A DNA stretch of 64,000 nucleotides from Bacillota bacterium (GTDB taxonomy: Bacteria; Bacillota; Clostridia; Clostridiales; Clostridiaceae), in the NCBI GenBank assembly GCA_021781745.1, contig JAJXWH010000025.1, positions 1-64,000 of the forward strand, in the 5' to 3' direction. This document shows positions 1-64,000 of this stretch, in pieces (the first letter of the stretch is position 1; each line of letters begins with the position of its first letter). Under the pieces are notes generated by a model. The model had not been told where the DNA came from and searched no databases. It saw only the letters and a list, made by a program, of their open reading frames with translations. Made by a program: the position numbers and the translations under genes.

Positions 1-118
1 GTTATATAATTTAGATAAAGAATTGGATTATGTTCAAATAATGCTCAGTAATTTGTTAAATGGAGATAGATTTATTAAAACCAATAAAGTAAGAAGGATA
101 GAAAATTATATGTATTAA
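1..118 (+). CDS. C-terminal fragment of a CDS truncated by the window edge (frame 2, ...LYNLDKELDYVQIMLSNLLNGDRFIKTNKVRRIENYMY*)
   Basis: Open frame from base 2 to TAA at 116-118; too short to assign. Confidence 0.4.
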   Translation, partial: LYNLDKELDYVQIMLSNLLNGDRFIKTNKVRRIENYMY

Positions 119-609
119 ATATATTAGATATATCTGATATATCAGAGATATTAGAAATACGTTTAAGTGGTAATTTTAGGTAACGTTTTAACAAGTGCTT
201 GTACGTTGTATGTTGTACTTTAAGCTAAGTAACAACATTATTTTGATACATAGCAGAGGGATTTTAAAAAGATAGGGTGAAGAAAGGTGAAGATCAAAGT
301 CAATATTTTTTGTGTTTTGACAAGAAATATGTAGCAGTAAGTGCAAACAATATGAGTTGCTATGTTTAATCTATGGAAAATTTCTCTGAGAGAGCGTGGT
401 ACAATCCTTTGTTCATGTCTAGGAAAGTATAAAATTTTTAAAGTTTGAAAGGTTTGATAGAACCAAGTCTTAAGGTTTTAATAATTGACAATTGCCAATT
501 GAAATGTGGCGCAGCCACTTTGTTCATGTCTAGGAAAGTATAAAAATCGCGACCGCTGAAAGCGCGGTGTAGACTTGCATTAGGGAAATATATGTGGTAA
601 ATTGATAAA

Positions 610-1677
610 ATGATTAAGAGTAAATTAAGAAGAATATTAGAAGAAAATTGGGATGAATTTTATAAAAAATATAAAAACAGAATTAAGCCTAGTGTTATTT
701 CAGAAGTAAAAAAAGTTATGAAATGCAAAGATATAAGTAATGGTTATATTGAATTAAAATGTGAGGACTGTGGGGAAATAAAGAAAGTTGGGTTTACCTG
801 TAAAAGTAGATTTTGCACATCATGTGGGAAGGTTTATGTTGATAATTGGGTTAATGGAATGCTAGGAAAATTAATAAATGTGAAGCATAGGCATATGGTA
901 TTTACAATACCAGAGGAACTTAGAAATTATTTTGGAAGAGACAGAGATAGATTGAAGTTACTTCCGCAATGTGCAGCAAAAGCTGTTACGAGTTGGATGT
1001 ATAGGCAAAATAAGAGAGAGGAATTTACACCTGGAATTATTTCAGTGATACATACTTTTGGTAGAGATTTAAAATGGAATCCGCATGTACATATGATGGT
1101 TACAGAAGGTGGAAAGGGAAAAATAACGATATGGAGAAATTTTAAATATTTTTCATATGATGCATTAAGAAAGAGATGGCAAAAAATATTACTAGATGAA
1201 ATAATAAAAAGAGAAGGTAATAAAGAGAGTTTTAAGCGATTAAGAAATAAGATATATAAAAATAATAAAGAGATAATAGAAAAAGTGCCAGTTTTTGAGT
1301 TTATAAAAAAAGTTATAATACACATACCAGACAAGAACTTTAAAATGGTGAGATACTTTGGGCTATATTCGAGAAGAAATAAAGATAAAGATAAATTTAT
1401 TAAGATGATAGATAAGAAAATAGTACAAATTAAAAAATCGATAGAAAAATGGGAATATAGACTTCTTGCATCTTTTGGTGTTGATGCATGTAAATGTCCT
1501 AAATGTGGAGGTAAGATGAGATTCAATGATATAGTGTATGCACGATACGGCTCGATGCGGGAATATTTTAAAAAGAAATTTATACAGGAAGGTAAAGACA
1601 AGTTAGAAAAAACAATGGAAATATATGCGGTTGCAAAAGGAGTTCTATATGGTAAAATAAAGCCGACAACAACTTAG
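610..1677 (+). CDS. IS91-family transposase (N-terminal zinc-binding domain plus Y2 transposase)
   Basis: CxxC zinc-finger region (CEDCGEIKKVGFTCKSRFCTSCGK) and WNPHVHMMVTEGG HxH motif typical of Y2/IS91 transposases. Confidence 0.9.
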   Translation: MIKSKLRRILEENWDEFYKKYKNRIKPSVISEVKKVMKCKDISNGYIELKCEDCGEIKKVGFTCKSRFCTSCGKVYVDNWVNGMLGKLINVKHRHMVFTIPEELRNYFGRDRDRLKLLPQCAAKAVTSWMYRQNKREEFTPGIISVIHTFGRDLKWNPHVHMMVTEGGKGKITIWRNFKYFSYDALRKRWQKILLDEIIKREGNKESFKRLRNKIYKNNKEIIEKVPVFEFIKKVIIHIPDKNFKMVRYFGLYSRRNKDKDKFIKMIDKKIVQIKKSIEKWEYRLLASFGVDACKCPKCGGKMRFNDIVYARYGSMREYFKKKFIQEGKDKLEKTMEIYAVAKGVLYGKIKPTTT

Positions 1678-1692
1678 TTGGAGGGATATTAA

Positions 1693-1887
1693 GTGGAAGA
1701 GATGATACCATATAAATGCTTAAAATGTGGAATAACAGAAAATATACCTAGGGAGGTTGTAGAATGCTTTGATGAGATGGATCAAAGTAATATAGATGAA
1801 CCGCCTTGTTTTTCATGCGAAAAATGCGGTGGTACTATGAGACCTAAAGAATACAAAGGTGTATACGGAAAAAATTATAAACTGTAA
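1693..1887 (+). CDS. small zinc-ribbon-like protein associated with the IS91-like element
   Basis: 64 aa with CxxC...CxxC (CLKCG / CEKCGG), immediately downstream of the transposase. Confidence 0.6.
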   Translation: MEEMIPYKCLKCGITENIPREVVECFDEMDQSNIDEPPCFSCEKCGGTMRPKEYKGVYGKNYKL

Positions 1888-1891
1888 TGAG

Positions 1892-1925
1892 AAAACCATA
1901 GGGAAACACTAATCTCTATGGTTTT
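1892..1925 (+). terminator. Rho-independent terminator
   Basis: AAAACCATAG ... CTATGGTTTT inverted repeat followed by T-run. Confidence 0.7.
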
Positions 1926-2155
1926 TGATTTTAACTATTAATTATTTCTCCGAAGGAGCGTGTCGCAGACACTTTTGTTCTTTTAGAACAATAACAAACT
2001 TAAAATCCTCAGAAATTTTTTCGGAATAATAATATGAAACTAAAAAAATATAAAAATTATCTGTTCTGATGTCAGATTTTAAATTTGAACTGCGAACTGT
2101 ATTATGTAAGTCACAAAGTCCTTATAGATTTTCAAAAAGTCTTTCTTAACACCAT

Positions 2156-2216
2156 GGATTAAAAATTAATAAAATCGATAGATAGTATCTAGATACAAGA
2201 AAAATTAAATAATTAT
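2156..2216 (+). pseudogene. decayed 3' remnant of an ECF sigma-factor gene
   Basis: ggattaaaaattaataaaatcgatagatagtatctagatac-aagaaaaattaaataattatttggaggga aligns with the 3' end of the intact sigma gene at 4284-4355 (ggtattaaagttaatactattgataaaaaagtatctagatgtatgcaaaaattaaaaaatgtgttgggaggga). Confidence 0.65.
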
Positions 2217-2234
2217 TTGGAGGGATTTGATAAT

Positions 2235-3341
2235 TTGGACAACAAATTATATGAAAAATTAGATGACTTAAATATTAGCGAAACTAATTTTTTGTTAGAG
2301 AAAGATATAAATCTAGAATTAGATCACCTTACCATAAAGCGGCTTGAAAAATCCGTTATGAAAAAAGCAGGTTATTATAATTCAAACAACTTATTTATAG
2401 AAAAGATAAATGATATTTTAGGAGGAATTATTATGAAAAGAAAGATAGCTATAGCATTAGCAGTTGTTGCAGTTTCAAGTTTAGGTGGAGGAGTATATGC
2501 CCATGCTAAAACAACACCAGTTGCATATGTTAGTATGGATATTAATCCAAGTATTGAATTAGGTGTGAATACCTTTAATGAAGTAGTTTCTGCTGAGGCG
2601 TACAATGAAGATGGTAAAAAAGTTTTAGAAGGAACTAACTTAGTAAATATTAAGGTTAAGGATGCAGTTGACGTTGTAATTTCAAATGCAGTTTCTGATG
2701 GATATCTAAAAGATGATGATACAATTTCAAAGGATGCAGCTGATCCAACTGCAACCACACCTGCAGCAGTTGAGATTACAACAGCCACAGATAAGGACGG
2801 TTTAGCGGATAAGTTAAATGAATCCTTAAAAGAAGCAGCTGATAAGGCACTAGAAGACAATAATATAGAAGCAACAGTAGAAACTGACAATGTGGCTCTT
2901 GCAAGAAGAGATGAAGCAAGACAACTTGGAATTACACCAGGAAAGTTAAATCTTATACAAAAACTTCAAGCATTAGATACAAGTATAAATGTAGAGGATT
3001 ATAAAGATAGTTCGGTAAAGGATATTCAAAAGAAGTTTAACGAATTAAAAAAAGAAAATGAAAATGATGATACTGCAAATACAGACACAAATACTAGCTC
3101 AAATACAGACACTAACATTAATGCTGATGTAATTGCTAAAGAAAGCACTAATAATTCTTCCAATGACAATGGAACTGTTAAAAAAGAAGAACATAGTAAT
3201 TCAAATAGTAAAAAAGAAGATAATGTTAATGAAAGTGATAAAGAAAAGGATACTGCAGGTAAATCTGAAAAACAAAATAATAACAGCAACTCAAATTCAC
3301 AAAATAAGGGAAATAGTGCTGAAAAAAATAAGAACAATTAA
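2235..3341 (+). CDS. RsgI-like anti-sigma factor, orphan paralog (short cytoplasmic domain, TM, RsgI middle-like domain, Asn/Ser/Lys-rich tail)
   Basis: Shared with 4365-5567: KxTPVAYVSxDINPSxELGVNTF..V.S.EAYNEDG.KVLEGTNLV. TTG start at 2235 chosen by alignment with the paralog. Confidence 0.75.
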   Translation: MDNKLYEKLDDLNISETNFLLEKDINLELDHLTIKRLEKSVMKKAGYYNSNNLFIEKINDILGGIIMKRKIAIALAVVAVSSLGGGVYAHAKTTPVAYVSMDINPSIELGVNTFNEVVSAEAYNEDGKKVLEGTNLVNIKVKDAVDVVISNAVSDGYLKDDDTISKDAADPTATTPAAVEITTATDKDGLADKLNESLKEAADKALEDNNIEATVETDNVALARRDEARQLGITPGKLNLIQKLQALDTSINVEDYKDSSVKDIQKKFNELKKENENDDTANTDTNTSSNTDTNINADVIAKESTNNSSNDNGTVKKEEHSNSNSKKEDNVNESDKEKDTAGKSEKQNNNSNSNSQNKGNSAEKNKNN

Positions 3342-3354
3342 TTAAATTGAGAGA

Positions 3355-3384
3355 GTAGCTAGTGTTGAACTCAATGTTAGCTAC
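3355..3384 (+). terminator. hairpin terminator
   Basis: GTAGCTA...TAGCTAC followed by T-rich tract. Confidence 0.55.
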
Positions 3385-3809
3385 TTATTTTTTATTTTTA
3401 AGAATACTTGCTTAAAAGTTAGCACTTAATAACTATTTCGAATAATTGGTTATTGTATTAAAAAGACACAGTAAAAAGTATTTTTAAATATAGTAAAACA
3501 TATAGCTCAAAACAAAGAGTATACAAATTAGCAAAACTAAATCAGCAGCTAATGTTAAATTTGATATTAATTACTAGTTTACTATACAAGCTAAATTTTT
3601 TATATTAATTTAAAAGGTCATAACAAGAATAATCATAAACTTCAATATACTATATATTTCTATTAAATAATATGAGAAAAAAAGTATGAATTTTTAACAA
3701 TAATTATCTTAATAAGATATATTATTATTTTTTATAAATTATTTGTCAGATTATTTGGTTATATTACGAATTATATAGTGAAATGAATTTTAGGGGGAGA
3801 AGGTGCGCT

Positions 3810-4364
3810 TTGATTTCGGATATTGAATTACTTAAGCTTTTGCATAATAAACCTGAAGCAGGCCTGAAAATGATGATGGATAACTATATGGCTCTTATTT
3901 ATACAATAATACATAACAAACTTTCTGGAATATATTCAAGAGAAGACATAGAAGAATGTGTAAGTGATGTAATTTTTGAGGTGTTTAATTATAAAGATAG
4001 AATTGATTTAGAAAAGGGATCTATTAAAGCATTTTTAGCAGTTATAGCAAAAAGAAAAGCAATAGATATGTATAGAAAAAATAAGAATAATAATCATATA
4101 CCAATAGATGATGTAGCTCAAGATTTATACAGTATAGCAGATAATGCAGCGCATTCGCTCTTATTAAAAGAAGACAATTCGGTTTTAATTAATGCCATAA
4201 AGTTACTAGGAGAACCTGATAGTGAAATAATCATAAGAAAATACTACTTATATCAAAGTTCAAAAGATATTTCAAGTGATTTGGGTATTAAAGTTAATAC
4301 TATTGATAAAAAAGTATCTAGATGTATGCAAAAATTAAAAAATGTGTTGGGAGGGATATTATAA
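3810..4364 (+). CDS. ECF-type RNA polymerase sigma factor
   Basis: Region 2-like (REDIEECVSDVIFEVFNYKDRID..KGSIKAFLAVIAKRKAIDMYRK) and region 4-like (IIIRKYYLYQSSKDISSDLGIKVNTIDKKVSRCMQKLK); TTG start at 3810 preceded by agggggagaagg. Confidence 0.85.
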   Translation: MISDIELLKLLHNKPEAGLKMMMDNYMALIYTIIHNKLSGIYSREDIEECVSDVIFEVFNYKDRIDLEKGSIKAFLAVIAKRKAIDMYRKNKNNNHIPIDDVAQDLYSIADNAAHSLLLKEDNSVLINAIKLLGEPDSEIIIRKYYLYQSSKDISSDLGIKVNTIDKKVSRCMQKLKNVLGGIL

Positions 4365-5567
4365 TTGAAGGATAAGTTATTTGAAGAATTAGAGAATTTA
4401 GACATTAGCAGTACTGATCTTTTGTTAAATGAAGAAATAAATTTATTACTGAATTCTTCTACAAGAAAAAGAATAGAGGAATCTGTAATGAAAAAAACAG
4501 GATATTATAATTCAGCCAATACAATTACACTATCAGATAAAATAAATAATATTTTAGGAGGAATACTTATGAAGAGAAAAATAGCATTAGTATTATCGGC
4601 AGTTGTTGCGCTAGGTTTAGGGGGCGGAGGATATGCATATGCTAAAACCACTCCTGTTGCATATGTCAGTTTAGATATTAATCCAAGTGTTGAGTTAGGT
4701 GTAAACACATTTGACCAGGTAATATCAGTGGAAGCATATAATGAAGATGGTCAAAAGGTTTTAGAAGGAACTAATTTAGTAGACAGTAATGTTAGTGAAG
4801 CTGTAAAAACCGTAATATCCAATGCAGTTTCTGATGGATACATAAAAGAAGATGATACATTGGCAGACAACACAGCAAGTACAACTGCAACTACGACTGC
4901 AGCAGTTGAAATTACAGTATCTACAGATAAAGAAAAGGTAGCAATTAAATTAGAAGAATCTTTAAAAGAAGTTGCTGATAAAACTCTAGAGAATAATAAT
5001 TTAGAGGCAGGTGTTGAAACTGATAAGGTAGCTCTTGCAAGAAGAGATAAAGCAAGACAACTTGGAATAACTCCAGGAAAATTAAATCTTATTCAAAAAC
5101 TTCAAGCATTGGATCCAACTATAAAAGTAGAAGATTATAAGTCTAGTTCTGTAAAGGATATACAAAAGAAAGTTAAGGAATTGAGAAAAATAAAGAATGA
5201 CAATGATACAAGTACTGATAACAATACAACAACTAATACCAATACTAGCAATGATACTAATACTTCGGCTGGTGCTAACACAACTACTGTAACTTATACA
5301 GGAGGAAGTGGAGATGACATCCAAAAGAATGAAACAGTATCGCAGATTTCAAACGATTCAGAAAAAGATGATAATTCAGCTAATAATAAAACTAATAATG
5401 GAAGCATAAAAAAAGAAGAAAATGCTGAGAGGAAAGAAGAGAGAGTTTCTGATTCAGATGAAAAAGAGAAAAATAATGGAGCAGAGGATAGTAATTCTTC
5501 AAAGTCAGAAAAAAGTGATAATGGAAATTCAAAAGGTAATAGCCAAGGTAAAGGCAAAAATAAATAA
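4365..5567 (+). CDS. RsgI-like anti-sigma factor paired with the upstream ECF sigma factor
   Basis: Starts immediately after the sigma stop; TM segment plus RsgI middle-domain-like DINPSVELGVNTFDQVISVEAYNEDG; low-complexity C-tail. Confidence 0.8.
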   Translation: MKDKLFEELENLDISSTDLLLNEEINLLLNSSTRKRIEESVMKKTGYYNSANTITLSDKINNILGGILMKRKIALVLSAVVALGLGGGGYAYAKTTPVAYVSLDINPSVELGVNTFDQVISVEAYNEDGQKVLEGTNLVDSNVSEAVKTVISNAVSDGYIKEDDTLADNTASTTATTTAAVEITVSTDKEKVAIKLEESLKEVADKTLENNNLEAGVETDKVALARRDKARQLGITPGKLNLIQKLQALDPTIKVEDYKSSSVKDIQKKVKELRKIKNDNDTSTDNNTTTNTNTSNDTNTSAGANTTTVTYTGGSGDDIQKNETVSQISNDSEKDDNSANNKTNNGSIKKEENAERKEERVSDSDEKEKNNGAEDSNSSKSEKSDNGNSKGNSQGKGKNK

Positions 5568-5604
5568 TACGCAAAACACGAAAGTGAACATATACAGCAT
5601 GTAA

Positions 5605-5927
5605 CTAGACTTAAGCGTGTATCAACCTAAATTATGTACATGTGTGTTCCATAGAACTATGAAAATTTCGCTGAAAGTACTAAATACAGGGTTGCGTCCA
5701 CTTTAGCTTGCTCCAATTATTCGTTGGACAATCTAAAGCGGAACAACCAATAGAGGAAACTCGATTCACTACGTTCACTGAGTAAGAGATTCACACCAAA
5801 TCATAGATTTAGGTTCTCTACTTAAGAACATTCAACAGCTTATTTTCAAATGTCTATTTCATATTATGACCCTTGAGGTTACACACATGTACCTAATTTC
5901 TATGTTTTGATACATACTTGAGTCTAG
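5605..5927. mobile_element. MITE-like element, family B, with ~43-bp imperfect TIRs and TAA target duplication
   Basis: Left CTAGACTTAAGCGTGTATCA...GTACATGTGTGT; reverse complement of right end CTAGACTCAAGTATGTATCA...GTACATGTGTGT; TAA at 5602-5604 and 5928-5930; no ORF. Confidence 0.7.
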
Positions 5928-6048
5928 TAAAGGTTGTATATATTGATGACTATAAGAAAATTTTATTTTTTATGGAAATATATAGAAAATAATTCTAAAA
6001 TAAGTTATAATATCATTATTATGCTGCATATATTAATTTGTAATTGTT

Positions 6049-6093
6049 AAATACAATTGTAAGGTAAAATGTTTTTATTTTGCAATTGTATTT
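6049..6093. repeat. inverted repeat (hairpin)
   Basis: AAATACAATTG ... CAATTGTATTT with an inner AAAAT/ATTTT stem. Confidence 0.6.
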
Positions 6094-6381
6094 ATTTGTT
6101 GGAATTAATGTTAAGAAAATAAAGGGAAATTTGATTTGATGTAGAATAATAATAATTATAGAAGCATATGGATAGGGGATGAAAACAATGGTTTAGTAAA
6201 GTAAAAATTTAAGAGTATTAAGAGCTTCAAACAAATTTCCTTTGCATAATGACGTTAACATTAATAACAGAAAAAAGCTAAATAGATAAGTATATTTGTA
6301 TTCTCATAAGTACTAATATACTAAATTGAAAAATATTTAGATATGTAAGGTTACGTAATAATTGTTAAAGGGGAGAATAAT

Positions 6382-7407
6382 ATGAAAAAAAGGTATGTAA
6401 TGTTTGTTGATGAGAGAGGTTTTTTGAATTCATATGATAATGAGAATAATACACTGATTGGAATAGTATTTGAATATGATTACTGCATTGATTCTAAAAA
6501 TGAAATGTGTGTATTGAGGGCAAAGTTACGTGAATACAAAGAAAAAATCTTTAGTCATGGCAGTTTCCATATACCGTTTGATGATATCCTTCTCGATGAA
6601 AAAGTTTACAAAAGTATTAATATGGTAGAAAAAAAGAAATTTATTGATGGATTACCACAACTAATTAACAACTTAAAATTTACTATAATAGCAAGTACAA
6701 TAAAACAAGGTATTACTAAATCAAATGATTCATATTCCATTGCAGCTAAGAAGTTGTTAAAAAAATTCTATTCATTTATTATAAGCAATAATGGAGAAGC
6801 TGGTGGAATAATTTTGGAAGCCAGAAATAATCGAGACAGCTATGTAATGCAACAGAATTTCTTTAATATATATAATGAAAGAAATGTGAATTTAAGTATC
6901 TTAGGCGATATTAAAGAAAAGATTAATACATTTATGGTATGTGAGAAAAAAAGTAAAACATATGGATCATGTATTGAATTGTCCAACATAATAAATGATA
7001 TCATTTATAGAGTTTCAAGTAGTTGCAATGATATTGAAAGGAAATATATATGTCGTATGGAATATGATAATGTAAATAAGTTACTTGATTGTATAAAGCA
7101 AAAAACATATAGGGATACGGAGCTAGGAATTACGAGTGATCAATTGCAAACGATTTATTATAATAATATAGAAACGATTAAAAAAGAGCTAACGATACTA
7201 AGGGAACAGTTAATGCTCAAAGATAGTAGAATTAGTGAAAAAGAAAAAGAAATCAATAATTTAAATAATGAAATACAAATGTTAAATCAGCAATTAGAGG
7301 AAGTTTTAGTTCATGGAAAGGATAAGAATATCTTATCAAGAATTTTTTCGGATATAGATGTTAGTATCAAAGGTGTGAATAAAATAGTTACTGCTGCTAA
7401 AAATTAA
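6382..7407 (+). CDS. DUF3800-like protein with C-terminal coiled coil
   Basis: N-terminal MFVDERGF resembles the DUF3800 DExG motif; central CEKKSKTYGSCIELSNIINDIIYR resembles its C-terminal motif; heptad-rich tail. Confidence 0.5.
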   Translation: MKKRYVMFVDERGFLNSYDNENNTLIGIVFEYDYCIDSKNEMCVLRAKLREYKEKIFSHGSFHIPFDDILLDEKVYKSINMVEKKKFIDGLPQLINNLKFTIIASTIKQGITKSNDSYSIAAKKLLKKFYSFIISNNGEAGGIILEARNNRDSYVMQQNFFNIYNERNVNLSILGDIKEKINTFMVCEKKSKTYGSCIELSNIINDIIYRVSSSCNDIERKYICRMEYDNVNKLLDCIKQKTYRDTELGITSDQLQTIYYNNIETIKKELTILREQLMLKDSRISEKEKEINNLNNEIQMLNQQLEEVLVHGKDKNILSRIFSDIDVSIKGVNKIVTAAKN

Positions 7408-7476
7408 TTAAAATTTATAAGAGATTCTAATCTAGAAACACTCTTCAAAAGAAATTAAAAATAAGGATAGAACGCA

Positions 7477-7514
7477 ATGTCTCAAAAGTTAAAATTAATA
7501 ACTTTTGAGGCATT
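7477..7514 (+). terminator. hairpin terminator
   Basis: AATGtCTCAAAAGTTA...TAACTTTTGAGGCATT then T-rich. Confidence 0.65.
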
Positions 7515-7700
7515 TTATTTTGAAAAAATAGTAGAATAAATTTCTTATACAAATTTATATTTAATTATAGAACTAAATTTTTAAAAGTTGGAAAGTTGGG
7601 AAAGATATTATATAATTAATTTTAATCTTTAAAAAGTATCGGGGGAAATATTATATTAAAAGCATAACTTAAATTACTATGCATTAAGGAGGCGCTTGAA

Positions 7701-7910
7701 ATGAAAAAGATAGTTTTAGGTGGAGGATGCTTCTGGGGAGTGGAAAAGTTTTTTTTTATGATACCAGGAGTGTTAGTAACTGAAGTGGGATATGCAAACG
7801 GAAAAACAGAAAATCCAATTTATGAAGAGGTATGCAGAAATGATACAGGTTTTGTTGAAGTATGTTACATAAAATATGATGAAAAACTAGTGTCTTTAAT
7901 TAAAAATTAA
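7701..7910 (+). pseudogene. msrA: truncated peptide-methionine (S)-S-oxide reductase (MsrA) N-terminus
   Basis: [55 protein letters not shown] is MsrA N-terminal sequence; only 69 aa and no continuation seen downstream. Confidence 0.75.
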
Positions 7911-8023
7911 TATTAAACTCAACATGTGAATTGGTTGAAGTTTTTAGTTGAATTAGTTTAGAATTAATACTGTAAGTTTTTTTCTTTAAAAATTATTATA
8001 ATTAAGTTTAAGGAGTATATCCT

Positions 8024-8824
8024 ATGAAAAGAAGTTTTAATAAAGATGAATTTTTGCAAAGATATCCACATGCAAAAGAAACGATTTTAAGAAATAATGT
8101 TAACATTGATTGTCTTAAGGAAATTTATGAAGACTATATAAATTATAAAATTACATATGAAACCCAAGCAGAATTTATAGCAAATATATTAAGGTCACAA
8201 AAAATGGTTCACTCTGTTAAATCAAGAATTAAGGAACCAAATCGCTTGGTAGAAAAAATTATAAGAAAAACTGAAGATAGAAAAAATAAATATGGAAATG
8301 ATTTTGAGTTTACAGTAAGCAATTATAAAAATGAGATAAATGATTTAATAGGAATAAGAGTTATCCATATATTTAAAGATCAATGGTCGGAAATACATGA
8401 TTTCATTGTGAGGACCTGGAAGGTTATTGAAATAACTGCAAATGTTAGAGATGGAGATAATATTGATGTTTTTGATGATCCAAGTATAGAGGTGAGGTCA
8501 AAAGCATCCGGTTATCGTTCGGTTCACTACCTAGTAGAATTTTACCCAACAAATGAAAAGGTTATTGCAGAAATACAAGTTAGAACAATTTTTGAAGAAG
8601 GTTATGGAGAAATAGATCATAGGCTAAGATATTCACATAGTGAAATTCCTGAGATTCTTCAATCTAATTTGTTATTGTTTAATCGAATAGTAGGAAGTGC
8701 AGATGAAATGGCATCATTAATTAATAATTTAAGCAAGGAATGGGGAGAAAAAGAAGTGAGCTATAAAAGAATAATTCAGGAACAAGAGGCTGAAATAAGT
8801 AGATTAAAAGATAAAATACAATAA
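8024..8824 (+). CDS. RelA/SpoT-domain protein (small alarmone synthetase-like)
   Basis: NDLIGIRVI, GYRSVHYLVEF, AEIQVRTIFEEGYGEIDHRLRY; no HD hydrolase or TGS domain. Confidence 0.85.
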   Translation: MKRSFNKDEFLQRYPHAKETILRNNVNIDCLKEIYEDYINYKITYETQAEFIANILRSQKMVHSVKSRIKEPNRLVEKIIRKTEDRKNKYGNDFEFTVSNYKNEINDLIGIRVIHIFKDQWSEIHDFIVRTWKVIEITANVRDGDNIDVFDDPSIEVRSKASGYRSVHYLVEFYPTNEKVIAEIQVRTIFEEGYGEIDHRLRYSHSEIPEILQSNLLLFNRIVGSADEMASLINNLSKEWGEKEVSYKRIIQEQEAEISRLKDKIQ

Positions 8825-8907
8825 ATGTAATTATTATATTTACTTGACTATAATTAACCATTTTTTATATAATTTATACAAATAATAAAATTTTAGGAGG
8901 TATTTAA

Positions 8908-9999
8908 ATGATTTTTGTGCCTCAGTATAAATTAAAAAATGGTATGATGTTGGCCTCTGATGTAGAAATTGGTCATAATAGAAGATCAGAGGCGTTTTTG
9001 TTTAAAAAGGGAACAATATTAACACGAGAAAAAATTGATAAATTAATTACATTTGATATATCAGGAGTATATATCGAAGATGGCAGAACAAATGAGATCC
9101 TTGATTATAAGCTTAGAAAGGAATCTGTATCAGCAATTAAAAAAATCTTTGAGGTTTGTGAGAATTCTCACCAAATCCTAAGTGATGATACTATAAAAGA
9201 AGTAGAAAAGATATCAGACAAACTTGTTAGAAATATAAATAAAAATAAAGGTATTACAATAGGAATCTCTGATTTGCAATCATATGATGAAAATACATAT
9301 TTACATTCATTAAGTGTAACAGTAATATCTATTGCTATTGGATCAGAACTGGGCTTGAATAGAAAACAATTGTGCGACCTAGGGGTATGTGCAATGTTGC
9401 ATGATATAGGAAAGGTAGAAATACCAATTGAATTAATATCAAAGCCAGCAAGACTCACAGAAGATGAATTTGATATTGTTAAAACACATGCTAGTTTAGG
9501 AGGAAATTTCGTTAGTGGAAATAAAGAAGTGAATGATGAAATATATTTTGGAATAATCAGTCACCATGAAAGATTTGATGGAACAGGATACCCAAATGGT
9601 TTGAAAAAAGACAGGATTCCTCTTTTTGGAAGAATAATTGCAGTTGCAGATGTTTACGATGCATTAACGGCTAATAGACCTTATAGGAGGCCAATAAAAC
9701 CATTTGAGGCAATAGAGTATATAATGGGTGGTGCGGGGACAAGTTTCGATTATAATGTAGTGAAAGCTTTTTTGAGAAAGATTGAACCATATCCTATTGG
9801 TTCACGAGTAAAGTTAAGTGACGGAAGAGCCGGAAATATTATTAAAAGAAATACAGATAATCCATTAAGGCCTGTAATTAAAGTTATTGGTGGAGAAGTT
9901 TTAGATCTTAACAATAATTTTGATTTAAAAAACATAGTAATATTAGGCATAGATTATAGTTATTTAATAAAAAATATGGGAGTAACAAATTCCAATTAA
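8908..9999 (+). CDS. HD-GYP domain protein (probable c-di-GMP phosphodiesterase)
   Basis: LHDIGKVEIP and ISHHERFDGTGYPNGL. Confidence 0.9.
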   Translation: MIFVPQYKLKNGMMLASDVEIGHNRRSEAFLFKKGTILTREKIDKLITFDISGVYIEDGRTNEILDYKLRKESVSAIKKIFEVCENSHQILSDDTIKEVEKISDKLVRNINKNKGITIGISDLQSYDENTYLHSLSVTVISIAIGSELGLNRKQLCDLGVCAMLHDIGKVEIPIELISKPARLTEDEFDIVKTHASLGGNFVSGNKEVNDEIYFGIISHHERFDGTGYPNGLKKDRIPLFGRIIAVADVYDALTANRPYRRPIKPFEAIEYIMGGAGTSFDYNVVKAFLRKIEPYPIGSRVKLSDGRAGNIIKRNTDNPLRPVIKVIGGEVLDLNNNFDLKNIVILGIDYSYLIKNMGVTNSN

Positions 10000-10382
10000 C
10001 TAACACATTAGGATAATGTTTTAAATAATAAATTTTATTTTAAATATTATTCTATTTTAATAATAAAGAAAAACAAGAAAAGTAAATAAATTTTATATAA
10101 AATATGTTTTATTTTGTCAAAATATGATATAATACAATTAACCCTAATAAATACTAAATAAATACTAAATAATTACCCCTTAACAATTTTCTCTCTCTCT
10201 GAAGCAGTAAATAAGAAAAACTTGTTTACTGCTTTATTTATATGTATATTAAAAAAGACTATGCAGATGTCATTTTTTTGTTATAATAAGACATGTATTT
10301 GTGGAGTAAGTTTATAAGAAAAGTGATAAAATAAAGAATAATATTACTTTAGGATATAAACTCGAAAGGAAGAGGTGTTATA

Positions 10383-11531
10383 ATGGAGGTTTATTTTGAT
10401 AATAGTTCAACAACAAAGCCTTTTGAAGAAGTAATAGATGAAGTGGTTTTTGGTATGAAAGAATTTTATGGAAATCCATCTTCTCTACATAATTTAGGCT
10501 TAAAAAGCGAAAGAAAGCTAAAGGAATGTAGAGAAGTATTAGCAAAAACTATAAATGCTGATGAAAGTGAAATACATTTTAATTCAGGTGGAAGTGAAGG
10601 AAATAATTTGGTGCTTAAGGGGATTTTGAAAAGTGGTTCTCATTTAATTACAACTCCTTTTGAACACGCTTCTATTTTAAATACCATAAAAAAGCTGGAA
10701 GATAAAAATGTTAAAATTACATTTTTAAAAATAAATGAAGATGGGAAAGTTGACCTAAATCATCTAAGAGAATCTATAACTAAAGAAACTGTACTTGTTT
10801 CAATAATGCATGTAAATAATGAAGTTGGAGTAATTCAGGATTTAAGTGAAATAAGTAAGATAATAAGAGAAAGTAGTAATAGAGCAAAATTTCATGTTGA
10901 TGCTGTTCAAAGTTATGGAAAATTTATTATTGATGTGAAAAAAACGAATATAGATTTTTTAACTGTAAGTGCACATAAATTTCATGGTCCTAAGGGTGTA
11001 GGATTTATATACATAAAGAAACCTAATACAATAGCTCCGTTAATAGAAGGTGGATCTCAAGAATTTGGAATAAGAGCTGGAACACAAAATATACCAGGTA
11101 TTATGGGAATGAGTTTGGCAGCTAAGATTGCAAATGATAATTTAAAAGTAAATTATGAAAAAGTTTTTGAAATAAAGAAGAAATTTATCGAAAGACTTAA
11201 ATGTATAGATAGAATAAGAATAAACAGCAGTTTAAGTGAAGATTTTTCACCATACATATTGAATGTCTCATTTAAAGGCGTAAAAGGGGAAGTGCTTCTT
11301 CATTTTTTGGAGGAATCTGGAATATATGTTTCAACAGGTTCAGCATGTTCTTCAAAAGAAAGAGAAAAAATTGGTGGAAGTTATGTACTCAAAGCACTAG
11401 GATTAAGTTCAGATGAAATATCAGGAGGAATTAGATTTTCTTTTTCTGATGATAATAATATAGAAGAAGTAGATTTTGTAATAGAAACATTAAATGAAGG
11501 ACTTAAATTTTTAAGGAGGATAAAAAAATAA
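10383..11531 (+). CDS. cysteine desulfurase (IscS/NifS family)
   Basis: YFDNSSTTKP, NSGGSEGNN, HVDAVQSYGK, SAHKFHGPKGVGF, STGSACSSKE. Confidence 0.92.
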   Translation: MEVYFDNSSTTKPFEEVIDEVVFGMKEFYGNPSSLHNLGLKSERKLKECREVLAKTINADESEIHFNSGGSEGNNLVLKGILKSGSHLITTPFEHASILNTIKKLEDKNVKITFLKINEDGKVDLNHLRESITKETVLVSIMHVNNEVGVIQDLSEISKIIRESSNRAKFHVDAVQSYGKFIIDVKKTNIDFLTVSAHKFHGPKGVGFIYIKKPNTIAPLIEGGSQEFGIRAGTQNIPGIMGMSLAAKIANDNLKVNYEKVFEIKKKFIERLKCIDRIRINSSLSEDFSPYILNVSFKGVKGEVLLHFLEESGIYVSTGSACSSKEREKIGGSYVLKALGLSSDEISGGIRFSFSDDNNIEEVDFVIETLNEGLKFLRRIKK

Positions 11532-12688
11532 TGAAAGAACTTATTTTGGTAAAGTATGCCCCAGAAATATTTTTAAAGGGATTAAATAGAGGTAAATTCG
11601 AAAGAAAATTAAGAGACAATATAGGTAAAAAACTCGAGGGAATAAAAGCAGAGTTTATACATGATAGTGGAAGATATTTTATTAAAACAGATGAAATAGA
11701 GGAAAGCATTAAGCGGATTAGTAAAGTATTTGGAATATTAGAAGTATGTTTAGTTAGAGAGGTAGAAATAGATTTTGACAGCATACAAAAAGTTGCCTTA
11801 GATAAGGTTAACGGGGCTAAGGGAAGCACTTTCAAAATTACAACTAATAGAGCTAATAAAAAATTTGAGTTAAACTCTATGGAAGTATCAAGAAAGGTTG
11901 GCGCATATGTTCTCACTAATTATGATGGAGAAATAAGTGTTGATGTTAAAAAGCCAGAAATTCTAATAAATATTGAAATAAGAAATAACTATGCTTATGT
12001 TTGGTCAAATTCAGATGCAACTAAGGGCGCGGCTGGTCTTCCTTATGGAATGAATGGTAGCACAATGCTTATGCTTTCTGGAGGTATAGATTCTCCTGTA
12101 GCAGGATACCTTATGGCTAAAAGAGGTGTTGAAGTTAGCTGTGTATATTATCATAGTCATCCTTACACATCAGAAAGAGCTAAAGATAAGGTTAAAGAAT
12201 TAGCGAAAATATTAGCTCAATATACAGAAAAAATAAATTTATACATAGTTCCATTTACCGACATTCAAATGGAAATTATAAAAAATTGTAGAGAGGATGA
12301 GCTTACTATTATAATGAGAAGATTTATGATGAGAATAGCTTGTGTTCTTGCGGAAAAGTATGGAATAAATTCAGTAAGTACTGGAGAGAGCATAGGTCAA
12401 GTTGCTAGCCAAACTATGGATGGACTTGTTGTTAGTGATGATTGTGCTGATAGGCCAGCATTTAGACCATTAATAGCTATGGATAAAACAGATATAATGG
12501 AAATTGCTAGACAAATAGGAACATATGAAACTTCAATTCTTCCATATGAAGATTGTTGTACAATTTTTGTTCCAAAACATCCAAAGACTAATCCGAAGCT
12601 TGATGCTATAAGAAAAGAAGAAGAGAAATTAAAAATAGATGAATTGATTGAAAAATCAATAGAAAATATAGAAGTTGTGATATTTTAA
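11531..12688 (+). CDS. thiI: tRNA 4-thiouridine synthase ThiI
   Basis: N-terminal THUMP-like region and SGGIDSPVAGYLMAKRG PP-loop; overlaps the cysteine desulfurase gene. Confidence 0.92.
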   Translation: MKELILVKYAPEIFLKGLNRGKFERKLRDNIGKKLEGIKAEFIHDSGRYFIKTDEIEESIKRISKVFGILEVCLVREVEIDFDSIQKVALDKVNGAKGSTFKITTNRANKKFELNSMEVSRKVGAYVLTNYDGEISVDVKKPEILINIEIRNNYAYVWSNSDATKGAAGLPYGMNGSTMLMLSGGIDSPVAGYLMAKRGVEVSCVYYHSHPYTSERAKDKVKELAKILAQYTEKINLYIVPFTDIQMEIIKNCREDELTIIMRRFMMRIACVLAEKYGINSVSTGESIGQVASQTMDGLVVSDDCADRPAFRPLIAMDKTDIMEIARQIGTYETSILPYEDCCTIFVPKHPKTNPKLDAIRKEEEKLKIDELIEKSIENIEVVIF

Positions 12689-12693
12689 CAAGG

Positions 12694-12741
12694 AAAAGAG
12701 GCTATTACATAACTTAAAATTGTTGTGTAATAGCCTCTTTT
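12694..12741 (+). terminator. Rho-independent terminator
   Basis: AAAAGAGGCTATTACA...TGTAATAGCCTCTTTT. Confidence 0.8.
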
Positions 12742-12930
12742 GTTTAAATAATGAGTAAAAACATTCATTTATTTATTAATTTATATATTTTATTAACTGA
12801 AAAAATTGAAAAAACAACAACTATATGTTATATTAAATTTATAATATTAATATGACAAAATAAAGATAAGTTAATTACTATATAACTTATGTTATTTTAG
12901 TAAAAGAATAGTAGAAATGAGGTAAAGAAA

Positions 12931-13155
12931 ATGATAATAGTTAACTGTGCATTGAGACAAGACGACATAATTCAAATTGTTGAAAACATTGAAATTGAAA
13001 ATCAAAAGGTTTTTAAATATGTAAAAAAAGAAGGTCTTAAGATTATTTTTGATTCTAGCTACGGTGATGATCAAAAAGCAGCTCCCATAGTTAAACAAGC
13101 AATAAAAGATACTCCTTTTGGAAAAGCTTTATTTTTTAATGTTACTGCTCAATAA
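12931..13155 (+). CDS. small conserved-looking hypothetical protein
   Basis: 74 aa ORF with upstream aatgaggt; no recognised family. Confidence 0.5.
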   Translation: MIIVNCALRQDDIIQIVENIEIENQKVFKYVKKEGLKIIFDSSYGDDQKAAPIVKQAIKDTPFGKALFFNVTAQ

Positions 13156-13172
13156 AAATTCTTAGTACTTAA

Positions 13173-13329
13173 GGCACAATCAAAAAAATAATAAGTCCTT
13201 TGCCAGCCTATTTCCACCATGCTGCGTCGGCAAATTGACCTAATAGGCCCGCTATGAGGGCAACTTGCCTCCTTGTCTGATGAAAAATATCCATGGCAAC
13301 TTTGGACTTGTTATTTATTTTCATGTGCC
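13173..13329. mobile_element. MITE-like element, family A, copy 1
   Basis: TIRs GGCACAATCAAAAAAATAATAAGTCC / GGACTTGTTATTTATTTTCATGTGCC; TAA at 13170-13172 and 13330-13332. Confidence 0.75.
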
Positions 13330-13355
13330 TAAACTATATTTTAACTCTAAAAAAA

Positions 13356-13398
13356 TTAGATACATATTTGTAGTTGTTCATTACAAATATGTATCTAA
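13356..13398. terminator. bidirectional hairpin terminator
   Basis: TTAGATACATATTTGTA ... TACAAATATGTATCTAA, 17-bp perfect stem between convergent genes. Confidence 0.65.
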
Positions 13399-13471
13399 TT
13401 TTATTTATATTTTTAATAAATTTATGAAGTCATTAATTTAAATAGGATTATTGGATTTACATATCTATTAT

Positions 13472-14221
13472 CTATTTTAAATTATTTTTTGCAAATCTAT
13501 ATTCATCTATACTATACAAACATAAGGAACATATTAGCACTAATGCAGCAAACCATATAGATTTAACGCCTATGCGCAAAGTGAGAATTCCACCAATACA
13601 AGCACCGAGTAAAAAAGAAAGTATTATTATTGCATACCTAGTAGTATTTGCAGCTGATTTTTTATCTTTTCGTGTTAAAGCTATGTAGGCTTCATGGCAA
13701 GCTGATCTTAGGTTGCCAGTACACATAGTTGTGCAATAAGGAGAATCAATTAAGGTTCTAAATGAAGCTATTTGCACAGAGGATACAAATGATATTGGTA
13801 CTGTTACAAATATGTGGGGTACCGTAGTTGGTATAAATCCAATAATGATGAGTACTATGGTTTCTATAATTAAAATTATCCGTTCAGCCCCTGAGACAAA
13901 AGTGATTGATGGAGATTTAAAATCTCTTATCATTTCTGCAACAATTACCCCAACTATAAAAGCTAAAATAGGTAAAAAAGCCATTAATGCTTGTACAAAA
14001 TCTCCTTTGGTAAGTTCTATTCCAAGTAAAACAATATTACCTGTCTGAGCGTTGGCAAATACTTCTCCTCTGCAAATAAATGTATAAGCGTCTAAAAATC
14101 CCCCAACTATTGCAAGAAGAAATCCGAGTTTTACAGATTCAGATGTTTTAGCATAGATCTTCATCTTAAAGTTTGAAGTCTCACTTTGAATATCCTTGTT
14201 ATGTATATCTTTTGTAATCAA
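13472..14221 (-). CDS. YoaK-family (DUF1275) membrane protein
   Basis: GFLLAIVGGFLDAYTFICRGEVFANAQTGNIVLLG plus multiple hydrophobic helices. Confidence 0.85.
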   Translation of the reverse strand: MITKDIHNKDIQSETSNFKMKIYAKTSESVKLGFLLAIVGGFLDAYTFICRGEVFANAQTGNIVLLGIELTKGDFVQALMAFLPILAFIVGVIVAEMIRDFKSPSITFVSGAERIILIIETIVLIIIGFIPTTVPHIFVTVPISFVSSVQIASFRTLIDSPYCTTMCTGNLRSACHEAYIALTRKDKKSAANTTRYAIIILSFLLGACIGGILTLRIGVKSIWFAALVLICSLCLYSIDEYRFAKNNLK

Positions 14222-14592
14222 AATTCATGTATCTCCTTTCAATAAATATATATTCATAATATATATTATTTGATAAATTGACTTAAGATATTATTTTTCA
14301 ATCCTTATATCATAATAGTTAAATAAATAATAAAAATCAATATAATTGAGAAAGATAACTACGAATGTATATTAATGAATTGTAAGTTGTTTATATATTT
14401 AGAGTATAATTAATATTATATTATTTTAAGATTATTTTTCCAAAACCAAAAGATATTTGGAAAAGTTTTTTAGAATCGTTGACACAAGGAGGAAAATAAT
14501 ATATTATAAATTTAACAACGATTTACCGTGCTAAATTGATAAAATGATAAAACAATACAATGGTATAGCGATAAATGATTGGAAGGTGTAGT

Positions 14593-15732
14593 ATGAGTAA
14601 GAAAAATATGCTTCCGGAAGGAACAAGAGATTTAATACTAGATGAATGTATAATTAAGAGAAATTTAGAAAGAGATATAGATAAACTATTTGAAAAGTGG
14701 AGATATAAAGAAGTAATAACACCAACACTAGAATTTTATGAAACATTTAATAACAACTCTCAAACTTTGAGAGAAGAAGATATGTACAAGTTCTTTGATA
14801 ATAGAGGGCGTATTTTAACTTTAAGACCAGATATGACAATTCCTATTGCAAGAGTAGTTGAAACTAAATTAAAAGATGTAGAATTACCTATAAAGCTTAG
14901 GTATACATCTAATGTATTTAGGGTTCATGAAAGTCTTGGCGGAAAAAGAAATGAATATACGGATTGTGGTGTTGAATTTATAGGTCTTAAAGACAAAAAA
15001 TCTGATTTGGAAGTTTTGGTATTAGCCTTAGAAGCTTTAAAAAAATTAGGATTAAATGATTTTAAACTTGAAATAGGTAATATTGGCTTTTTTAATGGAG
15101 CATTTAAAAATTTAGAAATAGATCAAGAATATAAAGAAGTTATTGCACAATTTATTGAAGATAAAAACTTAAAGAACCTTGAAGATTACTTGACTGGCAT
15201 AGATATTAAAGAGGAATATAAGGAGTTTTTCAATAAATTACCTTGGCTCTTCGGTGATAAAAAGATTTTAGAAGATGCAAAAAGGTTAGCCTTTAATGAA
15301 GATCTAAGGGAAAATCTTGAATATTTAGAACAACTATATTCTCAACTAGAGGAATTGGGTTATGGAGAAAATGTAACTTTCGATTTAGGAATGGTTCCAA
15401 GTCTTAACTATTACACAGGAATAATTTTTAGAGGATATGGTGAGGGAGTAGGTAATACCCTTTTAAGAGGAGGCCGATATGATAAATTAATTTATCTTTC
15501 GGATACGTATGTTCCGGCTATAGGTTTCTCAATAGATATTAATTCAGTAATACCAAATGTGAAACTAAATAAGAATTTAAATGATGATGTATATAAAATA
15601 TATTATAATGAAGAAAATAGAATTGAAGCTATAAAGCAAAGTGAAGAGCTTAGAAATCAAGGATTTATTGTTGATTTATTACCAAAAGATGATATTTTAG
15701 AAATTAAAATTATTAAGGGTGGGGAATTGTAA
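14593..15732 (+). CDS. hisZ: ATP phosphoribosyltransferase regulatory subunit
   Basis: HisRS-like MLPEGTRDLI, LRPDMTIPIARVV, YYTGIIFRGYGEGVGNTLLRGGRYD; adjacent to hisG. Confidence 0.92.
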   Translation: MSKKNMLPEGTRDLILDECIIKRNLERDIDKLFEKWRYKEVITPTLEFYETFNNNSQTLREEDMYKFFDNRGRILTLRPDMTIPIARVVETKLKDVELPIKLRYTSNVFRVHESLGGKRNEYTDCGVEFIGLKDKKSDLEVLVLALEALKKLGLNDFKLEIGNIGFFNGAFKNLEIDQEYKEVIAQFIEDKNLKNLEDYLTGIDIKEEYKEFFNKLPWLFGDKKILEDAKRLAFNEDLRENLEYLEQLYSQLEELGYGENVTFDLGMVPSLNYYTGIIFRGYGEGVGNTLLRGGRYDKLIYLSDTYVPAIGFSIDINSVIPNVKLNKNLNDDVYKIYYNEENRIEAIKQSEELRNQGFIVDLLPKDDILEIKIIKGGEL

Positions 15733-15733
15733 A

Positions 15734-16363
15734 ATGAGCATTAGTATAGCATTAACAAAAGGAAGATTAGAACAAGAAACAATAAAAATTTTGGATAAAG
15801 CCAATTTTGACCCATCAGAATTGAAAAATAAAGGAAGAAAACTTGTGTTTCAAGATAAAACACAAGATATAAAATATTTTTTAGTAAAAGCCGCTGATTC
15901 TATAACTTATGTGGAACATGGAGTAGCCGATCTTGGAGTTGTTGGTAAAGATACAATTTTAGAAAGTGATAATAATTGTTACGAAGTTCTGGACTTAGGC
16001 TTTGGAAAATGTGGTTTTATAGTCGCATCGTTACCTGAAAATGATATTTTTAAAAAAGTTGGTCATATTAAGATTGGAAGCAAATACCCAAAGGTTGCCA
16101 AGGAATATTTTAAAAACAAGGGCATGGATGTTGAAGTTATAAAAATAGAAGGATCAGTAGAATTGGCACCAATACTCGGGCTATGTGATGGTATTGTGGA
16201 TATTATGGAAACTGGGACAACATTAAAGGAAAATGGTTTAGTAGTATTGGATAGAATTTGCGAAATTAGTGCAAGATTAATAGTAAATAAAGCAAGTTTT
16301 AAAATGAAGCAAAATGAAATATGGGAATTCATAGATAGAATTAAAAAAGTGATCAATAATTGA
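15734..16363 (+). CDS. hisG: ATP phosphoribosyltransferase (short form)
   Basis: SIALTKGRLEQETIKIL, VVGKDTILE, GLCDGIVDIMETGTTLKENGL. Confidence 0.95.
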   Translation: MSISIALTKGRLEQETIKILDKANFDPSELKNKGRKLVFQDKTQDIKYFLVKAADSITYVEHGVADLGVVGKDTILESDNNCYEVLDLGFGKCGFIVASLPENDIFKKVGHIKIGSKYPKVAKEYFKNKGMDVEVIKIEGSVELAPILGLCDGIVDIMETGTTLKENGLVVLDRICEISARLIVNKASFKMKQNEIWEFIDRIKKVINN

Positions 16364-16483
16364 CAAAAATCGTGAAATGTTGATAATTATAAGTAATATA
16401 TATTGAAAAAATGATAATATATAAATAAGAAAATTAAAAAATATTATTATTTCGATATCAAATTAAAGGGGGCCCATTGTTAT

Positions 16484-17782
16484 ATGTTAAATTTGATGGA
16501 AATCACTGAAAGCAATAAGAAAATCTTAATTGATGAGCTTAAAAGTAGAGTTACTGAAACTGAACAAGAAGTACTATTAAGTGTTAATAAAATTTTATCA
16601 AAAGTTAAAAAAGATGGAGATAGAGCTTTATTTGAATTTACTAAATCATTTGATAAGGTAGAGCTTAAAACTTTAGAGGTTTCAGCTGAAGAAATTGATG
16701 AGTGTTTTAATAAAGTGGAGGGAGATTTTATTAAAGCATTAGAAGAAGCCAAGATTAACATAGAGGACTATCATAAAAAGCAAAAATCAAATGGATTTTT
16801 GATGACAAAAGATCAAGGAGTTTATTTAGGACAAAGAGTTCTTCCTTTAGAAAGAGTAGGAGTATATGTTCCAGGAGGAACAGCAGCATATCCATCATCA
16901 GTGCTTATGAATGTAATTCCAGCTAAAGTTGCAGGAGTAGATGAAATTGTAATGGTAACTCCTCCGGATAAAAATGGTGGAATTAATCCATATATAGGTG
17001 TGGCGGCAAGAATTGCTGGAATAGATAAAATATATAAAGTTGGAGGAGCGCAAGCAGTTGCAGCTTTAGCTTATGGGACAGAAAGTATAAAGAAGGTTGA
17101 TAAAATTGTAGGACCAGGAAATATTTTCGTGGCAACAGCTAAAAAGCTGGTTTTTGGAGAAGTTGATATAGATATGATTGCTGGTCCTAGTGAAATACTG
17201 GTGATAGCTGATGAAAAATCTGATCCGAGTTTTGTGGCAGCCGATTTAATGTCTCAAGCAGAACATGATAAATTAGCTTCATCTATATTAGTTACAACGT
17301 CTAAAGAATTGTATGAAAAGGTTGAGGTTGAATTAGAAAGACAAGTTAAAACCCTTGAAAGAGAAGAAATAATAAGAACTTCTCTTGAAGATTTTGGAAG
17401 TGCGATAATCTGTGAGAGTATTGAAGAATGTATTGATATTTCTAATGTCATTGCTCCAGAGCATTTAGAGATAATGGTAGATGATCCGATGAAATATTTA
17501 GGTATGGTTCGAAATGCAGGTTCTGTATTCTTAGGCAGATATTGTCCAGAACCAATAGGAGATTATTTTGGTGGAACAAACCATGTTCTTCCTACAAGTG
17601 GAACTGCAAGATTCTTCTCACCGCTGTCAGTTGATAGTTTTATAAAAAAATCATCCTTTATATATTATTCTCAAGAGGCTATTTTGGAAAATGGAGAAAA
17701 AATTATAACATTAGCTAATAAAGAAGGTTTGACTGCGCATGCTAATTCAGTAAAGGTGAGGTTGAACAATGGGAATCTTTAA
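16484..17782 (+). CDS. hisD: histidinol dehydrogenase
   Basis: ERVGVYVPGGTAAYPSSVLMN, GGAQAVAALAYGTESI, AEHDKLASSILVT. Confidence 0.96.
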   Translation: MLNLMEITESNKKILIDELKSRVTETEQEVLLSVNKILSKVKKDGDRALFEFTKSFDKVELKTLEVSAEEIDECFNKVEGDFIKALEEAKINIEDYHKKQKSNGFLMTKDQGVYLGQRVLPLERVGVYVPGGTAAYPSSVLMNVIPAKVAGVDEIVMVTPPDKNGGINPYIGVAARIAGIDKIYKVGGAQAVAALAYGTESIKKVDKIVGPGNIFVATAKKLVFGEVDIDMIAGPSEILVIADEKSDPSFVAADLMSQAEHDKLASSILVTTSKELYEKVEVELERQVKTLEREEIIRTSLEDFGSAIICESIEECIDISNVIAPEHLEIMVDDPMKYLGMVRNAGSVFLGRYCPEPIGDYFGGTNHVLPTSGTARFFSPLSVDSFIKKSSFIYYSQEAILENGEKIITLANKEGLTAHANSVKVRLNNGNL

Positions 17783-18806
17783 TGAATATATCAATGCGTA
17801 TGATGAATATATAATACACCTAGATAGCAATGAAATATATCTAGAAATGGATGAAAATATATTAATGAAGATGAAATCTTGCTTAAATGGCGTAGAACTT
17901 CATAGATATCCTACTAATGAAATGAAGACAATCAAAGAACTATATGCAAAATATTCATGTACTGAGAGTAAAAATATCATTGTAGGAAATGGGTCAGATG
18001 AAATGCTGGAGCTTGTGGTGAGTAAAGAAATTAGTCACGGGAAAAAAGTATTAAGTTTAGGGCCGGATTTTGTAATGTTTGACTTTTTTGTTTCAAGATC
18101 CAGCGGAGAACTTATAACTTATAATATAGATAAGACTATGAATTTTAATGTGAAAGAATTTATAGAACTTGGTAAAAAGGAAAATGTTGATTTAATTCTT
18201 TTTTCAAATCCTAATAATCCCACTGGAATTGCTATAGATACTGAAAGTATAATTAGCATATTAGAAGCATTTAAGGATAAAACGGTTCTAGTAGATGAAG
18301 CTTATTATGAGTTTTATGGTAAATCAATGATTCCATATATTAATAAGTACAAAAACTTAATTGTTACAAGAACTCTTTCGAAGGCATGGGGACTTGCATC
18401 CCTGAGGGTAGGATTTTTAATAACTCATGAAGAAAATATACCAGAATTATTAAATTATAAGGTACCATACTCCATTAGTTCTTTTTCACAAAATTTAGCG
18501 TCTATTGCATTGAGGTATCCAGAAAATGTTGTGAAAAATGCAAAACAAATAATAGAGCAAAGAGAAGCGTTATATAAAAGTCTTAAAGAGGTTGAAAAAA
18601 ATGCAGCAATGAAGATACAATTTTATCCTTCAAATGGGAATTATATATACGGAAGAACACCACATAAAGAGGCTCTTATAAGAGGACTTGAAAACATTGG
18701 TATTGTAATTAGGAATTTAAGTGATGACACCTTTAGAATTACTGTAGGTTCACCAATGCAAAACAAAAAAGTTGTAGATGGAATAAGAAAAATTTTCGTA
18801 TATTAA
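17769..18806 (+). CDS. hisC: histidinol-phosphate aminotransferase
   Basis: SNPNNPTGIAID, VDEAYYEFYG, TRTLSKAWGLASLRVGF. Confidence 0.95.
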   Translation: MGIFNEYINAYDEYIIHLDSNEIYLEMDENILMKMKSCLNGVELHRYPTNEMKTIKELYAKYSCTESKNIIVGNGSDEMLELVVSKEISHGKKVLSLGPDFVMFDFFVSRSSGELITYNIDKTMNFNVKEFIELGKKENVDLILFSNPNNPTGIAIDTESIISILEAFKDKTVLVDEAYYEFYGKSMIPYINKYKNLIVTRTLSKAWGLASLRVGFLITHEENIPELLNYKVPYSISSFSQNLASIALRYPENVVKNAKQIIEQREALYKSLKEVEKNAAMKIQFYPSNGNYIYGRTPHKEALIRGLENIGIVIRNLSDDTFRITVGSPMQNKKVVDGIRKIFVY

Positions 18807-18882
18807 TGTAAGGATTTTGATTATTTTACAAAGTAAATTTATACATAATTAGGTTGCAATTATAGCTTTAAGGGGGATTAAT

Positions 18883-19470
18883 ATGATAAATAGATGCTCA
18901 AAAAAAGAGAGAATAACAAAAGAAACAAGCATTAAGTTAGAAATTAATTTAGATGGAAGCGGAAATAGTGAAATAAATACAGGAGTTGGATTTTTTGATC
19001 ACATGCTCGACTTATTTGCATTTAACAGCAAAGTAGATTTAAAGGTATTTGCAAAAGGTGACTTAGAAATATGTGATCATCATACAATTGAAGATATTGG
19101 AATAACTCTTGGTGAAGCTTTTAAAGAAGCTATAGGAGATAAGTCAGGAATAAATAGATATGGAACTTTCTATGTGCCAATGGACGAAACCTTAGCATTA
19201 GCATCATTAGATATTAGTAATAGACCTTTCTTAGTTTTTGATTGTGACCTTAAAAGAGAAAAGGTTGGAGAAATGGCTACTGAAATGGTAGTTGAGTTTT
19301 TTAGAGCTTTTGCTTTTAATGCAGGAATAACACTTCATTTAAAAGTATTATATGGTGAAAATGATCATCATAAAATAGAAGCTTTATTTAAAGCTTTTGG
19401 AAGAGCTATTAAAGAGGCTAAATTTAGAAGTTCTGAAAATGGGGTGCCATCTACAAAAGGAAGCCTTTAA
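18883..19470 (+). CDS. hisB: imidazoleglycerol-phosphate dehydratase
   Basis: [43 protein letters not shown]. Confidence 0.96.
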
Positions 19471-19474
19471 TACA

Positions 19475-19702
19475 GTCTGCAGTTAGCAGTGCACAGTTTA
19501 CAGTTAGGGAACAAATCTTTTGGGAGATTTGGGAAATGTTTTTCAGTATTTAAATGAATGTAAATTGTTAACTGACAACTGTGAATAATCAATAGTTATA
19601 TAAATGCAAATTGAGGTAAGAATAGCTGTAAAAATAAATTAAAGAAATGCTTAAGCATTTCATCATCAACTGTTAACTGTTAATTGATAACTGTTAACTG
19701 AA
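19475..19702. repeat. intergenic repeat insertion between hisB and hisH with terminal inverted (CAGTTAA)n-type arrays
   Basis: Left cagtctgcagttagcagtgcacagtttacagttag; right tcaactgttaactgttaattgataactgttaactg; includes perfect palindrome AAATGCTTAAGCATTT at 19645-19660. Confidence 0.55.
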
Positions 19703-19717
19703 TAAAGGGGTGTTTAA

Positions 19718-20338
19718 ATGATAGTTATAATAGATTATGGAATGGGAAATTTAAAGAGCGTTAAGAATGCTCTTGATTTTCTTGGCCTTGAAAATAAAAT
19801 ATCATCAGATATAGAGGATATAAGAAATGCGAAAGCGTTAATATTGCCAGGTGTTGGAGCTTTTCCAGATGCAATGGAGACTATTGAAAAATTATCTTTA
19901 GATAAGATAATAAAGGAGGAAGTTGGTAAGAATAAACCTCTTCTTGGTATATGTCTTGGAATGCAATTATTATTTGAAAACGGATATGAAGGTGTTGAGA
20001 GAAAAGGCCTTGGGTTACTAAAAGGTAATATTATTAAAATGAAAGATGATAAGGAGAAAAATATAAAAATTCCTCACATCGGTTGGAATAACTTAATATA
20101 CAAGAAAAAAAATGAACTATTTGATTCTATAGAAGAAGGCAAGTTCGTTTATTATGTACATTCATATTTTGCACAAGATTATAATGACGAAGATTTAGTT
20201 GCTTATAGTGAATATGGAGAAAATAAGATTCCAGGTGTTGTTAGAAAAGATAATGTAATGGGAGCTCAATTTCATCCTGAAAAAAGTGGATCTGTAGGGT
20301 TAACCATCTTAAAAAATTTTGGGGAGTTGATTAAATGA
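19718..20338 (+). CDS. hisH: imidazole glycerol phosphate synthase subunit HisH
   Basis: IDYGMGNLKSVKNAL, LLGICLGMQLLFE, GAQFHPEKSG. Confidence 0.96.
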   Translation: MIVIIDYGMGNLKSVKNALDFLGLENKISSDIEDIRNAKALILPGVGAFPDAMETIEKLSLDKIIKEEVGKNKPLLGICLGMQLLFENGYEGVERKGLGLLKGNIIKMKDDKEKNIKIPHIGWNNLIYKKKNELFDSIEEGKFVYYVHSYFAQDYNDEDLVAYSEYGENKIPGVVRKDNVMGAQFHPEKSGSVGLTILKNFGELIK

Positions 20339-21057
20339 TAATTTTACCAGCAATTGATATAATTGATGGGAAACCAGTAAGATTATATCAGGGTGATTAC
20401 AATAAAAAAGAAGTAGTAGCAGAAGATGTATTTGAAACAGCGAAATCCTTTGAAGATATGGGTGCAGAATACGTACATTTAGTTGATTTAGATGGAGCAA
20501 AGAGTGGCAGCAATCAAAATCATGAATTAGTAATAAAAGTTGCAAAAGAACTTAAAATTCCAGTAGAACTTGGCGGAGGAATCAGATCCTTTGAGACTAT
20601 TAAATATTTATTGGATAATGGCGTAGCAAGAGTAATTCTAGGAACTATAGCTATGGAAGATGAAGAGCTATTGAAGAAAGCTATAGAAACATACGGTGAT
20701 AAAATAGCAGTTGGTATAGATTGCAAAGATGGCAAAGTTTATGGAAGAGGGTGGCTTGCTGGAAGTGACTTGGATTATATAGATTTTGCTAAGAAAATGG
20801 AAAATTTAGGAGTGAAGAATATAATTGTTACGGATATAAGTAAGGATGGAACTTTAGAAGGGCCTAATGTGGAAATGCTTAAAAAATTAAAAGAAACTGT
20901 GAATATTGATATTACAGCTTCAGGCGGAATTAAAGATATTGAAAATATTAAAGATTTAGTTGATATAGATTTATATGGTGCAATTACTGGCAAAGCAATA
21001 TATGCTAAAACATTATCTTTAGAAGAAGCAATAAAGGTTTCTAAAGAAGGGAGATAG
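20335..21057 (+). CDS. hisA: ProFAR isomerase (HisA)
   Basis: [39 protein letters not shown]. Confidence 0.96.
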
Positions 21058-21061
21058 GATT

Positions 21062-21823
21062 ATGCATACAAAGAGAATTATTCCGTGCCTAGATGTGAAA
21101 GAAGGTAGAGTTGTTAAGGGAATTAATTTTGAAGGATTAGTTGATGTAGGTGATCCTGTTGCTCTTGCAGAGTATTATAATAAGCAAGGTGCAGATGAAT
21201 TAGTATTTTTAGATATTACTGCTACTCATGAAAAAAGAGGCATAATGGAGAAGGTCGTTCAAAGTGTTGCTGAAAAAATATTTATTCCTTTTACAGTGGG
21301 TGGAGGTCTTCAAAACTTAGAGGATATAAAATCAATACTTAGAGCTGGTGCTGATAAGGTAAGCTTAAATTCAGCCGCTGTTAGAAATAAGAACCTTATA
21401 AAAGAAGGTGCTTTTTATTTCGGGAATCAATGTATAGTGCTAGCAGCTGATGCAAAAAGGAGAGTCGACAATACTGGTTGGAATGTTGTAATAAATGGTG
21501 GAAGAATTGATACTGGGATAGATTTACTAAAATGGGTTGAGGAGGCGACATCACTTGGAGCTGGAGAAATTCTTTTAACATCAATGGATGCAGATGGGAC
21601 AAAAAAAGGGTTTGATCTAGAGCTAACGAAGGCAGTAAGCGACATAACTAACGTTCCGGTAATAGCATCGGGAGGCTGCGGATGTCTAGAAGACTTTTAT
21701 GATGTCTTTGAAAATAATATAGCAGATGCTGCTCTTGCGGCTTCGCTTTTCCACTATGGGGAATTAACTGTCAATGAAGTTAAAAAATATCTTAAAGATA
21801 GAAATATTGCAGTACGTCTTTAA
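21062..21823 (+). CDS. hisF: imidazole glycerol phosphate synthase subunit HisF
   Basis: [40 protein letters not shown]. Confidence 0.96.
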
Positions 21824-21962
21824 TAGCTAATATTAAGAATATATTTTATTAATATAGTTTGGAATAAATATTTATGATAGACTATATTAAATGAATTATT
21901 TATGAAATATAAGATTTAGAAAATAATAATGCAATAATTAAAGGCTATAAGGAGGGCTGAAT

Positions 21963-22292
21963 ATGGAAATTTGCAAAAGGGTAGAGCAAGTTGATTTTGA
22001 AAAGGGAAATGGACTAATCCCTGCAATTGTTCAAGATTATAAAACTAAAGAAGTATTAATGCTTGCTTATATGTCAAAAGAAAGCTTGAAAAAGACATTG
22101 GAAGAAAAAACTACATGGTTTTATAGCAGGAGCAGAGATGAACTTTGGAATAAAGGAGCAACGTCTGGTCACTTTCAATATGTGAAAGAAATAAAAATAG
22201 ATTGTGATAATGATACTATTTTAATGCTTGTAGAACAAGTGGGAGCAGCATGTCATACAGGTAATATTAGCTGCTTTTACCGAGATTTATAA
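21963..22292 (+). CDS. hisI: phosphoribosyl-AMP cyclohydrolase
   Basis: [47 protein letters not shown]. Confidence 0.95.
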
Positions 22293-22310
22293 TATAAAAT
22301 AAATATTCGT

Positions 22311-22340
22311 TGTTAACTGTTAACTGTTAACTGTTAACTG
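22311..22340 (+). repeat. 7-bp tandem repeat (GTTAACT)x4 between hisI and hisE
   Basis: tgttaactgttaactgttaactgttaactg. Confidence 0.85.
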
Positions 22341-22361
22341 AGTAAGTTGGAGGATTAACAC

Positions 22362-22688
22362 ATGGATGGAAATATAAGTGCTTTATATGAAATAATTCTT
22401 AAGAGGAAAACTGAAGGCGGAGAAGGGTCTTATACAAATTACCTTTTTGAAAAAGGTACTGATAAAATATTAAAAAAAGTTGGAGAAGAATGTACGGAAG
22501 TTATTATAAGTTGTAAGGAAGATAATAAAGAAGAACAAATTAATGAAATTTGTGATCTTACCTATCACTTACTAGTATTAATGGCTCAAATGAATATTTC
22601 TGTTGAAGAAGTATCTGCTGAGCTTGAAAAGAGAAAAAGTAAAATTAATAACTTTAAAGGTGAAAGAAAGCCTATTACAGAGGTTTGA
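22362..22688 (+). CDS. hisE: phosphoribosyl-ATP pyrophosphohydrolase
   Basis: [37 protein letters not shown]. Confidence 0.95.
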
Positions 22689-22745
22689 TTAGTATTGAAA
22701 ACTGCAGGTTTTTGATTATAAATCTTCACTGAAAATGTTATTATA

Positions 22746-22771
22746 AAGGGTTGCTTTAAAAGCAATCCTTT
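22746..22771 (+). terminator. Rho-independent terminator of the his operon
   Basis: AAAGGGTTGCTTttaaAAGCAATCCTTTTTT. Confidence 0.75.
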
Positions 22772-23000
22772 TTTCTTATATTTATAATATTGAGACTTGT
22801 TTTTTGTAAAATTCAACTGATTTATTGTTAAATTATATTTTAAGCATTATAATGGTAGACAATAGTAGGTAACAGTTTTTTTGCACAAATGATATACAGT
22901 ATAAAAGTAAGGGGGGAGCGTTTACTGAAATTATGATTAAATAGAACTTGAAAATTGTTAGCAAGTCCTAGAGATTACATATTTTTGGAAACGGTAACAT

Positions 23001-26000
23001 ATGTTTATTGATAGTGAAAATATGATTTCATTTTTATCGAATGCAATTGCTGAATCAAATAATAAGATAATATTATTAAAAGGGAGCAACGACTTATCTT
23101 TAAGTGAATTTCATAAGTATGTAGTAGAGACAAATCTTAGTGATAAGTGCTTTTATATGAATTTAAAGAAAAACTATTCTTTTGAACCTTTTTACCCCTT
23201 TTTATCATTTATAAAAGAGGAACTAATAGAATCAGGAGGAACGGTATCGGATTTTTTAGATTCAAATAGTATATATCCAAGTCAAAGAAATATATTTTAC
23301 AGTTTTATAAGTACTGGCTTAGCATCTAGAGAGGAAGAAATGATTCCTTTCGATTATCAATATGAAAAAAATAAACTGTACCAATCGTTTTTTAATATCT
23401 TTAATAAATATAGTAATGAGAGCAAAGTTTTTGTATTGTTTGAGAACATAAATTATATGCCATACTCTTCATTGCAGTGGTTAAAATGGCTGGTTGAGAA
23501 TGAGAAAACATATAATTTTCGATTTATTTTAACTATTAGCACTTATAAATATTATAAGAGCGAAATGCAAGATGAGTTTGAAAGCTTTATTGAAACCGTT
23601 GAAGCTGGATATTCATTATTACAGGTAGATAACAAGCAAAAGAATGAGGAATTAGAGAATGTATTTAGTAGTCAGAATGACTCTGAGATTGACTTTATAA
23701 ATGCTGGAGAAAATTATTATCAATTTTTAGCATTAGATGAAGCACTCTACTGTTTTAATAAAAGGTATGAAGTTATAAAAAAGAATGAAAGATTAATAGA
23801 GAATAAAGAATTGGAGTCTATATTTAGTAGATTGGGTGATATATATTTATTAAAAGATGATTATCATAATGCCTATATATATTATGATTTGCTACTTAAT
23901 AAAGCAGTTGAATTAAGTAATGAACATTTGAAAATTAAAGCATACCAAAGATTATCAATGTTAGATATTTTAAAACGGGAATTCAGTTCGGCAGAAGAAT
24001 TTGCAAAAAAGAGTTATAAAATTTCTATAAAAATTAAAGATAATTATTTAAAACTTAAAGCATATGAATTACTTTTTTGGATTAATGAGTTGGGGAAATA
24101 TAGGACAACAATAGAAAATTTGGGTTTTGAAGAAGAATTCATTACTTTAGCAAAGATGTATAATAAGAAAAATTCATTAGCATATTTTCTGACTCATAGT
24201 TTTAATGCGTTATCTTTTAGAGGGCCAAGTGATCAGAGAGAAGATTATTATAATCACGGCCATGCTTTGGCTGAAGAATTAAAAAATGAGAATTGTATCT
24301 TATCTGCTCATTTAAAAACTGCACTTGTCTACGCTGTTAATGGCTTTCATAACATTAGTAATCAATATTATGAAAAAGTTGAAAAGCTATTAATAGAAAT
24401 GAAAGATGATTTCAGATTGGCTCAAACTTATAATGGCATTGGATATTACTATTTAACAGCTGGAAAATATAAAGATGCTAATAAATATTATGATAAAGCT
24501 CTTCAACATTTAAAAACAGAGTGGAATTTTGATGAGATATGTATTACATTAGTTAATAAAAGCATAAATGCGATATTGGTCTCGGATTATATTTCGGCTG
24601 AAAAGCAATTAGAAATTTTATTATCAGTAATCAAAGAACTAAAATTATCACGACTAAGATTAACAACATTATCAAGAATATATGGAATTATTGCACTGAA
24701 CCATTTTTATTTAGGAAATTCATATAAAAGCTATTCTTTTTTATCTAAGATGCAGACTGTTATTAGTCCAAATGAATTTTATGAGGATGATGATGAATAC
24801 TTTTTGAATAATTTTACACAAGGGTTGCTGCTTATAAAAGAAGAGAAGCTAGATAAGGCAGAAGAATTTTTCCAAGAGGCTTGGTTTCACCTCTGTAAAA
24901 TTAAGGGGTCGTTAAAATGCTTATATCCAAAATTTACTTTAGAATATCAGCAGCTATTAATAAAATGTGAAAAGTTTCTTGATTCAGATAGTATTATACG
25001 TAGAGGGTACAATTACTGTAGAGATAATTGTTTGGAATATTATCTAAATTTACTTCAGGGTAAAGAAAGTGAAAACTATAGTTTTGGAAGTTATTTGTCA
25101 GATCTCACATGGATTAGTGAAGCTGCTAAGCAGGAAGCTTCTATTAGACTATTAAATGATAAGGTGGAAGAAATTAATTTTATCAACAATTTTCAAGAAA
25201 TATTAGCGTCTGCAGATAATAATCAGAACATGATAAGTAGCTGTCTAACTTTATTGGAGAATAAATTTTCATTACATTATTCTTTATTAATATTATATGA
25301 TAATAATGCGCCACAGATAATGTATTCAAGCAATAAGAGGAAGATATCAAACCATAGGCTTAAATATTTAGAATCAATTATTTGTAACTATAAACTACCA
25401 TTTGTATCAAATGAAAATGTGCAGCTAAATAACTATATAGAAGATATAACTAATGAAAAGATAAAATCATTAATATATATTCCGATTATAAAGAATGATA
25501 AATTAAAAGTAGTATATTTATGCGCCACTCAGATAGATAATGATTTGGTAAACAATAATATAGTTTTAAATTCCTCAAATTTAAGAATAATTAACATTGT
25601 TATTAGACAATTAAGCGAAACAATTCAAAAAATACAAACTCAAGAAAAATTAATAGCAAGTGTATCAACTGATATGCTTACTAGCTTATTTAATCGACAA
25701 TATTTTTATAATAGAATGTCAAATTTGATTGAGAAGAGTAAAGAAGATATTAAAAGCTATAATGAAAGTCTATATTTATTCTATATAGACTTAGATAATT
25801 TTAAATATTACAATGACAATTTTGGACATACAGTAGGGGATTATGTATTAATATGGTTTGGGGAGATTTTAAAAGCCGTATCAACTAAAAAAAGTTCAGC
25901 TATTAGATATGGTGGCGACGAATTTTTATTACTTCTTGAAGAATGCGATGAAAAAGAAGCAATAAAGGTAGTTAGAAAAATTTATGATAAACTTGAGGCA

Positions 26001-26204
26001 GAAGATGGATTTAAAAAGAAAATTAACAAAGTTTTGGGAACTAAAATAGATATTCCTACAAAAAATTTACTTTCGTGCTCTATTGGAATTTCACATAGTT
26101 ATCTCAATGAAAAGTTAAATATAAGTGAATTTATAGATAATGCTGATAAATGTTTATACAAGGCTAAAAGGTTAGGCAAAAACAGATATGAGTATATTAA
26201 ATAA
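23001..26204 (+). CDS. GGDEF protein with degenerate STAND/AAA-like N-domain, TPR-like helices and GAF-like region
   Basis: C-terminal TDMLTSLFNRQYF...YGGDEFLLLLEEC; N-terminal FVLFENINYMPYSSLQWLKWL resembles a Walker B/sensor region while IILLKGSNDLS lacks GxxGxGK(S/T). Confidence 0.8.
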   Translation: MFIDSENMISFLSNAIAESNNKIILLKGSNDLSLSEFHKYVVETNLSDKCFYMNLKKNYSFEPFYPFLSFIKEELIESGGTVSDFLDSNSIYPSQRNIFYSFISTGLASREEEMIPFDYQYEKNKLYQSFFNIFNKYSNESKVFVLFENINYMPYSSLQWLKWLVENEKTYNFRFILTISTYKYYKSEMQDEFESFIETVEAGYSLLQVDNKQKNEELENVFSSQNDSEIDFINAGENYYQFLALDEALYCFNKRYEVIKKNERLIENKELESIFSRLGDIYLLKDDYHNAYIYYDLLLNKAVELSNEHLKIKAYQRLSMLDILKREFSSAEEFAKKSYKISIKIKDNYLKLKAYELLFWINELGKYRTTIENLGFEEEFITLAKMYNKKNSLAYFLTHSFNALSFRGPSDQREDYYNHGHALAEELKNENCILSAHLKTALVYAVNGFHNISNQYYEKVEKLLIEMKDDFRLAQTYNGIGYYYLTAGKYKDANKYYDKALQHLKTEWNFDEICITLVNKSINAILVSDYISAEKQLEILLSVIKELKLSRLRLTTLSRIYGIIALNHFYLGNSYKSYSFLSKMQTVISPNEFYEDDDEYFLNNFTQGLLLIKEEKLDKAEEFFQEAWFHLCKIKGSLKCLYPKFTLEYQQLLIKCEKFLDSDSIIRRGYNYCRDNCLEYYLNLLQGKESENYSFGSYLSDLTWISEAAKQEASIRLLNDKVEEINFINNFQEILASADNNQNMISSCLTLLENKFSLHYSLLILYDNNAPQIMYSSNKRKISNHRLKYLESIICNYKLPFVSNENVQLNNYIEDITNEKIKSLIYIPIIKNDKLKVVYLCATQIDNDLVNNNIVLNSSNLRIINIVIRQLSETIQKIQTQEKLIASVSTDMLTSLFNRQYFYNRMSNLIEKSKEDIKSYNESLYLFYIDLDNFKYYNDNFGHTVGDYVLIWFGEILKAVSTKKSSAIRYGGDEFLLLLEECDEKEAIKVVRKIYDKLEAEDGFKKKINKVLGTKIDIPTKNLLSCSIGISHSYLNEKLNISEFIDNADKCLYKAKRLGKNRYEYIK

Positions 26205-26212
26205 GCAAAAAG

Positions 26213-26240
26213 AAAACCTGTATGATATAGTACAGGTTTT
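26213..26240 (+). terminator. hairpin terminator
   Basis: AAAACCTGTA...TACAGGTTTT. Confidence 0.7.
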
Positions 26241-26644
26241 CGTATGTTCATTTGAGAAAGGGAGTAAATGAACATAAAATAATGTGGGTTTATAAAACTT
26301 TACAGCAATATACTGTAAAGTATATGGGCATAAATTCTATTACTAAATTTATTATATAATAAACTAATGAAAAAACAAATAATTTTTTATATTCCGACAT
26401 TAAAAACTAAAATATTATTGAGAAATTTTGTCAAAACAAACAAAAATTTTATTTTATAAAATAAATTCATAAAATAAAAACTATATAATATATTTTGTTA
26501 TGATAAAATCATATATTGGTAAAGTTAAATATATACTTTAAAGTTTGAATCTTATAGGTATGTTAAAATTAACTTCTAACAGTAGACAAGAATTATATAT
26601 TACAATTAGCATAAAAAATAAGAATTATGTACAGGAGAAAAAGT

Positions 26645-26842
26645 ATGATTAAAATTTATAAAGAAGATTTATTAAAAAATACAATAGAATATGAAGAATA
26701 CTCAGAAAATGTTTATAAACTTACACCAGAGGAATTAAGAAAAGAAGGACTATTGCAGTGTGGAGGATGCTGCTTAAAAGGAGATACAAAAAAAAGTAAA
26801 TGTGATAAATGTAAGGACAAAAATAGCTGCAAAAAGAAATAG
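26645..26842 (+). CDS. small cysteine-rich protein
   Basis: CGGCC...CDKCKDKNSC C-terminal cluster; ATG at 26645 after aggagaaaaagt. Confidence 0.6.
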   Translation: MIKIYKEDLLKNTIEYEEYSENVYKLTPEELRKEGLLQCGGCCLKGDTKKSKCDKCKDKNSCKKK

Positions 26843-26967
26843 CTTTAGATTTATGTTTTTATTAATATAAATATAAGAAATATATTGTAGATTTATGAAA
26901 AGGAATAATATATAATAAATATGTTTATTATTTTGCAGTAAATTAAAAAGAGTTGGAGGGGCCATCT

Positions 26968-27789
26968 TTGGGAAAACCAAGTATTTTTAGTAGAGAATAT
27001 CAAAAGAAAATGAGGAGAAGAAGAAGAAACATTTTAGTAACTTCAATTGTTGTAATTTTAGTAATATCAGCATTAGCAATTAAGGTTATATACTATCCTA
27101 TCGATTTTTCGAATATTAAGAAGAATATACAAGCCTGGATTGATAGTGATAATACTGCTATTTCAGAGAAAAGTGAAGTTGAACAAAAGGAATCTGTTAA
27201 TGACGGAACTATAAATAAAGAAGAAGCAAAAGAAGAGTCGCAAAAGCCTGCAGAAGAATATCTAAATATTACATTAGCAAGTGGAAATGCTGCAAAAGCG
27301 ATTTATATAAATGATACTAATAGTGGAAAGATATTTAAAACTTTGGATAGTCCTGATAAAGACGTAAGCTTTGATATTAGTCCCTCAGGAAAACAAATGA
27401 TTATAGAAGATAAAAACTCAGTAATTACATTATATAATGTAGATGATGGTACTAATAAAATAGTATCAAAGGATCAATACGTTTCTACTAGCGGGAGTGT
27501 TTTTACAAAAGAAGCTACTATGCAAACTCAACTACAATATTTATGGAATGCAAATCCTAAATTTATAAATGAAGACAATATGATTTTTGTAAGTAATAGG
27601 CCGTATTTTGGAAGTTCCGCTACAAAACAATATTTGTGGATGACTAATGTTAAAACTAATGAAGATAAAATATTTTGGGAATTATCAGGTACAAATATAC
27701 AAATCGGAACTAGAGAAGAAAAAGGAATAAAAGTTACTGTTGATGGTAAGATATATTATATAGATGTAAATGGAAATTATATTCAATAA
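26968..27789 (+). CDS. membrane-anchored hypothetical protein with probable beta-propeller-like extracytoplasmic domain
   Basis: Polybasic KKMRRRRRN then TM then [30 protein letters not shown] start at 26968 with upstream ggaggggcc. Confidence 0.6.
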
Positions 27790-27884
27790 AGATAATAATA
27801 ATAAATTATTTGATAAGATTTAAAGGTTTATGGTATAATGACTTAGTTAAATTAGATGCACACTATTTAGGAGGAAAGAATAAA

Positions 27885-29168
27885 ATGAAAGCTAAAGTGG
27901 AAAAAATGGAAACGAATGTTATTAAATTAGAGATAAGGGTTGAAGCTGAAAAATTTGATGCGGCATTATCAAAAGCTTATAATAAGAATAAGAGCAGATA
28001 TAATATACCAGGATTCAGAAAAGGAAAAGTTCCGATGGCAATGGTTAAAAAATTCTATGGAGTAGAAGTTTTCTATGATGATGCTGTTAACATTGCAATT
28101 GAAGAATCATATCCAGAAGCACTAAATACTGAAAATATCAGACCAGTAGACTACCCGCAAATTGATGTAGTAGAATTAGGAGAAGGTAAAGAATTAGTTT
28201 ATACTGCAACAGTTACTACTTATCCTGAAATAGAATTAGGTGAATATAAAGGTTTAGATATAAAGAAACCTGTTTATGAAGTTGAAGCTAGTGAAATAGA
28301 TAAGCAAATAAAAGATATGCAAGAAAAAAATGCTAGAATAGAAACTAAAAAAGAAGGAAATATTGAAAAAGGTGATATAGCTGTTATTGACTTTAAAGGA
28401 TACATAGATGGAGCTCCATTTGAAGGCGGAGAAGGAAGTGATTATTCTTTAGAAATCGGTTCAGGTACTTTCATTGATAACTTTGAAGATCAGTTAATTG
28501 GTTTAACTGTAGGGGATAAAAAAGAAGTAAATGTTACTTTCCCAGAAGCTTATGGAAAAGAAGATTTAAATGGAAAGCCTGCAATGTTTGAAGTTGAAAT
28601 AAAGGCTATCAAAGTTAAAGAATTGCCAGAATTAGATGATGAATTTGCTAAAGATGTTTCTGCAGTTGATTCTTTTGAAGAGTTAAAAGAAAATCTTAAA
28701 AAGACATTAGAAAAAAATAATGATGAAAAAGCTGAAAGAGAATTTGAAGAAGCTGTTATTGCTGCTGTAATTGAAAACTCTAAAATGGATATTCCTGAGG
28801 TAATGGTAGATAAAGAAATTGATTCTATGATGCAAGATCTTGAACAAAGGTTAAAATATCAAGGGTTAAGCTTAGATCAATACATGGAATTCACAGGTAA
28901 CACAACTGAAAAAATGAGAGATTTCATGAAAGAAAATGCTGAAAGAAAAGTTAAAGCAGATTTAGTTCTTGAAGCAATAGCTAAAGCAGAAGATATAAAG
29001 GCTACTGAAGAAGAAATAAACGCGAGAGCTTTAGAACTTGGAAAAATATATGGACCTAAAGATCCAGAAAAAATGGCTAGAATTTTAGCTAAATCTCAAA
29101 AGAATATGATTGAAAAAGATATAGTTTTAGAGAATACTCTTAAATTTATAAAAGAAAATTGCAAATAA
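27885..29168 (+). CDS. tig: trigger factor
   Basis: [43 protein letters not shown] aggagg before ATG at 27885. Confidence 0.95.
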
Positions 29169-29210
29169 TTTATTTTGAGATATAATATAAAATAAGTATA
29201 TGAATTAATA

Positions 29211-29240
29211 ATTGCCAGGATAAAAAAATTTCTGGCAATT
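29211..29240 (+). terminator. hairpin (AATTGCCAG...CTGGCAATT)
   Basis: Inverted repeat between tig and clpP. Confidence 0.55.
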
Positions 29241-29323
29241 TATTCAAATACTAATTAACAAACTAATAAAATAACGATATAATTAAAATTAGGAAAAAGT
29301 ATAAGAGTTAAAGGAGGATTTAC

Positions 29324-29923
29324 ATGGGATTAATTCCAATGGTCGTAGAGCAAACAAGTAGAGGAGAACGCTCCTATGATATATTTTCTAGATTGTTAAA
29401 AGAAAGAATAATTATGTTAAGTGGTGAAGTTAATGATGATAGTGCTAATTTAATAGTGGCACAATTAATCTTTTTAGAAAGTGAAGATCCTGATAAGGAT
29501 ATCTATTTATATATAAATAGTCCAGGAGGATCAATAACGGCTGGAAATGCAATTTATGATACTATGCAATATATAAAATGTGATGTTTCAACAATATGCA
29601 TTGGCATGGCAGCTTCTATGGGAGCGTTTTTACTTTCATCTGGAGCAAAAGGAAAAAGATTTGCACTTCCAAATGCTGAAGTTATGATACACCAACCATT
29701 AGGCGGGTTCCAAGGTCAAGCAACAGATTTTGAAATTCATGCAAAGAGAATATTAAAAATGAAAGATACTTTAAATAGAATTTTAAGTGAGAATACAGGT
29801 AAGCCTTTAGAAACAATTAAAGCAGATGTTGAAAGAGATAATTTCATGACTGCTGAAGAAGCTAAAGCTTATGGATTAATAGATGACGTAATAACTAATC
29901 ATAAAATAGGAAAAGATAAATAA
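29324..29923 (+). CDS. clpP: ATP-dependent Clp protease proteolytic subunit
   Basis: [41 protein letters not shown]. Confidence 0.97.
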
Positions 29924-29962
29924 GACTAAAGTTTTGATTTATTGATTAAGTGAGGTGAGTAT

Positions 29963-31252
29963 ATGGCTAAGTATGATGAAAAGAAACAGTTAAAGTGTTC
30001 TTTTTGTGGTAAGACCCAAGAGCAAGTAAAAAGATTGATTGCAGGGCCAGGAGTATATATTTGTGATGAATGTATTGATTTATGTTCTGAAATTATTGCA
30101 GATGAATTCCAAGAAACTGTTGATTTTGATCCTAAAAGTGTCCCAAAACCAAATGAAATTAAAGAATATTTAGATTCTTATGTTATTGGGCAAGAAAGAG
30201 CAAAAAAATCTTTAGCAGTTGCAGTTTATAATCATTATAAAAGAATTAATACTAATAAAGAAGATATAGATGTTGAATTGTCTAAGAGCAATATTTTATT
30301 ACTAGGTCCAACAGGTTCGGGTAAAACATTACTTGCTCAAACTTTAGCAAGATTTTTAAACGTACCTTTTGCAATAGCGGATGCTACAACATTAACTGAA
30401 GCAGGGTATGTTGGAGAAGATGTAGAAAATATTCTTCTTAAATTAATACAAAATGCTGATTATGATGTTGAGAAAGCTGAAAGAGGAATAATATATATTG
30501 ATGAAATAGATAAGATTGCAAGAAAATCTGAAAATCCATCTATTACTCGTGATGTATCAGGCGAAGGTGTTCAGCAAGCGCTATTAAAAATATTAGAGGG
30601 AACAGTTGCCTCAGTTCCGCCTCAAGGTGGAAGAAAGCATCCTCATCAAGAATTCATACAAATAAATACTTCTAATATATTATTTATTTGTGGTGGAGCT
30701 TTTGATGGAGTAGATAAAATAATTGAAAATAGAACAAGAAAAAGTTCAATGGGATTTGGCGCAAAAATCCAAGCTAAGAACGAAAAAGATGTTGGAAGCT
30801 TGCTTAAAGAAATTATGCCTGCAGATCTATTGAAATTTGGTTTGATTCCAGAATTTGTTGGAAGGCTTCCAATACTTGTTACATTAGAATCTTTAGATAA
30901 AGATGCATTAATTCAAATTTTAACTAAACCTAAAAACGCTCTTGTAAAGCAATATAAGAAATTATTTGAGCTTGATGATGTTAAATTAGAATTTGATGAT
31001 AATTCTTTAAATGCAATTGCAGAAGAGGCTATAAGCAGAGAAACAGGTGCTAGAGGACTAAGAGCCATTATAGAAGATATTATGAATGAAGTTATGTATG
31101 AAATACCTTCTGATAATAGAATAACAAAGGTTACTATAACTGAAGATGCTATTAAAGATAAAAAAGCGCCTAAGATTGAAAGAGTAGAAGAAGGTAAAAT
31201 TCGACCTACTTTAGTTAAAGCTAGACCTAAAAAAGATATAGAATCAGCATAA
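29963..31252 (+). CDS. clpX: Clp protease ATP-binding subunit ClpX
   Basis: [11 protein letters not shown] zinc domain, [22 protein letters not shown]-type sensor (PEFVGRLPI). Confidence 0.97.
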
Positions 31253-31269
31253 TTTTTATAAATTCAAAA

Positions 31270-31299
31270 CAAGCCAGCATATGATTTCATGCTGGTTTA
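31270..31299 (+). terminator. hairpin terminator
   Basis: CCAGCATatgatttcATGCTGG then T-rich. Confidence 0.65.
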
Positions 31300-31564
31300 T
31301 TTTATGTGTTTACTAATAAAATTGCAAGAACAAATATATTATCAACTTGATAGCACAAATGAATAGCATTCTGTAATTGAATTCTAGATTTTACAAAATA
31401 ATATGGTTATTCTTAAATATATTTATAAATCAAGAATATATTTGCAATATTAAGCAAATAATACTATTAGCAATAATAAAAGGAGGATAAATATATTTAC
31501 GATTAGTGTAATAAATCATGAAAAATAGATGGTTTATTATTAAATGTAAATATATTATAAAGAT

Positions 31565-33235
31565 ATGGCAAATATATTAATGATTTTTCAAATAATAGTT
31601 CTAATACTTATGGTTTATGTTATGTGTAATGCAATAAACAAACCCCAAAGAAATAGAGAGATTGTAATTGATAGAGAAAGTACTAAAGAGTTGAATAATT
31701 TGAATAAACTAAGGCAGATAAGCCTATCAAAGCCTTTAACAGAAAAGAGCAGACCTTCAACATTTGATGAAATAATAGGTCAAGAAAAGGGGATAAAAGC
31801 TTTGAAGGCAGCTTTATGTGGACCTAATCCTCAACATGTCATAATTTATGGTCCTCCAGGAGTGGGTAAAACTGCAGCTGCGCGATTAGTATTAGAAGAA
31901 GCACGCAAATCAACTCTATCACCATTTACAGAAAAATCAAAGTTTGTTGAAATAGATGCAACTACTTTGAGATTCGATGAAAGAGGAATAGCTGATCCAC
32001 TTATCGGATCAGTTCATGATCCAATATATCAAGGAGCTGGTTCGCTGGGTATTGCTGGAATTCCTCAACCAAAACCTGGTGCAGTAACTAAGGCTCATGG
32101 TGGAATACTGTTTTTAGATGAAATTGGAGAACTTCATCCAATTGAATTAAATAAACTCTTAAAAGTACTAGAAGATAGAAAAGTATTTTTAGATAGTTCG
32201 TATTATAGTTCTGAGGATGCAAATATGCCTAAATACATAAAGGAAGTATTTGAGAATGGTCTTCCTGCAGATTTTAGATTAATTGGAGCAACAACAAGGT
32301 CACCTGAAGAGATAATACCAGCAATAAGATCTAGGTGTGTAGAAATATTTTTTAGGGCATTGTCACCTGAAGAAATAGAAAAAATTGCAGAAAATTGTGT
32401 TAATAAGGTTGGACTTGAAATTACAGATGATGGAATTAGGGAAGTAAGTAAATATTGTACTAATGGTAGAGAAGTATTAAATTTAATTCAATTGGCTTCA
32501 GGGATTGCAATAAATGAAAAAAGGAAGGAAATAATATTAGAAGATATTAAATGGGTATTAGAAAACGGGCAGTACAATAAGATTGTTGATAATAAAATCC
32601 CGGTTAAATCAAAGGTGGGAGTTGTAAATGGATTAGCGGTATATGGCGCAAATATTGGTATGTTAATGCCCCTTGAAGTTAGTTGTAAGAGAGTTACGGA
32701 AAGAAGAGGAGAGCTTAAGGTAACAGGGATAGTTGAGGAAGAAGAAATTACTACTAATAATAAGAAGATAAAGATGAAAAGTACAGCTTATGCATCAGTA
32801 CAAAATGTACTTACCGTTTTAGATAATCTATTTGATTTATGCAGTGATAATTATGATATACATGTTAATATACCTGGAGGTATGCCAGTTGATGGCCCAT
32901 CAGCAGGGATAAGTATAGCAACTGCAATATACAGTGCAATAACAAAGCAGAAAGTAAATAGATTTGTTGCAATGACTGGTGAGATAAGTATATTAGGAGC
33001 TGTTAAAGCTATAGGAGGCGTAAAAGCAAAGATAACTGCAGCTTTTAAAGCAGGTGCACAAAAAGTAATTATTCCGCAAGATAATTATGATGAAAGCTTA
33101 AATGAACTATGTGAAATAAATATAATTCCAGTATCAAATTTTAGAGAGGTAATAAAAATTGCTCTTGAAGACAAGGAAATTACTTGCGAAAATGATAGAG
33201 AAATATTATCAGCCGAAGGTAATATAAATTTATAA
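31565..33235 (+). CDS. lonB: ATP-dependent protease LonB
   Basis: N-terminal [22 protein letters not shown], protease domain GGMPVDGPSAGISIATAIYSA. Confidence 0.93.
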   Translation: MANILMIFQIIVLILMVYVMCNAINKPQRNREIVIDRESTKELNNLNKLRQISLSKPLTEKSRPSTFDEIIGQEKGIKALKAALCGPNPQHVIIYGPPGVGKTAAARLVLEEARKSTLSPFTEKSKFVEIDATTLRFDERGIADPLIGSVHDPIYQGAGSLGIAGIPQPKPGAVTKAHGGILFLDEIGELHPIELNKLLKVLEDRKVFLDSSYYSSEDANMPKYIKEVFENGLPADFRLIGATTRSPEEIIPAIRSRCVEIFFRALSPEEIEKIAENCVNKVGLEITDDGIREVSKYCTNGREVLNLIQLASGIAINEKRKEIILEDIKWVLENGQYNKIVDNKIPVKSKVGVVNGLAVYGANIGMLMPLEVSCKRVTERRGELKVTGIVEEEEITTNNKKIKMKSTAYASVQNVLTVLDNLFDLCSDNYDIHVNIPGGMPVDGPSAGISIATAIYSAITKQKVNRFVAMTGEISILGAVKAIGGVKAKITAAFKAGAQKVIIPQDNYDESLNELCEINIIPVSNFREVIKIALEDKEITCENDREILSAEGNINL

Positions 33236-33305
33236 AATTCATTCACTTAATTTAAAGGTATTCTAAAATTAATATAATATACTATTAATGTATATTATAT
33301 ATTAA

Positions 33306-33371
33306 GGCACAATCAAAAAAATGATAGACTAGTATGCTTGCATCTTTGGTCTATTATTTTTTTCATATGCC
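33306..33371. mobile_element. MITE-like element, family A, copy 2 (minimal, 66 bp)
   Basis: GGCACAATCAAAAAAATGATAGAC...GGTCTATTATTTTTTTCATATGCC; TAA at 33303-33305 and 33372-33374. Confidence 0.7.
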
Positions 33372-33639
33372 TAATTTCTTTTATTTTACACCTTTTCTTT
33401 TGCTAATTAATATATATATGTTATAATAGATAAACTAAGTATAATTATCAATAAGAAACTCAAATTGAAACGCATGACAAAAATATTAAAAACGAAATTT
33501 TTTTGTTTTACTTATTATGTAATAAACATAATATAATAGTAAGTTTTTATATGAGCAATCATTGAAAAAATTATATATTATGTGTATACTAGATAAGTCA
33601 AATAAATAATGTGATTATGATGTGGGGGGAAATAGTACT

Positions 33640-35970
33640 ATGAAAAAGTTATATACAATTCCACTAATTCCTTTACGAGGATTGACTGTTTTTCCTAATG
33701 TAGTTGTACATTTTGATGTGGGAAGAGAAAAATCTATTGCAGCTATTGAACAGGCTATGTTAGATGAGCAAGAAATATTTCTTGTAGGCCAAAAAAATTC
33801 AGCTATAGAAGAACCTAATCAAGATGAAATCTATTCAATTGGAACTATATGTAGAATAAAACAAATATTAAAAATGTCAGATAATACTATTAGAGTTCTT
33901 GTTGAAGGACAAGAAAGAGGTAAAATAGTTGAATATATAGAGGAAGAAGAAAATTATATAAAAGTTTCAGTGGAAAAATTAGATGATGAAGTTGTTAATA
34001 ATGAAGAGTTGGATGCTTATATAAAATATTTGAATAAGGAATTTACAAGTCTGCTAAAGCTTAGTGAAGATAATTATGGAGAATCTATTAAAACGATTGA
34101 TCTTTCAGAAAAGCCAAGTCAATTTGTAGATATGGTTGCTTCTTATGCCATAACTGATGAGAAGTTAAAGCAAGAGATATTAGAAACTATAGATTTGACA
34201 AAAAGGATAGAAAAAGTCTTAGAACGAGTTAAAATAGAGATCTCTATAGCAAAAATACAGCGTAAGATAGCTAATAAAGTAAAAAATACTGTGGCTAAAG
34301 AGCAAAAGGAATTTTACCTTAGAGAACAGTTAAGAGCCATTCAAGAGGAATTAGGCGAAGATGATCAAGATAAAAAAGAAATAGAAAAATATGAGGAAAG
34401 AATTTCGAAAGCAAAACTTACTAAAGAGGTTAAGGATAAAGTTAATTACGAATTATCCAGACTTAAAACTATGAGTCCTACTTCATCAGAAGGTAATGTG
34501 GTTAAAGCTTATTTGGACTGGGTTTTAGATGTATCTTGGGGCAAGTACACTAAAGAAAGTATTAATGTTACTAAGGCAAGGGAAGTTTTAGATAAAGAAC
34601 ATTATGGCTTAGAAGATGTTAAAGATAGAATTATTGAATATTTAGCAGTAAAACAATTTAGTAAGTCTCAAAAAGGACCAATTCTTTGCTTAGTAGGTCC
34701 TCCGGGAGTGGGAAAAACATCTATAGCAAAATCTATAGCTAATGCTATCAATAGAAAGTATACAAGGATATCTCTTGGTGGAATGAAGGATGAAGCAGAA
34801 ATTAGAGGTCATAGAAAGACATATATTGGTGCTATTCCAGGTAGAATAATCTATGCAATGAAAGAAGCAAAATCAATGAATCCTCTTATGCTTTTTGATG
34901 AAATTGACAAAATTAATTCAAGTTATAAAGGTGACCCATCTGATGCTTTATTAGAGATATTAGATAGTGAACAGAATAAGGATTTCAGAGATAGCTATTT
35001 AGAAGTTCCAATGGATTTATCAAAGGTTATGTTCATAGCAACGGCAAATACTTTAGAAACTATTCCGAGACCACTTTTAGATAGAATGGAAGTTATTGAA
35101 GTATCAGGATATACTTATGAAGAAAAATTTAATATAGCTAAAAATCATTTAATTCCCAAGGTTTTTAAAGAATTAGATATACCAGAAAACAGCATTAAGA
35201 TTGAAGATTCGTCTATTAGAGAAGTAATAGAAGGATATACAAGAGAATCAGGCGTGCGGGGATTGGAAAGAAAAATAAGTTCTCTAATAAGAAAGGCTCT
35301 GGCAGAAATGCTAAAACAAGGTAGAAAAGAATTCATAATAAATTATGAAGATGTTCAGGACCTTTTAGGAAAAAGAACGTTTGATTTTGATAAAATTGAC
35401 AAAGTGGACAAGGTTGGTGTAGTTACTGGCATGGCGTGGACCGCTTATGGTGGAGATACTTTACCTATAGAGGCCATGGTAATGACTGGTTCAGGTAAGT
35501 TAGAGCTTACAGGCAAACTTGGCGATGTTATGAGAGAGTCTGCAAAAACTGCTTATAGTTATGTTAGAGCTAATGCTATAAAGTATGGAATAAATGAAAC
35601 TTTTTATAAGGAAAAAGATATTCATATCCATGCCCCAGAAGGTGCTGTTCCTAAAGATGGTCCTTCAGCAGGAGTTACAATGGTTACAGCCCTTGTATCA
35701 GCCTTATCAGGTAAGAAAGTTAAGCATAACGTAGCAATGACTGGCGAAGTAACATTAACAGGAAGAGTACTTCCAATTGGTGGTTTAAAAGAAAAATCTT
35801 TAGCAGCATTCAGGGCTGGAGTAGATACAATAATAATTCCAAAGGAAAATGAGAAAGATATAGATAAGATACCGAATTCAATTAGAAATAGTTTGAATAT
35901 TATTTCTGCTAAAGAAGTAAATGAGGTATTGAAAAATGCACTAATTGGAGAGGATACTAATGAGAATTAA
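33640..35970 (+). CDS. lonA: endopeptidase La (LonA)
   Basis: [38 protein letters not shown]. Confidence 0.96.
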
Positions 35971-36556
35971 AAAATCAGAATTTATTACCTCAGCTGTAAA
36001 GAAAAATCAATATCCTATTGATAATAGAGTAGAAATAGCTTTTGTTGGAAGATCAAATGTAGGAAAGAGTTCTCTAATTAACTCTTTAACTAATAGGAAG
36101 AAATTAGCAAAGGTAAGTCAGACTCCTGGTAAAACAAGATTAGTTAACTTTTTTCTTATTAATGATGATTTTTATTTGGTTGATTTACCTGGATATGGAT
36201 ATGCGAAAGTTTCACAAGCAGAAAAGGATAGCTGGGGAAAGACTGTTGAGATGTATTTAAATGATAGAGAGCAATTAAAAAGAGTTGTTTTACTTGTAGA
36301 CTCAAGACATAAGCCAACAGGTGACGATATAATGATGCATGAATGGATTAAGCATTTTGGTTATGATGTTATAGTAATTGCTACAAAAAGTGATAAACTT
36401 ACAAGAAATGAACTTAATAAAAATGAAAAAGTAATACGAGATACACTAAAATTAAATCTAGAAGATAAATTATATTTCTTTTCCTCTTTAAATAGAAATG
36501 GGAGAGATGAATTAATTGATAATCTATTCCTAGAATTTGCAACGGATTTAGATTAA
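35960..36556 (+). CDS. engB: ribosome biogenesis GTP-binding protein YihA/YsxC (EngB)
   Basis: [41 protein letters not shown]. Confidence 0.95.
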
Positions 36557-36613
36557 TTATTTATCTTGAAATATATCCTTTTATGATTAAGTCTATTTGA
36601 AGAAATAGAAAGA

Positions 36614-36660
36614 AAAAAATAACCCTTCTACAATAAATGTTTTGTAGAAGGGTTATTTTT
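36614..36660 (+). terminator. Rho-independent terminator
   Basis: AAAAAATAACCCTTCTACA...TGTAGAAGGGTTATTTTTT. Confidence 0.85.
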
Positions 36661-36811
36661 TGTGCATTTAAGATTGAAATTTCATAGAATTATTATTCAA
36701 ATATAAGTAATAATTTATAAAAACGGATATTGCAAAAAATTGTGTCAAAAGTTTTTAGTACGAATAATATATAGTATAAAAAAGAAAAAATATTTCCAAG
36801 GAGGAATAAAT

Positions 36812-37303
36812 ATGGAGATGAATGATATCCTAAATGGTTTAAATTCATGTGATGATGATTGTAGTGAATCTACTAGCAATTGTAGTTGCGGACCAAACTT
36901 TGTAGGACCAGGAATCGGAGGATTTCCAGGAGGATTCGGAGGCGCTGGTGGTGGATTCAATAATTGTGGTTGCGGATTTGGTAGCTGGATTTGGATTTTA
37001 TTGATATTGTTTTATTGTGGTTGCGGAAGAAATAATAATAGAAGAGGAAATGATTGTTGCTGTGAAAGAAAAGAATGCTGCTGTGAGAAAAAAGAATGCT
37101 GCTGCTGCGGTGGTGGAAGCCCTAGAGGTGGATTATTAAGCAACTGCTCACCATACTTGTTTATATTAGTAATCCTATTCCTTTGCAATAACAATTTCAA
37201 TGGTTGCGGTATAGGCGGAGGATGTAATACAGGTTTTGGCGGAGGCTTCGGTGGAGGATTTAATTCTTGTAATGGCAATTTTGGCTACGGCATAGGTTGC
37301 TAA
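36812..37303 (+). CDS. Gly/Cys-rich hydrophobic-segment protein
   Basis: MEMNDILNGLNSCDDDCSESTSNCSCG..., CCCERKECCCEKKECCCCGGG; ATG at 36812 after aaggaggaataaat. Confidence 0.75.
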   Translation: MEMNDILNGLNSCDDDCSESTSNCSCGPNFVGPGIGGFPGGFGGAGGGFNNCGCGFGSWIWILLILFYCGCGRNNNRRGNDCCCERKECCCEKKECCCCGGGSPRGGLLSNCSPYLFILVILFLCNNNFNGCGIGGGCNTGFGGGFGGGFNSCNGNFGYGIGC

Positions 37304-37334
37304 AATTCTTAATTTTTAGGAAGGAGAGATAAAT

Positions 37335-37592
37335 ATGTCTAGAAAGAAGAATAAATGCTGCTGTGAAAAGAAACATCAAGAGTGTTGCTGTTACGAATCT
37401 GGATCTTATGGCTCAGGCTTATTTGGCGGAGGAAATGGCTGCACACCAATCATATTTCTATTAATAGCATGTGGTTCAGGATTATTAAATTGTAATAAAT
37501 CATATTTAATTATTTTACTATTCTTATTATGTGGTGGATGTTTCTCAGACTTTTTCGGTGCTGGAAACCAAGACTATAATACTTGCTGCTAG
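37335..37592 (+). CDS. second Cys-rich hydrophobic-segment protein
   Basis: MSRKKNKCCCEKKHQECCCYESGSYGSGLFGGGNGCTPIIFLLIACG; RBS aaggagag. Confidence 0.75.
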   Translation: MSRKKNKCCCEKKHQECCCYESGSYGSGLFGGGNGCTPIIFLLIACGSGLLNCNKSYLIILLFLLCGGCFSDFFGAGNQDYNTCC

Positions 37593-37602
37593 GATAGTGG
37601 AT

Positions 37603-37621
37603 AGAGGGCTTATAGCCCTCT
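37603..37621 (+). terminator. Rho-independent terminator
   Basis: AGAGGGCttatAGCCCTCT then A/T tract. Confidence 0.7.
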
Positions 37622-37704
37622 AAAAAAATGCCCAAAAACGCAAACATTTTTATAGTAATGTACATATATTAAAAAGAGGCAATTATTATTGAAAGGATTT
37701 AAAA

Positions 37705-38250
37705 ATGGCTAAGCATAAACATAGAGAACAAGATTCAGCAAGAAATGAAACTAACAACAATATGAATGCTAGTAGAAATAGTAATATACCTTTTGGTATA
37801 GATCCTATGCAGTTAATGGGGTTGTTAGGTGGAAATATTGATTTGAATAATATGGGGAATATGTTAGCGTCAATGAATACTAATGGGTTTAATATGGGCA
37901 ATTTAAGCTCAATTGCTCAAATGATGGGATTAAATTTAGATAATAATCTTTTCCAAGGGAATGTGAATAATCAAAATAATGATTTTAATAAAAATTTATA
38001 TCCAAATTTTAATCAAAACATGAAAGAACAATCCAATCCTGTCAACACAAATCCTGTTAATTCAAAGAGTGCTGAAAATCAAAACGCTGATAAGAATAAT
38101 AAAAAGAATGTTGTAAATAAAAATATTAAAGACAATGATGTTAATTTAGAATTTTTAATGGCACTCAGAAATTTTGTTCATCCAGATAGAATAAGGTTTA
38201 TCGATAAGATCATTGAAGCATATAAAAGAGGGGAACTTAAAGATGCTTAA
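37705..38250 (+). CDS. Asn/Met-rich hypothetical protein
   Basis: Low-complexity N/M/Q-rich body with ordered C-terminus FLMALRNFVHPDRIRFIDKIIEAYKRGE. Confidence 0.6.
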   Translation: MAKHKHREQDSARNETNNNMNASRNSNIPFGIDPMQLMGLLGGNIDLNNMGNMLASMNTNGFNMGNLSSIAQMMGLNLDNNLFQGNVNNQNNDFNKNLYPNFNQNMKEQSNPVNTNPVNSKSAENQNADKNNKKNVVNKNIKDNDVNLEFLMALRNFVHPDRIRFIDKIIEAYKRGELKDA

Positions 38251-38392
38251 AAAAAAGCAAAATAATTTCTATAAATGTGTATACAAAAGAAAAACATGTT
38301 AATAATATTAATGTAATAGAGAAAGCATTCTCTTACAAACTTAATGAATTATAGATTTTTTACTTCATTAAGTAACCCCTCATCCCCCTTTA

Positions 38393-38409
38393 GGCCGCAG
38401 TATGCGGCC
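38393..38409 (+). terminator. GC-rich hairpin
   Basis: GGCCGCAGTATGCGGCC. Confidence 0.5.
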
Positions 38410-38421
38410 TTCATATTTTTA

Positions 38422-38780
38422 GGCACATTCAAAAAAATAACAAGCCCATTTTCCAGCCTATTTTCCATCAGTTGACGCTCGACTCGCATATGCTCGCTGA
38501 GTACTCACAGAGTAAGCGACCACCATCAAATCATAGATTTGAGATGTCTGCTTAAGCGATTCACACCAAATCACAGATTTGGGTTCTCTGCTCATCGGCA
38601 AATCGTCCTAATAGGTCCACTATGAGAACGATTCACCTCCTCCTTGCCTGATGAAAAATATACACATTAGTAAAAAGCAGCTATGCTGCATTTATAGAAC
38701 ATTAATAGTAAAAAGCAGCTATGCTGCATATACAGAACATTTCATGGAAACTTTGGACTTGTTATTTATTTTTATGTGCC
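38422..38780. mobile_element. MITE-like element, family A, copy 3 (359 bp, with internal duplications)
   Basis: GGCACATTCAAAAAAATAACAAGCCC...GGACTTGTTATTTATTTTTATGTGCC; TTA at 38419-38421 and 38781-38783. Confidence 0.75.
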
Positions 38781-39707
38781 TTATGAAACTTTTTGTATAC
38801 TATTAATTTTATAATATGAATCAACCTTTTCTAAATCTAATAGGAGTATTAATTCGGTTTTATTACTATCTGAACTTCTAAGTTTACTTTTTTCAAATGA
38901 TATTCTCCATCTTATAGATGAAGGCTCTCCTGAATCAGTCCATTTATAATCATAAAAGAAAGCATTTTGAAATGCATAAGAATAGTTATCTTTATCCAAA
39001 TTCCAAAGTAAAGATAAATTATCTCTATCTATTTCGGAAATAAAGATATCTGGAAGATCATCGAGCACATATGGAAGTTCAATTATGTTTATAAATTTAA
39101 TTACTGAATCTAAAGAAGGAATATTTGAATTATCTTTGCTGGTATCTAAGACTTTATTGTTAATCAGCATAAAACTTTTTAAAGAAGATAGTCCTTCAGA
39201 GGAGGATATTGAAAAACATTGAGGCGTTTTAGAATTCTTACAATCTAATATGCCAAAAATATTATTTTCATTTGATGAAACTAAATCAAATTTATTTTTA
39301 TCCCAATGGAATACGTAAGAAATTGGCTTATTATTCTTAGAACCTATTAGTATTATTTCTGGTATATTATCTCTAGAGATATCATGAAGATATACTTTAG
39401 GTTCCCAATGAGTGTTGTTAGTGAAAAGTGTTTTATCTTTTAATTCTTCGGAAAGATAATAATTATCAGTTGAACATTTTATGTTAAAATCAACTTTATT
39501 TTGAGAATTTGATAGTTCTAAAGTATCCTTTGTGCCATCACCTGTTAAATCACAGTAGGTATCCTGTGAGATATTTACTGGAGAAATAGTTTGTAAAGTC
39601 TCAAAATTATTTGAGATAAAATAGACTAGAGTAATAATTCCAAAGAATGCGCCTATATATAATATTGTATTTATTAAAAGTTTTTTCTTAATTATTAAGA
39701 TTTTCAT
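38781..39707 (-). CDS. membrane-anchored protein with a VCBS/FG-GAP-like segment
   Basis: N-terminal TM; DLTGDGTKDTLELSN calcium-loop-like motif. Confidence 0.55.
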   Translation of the reverse strand: MKILIIKKKLLINTILYIGAFFGIITLVYFISNNFETLQTISPVNISQDTYCDLTGDGTKDTLELSNSQNKVDFNIKCSTDNYYLSEELKDKTLFTNNTHWEPKVYLHDISRDNIPEIILIGSKNNKPISYVFHWDKNKFDLVSSNENNIFGILDCKNSKTPQCFSISSSEGLSSLKSFMLINNKVLDTSKDNSNIPSLDSVIKFINIIELPYVLDDLPDIFISEIDRDNLSLLWNLDKDNYSYAFQNAFFYDYKWTDSGEPSSIRWRISFEKSKLRSSDSNKTELILLLDLEKVDSYYKINSIQKVS

Positions 39708-39782
39708 TATGTATCACCTCAATAAATTATATGTTAATAATTATGTTCATATTAATCATACAGAGACACATTACAAAAAAAA

Positions 39783-39839
39783 GACTATAACTTTAAATAA
39801 AAGTAATCGCTTAATATACTTTTATTTAAAGTTATAGTC
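39783..39839. terminator. bidirectional hairpin terminator
   Basis: GACTATAACTTTAAATAAAAGTA...TACTTTTATTTAAAGTTATAGTC. Confidence 0.7.
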
Positions 39840-39851
39840 GAATAAAAAAAA

Positions 39852-40259
39852 TTATTGACAATTTGCACAGTATCCATAAAAATAAACTTTATTTGATACA
39901 ATTTGATAATCAGTGTGTTCTGAAGCTAAAATGTTGAGGTTATCAAGAGATAAATCTTTGAAATCATCAACCTTACCACAACCTAGACATTGCAAATGAG
40001 GGTGTGGAGATGCATTTCCATCATATCTAAAGTTTCCTTCACCAACATTTATTTCTTGAACCAATCCTACATCAACCAATGTTTTTAGCGCTTTATAAAC
40101 TGTAGCTAAGCTCATAGTTGGATATTGAACATGTATATCTGTATAAATAACATCAGCCGAAGGATGAGAAGTTGTATTAATTAAATAATTATATACTGCA
40201 AGTCTTTGAGGGGTTAATTTTAGCTTTTTTTCTTTGAAAATAGAAGCTATATAATCCAT
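39852..40259 (-). CDS. Fur-family regulator, PerR-like
   Basis: LKLTPQRLAVYNYL, HPSADVIYTDI, CLGCGKVDDF, CANC. Confidence 0.88.
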   Translation of the reverse strand: MDYIASIFKEKKLKLTPQRLAVYNYLINTTSHPSADVIYTDIHVQYPTMSLATVYKALKTLVDVGLVQEINVGEGNFRYDGNASPHPHLQCLGCGKVDDFKDLSLDNLNILASEHTDYQIVSNKVYFYGYCANCQ

Positions 40260-40636
40260 ATTTATTACCTCACTTATTATAATTTTATGAACAAATTATA
40301 ACATAAAAATAAATAAATAGTCAACGCTATTAATTAATGCTATTTATAAATAATAATTATTAATAAGTTACAGCTTTATCAATAAATATATGGTTTACAG
40401 AATGTTAACTTAATTTTAGTATATATTAAACATAAAATGATAAAAATTTATTGTATAGTTAGGAAAAGTCTGTTAAAATAAAAATAAGATAAAGAATGTT
40501 AATTTATTAACATTCTATTGTAATTGTATATTATCTAAAATATTCCACAGAGAAAATACTAATTTTTATTACAGACTTAAATTTATAGCCTATGATAAAA
40601 ATAAAAGTAATAGAATTAATAAGGAGGCGTATTGTT

Positions 40637-40957
40637 GTGGGAAAATATAAAGTTGGAGACGAGTTAATTATTGTCAACGATCCAAACAAAGATAATGCAA
40701 AATTAAAGGAACTAACTACTTTAACTGTTGATGGTGATTTTGCTCAAATATCATGGGGAATTAAGATATTAGGGGTAGAATATGATAAACCGAATGTAAC
40801 ATTAACTTATAAAAATGTTAATGGTGAAAAGAATAAAGTTTTTGCAGTATGTAAAGATATAGAAAATTTTGATAAAGAGAAAGTTTTAGAAAAAGCATTA
40901 CTTAGAGCGTTCCAAAATGAAGTGATTGATATTTCTGTAAATAAGAATAAGTTTTAA
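40637..40957 (+). CDS. hypothetical protein
   Basis: GTG start at 40637 after aaggaggcg; no recognised family. Confidence 0.55.
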   Translation: MGKYKVGDELIIVNDPNKDNAKLKELTTLTVDGDFAQISWGIKILGVEYDKPNVTLTYKNVNGEKNKVFAVCKDIENFDKEKVLEKALLRAFQNEVIDISVNKNKF

Positions 40958-41133
40958 CATTAATAAGAAAGAGACCTCTTTAATTTAAAAGGTCTCTTTT
41001 TATATTTTTTTATTTAAATTGAATATTATATAAAAATATTTGCATAATCTTTACTTTATATACAATTTATAATATAATGGTTTCATGAATTTTAATATTT
41101 ATTAAATTTTTAAATTATAAGGAAAAGAAAAGG

Positions 41134-41373
41134 ATGGCGGGGAATATTATGAGTAGGTGTCCATTTTGGTCAACAAATAGAGAAAGAGTCGAATGTTATA
41201 AGGAGTGCCCTCTATTAACAAATGAATCTCATGGTAAAAAAGATAGCTCACATTGTATATTTAATGATTGCACAGAAGCAAATAATTTACATTTCAAAGA
41301 TATCGTAAATGAAGATTACAACTTTTTAAATTTATCTGCATATAATGAAGAAACTAGTATAATGAATTATTAG
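41134..41373 (+). CDS. small hypothetical protein whose stop codon is formed at a MITE junction
   Basis: RCPFWSTNRERVECYKECPLLTN; TAG stop 41371-41373 spans the TSD/MITE boundary. Confidence 0.6.
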   Translation: MAGNIMSRCPFWSTNRERVECYKECPLLTNESHGKKDSSHCIFNDCTEANNLHFKDIVNEDYNFLNLSAYNEETSIMNY

Positions 41374-41528
41374 GCACATTCAAAAAAATAACAGGCCAGT
41401 ATGCTTGCATATTTTGCACCATATGCGTCAGCAAATTCTACTAATAGCCACTATGAGCAGAATTTTACTTCATTGTCTGATACAAAATATTCGGCGCATC
41501 TTTGGTCTATTATTTATTTTCGTGTGCC
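41373..41528. mobile_element. MITE-like element, family A, copy 4
   Basis: GGCACATTCAAAAAAATAACAGGCCAG...TTTGGTCTATTATTTATTTTCGTGTGCC; TTA at 41370-41372 and 41529-41531. Confidence 0.75.
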
Positions 41529-41652
41529 TTAAAATAAAAAGGATTAGAATGTATAATACATTTTAATCCTCTTTTACTTTAATTTCAAAAAATGTTTCTT
41601 TGGATATACAGAAAAATATTAATAAAAGTAATTTACCTATATAATTAATTGA

Positions 41653-43137
41653 CTAATCCTGTACTTCATATGAATTTGTATACTTATGAAGTAGAGAATG
41701 TTTTAATGACCATAAGTTTTGCGATAAATCAACATAATAAGTGTGTGGATTTTCGAATCTTAATACTTCAGGCCATAGCTTATCTGTCTCATTTTTAGAG
41801 AATTCCTTTATATCTAAAACACTAGGAGATTCATATATACATTTACCAGAATTAAAAATTTGAACTTGAAGATCTCTAGTATAATAATTTTTGATTTTTT
41901 TCCTTTTCCATGTATGAATAGGATCAAATAAAACTAAAGGTTCATTTTCATTAATATTTTCATCTCTTAAAGCAATTAAGTCAGCTAATGCCTTATGAGA
42001 TGTCTTATCAAATATTCTCACTATCTTTTTAAATCCTGGGTTAGTGATCTTTTCTTCATTTTCACTTATTTTAATTTTAGGTATAATTTCATCATTGCCT
42101 TCTAATGCCACTAATTTATATACACCGCCAAAAACTGGTTCGGATTTTGCTGTAATAAGACGTTCGCCAACACCAAAAGAATTTATACATGCACCTTGTT
42201 CTAGTACAGCTTTTATAATATGCTCATCGAGGGAATTTGAGACTACAATACCGCAATCTTCATATCCTGCTTCATCCAACATTTTTCTACACTTAGTTGT
42301 AAGGTAAGTAATATCACCAGAATCAATTCTTACTCCACGAGGTCTCTTACCTTGTGGCTTTAAAATTTCATCAAACACTTTTATTGCATTTGGAATACCG
42401 GATTTTATTACATTATAGGTATCAATAAGTAATACACAGTCATCAGGGTAAATTTCAGCCCAAGCTTTAAAAGCATCATATTCAGTATCATATAATTGAA
42501 CCCAGCTGTGAGCCATTGTACCTACAGCTGGAATATTGAACATTCTATCTGACATCGTACAAGCTGTTGAACTGCAGCCGCCTATTATGGAAGCTCTAGC
42601 ACCATAAATTGCACCATCATACCCTTGAGCCCTCCTTGAACCAAATTCCATTACAGGACGACCTTCGGCAGCTCTACAAATTCTATTAGCTTTTGTAGCA
42701 ATTAATGTTTGATGGTTTATAGTTAGAAGAATCATTGTCTCAAGAAATTGTGCTTGAATTACAGGACCGCGAACAGTCACAAGAGGCTCATTTGGGAAGA
42801 CAGGATTTCCTTCTGGAACTGCCCATACATCGCAACTAAAATCAAAGTTTTCTAAGTACTCAAGAAATTCTTCGGAAAACATGTTCTTAGATCTTAAATA
42901 AGTAATATCATCATGGGTAAACTTTAAAGATTTTAGGTAATCAATTAGTTGTTCAACACCAGCCATTATACAATATCCGCCACCATCGGGAACTCTTCTA
43001 AAAAACATATCAAAGTAAGCTATTTTGTCTTTAAGTCCTTTGTCAAAATAACCGTTTCCCATAGTTAATTCATAAAAATCAACTAGCATTGTTAAGTTTC
43101 TTTCATCTTTTACATTGAAATTAGGTCTATTATTCAT
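41653..43137 (-). CDS. pncB: nicotinate phosphoribosyltransferase
   Basis: NLTMLVDFYELTMGNGYF, EFGSRRAQGYDGAIYGARASIIGG, RIDSGDI. Confidence 0.93.
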   Translation of the reverse strand: MNNRPNFNVKDERNLTMLVDFYELTMGNGYFDKGLKDKIAYFDMFFRRVPDGGGYCIMAGVEQLIDYLKSLKFTHDDITYLRSKNMFSEEFLEYLENFDFSCDVWAVPEGNPVFPNEPLVTVRGPVIQAQFLETMILLTINHQTLIATKANRICRAAEGRPVMEFGSRRAQGYDGAIYGARASIIGGCSSTACTMSDRMFNIPAVGTMAHSWVQLYDTEYDAFKAWAEIYPDDCVLLIDTYNVIKSGIPNAIKVFDEILKPQGKRPRGVRIDSGDITYLTTKCRKMLDEAGYEDCGIVVSNSLDEHIIKAVLEQGACINSFGVGERLITAKSEPVFGGVYKLVALEGNDEIIPKIKISENEEKITNPGFKKIVRIFDKTSHKALADLIALRDENINENEPLVLFDPIHTWKRKKIKNYYTRDLQVQIFNSGKCIYESPSVLDIKEFSKNETDKLWPEVLRFENPHTYYVDLSQNLWSLKHSLLHKYTNSYEVQD

Positions 43138-43437
43138 AATAATCTCCTTTAAATAAAAACATAAAATACATTCAGTTTAATAATTGGTATATTATTCAAT
43201 ATAAATTTAAATATATAAAACTATTGTACATCTATAGGACTTTGATTACAATATAGTTGCGATTAACTTAAATTAAGACATACTATATTTTTTAAAAATA
43301 AAATTATAATATTCAGGATTTTGATATGAATTTGAAATTTATATTATAAATGTGGATAAAATTTATAATAACTAATTTAATTAGTAAAGATATGATTACA
43401 AACTTTGTTTGGCTAGGAAGAAAGAGGGAATTATAAA

Positions 43438-45456
43438 GTGGGGTACAACCTTGATAAATATCAAATGAATGCAGTAAATGCAGAGGAAAAGAATACATTA
43501 ATTGTTGCGGCGCCAGGTTCCGGGAAGACAACCGTTATAATAAATAAAGTTAATCATTTGGTTAAAAATAAAAAAATTCCTAATGGGAATATAATAGTTA
43601 TTACTTTTACAAAAGCAGCAGCTCAGAATATGAAAAATAGATATGCCAAAATGTTTAAAGCAGATAGATCACCGTTTTTTGGGACATTCCATGGCTTGTT
43701 CTATAAGATGCTTTTAAGATGTGGTGAAAATATAGATATAGTTGATGGATCAATTGTGCACAAAATAGTTAGCAGTGTATTAAGTAAATATTTTGATGAA
43801 GTTAATGAGGATAAAATAAAGGAAGCCATCAATAATATTTCATTATATAAAACTTCAAGAGTATCTTTAAAAGAATTTAAGCCGTCTCTTTCCAAAGAGA
43901 TTTTTGAAGAAGCTCTAGAGAAATATGAAGAGTATAAAAAAGTAAATAATAAAAGAGATTTTGATGATTTAGCTATAGAAGTATTGGAATTACTTAAAAA
44001 AGATAAAAGTATGCTTTTAGCATATAGAAAGTTGTTTAAATATGTATTAGTAGATGAATTTCAAGATTGTGATGAGATGCAGATTGACTTCTTAAAACTA
44101 ATAAATGAAGGAGAAGATAATCATCTTTTTGCAGTTGGAGATGAGGATCAATGTATTTACTCATTTAGAGGTTCAAAGCCAGAATATATGGTCAGCTTTG
44201 ATAATATATTTAAAGGCGGAAAGAAGTATTACTTATCAATTAATTATAGAAGTAAGATGAACATAGTAGATAAGTCAAAAGCAGTAATAAGCTTTAATGA
44301 GAAGAGAAATAATAAGGAAATTAAGTGGAATAGAGATAGTGAAGGAATAATCAAATGGTTTAGCCCGTACAATGAAAAAATGCAGGTTGAAAGCATAAGT
44401 GATATAATATGTGAAAATAAAAAAATTGGTATACCTTATGAAGACAATGCTGTACTTTATAGAACTAATATAGAATCAATGATGATTATAGAGACCCTGG
44501 CAAAAAGAAAAATTCCGTTTACATTACTAGATCGTGAATATAATTTCTTCGAACATTTTATATGTAAGGATTTAATTGCGTATTTAAAACTGTCAATTAA
44601 TGAATTTGACAGAGATAGTTTCTTACAAATAATAAATAAACCCTTTAGATATATAAGCAAAAGTAACTTTGCGTATATAAAGAATTATATAAAAGAAGAA
44701 AGTCCATTTAATATGCTTATGAGTAAAAGTGATATACCACCATTTCAAAAGAAAAATCTTGATAATTTAAGGAAAGATATTAACTATTTAAATAAAATAT
44801 CATTATCATCTGCAATTGCATATATAGTTATGGATTTAGGGTATTTAGACCACTTAAAAGGTTATGCTCAAAAAGTTAATCAAAGTTTAGAAGACTTAGA
44901 AGAAATAATAGAAGAATTTAAATTATCAGCAGAAGGGTTTAAAACCATATTTGAATTTTTAGAGCATGTAGAGGAAATAAAACAAACAATAGAAGCTAGT
45001 AAGAAAAAAACTCAGAGAGAAGGGGTTATACTTAGTACCATACATGGAGTAAAAGGCATGGAATTTAAAAATGTCTATGTCATTAATTGTGTAGAAGAAA
45101 CTATACCCCATGCATCCAGCATAAAAGACAACATAGAAGAGGAACGTAGATTGTTCTATGTTGGAATAACAAGGGCAATAGATAATCTTTATCTATTTTC
45201 TCCAAGAAACAGGAAAGGGCAGTTTAAAGAGGTTTCAAGATTTATAGTTGAAGGCAAGTTAAATGATATGCCTGTAGATACCTATGGATATGAGGTTGGG
45301 AATAAGGTTGCTCATAAAGCTTATGGTATAGCAGAGGTAGAAGAATTTGATGAAAAGGATAAAGATAAGATTAAGCTTAAATTTGACGATGGGACTTTTA
45401 GGAGTTTTTCTTTGAAGGTTTTGATTGATAATAACCTTATTCGTAGAGCTAATTAG
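43438..45456 (+). CDS. UvrD/Rep-family ATP-dependent DNA helicase (superfamily I)
   Basis: VAAPGSGKTTVIINKV, VDEFQDCDEMQ, GDEDQCIYSFRG, STIHGVKGMEFKNVYVI, VGITRA; GTG start. Confidence 0.92.
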   Translation: MGYNLDKYQMNAVNAEEKNTLIVAAPGSGKTTVIINKVNHLVKNKKIPNGNIIVITFTKAAAQNMKNRYAKMFKADRSPFFGTFHGLFYKMLLRCGENIDIVDGSIVHKIVSSVLSKYFDEVNEDKIKEAINNISLYKTSRVSLKEFKPSLSKEIFEEALEKYEEYKKVNNKRDFDDLAIEVLELLKKDKSMLLAYRKLFKYVLVDEFQDCDEMQIDFLKLINEGEDNHLFAVGDEDQCIYSFRGSKPEYMVSFDNIFKGGKKYYLSINYRSKMNIVDKSKAVISFNEKRNNKEIKWNRDSEGIIKWFSPYNEKMQVESISDIICENKKIGIPYEDNAVLYRTNIESMMIIETLAKRKIPFTLLDREYNFFEHFICKDLIAYLKLSINEFDRDSFLQIINKPFRYISKSNFAYIKNYIKEESPFNMLMSKSDIPPFQKKNLDNLRKDINYLNKISLSSAIAYIVMDLGYLDHLKGYAQKVNQSLEDLEEIIEEFKLSAEGFKTIFEFLEHVEEIKQTIEASKKKTQREGVILSTIHGVKGMEFKNVYVINCVEETIPHASSIKDNIEEERRLFYVGITRAIDNLYLFSPRNRKGQFKEVSRFIVEGKLNDMPVDTYGYEVGNKVAHKAYGIAEVEEFDEKDKDKIKLKFDDGTFRSFSLKVLIDNNLIRRAN

Positions 45457-45471
45457 GGAGCATATTAAGAA

Positions 45472-45499
45472 AGCACTTTTTAAAAAGGTGCTTTTTTAC
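45472..45499 (+). terminator. Rho-independent terminator
   Basis: AAGCACTTTTTAAAAAGGTGCTTTTTT. Confidence 0.7.
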
Positions 45500-45882
45500 G
45501 TTTACAAAAGAAGCCATGCATTGGTAAGAGGAAGATGTAAAAAATGTATTAAAATTATGTTAATATAATATTCTGTTGTCAAATTATGTTAGAAAGTGAA
45601 CTGTAAGGAATGTTCTTTATTTTAAATAAATATTAAACTTTTGATTAAAAGCGTAGTTTTAGTTTTGTATATAAATTCCATTATTTCGATAGAGAATTGG
45701 ATTTTATATATTTTGCAAAGTGTGATTATGTAATTTATTTACAATAAAATAAAAATCATGTGGAATTGCGTTGTGAACGTGTGTTGAATAATAAATACAT
45801 TGATGTTAATATTATACATATGATAATAAAGTTGTAAAAAATACAAGTCATTTATATGTTCGTAACATTAATAGGATTAAAA

Positions 45883-45957
45883 ATTGGAAACTGTGAAAAA
45901 TTCTCTTTATTTGGGCACCTGGGGAATTTGGAGTTAGTGGTGCAACCGGCCAATAAT
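45883..45957 (+). ncRNA. class II cyclic di-GMP riboswitch aptamer
   Basis: tttGGGCACctgg...GAGTTAGTgGTGCAACCGgCC matches the recalled conserved core of c-di-GMP-II aptamers (UUGGGCAC...GAGUUAGUAGUGCAACCGACC); P1 ATTGG(45883-45887)/CCAAT(45950-45954); GCACC/GGTGC stem. Confidence 0.75.
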
Positions 45958-45984
45958 GAGTTTGTTATTAATTATTATTGGAGG
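45950..45984 (+). promoter_or_regulatory. predicted riboswitch expression platform (alternative SD-sequestering hairpin)
   Basis: CCAATAAT (45950-45957) is exactly complementary to ATTATTGG (45974-45981), which overlaps the SD GGAGG (45980-45984). Confidence 0.6.
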
Positions 45985-45991
45985 TATTATT

Positions 45992-46144
45992 TTGGAAAAG
46001 ATAGAGTTTAAAGTGTTAGAACTATTTACTGGATATTTAATATGGATTGAAAATAATAAGTTGGAAGATAACATTAATAATTATATTCTTTATATTAACA
46101 GTATGGATAAAAATAGTAGTAAAGATTTCAAAAGGTATTGTTAA
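45992..46144 (+). CDS. ~50-aa micro-ORF downstream of the c-di-GMP-II riboswitch
   Basis: TTG start 7 nt after GGAGG; MEKIEFKVLELFTGYLIWIENNKLEDNINNYILYINSMDKNSSKDFKRYC. Confidence 0.6.
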   Translation: MEKIEFKVLELFTGYLIWIENNKLEDNINNYILYINSMDKNSSKDFKRYC

Positions 46145-46263
46145 TAAAAGTTAGAATTCAGCAAAACAATCTAAAGTCTATAGTCTGCTACAGAAGAATT
46201 TAATGTATTGCAATCCGCTTGCAACAAGCAGTTATAATTAAAACATAAAATCGAATCAAGAGT

Positions 46264-46299
46264 AAAGGTAGATTAGGTAGAAATGCTTAATTTACCTTT
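46264..46299 (+). terminator. hairpin terminator
   Basis: AAAGGTAGATTA...TAATTTACCTTT followed by T-rich tract. Confidence 0.6.
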
Positions 46300-46480
46300 A
46301 ATTTTTGTTTGAATTAAATATTACGTTATTAATTCATATGGTGTTAGATGAGAGAGATTAAAGCGATTAAAATTATGAATAAAACTCTTATTAATTAATA
46401 TTGATTATTATATAATAAAATGTTATAATTTACTTAAGATTAAATAGTATTAAATATGATACTTAAAGGAGGGAATGAGA

Positions 46481-46651
46481 ATGGGAAATTTAATAAAGAT
46501 AAATATATATGCTGATTTAAATAAAAGAAAAGGATATGTACTAGATTTTAAAAATTTAGAAGCAAATATTTCAAATTATAATAACTGGTTACAAAAGACT
46601 CACAGAGAGGATAAAATCGAAAGTTATGAAAAGTTTTTACAAGCTAAATAG
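46481..46651 (+). CDS. 56-aa micro-ORF, possible paralog of the 45992 ORF
   Basis: ATG after taaaggagggaatgaga; MGNLIKINIYADLNKRKGYVLDFKNLEANISNYNNWLQKTHREDKIESYEKFLQAK; shares GY..(7-9 aa)LExNIxNY with the upstream ORF. Confidence 0.6.
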   Translation: MGNLIKINIYADLNKRKGYVLDFKNLEANISNYNNWLQKTHREDKIESYEKFLQAK

Positions 46652-46661
46652 TAGTTTATAA

Positions 46662-46697
46662 AGAGCAATTAACAGTGAAAATAGTGTTAATTGCTCT
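46662..46697 (+). terminator. Rho-independent terminator
   Basis: AGAGCAATTAACA...TGTTAATTGCTCTTTTT. Confidence 0.8.
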
Positions 46698-46734
46698 TTT
46701 TGTTTTACTGAATATATATTTAGCACATAAAAAA

Positions 46735-46871
46735 GGCAACCTACTTAGGGGAATAGGTTGTCTTAGGGGTTTGTTAGCATTTTTTATAAGGGTAAATAAT
46801 AATGCTTTAACTACTTTACAAGCAATATTATAATTTAAAATTATAACGGAATTATTACAAAGCTGTGGCAA
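46735..46871 (+). repeat. structured repeat copy 1 (hairpin with CTTAGGGGAA loop plus conserved AAGGGTAAATAATAATGCTTTAACTACTTTACAA tail)
   Basis: GGCAACCTA-cttaggggaa-TAGGTTGTC at 46735-46762; tail identical to copy 2. Confidence 0.7.
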
Positions 46872-46987
46872 ATTTAAGGCAGTTGATAAGTTAGGTAAAA
46901 TGGTTAAAATAAAAAGGATAACTTATTATACGCAAATAAGCTATCCAAATACTGATTTATAATAAATATTTTATAGGAGAACAATTA

Positions 46988-47092
46988 ATGAAAAATGTTT
47001 ATGATATTATTATAAATAAAATTCGTGACAATATTATGGCAATATATATAAAAAGTTTAAGAGAACAAAAATATATTCATAAATATCTTTAG
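46988..47092 (+). CDS. possible 34-aa micro-ORF
   Basis: ATG after ataggagaacaatta; MKNVYDIIINKIRDNIMAIYIKSLREQKYIHKYL. Confidence 0.3.
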   Translation: MKNVYDIIINKIRDNIMAIYIKSLREQKYIHKYL

Positions 47093-47248
47093 ATTAATTT
47101 ACCATTTACTTTGTCAGATTTTTTAATAAGATTACGAAGTATATTAATGTTGAATCTTACTTAATTAGCATAGTTATATGAAGTTTTTTATACAAAGGAA
47201 GATTCCAAGAATACATAAAAGAGCAAAAGAGAAAAGGAAAGAATAATT

Positions 47249-48088
47249 ATGAAAAAAACAATATTAAGCTTAGCAGTAGCAGAAGTTATAATAAGCTGCA
47301 GTATGCAATCAAAGGCACATGCTACAACCATTTCAAATACTAATGATACTTCTAATGGCATGGCTACAATATCTACACTGCAAGGAAGTGGAAAAATAAT
47401 ATCTATAGGTTCCAAGGGTAGTATTGTTAGAAGTATCCAGCGATTACTGAATTCATTGGAAGGTTATAATATTCAGGAGGATGGAATATATGGAGCTGAG
47501 ACTTATAATGCTATAACTAAATTTCAAGCAAAAAATGGACTGAAGCAGGATGGTATTGTAGGTAAACAAACAGCAGATAAATTATTAAGCATTAATACTA
47601 AACCTGAAATAAATATTGTAAATTCAAAAATAGGAAACGGGTTAGAAAAAGTAAAGGTAACAAATGTAAAGGAAATAATAAATTCCAAACTAAATTTAAA
47701 AGAAATAAATTCAGATACTAATTATTTTATAGCTGTAAGTAAATCTCAAAGAGAAGTATATATTTATCATAAAGAAATTGAGTCATGGGTAAATATAAAA
47801 GCATTTTCATGTAATATAGGAGCGCCTGGAACCCCAACTATAGAAGGGGATTTTTATAGTGGATTAAAAGGCAAAGAGCTAAGAATAAATGAAACTTATG
47901 TGAAATACTTCACACAAATAAGTGGTAATTATTTGTTCCACAGTATTCCTTATAATGAAATTGGAGAAGCTATTGATAATTGTTTGGGTGAAGAAGTATC
48001 TCATGGATGTGTTAGACTTTCTTTAGAGGATGCTAAATATATCTATGATACTATCCCAGCAGGAACTAGTATTAAAATAATTGAATAA
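47249..48088 (+). CDS. secreted L,D-transpeptidase (YkuD) with peptidoglycan-binding domain
   Basis: Signal peptide; SKGSIVRSIQRLLNSLEGYNIQEDGIYGAETYNAITKFQAKNGLKQDGIVGKQT; SHGCVRLSLEDA. Confidence 0.92.
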   Translation: MKKTILSLAVAEVIISCSMQSKAHATTISNTNDTSNGMATISTLQGSGKIISIGSKGSIVRSIQRLLNSLEGYNIQEDGIYGAETYNAITKFQAKNGLKQDGIVGKQTADKLLSINTKPEINIVNSKIGNGLEKVKVTNVKEIINSKLNLKEINSDTNYFIAVSKSQREVYIYHKEIESWVNIKAFSCNIGAPGTPTIEGDFYSGLKGKELRINETYVKYFTQISGNYLFHSIPYNEIGEAIDNCLGEEVSHGCVRLSLEDAKYIYDTIPAGTSIKIIE

Positions 48089-48107
48089 AAAATATCGATT
48101 CGTAAAC

Positions 48108-48246
48108 AAACTAAAAAGAATGACTTACTTAGGGGAATAAGTCATTCTTTTTAGTTTATAAGTATTTTTTAATAAGGGTAAATAATAATGCTTTAACTAC
48201 TTTACAATTTTTATTATAAACCGTAAATATTACAAATGTGTTACAA
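48108..48246 (+). repeat. structured repeat copy 2 (20-bp perfect stem with CTTAGGGGAA loop plus conserved tail)
   Basis: AAACTAAAAAGAATGACTTA-cttaggggaa-TAAGTCATTCTTTTTAGTTT at 48108-48157; tail AATAAGGGTAAATAATAATGCTTTAACTACTTTACAA. Confidence 0.75.
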
Positions 48247-48408
48247 AAATATAAATTTTCAAATAATAATTAACTGACAAACTATTTGTTAAGTCATTTT
48301 CTTAATAACCATAATCAATATTATTGCATATAACAACTATTAGGGTAGATAAATAGAATTCAAACGAGTTCGCACCCAATAGATTGCAAAAGGAGAAATA
48401 TAGTTCAA

Positions 48409-48711
48409 ATGAATACTAAACTTATGAATAAAATAATAGAGATTTCTAAGGAAAATGGTTCGTTGAAAAAAGAAAATGAAATTTTAAGGAAGGATAATGA
48501 AATATTACAAGGAAAAATCAATCGTCAAAAGGAACTAAATGATTTTGTAGAAACCTTCGATCAATTATTGAATATTAATAATAAAGATATTATAAATAAA
48601 ACAAAAATATTAGAAAAAGAAGAAAATCCAATTGCTAAGGACAATAGTGAGCCAGTAAAGAAAGTAACTATAGCAGAAATTTTAAAAAAGAATTTTTTTA
48701 GTAAAAAATAA
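48409..48711 (+). CDS. small coiled-coil protein
   Basis: NGSLKKENEILRKDNEILQGKINRQKEL heptads. Confidence 0.6.
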   Translation: MNTKLMNKIIEISKENGSLKKENEILRKDNEILQGKINRQKELNDFVETFDQLLNINNKDIINKTKILEKEENPIAKDNSEPVKKVTIAEILKKNFFSKK

Positions 48712-48752
48712 AAATTATGAAGACTAGGAGTAATCTTAGTCTTCATAATTTT
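48711..48752. terminator. bidirectional terminator between convergent genes
   Basis: AAAATTATGAAGACTA...TAGTCTTCATAATTTT. Confidence 0.8.
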
Positions 48753-49824
48753 AATAAATCCAAACTCCATTTGAATCTAAAGTATAGCCATCAATAGTTG
48801 TATTTTTTAGCATAATACCTTGCTCATTAAGATAATACCAATTTCCGTTATCATTTAGCCAGCCAGTTTTCATTTTTCCATCTGAATCTAAATAGTACCA
48901 ATAATCCTTGAGATATAGCCAACCTTTATAAGGATTTCCATCACCATCTAGGTAATAATTATAGCCATTCCTTTCATCTTTATACCAAGCATTTCTTGGT
49001 TTACTTATTGAGATAGAATCAGAATGCCTGTTATATACTCTAACATAATCAACATACATCTTTGCAGGGAAATTTGTAGATGCATCTGGATTTTGAGGCA
49101 GGTTTCCACCTACAGCCAAATTTAAAACTATGAAAAACGGTTTATGAAGTGATTCGGTTCCATTAACATTATTAGTAATATCATACTCAAAATATTCATT
49201 ATCATCAACAAACCATTTTATATAATTAGGGCTCCATTCAATTGAATAATTATGATATTGGCTCACATCTATATTTGTTTGTCCACCATGAGACTCATAC
49301 ATATTTCCATTATTTGCATTCCAGTGAAGAGTTCCAAAAACATTTTTTGCATCGTTTATATGTTCCATAATATCAATTTCACCGCAATCAGGCCATTTTA
49401 CGGAGGCCATATTTGATCCTAACATCCAAAAGGCAGGCCAAAAACCTTGACCTTCTGGCAGTTTCATTCTTGCTTCAACTTTACCATAAAGAAAATTCTG
49501 CAAACCTTCACTTTTTAAGCGTGCCGAAGTGTATTGACTGCCGTTATAGGATTCTTTTCTTGCCTCGATAACAAGGTTCCCATCCTCAATTCTAGCATTT
49601 TCAGGTCTGTTGGTATAATATTCAAGCTCGTTATTTCCCCAACCATGTCCGTCAATATCATAAGTCCAATTTGAAGGATTAATTTCATGGCCATTAAACT
49701 CATCACTCCAGGTAAGATCCCATTTATCAGGGGTAGTTTGGGCATAGGTCACTAAAGGTTTAAATTGTATATTATTAATTAAAAGTAAAGAAGTCGCAAT
49801 TAATGATAATTTAGATAATCTCAT
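48751..49824 (-). CDS. glycoside hydrolase family 16 beta-glucanase with C-terminal cell-wall-binding repeats
   Basis: CGEIDIMEH catalytic motif, WDLTWSDEFNG, signal peptide; GWLYLKDYWYYLDSDGKMKTGWLNDNGNWYYLNEQG repeats. Confidence 0.93.
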   Translation of the reverse strand: MRLSKLSLIATSLLLINNIQFKPLVTYAQTTPDKWDLTWSDEFNGHEINPSNWTYDIDGHGWGNNELEYYTNRPENARIEDGNLVIEARKESYNGSQYTSARLKSEGLQNFLYGKVEARMKLPEGQGFWPAFWMLGSNMASVKWPDCGEIDIMEHINDAKNVFGTLHWNANNGNMYESHGGQTNIDVSQYHNYSIEWSPNYIKWFVDDNEYFEYDITNNVNGTESLHKPFFIVLNLAVGGNLPQNPDASTNFPAKMYVDYVRVYNRHSDSISISKPRNAWYKDERNGYNYYLDGDGNPYKGWLYLKDYWYYLDSDGKMKTGWLNDNGNWYYLNEQGIMLKNTTIDGYTLDSNGVWIY

Positions 49825-50067
49825 AGTGTCCCCTTTCATTTTTGTGTATAATGATTAATAAATTTTAAGATTAAATTGCATTTAAAGTTATATATAAGTT
49901 CTATATAATTTTATCAAAAATATCATTAGAAGTAAAATAATGGTGAAATTGATGTTAATAAATATATTAAATGATAAAAATTTATATTTCTATTTTTTGT
50001 ACTTATAAAAGATGGTAAAATTGCATCATAACAACAAATTAATATTTTTAGAAAGGATATTAAAGAT

Positions 50068-50430
50068 ATGATATTAAGAGAAGAATTTACATGTCCTTTA
50101 GAATTAGCTCATGACATGATAAAAGGAAAATGGAAGCCTATTATTTTATGGAGATTACGTCTTGGAAGAACATCATTAGCTAAACTAGAAAAGGATATTA
50201 AAGGCATAACTCAAAAAATGTTACTTCAACATATTAATGAATTAATGGAATATGGCCTAGTTGATAAAGTAAAGTATGAGGGGTACCCATTAAAAGTAGA
50301 ATACTTTTTAACACCTGGAAAAGGAACTAAGATGATAGAATGCTTAGAAATTTTGCAAGAAATAGGGATGAATTATATGGTTGAAAAGGGTCAAGAAGAA
50401 AACATTAGAGAAATATGGTTTAAACTATAG
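50068..50430 (+). CDS. HxlR-family transcriptional regulator
   Basis: CPLELAHDMIKGKWKPIILWRLRLG..F/LxxLEKDIKGITQKMLLQHINELMEYGLV. Confidence 0.9.
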   Translation: MILREEFTCPLELAHDMIKGKWKPIILWRLRLGRTSLAKLEKDIKGITQKMLLQHINELMEYGLVDKVKYEGYPLKVEYFLTPGKGTKMIECLEILQEIGMNYMVEKGQEENIREIWFKL

Positions 50431-50567
50431 AAATATAAACTCTTAATATTCTTGAATACATACAAAAAAGTGGGTAATTTACGAGTAGCTGACCCTGATT
50501 TATAATTTAGATATTCTAAGAAGTGCTTAATAAATCAGAGCAAATAATTATGAAGGAGAAGATGATT

Positions 50568-51101
50568 ATGAAAATAACAAGTTCAGCTATTGTAAATGGA
50601 ATTATCAAAGATAAGTATGGTAAAAGGGGAGAAGAATTTAAAAACAAGCGTGGTGAAATAAAACTACAATTTGATGAAGATGCATGTATGCCAATAAGAT
50701 CTATTCCTATAAAAATTGAGGAGGCGCCTGATAATACTGTGTCATTTTGCATTTTTATAGAAGATAAAGATGCAATACCAGTATGTGGATTTTCATGGAT
50801 ACATTGGTCTGTTGCAAATCTTACAAAAAATGTAATAGAGGAAAATGAAAGTGTAGCTGCTAAAGATTTTATTCAAGGAGTAAATAGCTGGTATGGGGCG
50901 GCAGGTAGATTTGATAAAGAAATCGCTATAGGTTATGGTGGAATGACTCCTCCTGATAAACCTCATAAGTACCACATTAGTGTTTACGCACTTGATACAA
51001 AATTAGAACTCAAAAATGGTTTCTTTGTAAATGAATTATTTACCGCTATGGAGGGACATGTAATTGATGTAGAAACAATATCTGCAACTTATTCTAATTA
51101 G
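50568..51101 (+). CDS. YbhB/YbcL-family (PEBP/Raf-kinase-inhibitor-like) protein
   Basis: CGFSWIHWSVANL, YGGMTPPDKPHKYHISVYALDT. Confidence 0.88.
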   Translation: MKITSSAIVNGIIKDKYGKRGEEFKNKRGEIKLQFDEDACMPIRSIPIKIEEAPDNTVSFCIFIEDKDAIPVCGFSWIHWSVANLTKNVIEENESVAAKDFIQGVNSWYGAAGRFDKEIAIGYGGMTPPDKPHKYHISVYALDTKLELKNGFFVNELFTAMEGHVIDVETISATYSN

Positions 51102-51187
51102 ATAAAAAGGAAAGTATTTCAAAGGCTAGAGAATGATCCCTAGCCTTTATTTGTTTAAATGATTACATAGTATAAGAAATTATATAA

Positions 51188-51826
51188 TTATCTACTTTTG
51201 ATGAAAACAAATAAATCGTATTTTTTCGAAAGTATTGCATAGGAAATTACTGCTAGTACACAGGTTAATAATACTAATAATAAACTGTATGTAAAAGGAA
51301 CAGTATAATTAAGAAAATCAACTTTAGATTTTAGAAAAGTCATTAATACAAATGGCATCAATATAAGCCCAAAAACTAAAAGTGAACGCAATTTAGGATT
51401 ATAGGTATTTTTATGTCGTAGGACTGAAAAGGACACAAAATATCCTAGAAAAATTAAAGTACAAACTATTAAAGTGTTTATCAGAATGCCTTTCTCAAAA
51501 AATACATCCAATGATGCAAAAAAGAAAATAATTAAGGAATAAATAAATATTCCTTCAAATATTTGTTGGAGTAATGAAACAGATTTATTATATTCATAAA
51601 TTAAATTATTACAGAATTTAGTTAAGTCTTTATTACATTCGAGTTTTTTGGGTGGAACCTTTTGTTTTTGAGCTGTAAATACAATATCAAAAACTTGAGA
51701 TTCTACTTTTTGGGGAAGCAGAAGACTAAAATTATTTTGTATTAAACAAGCTTCTATTGAGCGGTAAGTTTCAAGATAAGTATTTTTAAGTAAAGATATA
51801 TCAGGTCTGCTTTGCATATTATCCAC
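51188..51826 (-). CDS. hypothetical multi-pass membrane protein
   Basis: Four predicted hydrophobic segments. Confidence 0.5.
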   Translation of the reverse strand: MDNMQSRPDISLLKNTYLETYRSIEACLIQNNFSLLLPQKVESQVFDIVFTAQKQKVPPKKLECNKDLTKFCNNLIYEYNKSVSLLQQIFEGIFIYSLIIFFFASLDVFFEKGILINTLIVCTLIFLGYFVSFSVLRHKNTYNPKLRSLLVFGLILMPFVLMTFLKSKVDFLNYTVPFTYSLLLVLLTCVLAVISYAILSKKYDLFVFIKSR

Positions 51827-51934
51827 CTCTTAAATTTGTAATGTTTGGAGTATATATATAATCTTGTAATTAAACATTATATCTTATATCATTTTAGCAG
51901 AGGTAAGAGAATAAGTAAACAAGCTAACTTAAAT

Positions 51935-52006
51935 CACATGAATAAAATAACAAGTCCAAAAAGCTATGATGAAAAATAGCATCAGTAAATGGACTTGTTA
52001 TTTTTT
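51935..52006. mobile_element. degenerate/truncated family-A MITE, copy 5
   Basis: CACATGAATAAAATAACAAGTCCA...TGGACTTGTTATTTTTT; AAATAACAAGTCCA/TGGACTTGTTATTT perfect stem; internal atgatgaaaaata shared with copies 1 and 3; right GTGCC end missing. Confidence 0.55.
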
Positions 52007-52176
52007 AAATTGTATCTTAATAAAAAATCCAAACAAATATTTTAAGACATTGTATGAAATTAGCTTATAATATATAATTTATAGTATATTTATGTAAAAG
52101 TTTAAGAATATTAATTTAGAATTTTCAAATGGAGTGCATACTTCCGATAAATAAAACAATAAAGGTTGTGTTTATT

Positions 52177-54285
52177 ATGGAATTAAAAAGATTTAATCAA
52201 AAAGATATAATTTTTGCATTAGATATAGGAACAAGATCTATTATAGGAACAGTAGGCATTATAAAAGATAAGAAGTTCCAAGTAGTGTGCGAAAAATATT
52301 TAGAACATGAAGAAAGAGCTATGGTGGACGGTCAAATACATGATATCACTTTAGTTGCGTCTGTTGTTCAAAAGGTTAAGAACTATCTTGAAGAAGAACT
52401 ACAAATACAATTAAATGAAGTATCTATTGCAGCTGCTGGTAGATTCTTAAGAACAATTGATGTAAGATCAGATATTGATCTTAATGAAGATGAAGAGGTA
52501 AATAAAGAAATAGTAAGAAGCCTGGAATTAAGCGCTGTGAAAAAAGCAGAGGAAGAAATATCTGCTACAACTGAAGGTAAATTATACTGCGTAGGATATT
52601 CAGTAAAGAACTTCTATTTAAATGGTTTCTTAATATCTAATCTAATAGGACACAAAGGTGAGAATATTGGTGCAGAAGTAATAGCAACATTTTTACCAAG
52701 ATCCGTAATTGACTCTCTTTATGCTGTAATGAATAGGGTAAATTTAAAGGTGGTAAACTTAACTCTAGAACCAATAGCAGCAATGGAAGCTACCATACCA
52801 AAAAACTTGCGTTTATTAAATATTGCCTTAGTAGATATTGGTGCAGGTACCTCAGATATAGCCATAAGCTCAAAGGAAAGCATTTCTGCTTATGGAATGG
52901 TGCCAATGGCAGGAGATGAAATTACTGAAGCTATTGTTCAAGAATATTTAGTAGATTTTAATACTGCTGAAAATATAAAAAGATCTATAGTAAAAGAAAA
53001 AGAAGTAACATATATTGATGTTTTAGGATTAGAAAATATATTAGCTTCAGAAAATGTGTTTAAACTAATTAACAATATTGTTTCAAAAACTGCAGAAGAA
53101 GTATCTAAAAAGATCTTAGAATTAAATGGTGACAAGGCACCTAGTGCTGTATTTTTAGTAGGGGGAGGAGCGCATACACCGGGAATATTGGAGGCGATTT
53201 CTGAGAAACTAAAGCTTCCTCCACAAAGAATTGCAATAAAAGATAGGCAATCAGTGACTGAATGCATTTCAGATAATAAATTGGGCTCTGCTGGAGTTAC
53301 TGTGCTTGGAATAGCACTAGCTGCAATAAGAAGCTTGGGAAATGATTTTATTGATGTAAATTTAAATAATGATCCAATTAGTTTATTTAATTCTCATAAA
53401 CATACTATAATGGATGTACTGCTTCAAGCTGGAATAAATCCTTCTTTACTCATAAGCAAGAATGGGAAAAGTGTAAGGTTTACTTATAATGGATGTAAAA
53501 GAATTGTTTTTGGCGAATATGGAGTTAATGCAAAGATTACAATTAATGGGCAGGAGGCTACACTTGAAACTGAAGTTAAGGCAAATGATAACATAATTCT
53601 AGAATATGCCCAAAATGGAAAAGATGCGGCTCCAAAATTATCAGAGAATATTAGGAATATAAACTCTATATCAGTATATTTAGATAAAGAAATAATTAAT
53701 ATTGAACCAATGATACTTGTTAATGGTGAAAGAGAAGATTTAGATTATATAATAAAAAATGGTGACGAAGTAAATGTTTTTTTACCATGTAAAGCTCACG
53801 ACTTCAAAAGATATATTTTAAATGAAGATGTAAATATTTATATAGCTGGTAACCTTCTTGAAGATGATTATGAAATATCAGAAGGAAGTCATTTAATAAA
53901 AGAAGCTAAGGTACAAGAAGAAAATAAGATTAATGAAAAAATTATAGTAGAAGAGGACACAATAAAAGAAATAAATAAAGAAAATGCTAGTGAATATGAT
54001 GATCTAAATAATGAAGATAAGTCAGACAATAATATTGATGAAAGACAAAAGGAGATTGCAGCTACAAAAAAAGAGCTACCTAGTATAACAGTAGTTGTTA
54101 ATGGAAATAATGTAACATTAAAAGATAAAACGCAATATCTTATTGTTGATATATTTAATTATATAGATTTTGATTTAACTGTGGCAAAAGGCATAATAAA
54201 TTTAAAGCTAAATGGAGAAAAAGCAGCTTATACTGCCACAATAAAAGAGGGAGATATTATTGAAGTTTTTTGGAGTGATAATTAA
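52177..54285 (+). CDS. FtsA-like cell division ATPase with long C-terminal extension
   Basis: IIFALDIGTRSIIGTVG, VDIGAGTSDIAI, VFLVGGGAHTPG; about 300 extra residues after the actin-like core. Confidence 0.8.
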   Translation: MELKRFNQKDIIFALDIGTRSIIGTVGIIKDKKFQVVCEKYLEHEERAMVDGQIHDITLVASVVQKVKNYLEEELQIQLNEVSIAAAGRFLRTIDVRSDIDLNEDEEVNKEIVRSLELSAVKKAEEEISATTEGKLYCVGYSVKNFYLNGFLISNLIGHKGENIGAEVIATFLPRSVIDSLYAVMNRVNLKVVNLTLEPIAAMEATIPKNLRLLNIALVDIGAGTSDIAISSKESISAYGMVPMAGDEITEAIVQEYLVDFNTAENIKRSIVKEKEVTYIDVLGLENILASENVFKLINNIVSKTAEEVSKKILELNGDKAPSAVFLVGGGAHTPGILEAISEKLKLPPQRIAIKDRQSVTECISDNKLGSAGVTVLGIALAAIRSLGNDFIDVNLNNDPISLFNSHKHTIMDVLLQAGINPSLLISKNGKSVRFTYNGCKRIVFGEYGVNAKITINGQEATLETEVKANDNIILEYAQNGKDAAPKLSENIRNINSISVYLDKEIINIEPMILVNGEREDLDYIIKNGDEVNVFLPCKAHDFKRYILNEDVNIYIAGNLLEDDYEISEGSHLIKEAKVQEENKINEKIIVEEDTIKEINKENASEYDDLNNEDKSDNNIDERQKEIAATKKELPSITVVVNGNNVTLKDKTQYLIVDIFNYIDFDLTVAKGIINLKLNGEKAAYTATIKEGDIIEVFWSDN

Positions 54286-54338
54286 TTACCCCAAATTTTA
54301 GTTTGAAAGATTAATGTAATTATGGAGGAACCAAGAAA

Positions 54339-55520
54339 GTGATAGATTTTAAAAAAGAAGCTAACTTAATAAAAGAGGAACTTATAAAAATAAGAAGGGA
54401 CTTACATGAACATCCAGAACTTGGATTTGAAGAAGTAAGAACATCGAAGGTAATTAAAGATTTCTTGGAGGCTAATAATATTCCATATATTGAAGTAGCA
54501 AGAACAGGAGTATGTGGAATTATAAAAGGAACAAAAGAAGGGAATAATAAAACTATAGCGCTAAGAGGAGATATAGACGGTCTTCCTATTAAAGATATGA
54601 AAACTTGTGAATTTAAATCTAAAATAGATGGAAGGATGCATGCTTGTGGTCATGATGCACATACTACAATACTTATGGGAGCTGGAAAGATATTAAATAA
54701 TAATAAAGATAAGTTTTCAGGAACTGTAAAATTATTATTTGAACCTGCAGAAGAAACTACAGGCGGAGCAACTCCAATGATAGATGAAGGGATTTTAGAA
54801 AATCCTAAAGTTGATTGTATTCTTGGTCTTCACGTAGATGAAGAAACAGAATGTGGAACTATAAAAATAAAAAAAGGGGTTGTTAATGCAGCTTCTAATC
54901 CATTTAGTATAAAAATAACAGGTCAGGGAGGCCACGGAGCATCACCTCATACAACTGTTGACCCCATAGTTATTGCAAGTCATATTGTAGTAGCTCTTCA
55001 GACAATAGTGAGTAGAGAAATAGCCCCTGTAAATCCTATAGTTATTACTGTTGGAACGTTACATGCAGGGACTGCTCAAAATATTATTCCAGGGGAAGCA
55101 ACTTTAAGCGGAATGATTAGGACTATGACAAAAGAGGATAGGGCATTTGCTATACAAAGATTAAATGAAATTGTGAATGGAATTGCAACAATGTCGAGAG
55201 CTAAGGCGGAAATTAAGATAGAGGAAAGCTATCCTTGTCTTTATAATAGTGATGAATTTGTAGATTTAGTTAGTGATAGCGCAAGTGTGATTTTAGGTAA
55301 AGAAAATGTTTTAGAGCAAAAAGCACCTAAAATGGGAGTTGAAAGCTTTGCGTATTTTGCTAATGAAAGGCCAAGTGCGTTTTATTTCTTAGGTAGTGGA
55401 AATAAAAATAAAGGAACTACAGAGCCTGCACACAGTAATTTATTTGATATTGATGAAGATTGCCTTCCAATTGGAGCTTCTATTCAAGCTTTAGCAGCAT
55501 TTAATTATTTGACAGAATAG
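54339..55520 (+). CDS. M20-family amidohydrolase
   Basis: RRDLHEHPELGFEE, RGDIDGLPI, MHACGHDAHTTILMGA, GGHGASPH. Confidence 0.92.
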   Translation: MIDFKKEANLIKEELIKIRRDLHEHPELGFEEVRTSKVIKDFLEANNIPYIEVARTGVCGIIKGTKEGNNKTIALRGDIDGLPIKDMKTCEFKSKIDGRMHACGHDAHTTILMGAGKILNNNKDKFSGTVKLLFEPAEETTGGATPMIDEGILENPKVDCILGLHVDEETECGTIKIKKGVVNAASNPFSIKITGQGGHGASPHTTVDPIVIASHIVVALQTIVSREIAPVNPIVITVGTLHAGTAQNIIPGEATLSGMIRTMTKEDRAFAIQRLNEIVNGIATMSRAKAEIKIEESYPCLYNSDEFVDLVSDSASVILGKENVLEQKAPKMGVESFAYFANERPSAFYFLGSGNKNKGTTEPAHSNLFDIDEDCLPIGASIQALAAFNYLTE

Positions 55521-55611
55521 TTACATTTAAGGATATTGCTGTAAATAAAATTGACAATATCCTTAAAAAACTAGATAATGCTAAGGGTAATAAAATTAGG
55601 AGTGATTGTAT

Positions 55612-56586
55612 TTGAAGATAGAAATAGGTCCAAATGAAGCAGGTCAGAGATTAGATAAATTTTTAAGAAAATTATTAAAGGATGTACCATTAAGTGCAAT
55701 CTTTAAAGCTTTGAGAAAAAAAGATATAAGAGTTAATGATAAAAAAGAAAATGAAAAATACTTTTTACAAGAAGGAGATATAGTAGAAATTAGATACATT
55801 CAAAGTAAAAAGGAAGATAAAACTGACAAGTTTATCAAAGTTAATGCAAAAGGAATTAAAATTGCATTTGAAGATGAAAATATATTAGTGCTTGAAAAAT
55901 GGCCGAATATCTTGGTTCATTCAGATACTAAAGATAGCGAGGAACCAACACTTACAGACTATGTATTATCATATTTAAATGATAAGGGAGCTTATGTGCC
56001 AGAAAATGAACTGACTTTTACACCAGCAGCTTGCAATAGGTTAGACAGAAATACAGCTGGTATTGTTATTTTTGGAAAAACTTTTGAAGGGTTAAAATGC
56101 ATTAATGAAGCTATAAGAGAAGATGAAATAAAGAAGTATTATTATACTCTAGCAAAAGGTAAAATAAGAAACGGACTTTATGAAGCGTACATAGTAAAAA
56201 ATCCAGAAACTAATGTATCTAAGATTTATGACAGCGAAGTTGAGAATTCTAAAAAAATAGCAATGGAAATAAGTACAGTGGAAACAAATGGTGCATATTC
56301 GCTTATAGATATTAATTTAATAACAGGACGAAGCCATCAAATTAGGGCACATTTGGCTCATTTAGGAAATCCGATAATTGGAGATAATAAATATGGAGAT
56401 AAGAAATTAAATTCATTTTTTGAGAATAAATATGGTCTAAATTATCAATATTTATATGCTTATAAATTAAATTTTAGAAAGATTAATGGTAAGCTTGAAT
56501 ATTTGAAAAATAAGACTATAGCAGTTGCACTACCTCCAATGTTAAAAAAAATAAAACAAGATGTGTTTAAGTTTTCGCTTAGATAG
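55612..56586 (+). CDS. RluA-family 23S/rRNA-type pseudouridine synthase
   Basis: S4-like N-terminus, NRLDRNTAGIVIFGKT, LITGRSHQIRAHLAHLGNPIIGD. Confidence 0.92.
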   Translation: MKIEIGPNEAGQRLDKFLRKLLKDVPLSAIFKALRKKDIRVNDKKENEKYFLQEGDIVEIRYIQSKKEDKTDKFIKVNAKGIKIAFEDENILVLEKWPNILVHSDTKDSEEPTLTDYVLSYLNDKGAYVPENELTFTPAACNRLDRNTAGIVIFGKTFEGLKCINEAIREDEIKKYYYTLAKGKIRNGLYEAYIVKNPETNVSKIYDSEVENSKKIAMEISTVETNGAYSLIDINLITGRSHQIRAHLAHLGNPIIGDNKYGDKKLNSFFENKYGLNYQYLYAYKLNFRKINGKLEYLKNKTIAVALPPMLKKIKQDVFKFSLR

Positions 56587-56595
56587 GAGGTAATT

Positions 56596-58215
56596 ATGGA
56601 GGAAAGATCAGCCAGTAGTAATAGGGGCTTTTTAATTCTTTCAGTAGCGGGGATTTTATCTAAAGTAATATCAGTATTTTATATACCACTCCTTCAAAGA
56701 ATAATAGGTCTTGATGGATATGGTATATATCAAAATTGTTATGAAGTATTTTTATTTGTATATGCAGTTACAAATTTAGGAACTCAGCCGGCTATCGCAA
56801 AAGTAGTTGCAGAACTTATGGCCCTAGAAAAACCTAATGATGCAATAAGGGCACTTAAGATATCTAGAACTCTTTTGGCTTTAGCTGGTGGTATATTAAC
56901 AATTTTCTTAATGATATTTGCATTTCCTATTGGAAAAGCGATAGGCAACCCTTCAGCATCTTATGGAATTTTAATGCTTGCTCCAAGCATATTTGTTACA
57001 TCACTTTTATCATCTTATAGGGGATACTTCCAAGGTAGAAATAGTATGACGGCTATTGCTGTATCTCAAGTAATAGAACAAGTTATAAATATTGTGATTA
57101 GTTTGGGATGCGCTTATATTTTAATGAAAGTAAGTGTTGAATATGGCAGTGCTGGAGGTACTGTAGGTACTTCAGTAGGTGCTCTTATTGCATGTCTTTA
57201 TATGGTTTATATTTATGGTAAGAATAATTTTGAAGAAGAAGCTATAGAAGCTCAGCATAATCATAATACTAAGAGAGTAAGGACTAAGCATATAATTAGG
57301 AAATTAATAAAATACGGACTACCGATTACTTTGAGTTCTGGGCTTCAGAACTTCGGTAGCTTAGTAGATATGGTGAATGTTAACAGCAGATTAGCATTTG
57401 CGGGATTCACTGCAGAGCAGTCACATGTCCTTTATGGAGTTTTAGGAAGATATAAAACCTTACTTTCTGTACCTCTAATAATAGTGACAGCCCTTGGGAC
57501 AACCGTATTGCCGGCAGTAGCTGCAGCTATGGCATTAAAAGATAAAAAAGAAGTAAGAAGAAAAACTACTTTTGCTTTTAGAATAACGTTTATAATTACA
57601 ATACCTGCAGCAGTAGGGCTTGCGTGTTTAGCTAAAGAAGTTTTTGAATTATTATATGGAACAACCCAAGGCTTTGAATTGATGGTATGGGGATCAGTAG
57701 TATTAATTCTTATGGCCGTTGTATCTATTCAAACTGTTATACTTCAGAGTATGAATAAACTTTATTTTGTTCTTGGTACATTTAGCATAGGTATTATTGC
57801 TAAAATAGTAGCTAATTATATATTAGTAGGAATGCCAGATATAAATATTTTAGGAGTAGTAGTAGGGAATTTCTTATGGTTTGCAATACCATTTATTTTA
57901 AACCAAAGGGCTTTAAAAAAAGCGCTTAGAGTGAAAATACCAATGTTAAGAAATATAATAAAACCACTTGCAGCTTCAATAGTAATGGCTGGAACAATAT
58001 TAGCAATAAGAGTACCTGTATCAGAAATACTAATAATAACAAACCAAAATATTATCATAAAGGGAATATCAACATTAGTAATGATTTCTGCTGGAGGATT
58101 TGTGTATTTATATTTAATGGTATTATTGGGAGGAATTACAAAGAGCGATATTAATAGTATATCATCTCGTATTTTTACCTACTTACCTAGATTTTTAAGA
58201 AAAAAGTTAAAATAG
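56596..58215 (+). CDS. SpoVB/YtgP-type polysaccharide biosynthesis (MOP superfamily) exporter
   Basis: Multi-pass membrane protein; GFLILSVAGILSKVISVFYIPLLQRIIGLDGYGIYQ. Confidence 0.85.
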   Translation: MEERSASSNRGFLILSVAGILSKVISVFYIPLLQRIIGLDGYGIYQNCYEVFLFVYAVTNLGTQPAIAKVVAELMALEKPNDAIRALKISRTLLALAGGILTIFLMIFAFPIGKAIGNPSASYGILMLAPSIFVTSLLSSYRGYFQGRNSMTAIAVSQVIEQVINIVISLGCAYILMKVSVEYGSAGGTVGTSVGALIACLYMVYIYGKNNFEEEAIEAQHNHNTKRVRTKHIIRKLIKYGLPITLSSGLQNFGSLVDMVNVNSRLAFAGFTAEQSHVLYGVLGRYKTLLSVPLIIVTALGTTVLPAVAAAMALKDKKEVRRKTTFAFRITFIITIPAAVGLACLAKEVFELLYGTTQGFELMVWGSVVLILMAVVSIQTVILQSMNKLYFVLGTFSIGIIAKIVANYILVGMPDINILGVVVGNFLWFAIPFILNQRALKKALRVKIPMLRNIIKPLAASIVMAGTILAIRVPVSEILIITNQNIIIKGISTLVMISAGGFVYLYLMVLLGGITKSDINSISSRIFTYLPRFLRKKLK

Positions 58216-58238
58216 TTATTTAATGATTGAAAGAAGAT

Positions 58239-58294
58239 AATACTCTATTGCGTGGCGTTGTAAAATATTTTGCGACGATACGCAATAGAGTATT
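58239..58294. terminator. long bidirectional palindrome between convergent exporter genes
   Basis: AATACTCTATTGCGT...ACGCAATAGAGTATT with near-palindromic interior cgttgtaaaatattttgcgacg. Confidence 0.7.
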
Positions 58295-58326
58295 ATTTCT
58301 TTTATAGTAGGTGAATAGGTACTTGC

Positions 58327-59826
58327 TTAGTCTCCGCTTTCTCCAAAAGTTCCAAGGTATGCAAAAACCGCAAACACAAGACCCATGATAACAAAATTGT
58401 TAATAATTAGGGAGTGGGTTAACATGTGCTTTGAAAATATATTTATAATCAAGAAGGTGAGAAAGCCAAGTAGTATATAGATTACGATATTTGACTGATT
58501 TAAATTAAGTTCAATATGTTTATTTACCTCATACATATTAAGAATAAAGCCTATTGTGCATGCAATCAGCATGGTTAAGCTGTATCCGAATATATTTATA
58601 GAATGAATGGCAGTAAATATGTATAAACATATTAATTCAATTACAGCTTCAATTAATGAGTTTCTGAGAATTATGCTTTGCCTATTAAGACCGTTCAATA
58701 CCCCGAACATAGTTACAGCTGGAAAAAATATTGGTGCCGTAAGTGAAGCAAATCTAATATATTGGCCTAAATCATTTCTTCCATAAAACATTTCACCTAG
58801 AGAATTTGGAATTACGTTACAAATAATTGTAGTTGCTATTCCAAGTAAAAATGCAACTTTTAGTACTTTTCTTATTCTGACAGAAGCTTCGTATTGTTTT
58901 CCGAGTACTAAAGATTGTGAGAGGTCAGGAATTAATAATGTATTAATTGTAGAAACCACAATTAATGGTATGGTTATTATGCTAAGTGCCATGCCTGTAT
59001 ATTTTCCTATCATACTTAGAGCTTCAGTATAATTAAAACCAGCAGCTAGTAATCGCCTGGGAACAATTAAGGTAGATAGTGTTCCTAAAATATTAGTTAA
59101 GAAACCATTTAAGCAAAGTGGTATTGCAATAATTACAACATCAAAAAGAAGCTGAAAACCACTTTCAGGTACTTCGTGAGAAATCGGCATTTTGTTTATA
59201 GAATACTTATAATAAATATAAAGAAAAATTAGGCTTTGAAATTCGCCTATACATAGTGCAACAGTAGCTAGGGTTACCATGCCTTCTAAGGTTTGAGCAT
59301 TAGTTAAATAAATAAGTAAGCTTACAGTTAAAATCCTCATGGCTTTTTCGCAAATATCAATTATGGCAGGTACTGTGATTCTAGAGGTTCCGTAAAAATA
59401 CCCCTTAAGTATATTTGAAATTGCTATGCAAACCATAGCTGGGCAGATAACTTTTATGGCGTTTATAGTTCTTACATCGTTCACACCGTATTTTCCAAGT
59501 AACGGAGCGCAAAGAAATACTATAATGCCTATTAAAAATGCCCAAGATATGTTAAATAAAGATACAACTCTAATAGTTTTCACTATATTATTATGGTCAT
59601 TCTTCTGAGAATAAACAGCGGTTATTTTAGAAATGGATGCAACTATACCTGCTGTCATAAGACATATAAATAAATTGTAAATAGGCATGACCAAATTATA
59701 AAGTCCCATTCCTTCAGCACCTAAGACTTTAGAAAGATATATTGAAAAAATAAAGCCCAATATACCAGTAGTAACATTTGATGATATTAATAAAAAAGAA
59801 TTCTTAACAAAATTATCTTTATCCAC
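58327..59826 (-). CDS. spoVB: stage V sporulation protein B-like MOP exporter
   Basis: NSFLLISSNVTTGILGFIFSIYLSKVLGAEGMGLYNLVMPIYNLFICLMTAGI. Confidence 0.82.
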   Translation of the reverse strand: MDKDNFVKNSFLLISSNVTTGILGFIFSIYLSKVLGAEGMGLYNLVMPIYNLFICLMTAGIVASISKITAVYSQKNDHNNIVKTIRVVSLFNISWAFLIGIIVFLCAPLLGKYGVNDVRTINAIKVICPAMVCIAISNILKGYFYGTSRITVPAIIDICEKAMRILTVSLLIYLTNAQTLEGMVTLATVALCIGEFQSLIFLYIYYKYSINKMPISHEVPESGFQLLFDVVIIAIPLCLNGFLTNILGTLSTLIVPRRLLAAGFNYTEALSMIGKYTGMALSIITIPLIVVSTINTLLIPDLSQSLVLGKQYEASVRIRKVLKVAFLLGIATTIICNVIPNSLGEMFYGRNDLGQYIRFASLTAPIFFPAVTMFGVLNGLNRQSIILRNSLIEAVIELICLYIFTAIHSINIFGYSLTMLIACTIGFILNMYEVNKHIELNLNQSNIVIYILLGFLTFLIINIFSKHMLTHSLIINNFVIMGLVFAVFAYLGTFGESGD

Positions 59827-60053
59827 GGCTCACTCCCTCCTTCCTTTAAACCACTATAAACATATTCATATAATGTGTAAAATATGAGACCTTTACGAAA
59901 TAAATTAATTTACTTAAGTTTTCATAATTAAATCTTTTAAGTTATTAGAAAAGGGAGGTCTTATTTTAATAGATTTACAATATAAATTTAATAGGAAATT
60001 TTTATTTGTTATAAAATTACATAATTACATTAAATCAGTAAGGGGAGAGTGAA

Positions 60054-61361
60054 GTGAGAAGGTTTCTAAAATTTTTAAGTGTTTCGGTCATAATAGTTGT
60101 GGTAGCATTTGGAGTATTTAGATTTTCTAATGAATATAGAATGAGCACATTAAAAAATAACATTAGTTGGAGTGTTGCATATAAAAACTGTAAAAATTCT
60201 GTAGCTTTCGATAAGGATGAAAATAAAAACACCTATGTAGCTTATGATAATTATATTAAGGTTATTAGAGATGACGGAAGGGAAGAAACTTTACTGCAAG
60301 ATAAATCCTTAAAAATAGAAAATATAATTTATTATAAGAGTAAGTTATACTTTATTTCAAATTCTAGTTTATATGAATATGATTTAGGAAGTAAAAATTT
60401 AAAATCAATTTTAGATAAAATACCGTCTGAAGGCAAATATCTCGATAGAAATCTAATTATTAAAGATTCAAAACTTCTTTTATCCATAGGAAGTGCTACA
60501 AATTCTGGTGTGGCTACCTATGACAGCAAGTATTCCCCTGATAAGATTCCTTATGATAAAAGCTCAATAGATATTACATTAAATGGATTTAATTATGGAG
60601 AAAAGAAAACAGGTGCTTTTATGCCTTACGGGAATTCTAGTGAGCAGGGGCAACGAATAAAAGCGCAAAGTTTAGCCAATGCCTGTATTGTTGAAATAAA
60701 CTTAAGTAATAATAAGGCAGCATTATATTCTTCAGGAATAAGAAATATTAAAGGCTGGGATTTAGACAGTGAAGGAGTTTTATATGGTATTGTAGGAGGT
60801 ATGGAAAGCACTGGAGAAAGGCCTATTAATAGAGACTCAGATTACCTTTACAAAATAGATAAAGGTAAATGGTATGGATGGCCAGATTTCAGCGGTGGAG
60901 ATCCTATTACTTCCCCTAGGTTTAAGGGTGATAAGTTAGTTTCTAATCTTATATCAAATCCTCCAAACAAGATTGTTCAAGCACCTGTTTATCAATATTC
61001 GGATGTAGGGATAATAAGATATTTGGCTATAGATAAAGAAGGCAGAATATTAGATAAAAATTCAAAAATATATTTTGATAGTAAGGAAAATGTTATAGCT
61101 TCAATTGGAACAAATAATGTTGTTTATAACTTATTGAAATTAAAAGATATAAGCGATATAAAAGGAATAAAATATTCAGAAGGAGATATTTATATTTTAG
61201 ACAGTGGAGTAGGCTGTATATATAAATTACAATCAGAGAATTTGAATCTAAAGTTTAACTTACCAATGTCGATTTGGATATTTATATTTGTATTGTTACT
61301 TATATTAACTTGTTTGATTATTTATAAATTGTATTCTAAAAAAATGAAAATAACTAAATGA
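60054..61361 (+). CDS. membrane-anchored sugar/sorbosone dehydrogenase-like beta-propeller protein
   Basis: GWDLDSEGVLYGIVGGMESTGERPINRDSDYLYKIDKGKWYGWPDFSGGDP; TMs at both termini; GTG start. Confidence 0.65.
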   Translation: MRRFLKFLSVSVIIVVVAFGVFRFSNEYRMSTLKNNISWSVAYKNCKNSVAFDKDENKNTYVAYDNYIKVIRDDGREETLLQDKSLKIENIIYYKSKLYFISNSSLYEYDLGSKNLKSILDKIPSEGKYLDRNLIIKDSKLLLSIGSATNSGVATYDSKYSPDKIPYDKSSIDITLNGFNYGEKKTGAFMPYGNSSEQGQRIKAQSLANACIVEINLSNNKAALYSSGIRNIKGWDLDSEGVLYGIVGGMESTGERPINRDSDYLYKIDKGKWYGWPDFSGGDPITSPRFKGDKLVSNLISNPPNKIVQAPVYQYSDVGIIRYLAIDKEGRILDKNSKIYFDSKENVIASIGTNNVVYNLLKLKDISDIKGIKYSEGDIYILDSGVGCIYKLQSENLNLKFNLPMSIWIFIFVLLLILTCLIIYKLYSKKMKITK

Positions 61362-61490
61362 ATTATAAAGCTGCTTTAAAAGATATATTTTAGGGCAGTT
61401 TTTTTAAACTTTAAAAGATTTCATAGTTAAAATTATGGAAAATAGTGGTAGAATGTAATTATAGATATTGAGAGGTATGGAGGAATAACT

Positions 61491-62045
61491 ATGGGTAAAA
61501 CATTAGTAATAAATTTAGAAGATGTTGTTTTACAAGGGGATGTATTAGATGTAGGGGAAAAAAATCTTGGGATTATATATAGTATATCAAAAGAAGTAGA
61601 GGATGAATTATCACTAGATTACGTATCTAGCGATACTAAGATAGAATTGAAAAGTAGAGAATATGATGCTTGCACATTCTTTTTTGATTTAAACAAAATG
61701 TGGACTAGCTTAGAAAAAGAAAAATTGATTAAAGAAATAAGTTCATATTTGAAAGAGAATGGTGAAATATATATTTGGGATATAAATAAGGAAAGAGGAA
61801 AAGTATTTAACAATAAAATAAAGGTCATATTACCAAATGAAAAAGTTAAAGAATTTATGTTTAAAAATTTAAACATACTTTCAAGTTCAAATATTGAAGA
61901 AATAAAAAAAATTCTTGAAAAATACTTCGAAATAGAAGAAACTAAAGCATGGGAAGATGTTTTTTTTATAAAAGGAAAGAAATTGAAGATAAAAGTTAAA
62001 GTAGAGGAGAAAGTTAATTATGAAGGTATTAATTACAGCAATTGA
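61491..62045 (+). CDS. degenerate methyltransferase-like protein
   Basis: YDACTFFFDLNKMWTSLEKEKLIKEISSYLKENGEIYIWDI resembles the post-motif I part of class I SAM methyltransferases; weak. Confidence 0.4.
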   Translation: MGKTLVINLEDVVLQGDVLDVGEKNLGIIYSISKEVEDELSLDYVSSDTKIELKSREYDACTFFFDLNKMWTSLEKEKLIKEISSYLKENGEIYIWDINKERGKVFNNKIKVILPNEKVKEFMFKNLNILSSSNIEEIKKILEKYFEIEETKAWEDVFFIKGKKLKIKVKVEEKVNYEGINYSN

Positions 62046-63684
62046 CTCTAAATTTATTCATAGTAATTTAGCTGTTAGATATTTAAAGAATTTTACAAAG
62101 GATCTTGACTATGAAGGAAAGATAAAAGAATTTACTATAAATGATAGAGAAGGAAGAATATTAGAAGAGATAATTAAGGAAAAGCCAGATATTGTAGCAT
62201 TTTCAACGTATATTTGGAATGTTGAACTTATTTCAAGAGTTGCCAACTTAATTAAAAGAGTAGATTCTAATATAGAAATTTTATATGGTGGGCCAGAAGT
62301 TTCATTTGATTCGAGAAGCTTTCTAAAAAATAATGTAGGAGAGTATGTTATTGAAGGAGAAGGGGAAAAGACTTATAGGGACTTCATTTTATATAAATTA
62401 GGGAAAATTAAGTTAGAAGATGTTAGAGGAATTCATTATAAAATAAATGATGAGGTTTATTCAAATGAAAAGCGTCTTCTTATGTCTATGGATGAAATAG
62501 TATTTCCATATGAGGAAGATGAAGATTTAAGCAATAAAATTGTTTACTATGAGGCTTCAAGGGGATGTCCATTCAATTGCAAATACTGCCTTTCATCTAC
62601 AAGTCATGGAGTTAGATTCTTAGATGTCGATAGAGTATTAAAGGATTTAATGTATTTTATAAATAAAAAGGTTAGATTAGTTAAATTTGTTGATCGTACA
62701 TTTAACTGTAATTCTAAATTTGCTATGGCAATATGGGAGTTTCTAATAAAGCAAGATACAAATACTCAATTTCATTTTGAGATATCAGCAGATATATTAA
62801 AACCTCAGGAAATTGAGCTTTTATCAAAGGCTCCAAAAGGAAGATTTAGATTTGAAGTTGGGGTGCAAACAACTAATGATGAGGTTTTAAGAAATATAAA
62901 TAGGTTTGTTAATTTTAGTGATATAAAAGAAAAAGTTTTAGAAATTGAAGCATTAAGAAATATAGACCAGCATTTAGATTTAATAGCAGGACTTCCAGGA
63001 GAAGATTATGAATCTTTTAAAAAGTCTTTTAATGATATGTATGAAATAAAACCAGAAGAAATACAACTTGGTTTCTTAAAGTTATTAAAGGGGTCTTCCA
63101 TGAGAGAAGATGCAGATAAATATGGAATGGAATATTCACCATATCCACCATATGAAATTTTAAAGACAGATAAGATATCATATGAGGAACTTCTAAAATT
63201 AAAAAAAGTAGAAGAAATGGTTGATAAGTATTACAATTCTCAAAAGTTTAAGCTTATAATTAAGTATTTTGAAAATAAATTTGAGAAACCTTTTGATTTT
63301 TATTATAGCTTAGGAATGTTCTTTGAAAAGCAAGGATATTTTAATAAAAATATAGGAAATGCAGAATATTACAAAGTATTTTTAGATTTTAATGAAAAAG
63401 TATTAGAAGAAAGTAATAAATATTTAAAAGAAATTATCAGATTTAATTACTTAATATTTAATAAAAAACGTGGATTACCTGACTTTTTGAGAAGTGATAT
63501 GGAAAAAGAAGAAGAAAAAAGCATTAAGGAAAACCTTAAAGAGCAATATTCTTTTAAAGAATATCATTTGGAGAAGTTTAGCTTAAATTTAGAAAAATAT
63601 ATTTCAAATGGTGAATTAATAGAGGAAGATTCATATTATATGTTTAATAATAATAATGAATATGTTTATTTGCAGAATATATAA
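62020..63684 (+). CDS. B12-binding-domain radical SAM protein (DUF4080-type)
   Basis: AFSTYIWNVELISRVANLIK, YGGPEVSFD, EASRGCPFNCKYCLSS. Confidence 0.9.
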   Translation: MKVLITAIDSKFIHSNLAVRYLKNFTKDLDYEGKIKEFTINDREGRILEEIIKEKPDIVAFSTYIWNVELISRVANLIKRVDSNIEILYGGPEVSFDSRSFLKNNVGEYVIEGEGEKTYRDFILYKLGKIKLEDVRGIHYKINDEVYSNEKRLLMSMDEIVFPYEEDEDLSNKIVYYEASRGCPFNCKYCLSSTSHGVRFLDVDRVLKDLMYFINKKVRLVKFVDRTFNCNSKFAMAIWEFLIKQDTNTQFHFEISADILKPQEIELLSKAPKGRFRFEVGVQTTNDEVLRNINRFVNFSDIKEKVLEIEALRNIDQHLDLIAGLPGEDYESFKKSFNDMYEIKPEEIQLGFLKLLKGSSMREDADKYGMEYSPYPPYEILKTDKISYEELLKLKKVEEMVDKYYNSQKFKLIIKYFENKFEKPFDFYYSLGMFFEKQGYFNKNIGNAEYYKVFLDFNEKVLEESNKYLKEIIRFNYLIFNKKRGLPDFLRSDMEKEEEKSIKENLKEQYSFKEYHLEKFSLNLEKYISNGELIEEDSYYMFNNNNEYVYLQNI

Positions 63685-63754
63685 AGTTTCACATATCTGC
63701 AGAACTAGATCACTATATTCTCAAAATTAAACTAAAAAATAGCCATATAAAAAA

Positions 63755-63773
63755 CAGAGCCCTAGGGGCTCTG
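63755..63773 (+). terminator. Rho-independent terminator
   Basis: CAGAGCCCTAGGGGCTCTG then A-rich/T-rich. Confidence 0.75.
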
Positions 63774-63841
63774 AAAAAATTTCATTATTAATTATCTTCT
63801 GCTAATATTTTTTCTATTTATATTAAAGAGGAGATAAAGCT

Positions 63842-64000
63842 ATGTATAAAGATATTGAAAATAGATTGGGTAAAATACAAGATATTAAAGTTTTAAAATC
63901 AGGATGGGCAGGAGAAATAATCTCCTTAAAATTTAAAGACAATACTCAAAAATATGTAGTTAAGACTTATAATAGTAGTAAAAATGGACTTGAAAACATA
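63842..64000 (+). CDS. N-terminus of a CDS running off the window, possibly APH/kinase-like
   Basis: ATG after aaagaggagataaagct; MYKDIENRLGKIQDIKVLKSGWAGEIISLKFKDNTQKYVVKTYNSSKNGLENI. Confidence 0.45.
   Translation, partial: MYKDIENRLGKIQDIKVLKSGWAGEIISLKFKDNTQKYVVKTYNSSKNGLENI

Follow-up and report, generated by a model that had tools for sequence, protein, structure and literature searches.

A class II c-di-GMP riboswitch in Clostridium predicted to turn on translation of a 50-amino-acid protein

The class II c-di-GMP riboswitches of C. difficile are ON switches that act on transcription, with one translational exception that operates via a group I ribozyme (PMC6366702, PMC11477304). In this exceptional system, Cdi-2-1, a class II aptamer is coupled to a group I ribozyme and gene expression is turned on at translation initiation (PMC11477304). 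Here we describe a class II riboswitch from a 64-kb stretch of DNA (hereafter the window), part of a 5.7-Mb draft genome, that quite probably turns on translation of a 50-amino-acid protein at high c-di-GMP. Same-genus comparison genomes included those of Clostridium sp. LS (G031) and C. puniceum (G021). The window switch resembles Cdi-2-1 in having a class II aptamer and, by prediction, ON control at translation initiation. However, Cdi-2-1 makes its ribosome-binding site by splicing, whereas the window switch would sequester its Shine-Dalgarno (SD) sequence directly, and no group I intron was found by Rfam in the 64-kb window. The ON-terminator class II switches, such as pilA1 / Cdi-2-4 of C. 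difficile and most copies in this genus, share with the window switch the aptamer, the competing 3′ strand of P1 and, by prediction, the ON direction. These RNAs end the competing hairpin in a U-tract, whereas the window hairpin ends in an SD and a start codon, and therefore translational control is predicted.

Only one gathering-level Rfam match was obtained by cmscan in the 64 kb, to RF01786 (c-di-GMP-II) at 45877-45960 on the plus strand. Its components are as follows.

45877-45960, plus strand: c-di-GMP-II aptamer (RF01786; cmscan 84.2 bits, cutoff 53.5, E 1.1e-17, model positions 1-84, full length)
45883-45887, plus strand: 5′ strand of P1, ATTGG, pairing with CCAAT at 45950-45954 (5/5)
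45889-45935, plus strand: P2 (45889-45891 / 45933-45935) around the apical stem (45898-45905 / 45922-45929), with every pair formed when compared with the Rfam structure
45915-45943, plus strand: pseudoknot of GCACC (45915-45919) with GGTGC (45939-45943), from sequence and genus covariation

The full-length match, well above the cutoff, bears out the class II identity proposed in the first-pass annotation of this DNA. When checked against the Rfam structure, all pairs are intact in the inner portion of P1 (5/5), in P2 (3/3) and in the apical stem (8/8), and so the earlier description of the apical hairpin as poorly paired was wrong. The helix pairs of P2 and the apical stem are retained in 54-56 of 56 genus sequences. 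Broken pairs occur only in the outer extension of P1 (45879, 45881 and 45882), a region that pairs poorly in most genus copies as well. The pseudoknot, previously described as a compensated stem, indeed exhibits covariation at its last pair, where 51 of 99 genus copies have U-A and 30 have C-G. From sequence and predicted structure, the window element is confirmed as a full-length, well-formed class II aptamer that should bind c-di-GMP. It yields the top score among the nine c-di-GMP-II copies of its genome, and with the same model the Clostridium sp. LS ortholog scores 85.2 bits.

Downstream of the aptamer is an arrangement that could couple ligand binding to ribosome access.

45945-45985, plus strand: predicted SD-sequestering hairpin, in which 45945-45947 and 45950-45959 pair with 45972-45981 and 45983-45985 (MFE folding)
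45980-45984, plus strand: SD sequence GGAGG, 7 nt before the TTG, buried in the hairpin
45992-46144, plus strand: ORF1, a 50-amino-acid microprotein with a TTG start (substitution pattern, homologs, predicted helix-loop-helix)

The first-pass annotation had observed that an extended 3′ strand of P1, CCAATAAT (45950-45957), is complementary to ATTATTGG (45974-45981) at the SD; these positions, and those given for P1 (45883-45887/45950-45954), the GGAGG (45980-45984), the TTG (45992) and the stop (46144), are correct. The 5′ arm of the hairpin is the 3′ strand of P1. Specifically, CCAATAATGA pairs with TTATTATTGG, and the ACC that precedes it pairs with GGT, thereby burying the two GG pairs of the SD. 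The segment 45944-45986 folds with an MFE of -12.4 kcal/mol (z = -3.4), which was equaled by 0 of 200 shuffled sequences. In the ligand-free ensemble, nucleotides 45980-45981 and 45983-45984 are essentially always paired, and A45982 is bulged. Over the region 45877-46005, the hairpin state (-23.8 kcal/mol) is better by 9.5 kcal/mol than the P1 state (-14.3 kcal/mol), as computed with an energy model that ignores the ligand and the pseudoknot. It would therefore fall to the ligand to hold P1 together, as is the case for other ON switches.

We propose that, without ligand, CCAATAATGA and the adjacent ACC would pair with UUAUUAUUGG and GGU to bury the SD. When c-di-GMP is present, the pseudoknotted aptamer would hold P1, thereby blocking the hairpin and permitting ribosomes to start at the UUG at 45992. 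The alternative hairpin thus buries the SD while sharing a strand with the helix that ligand is expected to stabilize, and this arrangement is conserved in the Clostridium sp. LS ortholog, where the hairpin stem is identical and the loop carries one change. That species has kept aptamer, hairpin stem and SD without change despite about 5% divergence of the surrounding DNA. Because only these two closely related genomes (~95% identical DNA) have the arrangement, its conservation is weak evidence.

A search of the genus identified 124 class II matches in 35 of 69 genomes, and 101 copies were inspected together with their downstream DNA. A terminator was assigned if the 3′ strand of P1 or its flanks form a helix that is followed by at least 6 T in 10 nucleotides. 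By this definition 92 copies carry terminators, two are of the SD type and seven are unclassified. Several of the seven resemble terminators by eye, and so at least 92 of the 101 are terminators. The two SD-type copies, which alone lack a U-tract and have a buried SD, are the window switch and its Clostridium sp. LS ortholog. In the genus terminators, the 5′ arm is likewise the 3′ strand of P1, consistent with the known ON logic. The closest sister switches, which reside upstream of chemoreceptor-like genes, align with the window copy across the hairpin. In the alignment with one of these (G031:C185), TTATTATTGG is kept, and the stem is followed by CCTTATTTTTTATAAAAG there and by AGGTATTATTTTGGAAAAG in the window. 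This correspondence suggests that a terminator was remodeled into an SD-sequestering hairpin; most likely, a typical class II ON-terminator would have retained its hairpin while its U-tract gave way to an SD, a spacer and a TTG start codon.

The same comparison raises the question of whether the switch still operates mainly on transcription, with the hairpin at 45945-45985 and an imperfect U-tract forming a weak terminator that is read through when c-di-GMP binds. The hairpin arm is the one used by the sister-switch terminators, terminators predominate overwhelmingly in the genus, and the stretch after the window hairpin, AGGUAUUAUUUU, retains 7 U in 12 nucleotides. However, an AGG directly after the stem interrupts the tract, which also encompasses the SD and start codon, and with AGGTATTATTTT following the stem the window copy falls below the terminator definition that 92 others satisfy. 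We consider mainly transcriptional control unlikely, although some residual termination at the U-rich stretch is possible. The translational ON architecture predicted by the first-pass annotation is instead supported by the covariance model, by folding, by conservation in a second species and by comparison with about 100 sister switches.

A terminator-type class II switch of the genus (G007:C27:48903-48986) is located 79 nt before the gene for a 60-amino-acid Spo0E-like protein (PF09388, 38.9 bits, cutoff 23), where c-di-GMP may feed directly into the control of sporulation. Another (G000:C24:694-777), with relatives in G002, G003, G007, G013, G029 and G031, precedes a conserved protein of 67-70 amino acids (MKIHNEIMKVINDNL...) that lacks any Pfam match. 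About 500 nt beyond this one, G000 and G031 carry a further class II switch that precedes a CheY-like gene. At one locus (G000:C118), a class II riboswitch shares its strand with one of class I (c-di-GMP-I-GGC) about 1 kb away.

Another 44 class II copies, which with few exceptions come from other genera and families of the class, comprise 27 terminators, four clear SD-type copies (L236, L241, L243 and L246) and 13 that are unclassified. As in the window copy, the 3′ strand of P1 in these four is complementary to the SD region, for example as CCTTTCTTT...AAAGAAAGGAG ahead of a start codon, but they belong to other families of the class and precede other genes. The window copy is thus not the only class II aptamer to which direct translational control can be ascribed. 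Judging from the stems, whose sequences are unrelated (CCTTTCTTT/AAAGAAAGG and others), the SD-sequestering switches outside the genus appear to have arisen separately. One of them, L246, is the second member of a direct tandem of class II aptamers (with L220; G523:C1:1601258-1601427) separated by 2 nt, and it is this second aptamer that carries the SD-sequestering tail.

ORF1 differs between the window and Clostridium sp. LS by five synonymous and three replacement changes. When the same changes are placed at random, so few replacements with no stop arise with p of about 0.02. Homologs exist in four other Clostridium genomes, G031, G012, G021 (C. puniceum) and G029; those in the latter three are 33-41% identical and reside at unlinked loci, with no c-di-GMP riboswitch recognized within about 1.5 kb of flanking sequence. 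The window's genome has, on a different contig, a decayed paralog with two stops, and of 208 family genomes searched the others gave no significant homolog. Positions L, Y, W, D, Y and Y are invariant among the known relatives, and for ORF1 AlphaFold predicts a helix-loop-helix (pLDDT 69, a low to moderate model confidence). The bias towards synonymous changes and the homologs at unlinked, switch-free loci suggest that ORF1 is probably a real gene.

The true product might instead be an RNA, or a 62-amino-acid protein (MSLLLIIIGGII-LEKIEF...) from the ATG at 45956, inside the aptamer tail, in a frame that is open in both species. No SD precedes 45956, whereas GGAGG stands 7 nt ahead of the TTG, and alignment with the homologs starts at the TTG, the extension being absent from them, making such a product very improbable compared with the 50-amino-acid protein.

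No significant match to ORF1 was found in Pfam, NCBIfam, PHROGs or PDB sequences, and none in phage and plasmid collections. Two candidate relationships were rejected: a Spo0E-like small phosphatase (no PF09388 match for ORF1 or any relative, and no SQELD motif) and, from a likeness by eye, a tyrosine recombinase N-domain (spacing misfit, no Pfam support). A LexA-like box, CGAACATATGTTT, precedes both the G012 homolog and the decayed paralog; the exact pattern is found just once in the genome and is no evidence for SOS control.

The end of the transcription unit and the gene beyond it are defined by three features.

46263-46310, plus strand: intrinsic terminator ending the riboswitch-ORF1 unit (stem 46263-46300, then ATTTTTGTTT)
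46401-46429, plus strand: promoter-like site of ORF2, TTGATT-17-TATAAT (consensus scan only)
46481-46651, plus strand: ORF2, 56 amino acids, dispersed multi-copy Clostridium family (family search; profile match to the ORF1 family)

Given the strong terminator after ORF1 and the separate promoter-like site, the riboswitch most likely controls ORF1 alone, and ORF2 is probably outside its control. The terminator element (46261-46320) recurs with 83-95% identity at many other genus loci, in several cases immediately behind or close to ORF2-family genes, and thus represents a dispersed conserved terminator.

The ORF2 family, with the pattern MGNLIKIN...REDKIE.YE.FLQ, yields 91 matches in 21 of 69 genomes, as proteins of 55-56 amino acids present in 1-9 copies in each of the 21, and the nearest genes vary from copy to copy. 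Profiles of the two families align over 26 columns with the core Y..W[LI].....ED.I..Y (hhalign probability 64%, P 6.6e-5), a match that none of 5000 column shuffles equaled. For ORF2, AlphaFold also predicts a helix-loop-helix in the stretch shared with ORF1 (pLDDT 61, again low to moderate confidence). ORF2 differs from ORF1 in its N-terminal part, in having a promoter-like site of its own and in the many copies per genome of its family. With moderate confidence, the profile match places ORF1 as a distant member of the ORF2 small-protein superfamily. ORF1 and its relatives form a narrow family of predicted helix-loop-helix microproteins, and the ORF1 product is probably a small helical regulator. 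The earlier view of ORF1 as an orphan of no recognized family holds with respect to Pfam, NCBIfam and PHROG assignments, but not with respect to its homologs in four Clostridium genomes, its decayed paralog and its distant kinship with ORF2. On five occasions, against 0.24 expected, an ORF2 relative was observed no more than 1.5 kb from a class II switch, although two of these cases form a single ortholog pair and the rest are not necessarily independent. A dedicated role for the ORF1 protein in c-di-GMP signaling is doubtful because its relatives elsewhere have no recognized c-di-GMP riboswitch, and a function as a c-di-GMP effector peptide is possible but not supported.

In the inspected sequence downstream of the helicase orthologs of G013, G068 and G067, there is no sign of the riboswitch-ORF1-ORF2 block, which therefore belongs to the lineage of the window itself. 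This variability among species, which includes absence of the riboswitch itself, would also fit a relic copy that lies beside a small gene and has no regulatory role today, and some predicted c-di-GMP riboswitches of C. difficile do not regulate (PMC6366702). A relic seems distinctly improbable, however, for a copy that outscores the other eight of its genome and whose aptamer, stem and SD have stayed unchanged while the surrounding DNA diverged.

The class II riboswitch of the window is thus sound, and the translational ON platform predicted for it is unusual for its genus. We tentatively suggest, as a reading that falls somewhat short of probable, that in one Clostridium lineage a terminating class II switch was rebuilt as a translational ON switch, placing a member of an unnamed, dispersed family of helical microproteins under c-di-GMP control. 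Sequence comparisons suggest that the targets of class II switches in the genus include several small proteins without a name and, in a single genome, a Spo0E-like regulator of sporulation. If our reading is true, the locus would offer a near-snapshot of a riboswitch changing its output from transcription to translation by few base changes, with aptamer and ON logic kept, and it would point to a Clostridium microprotein family worth examining in c-di-GMP physiology.
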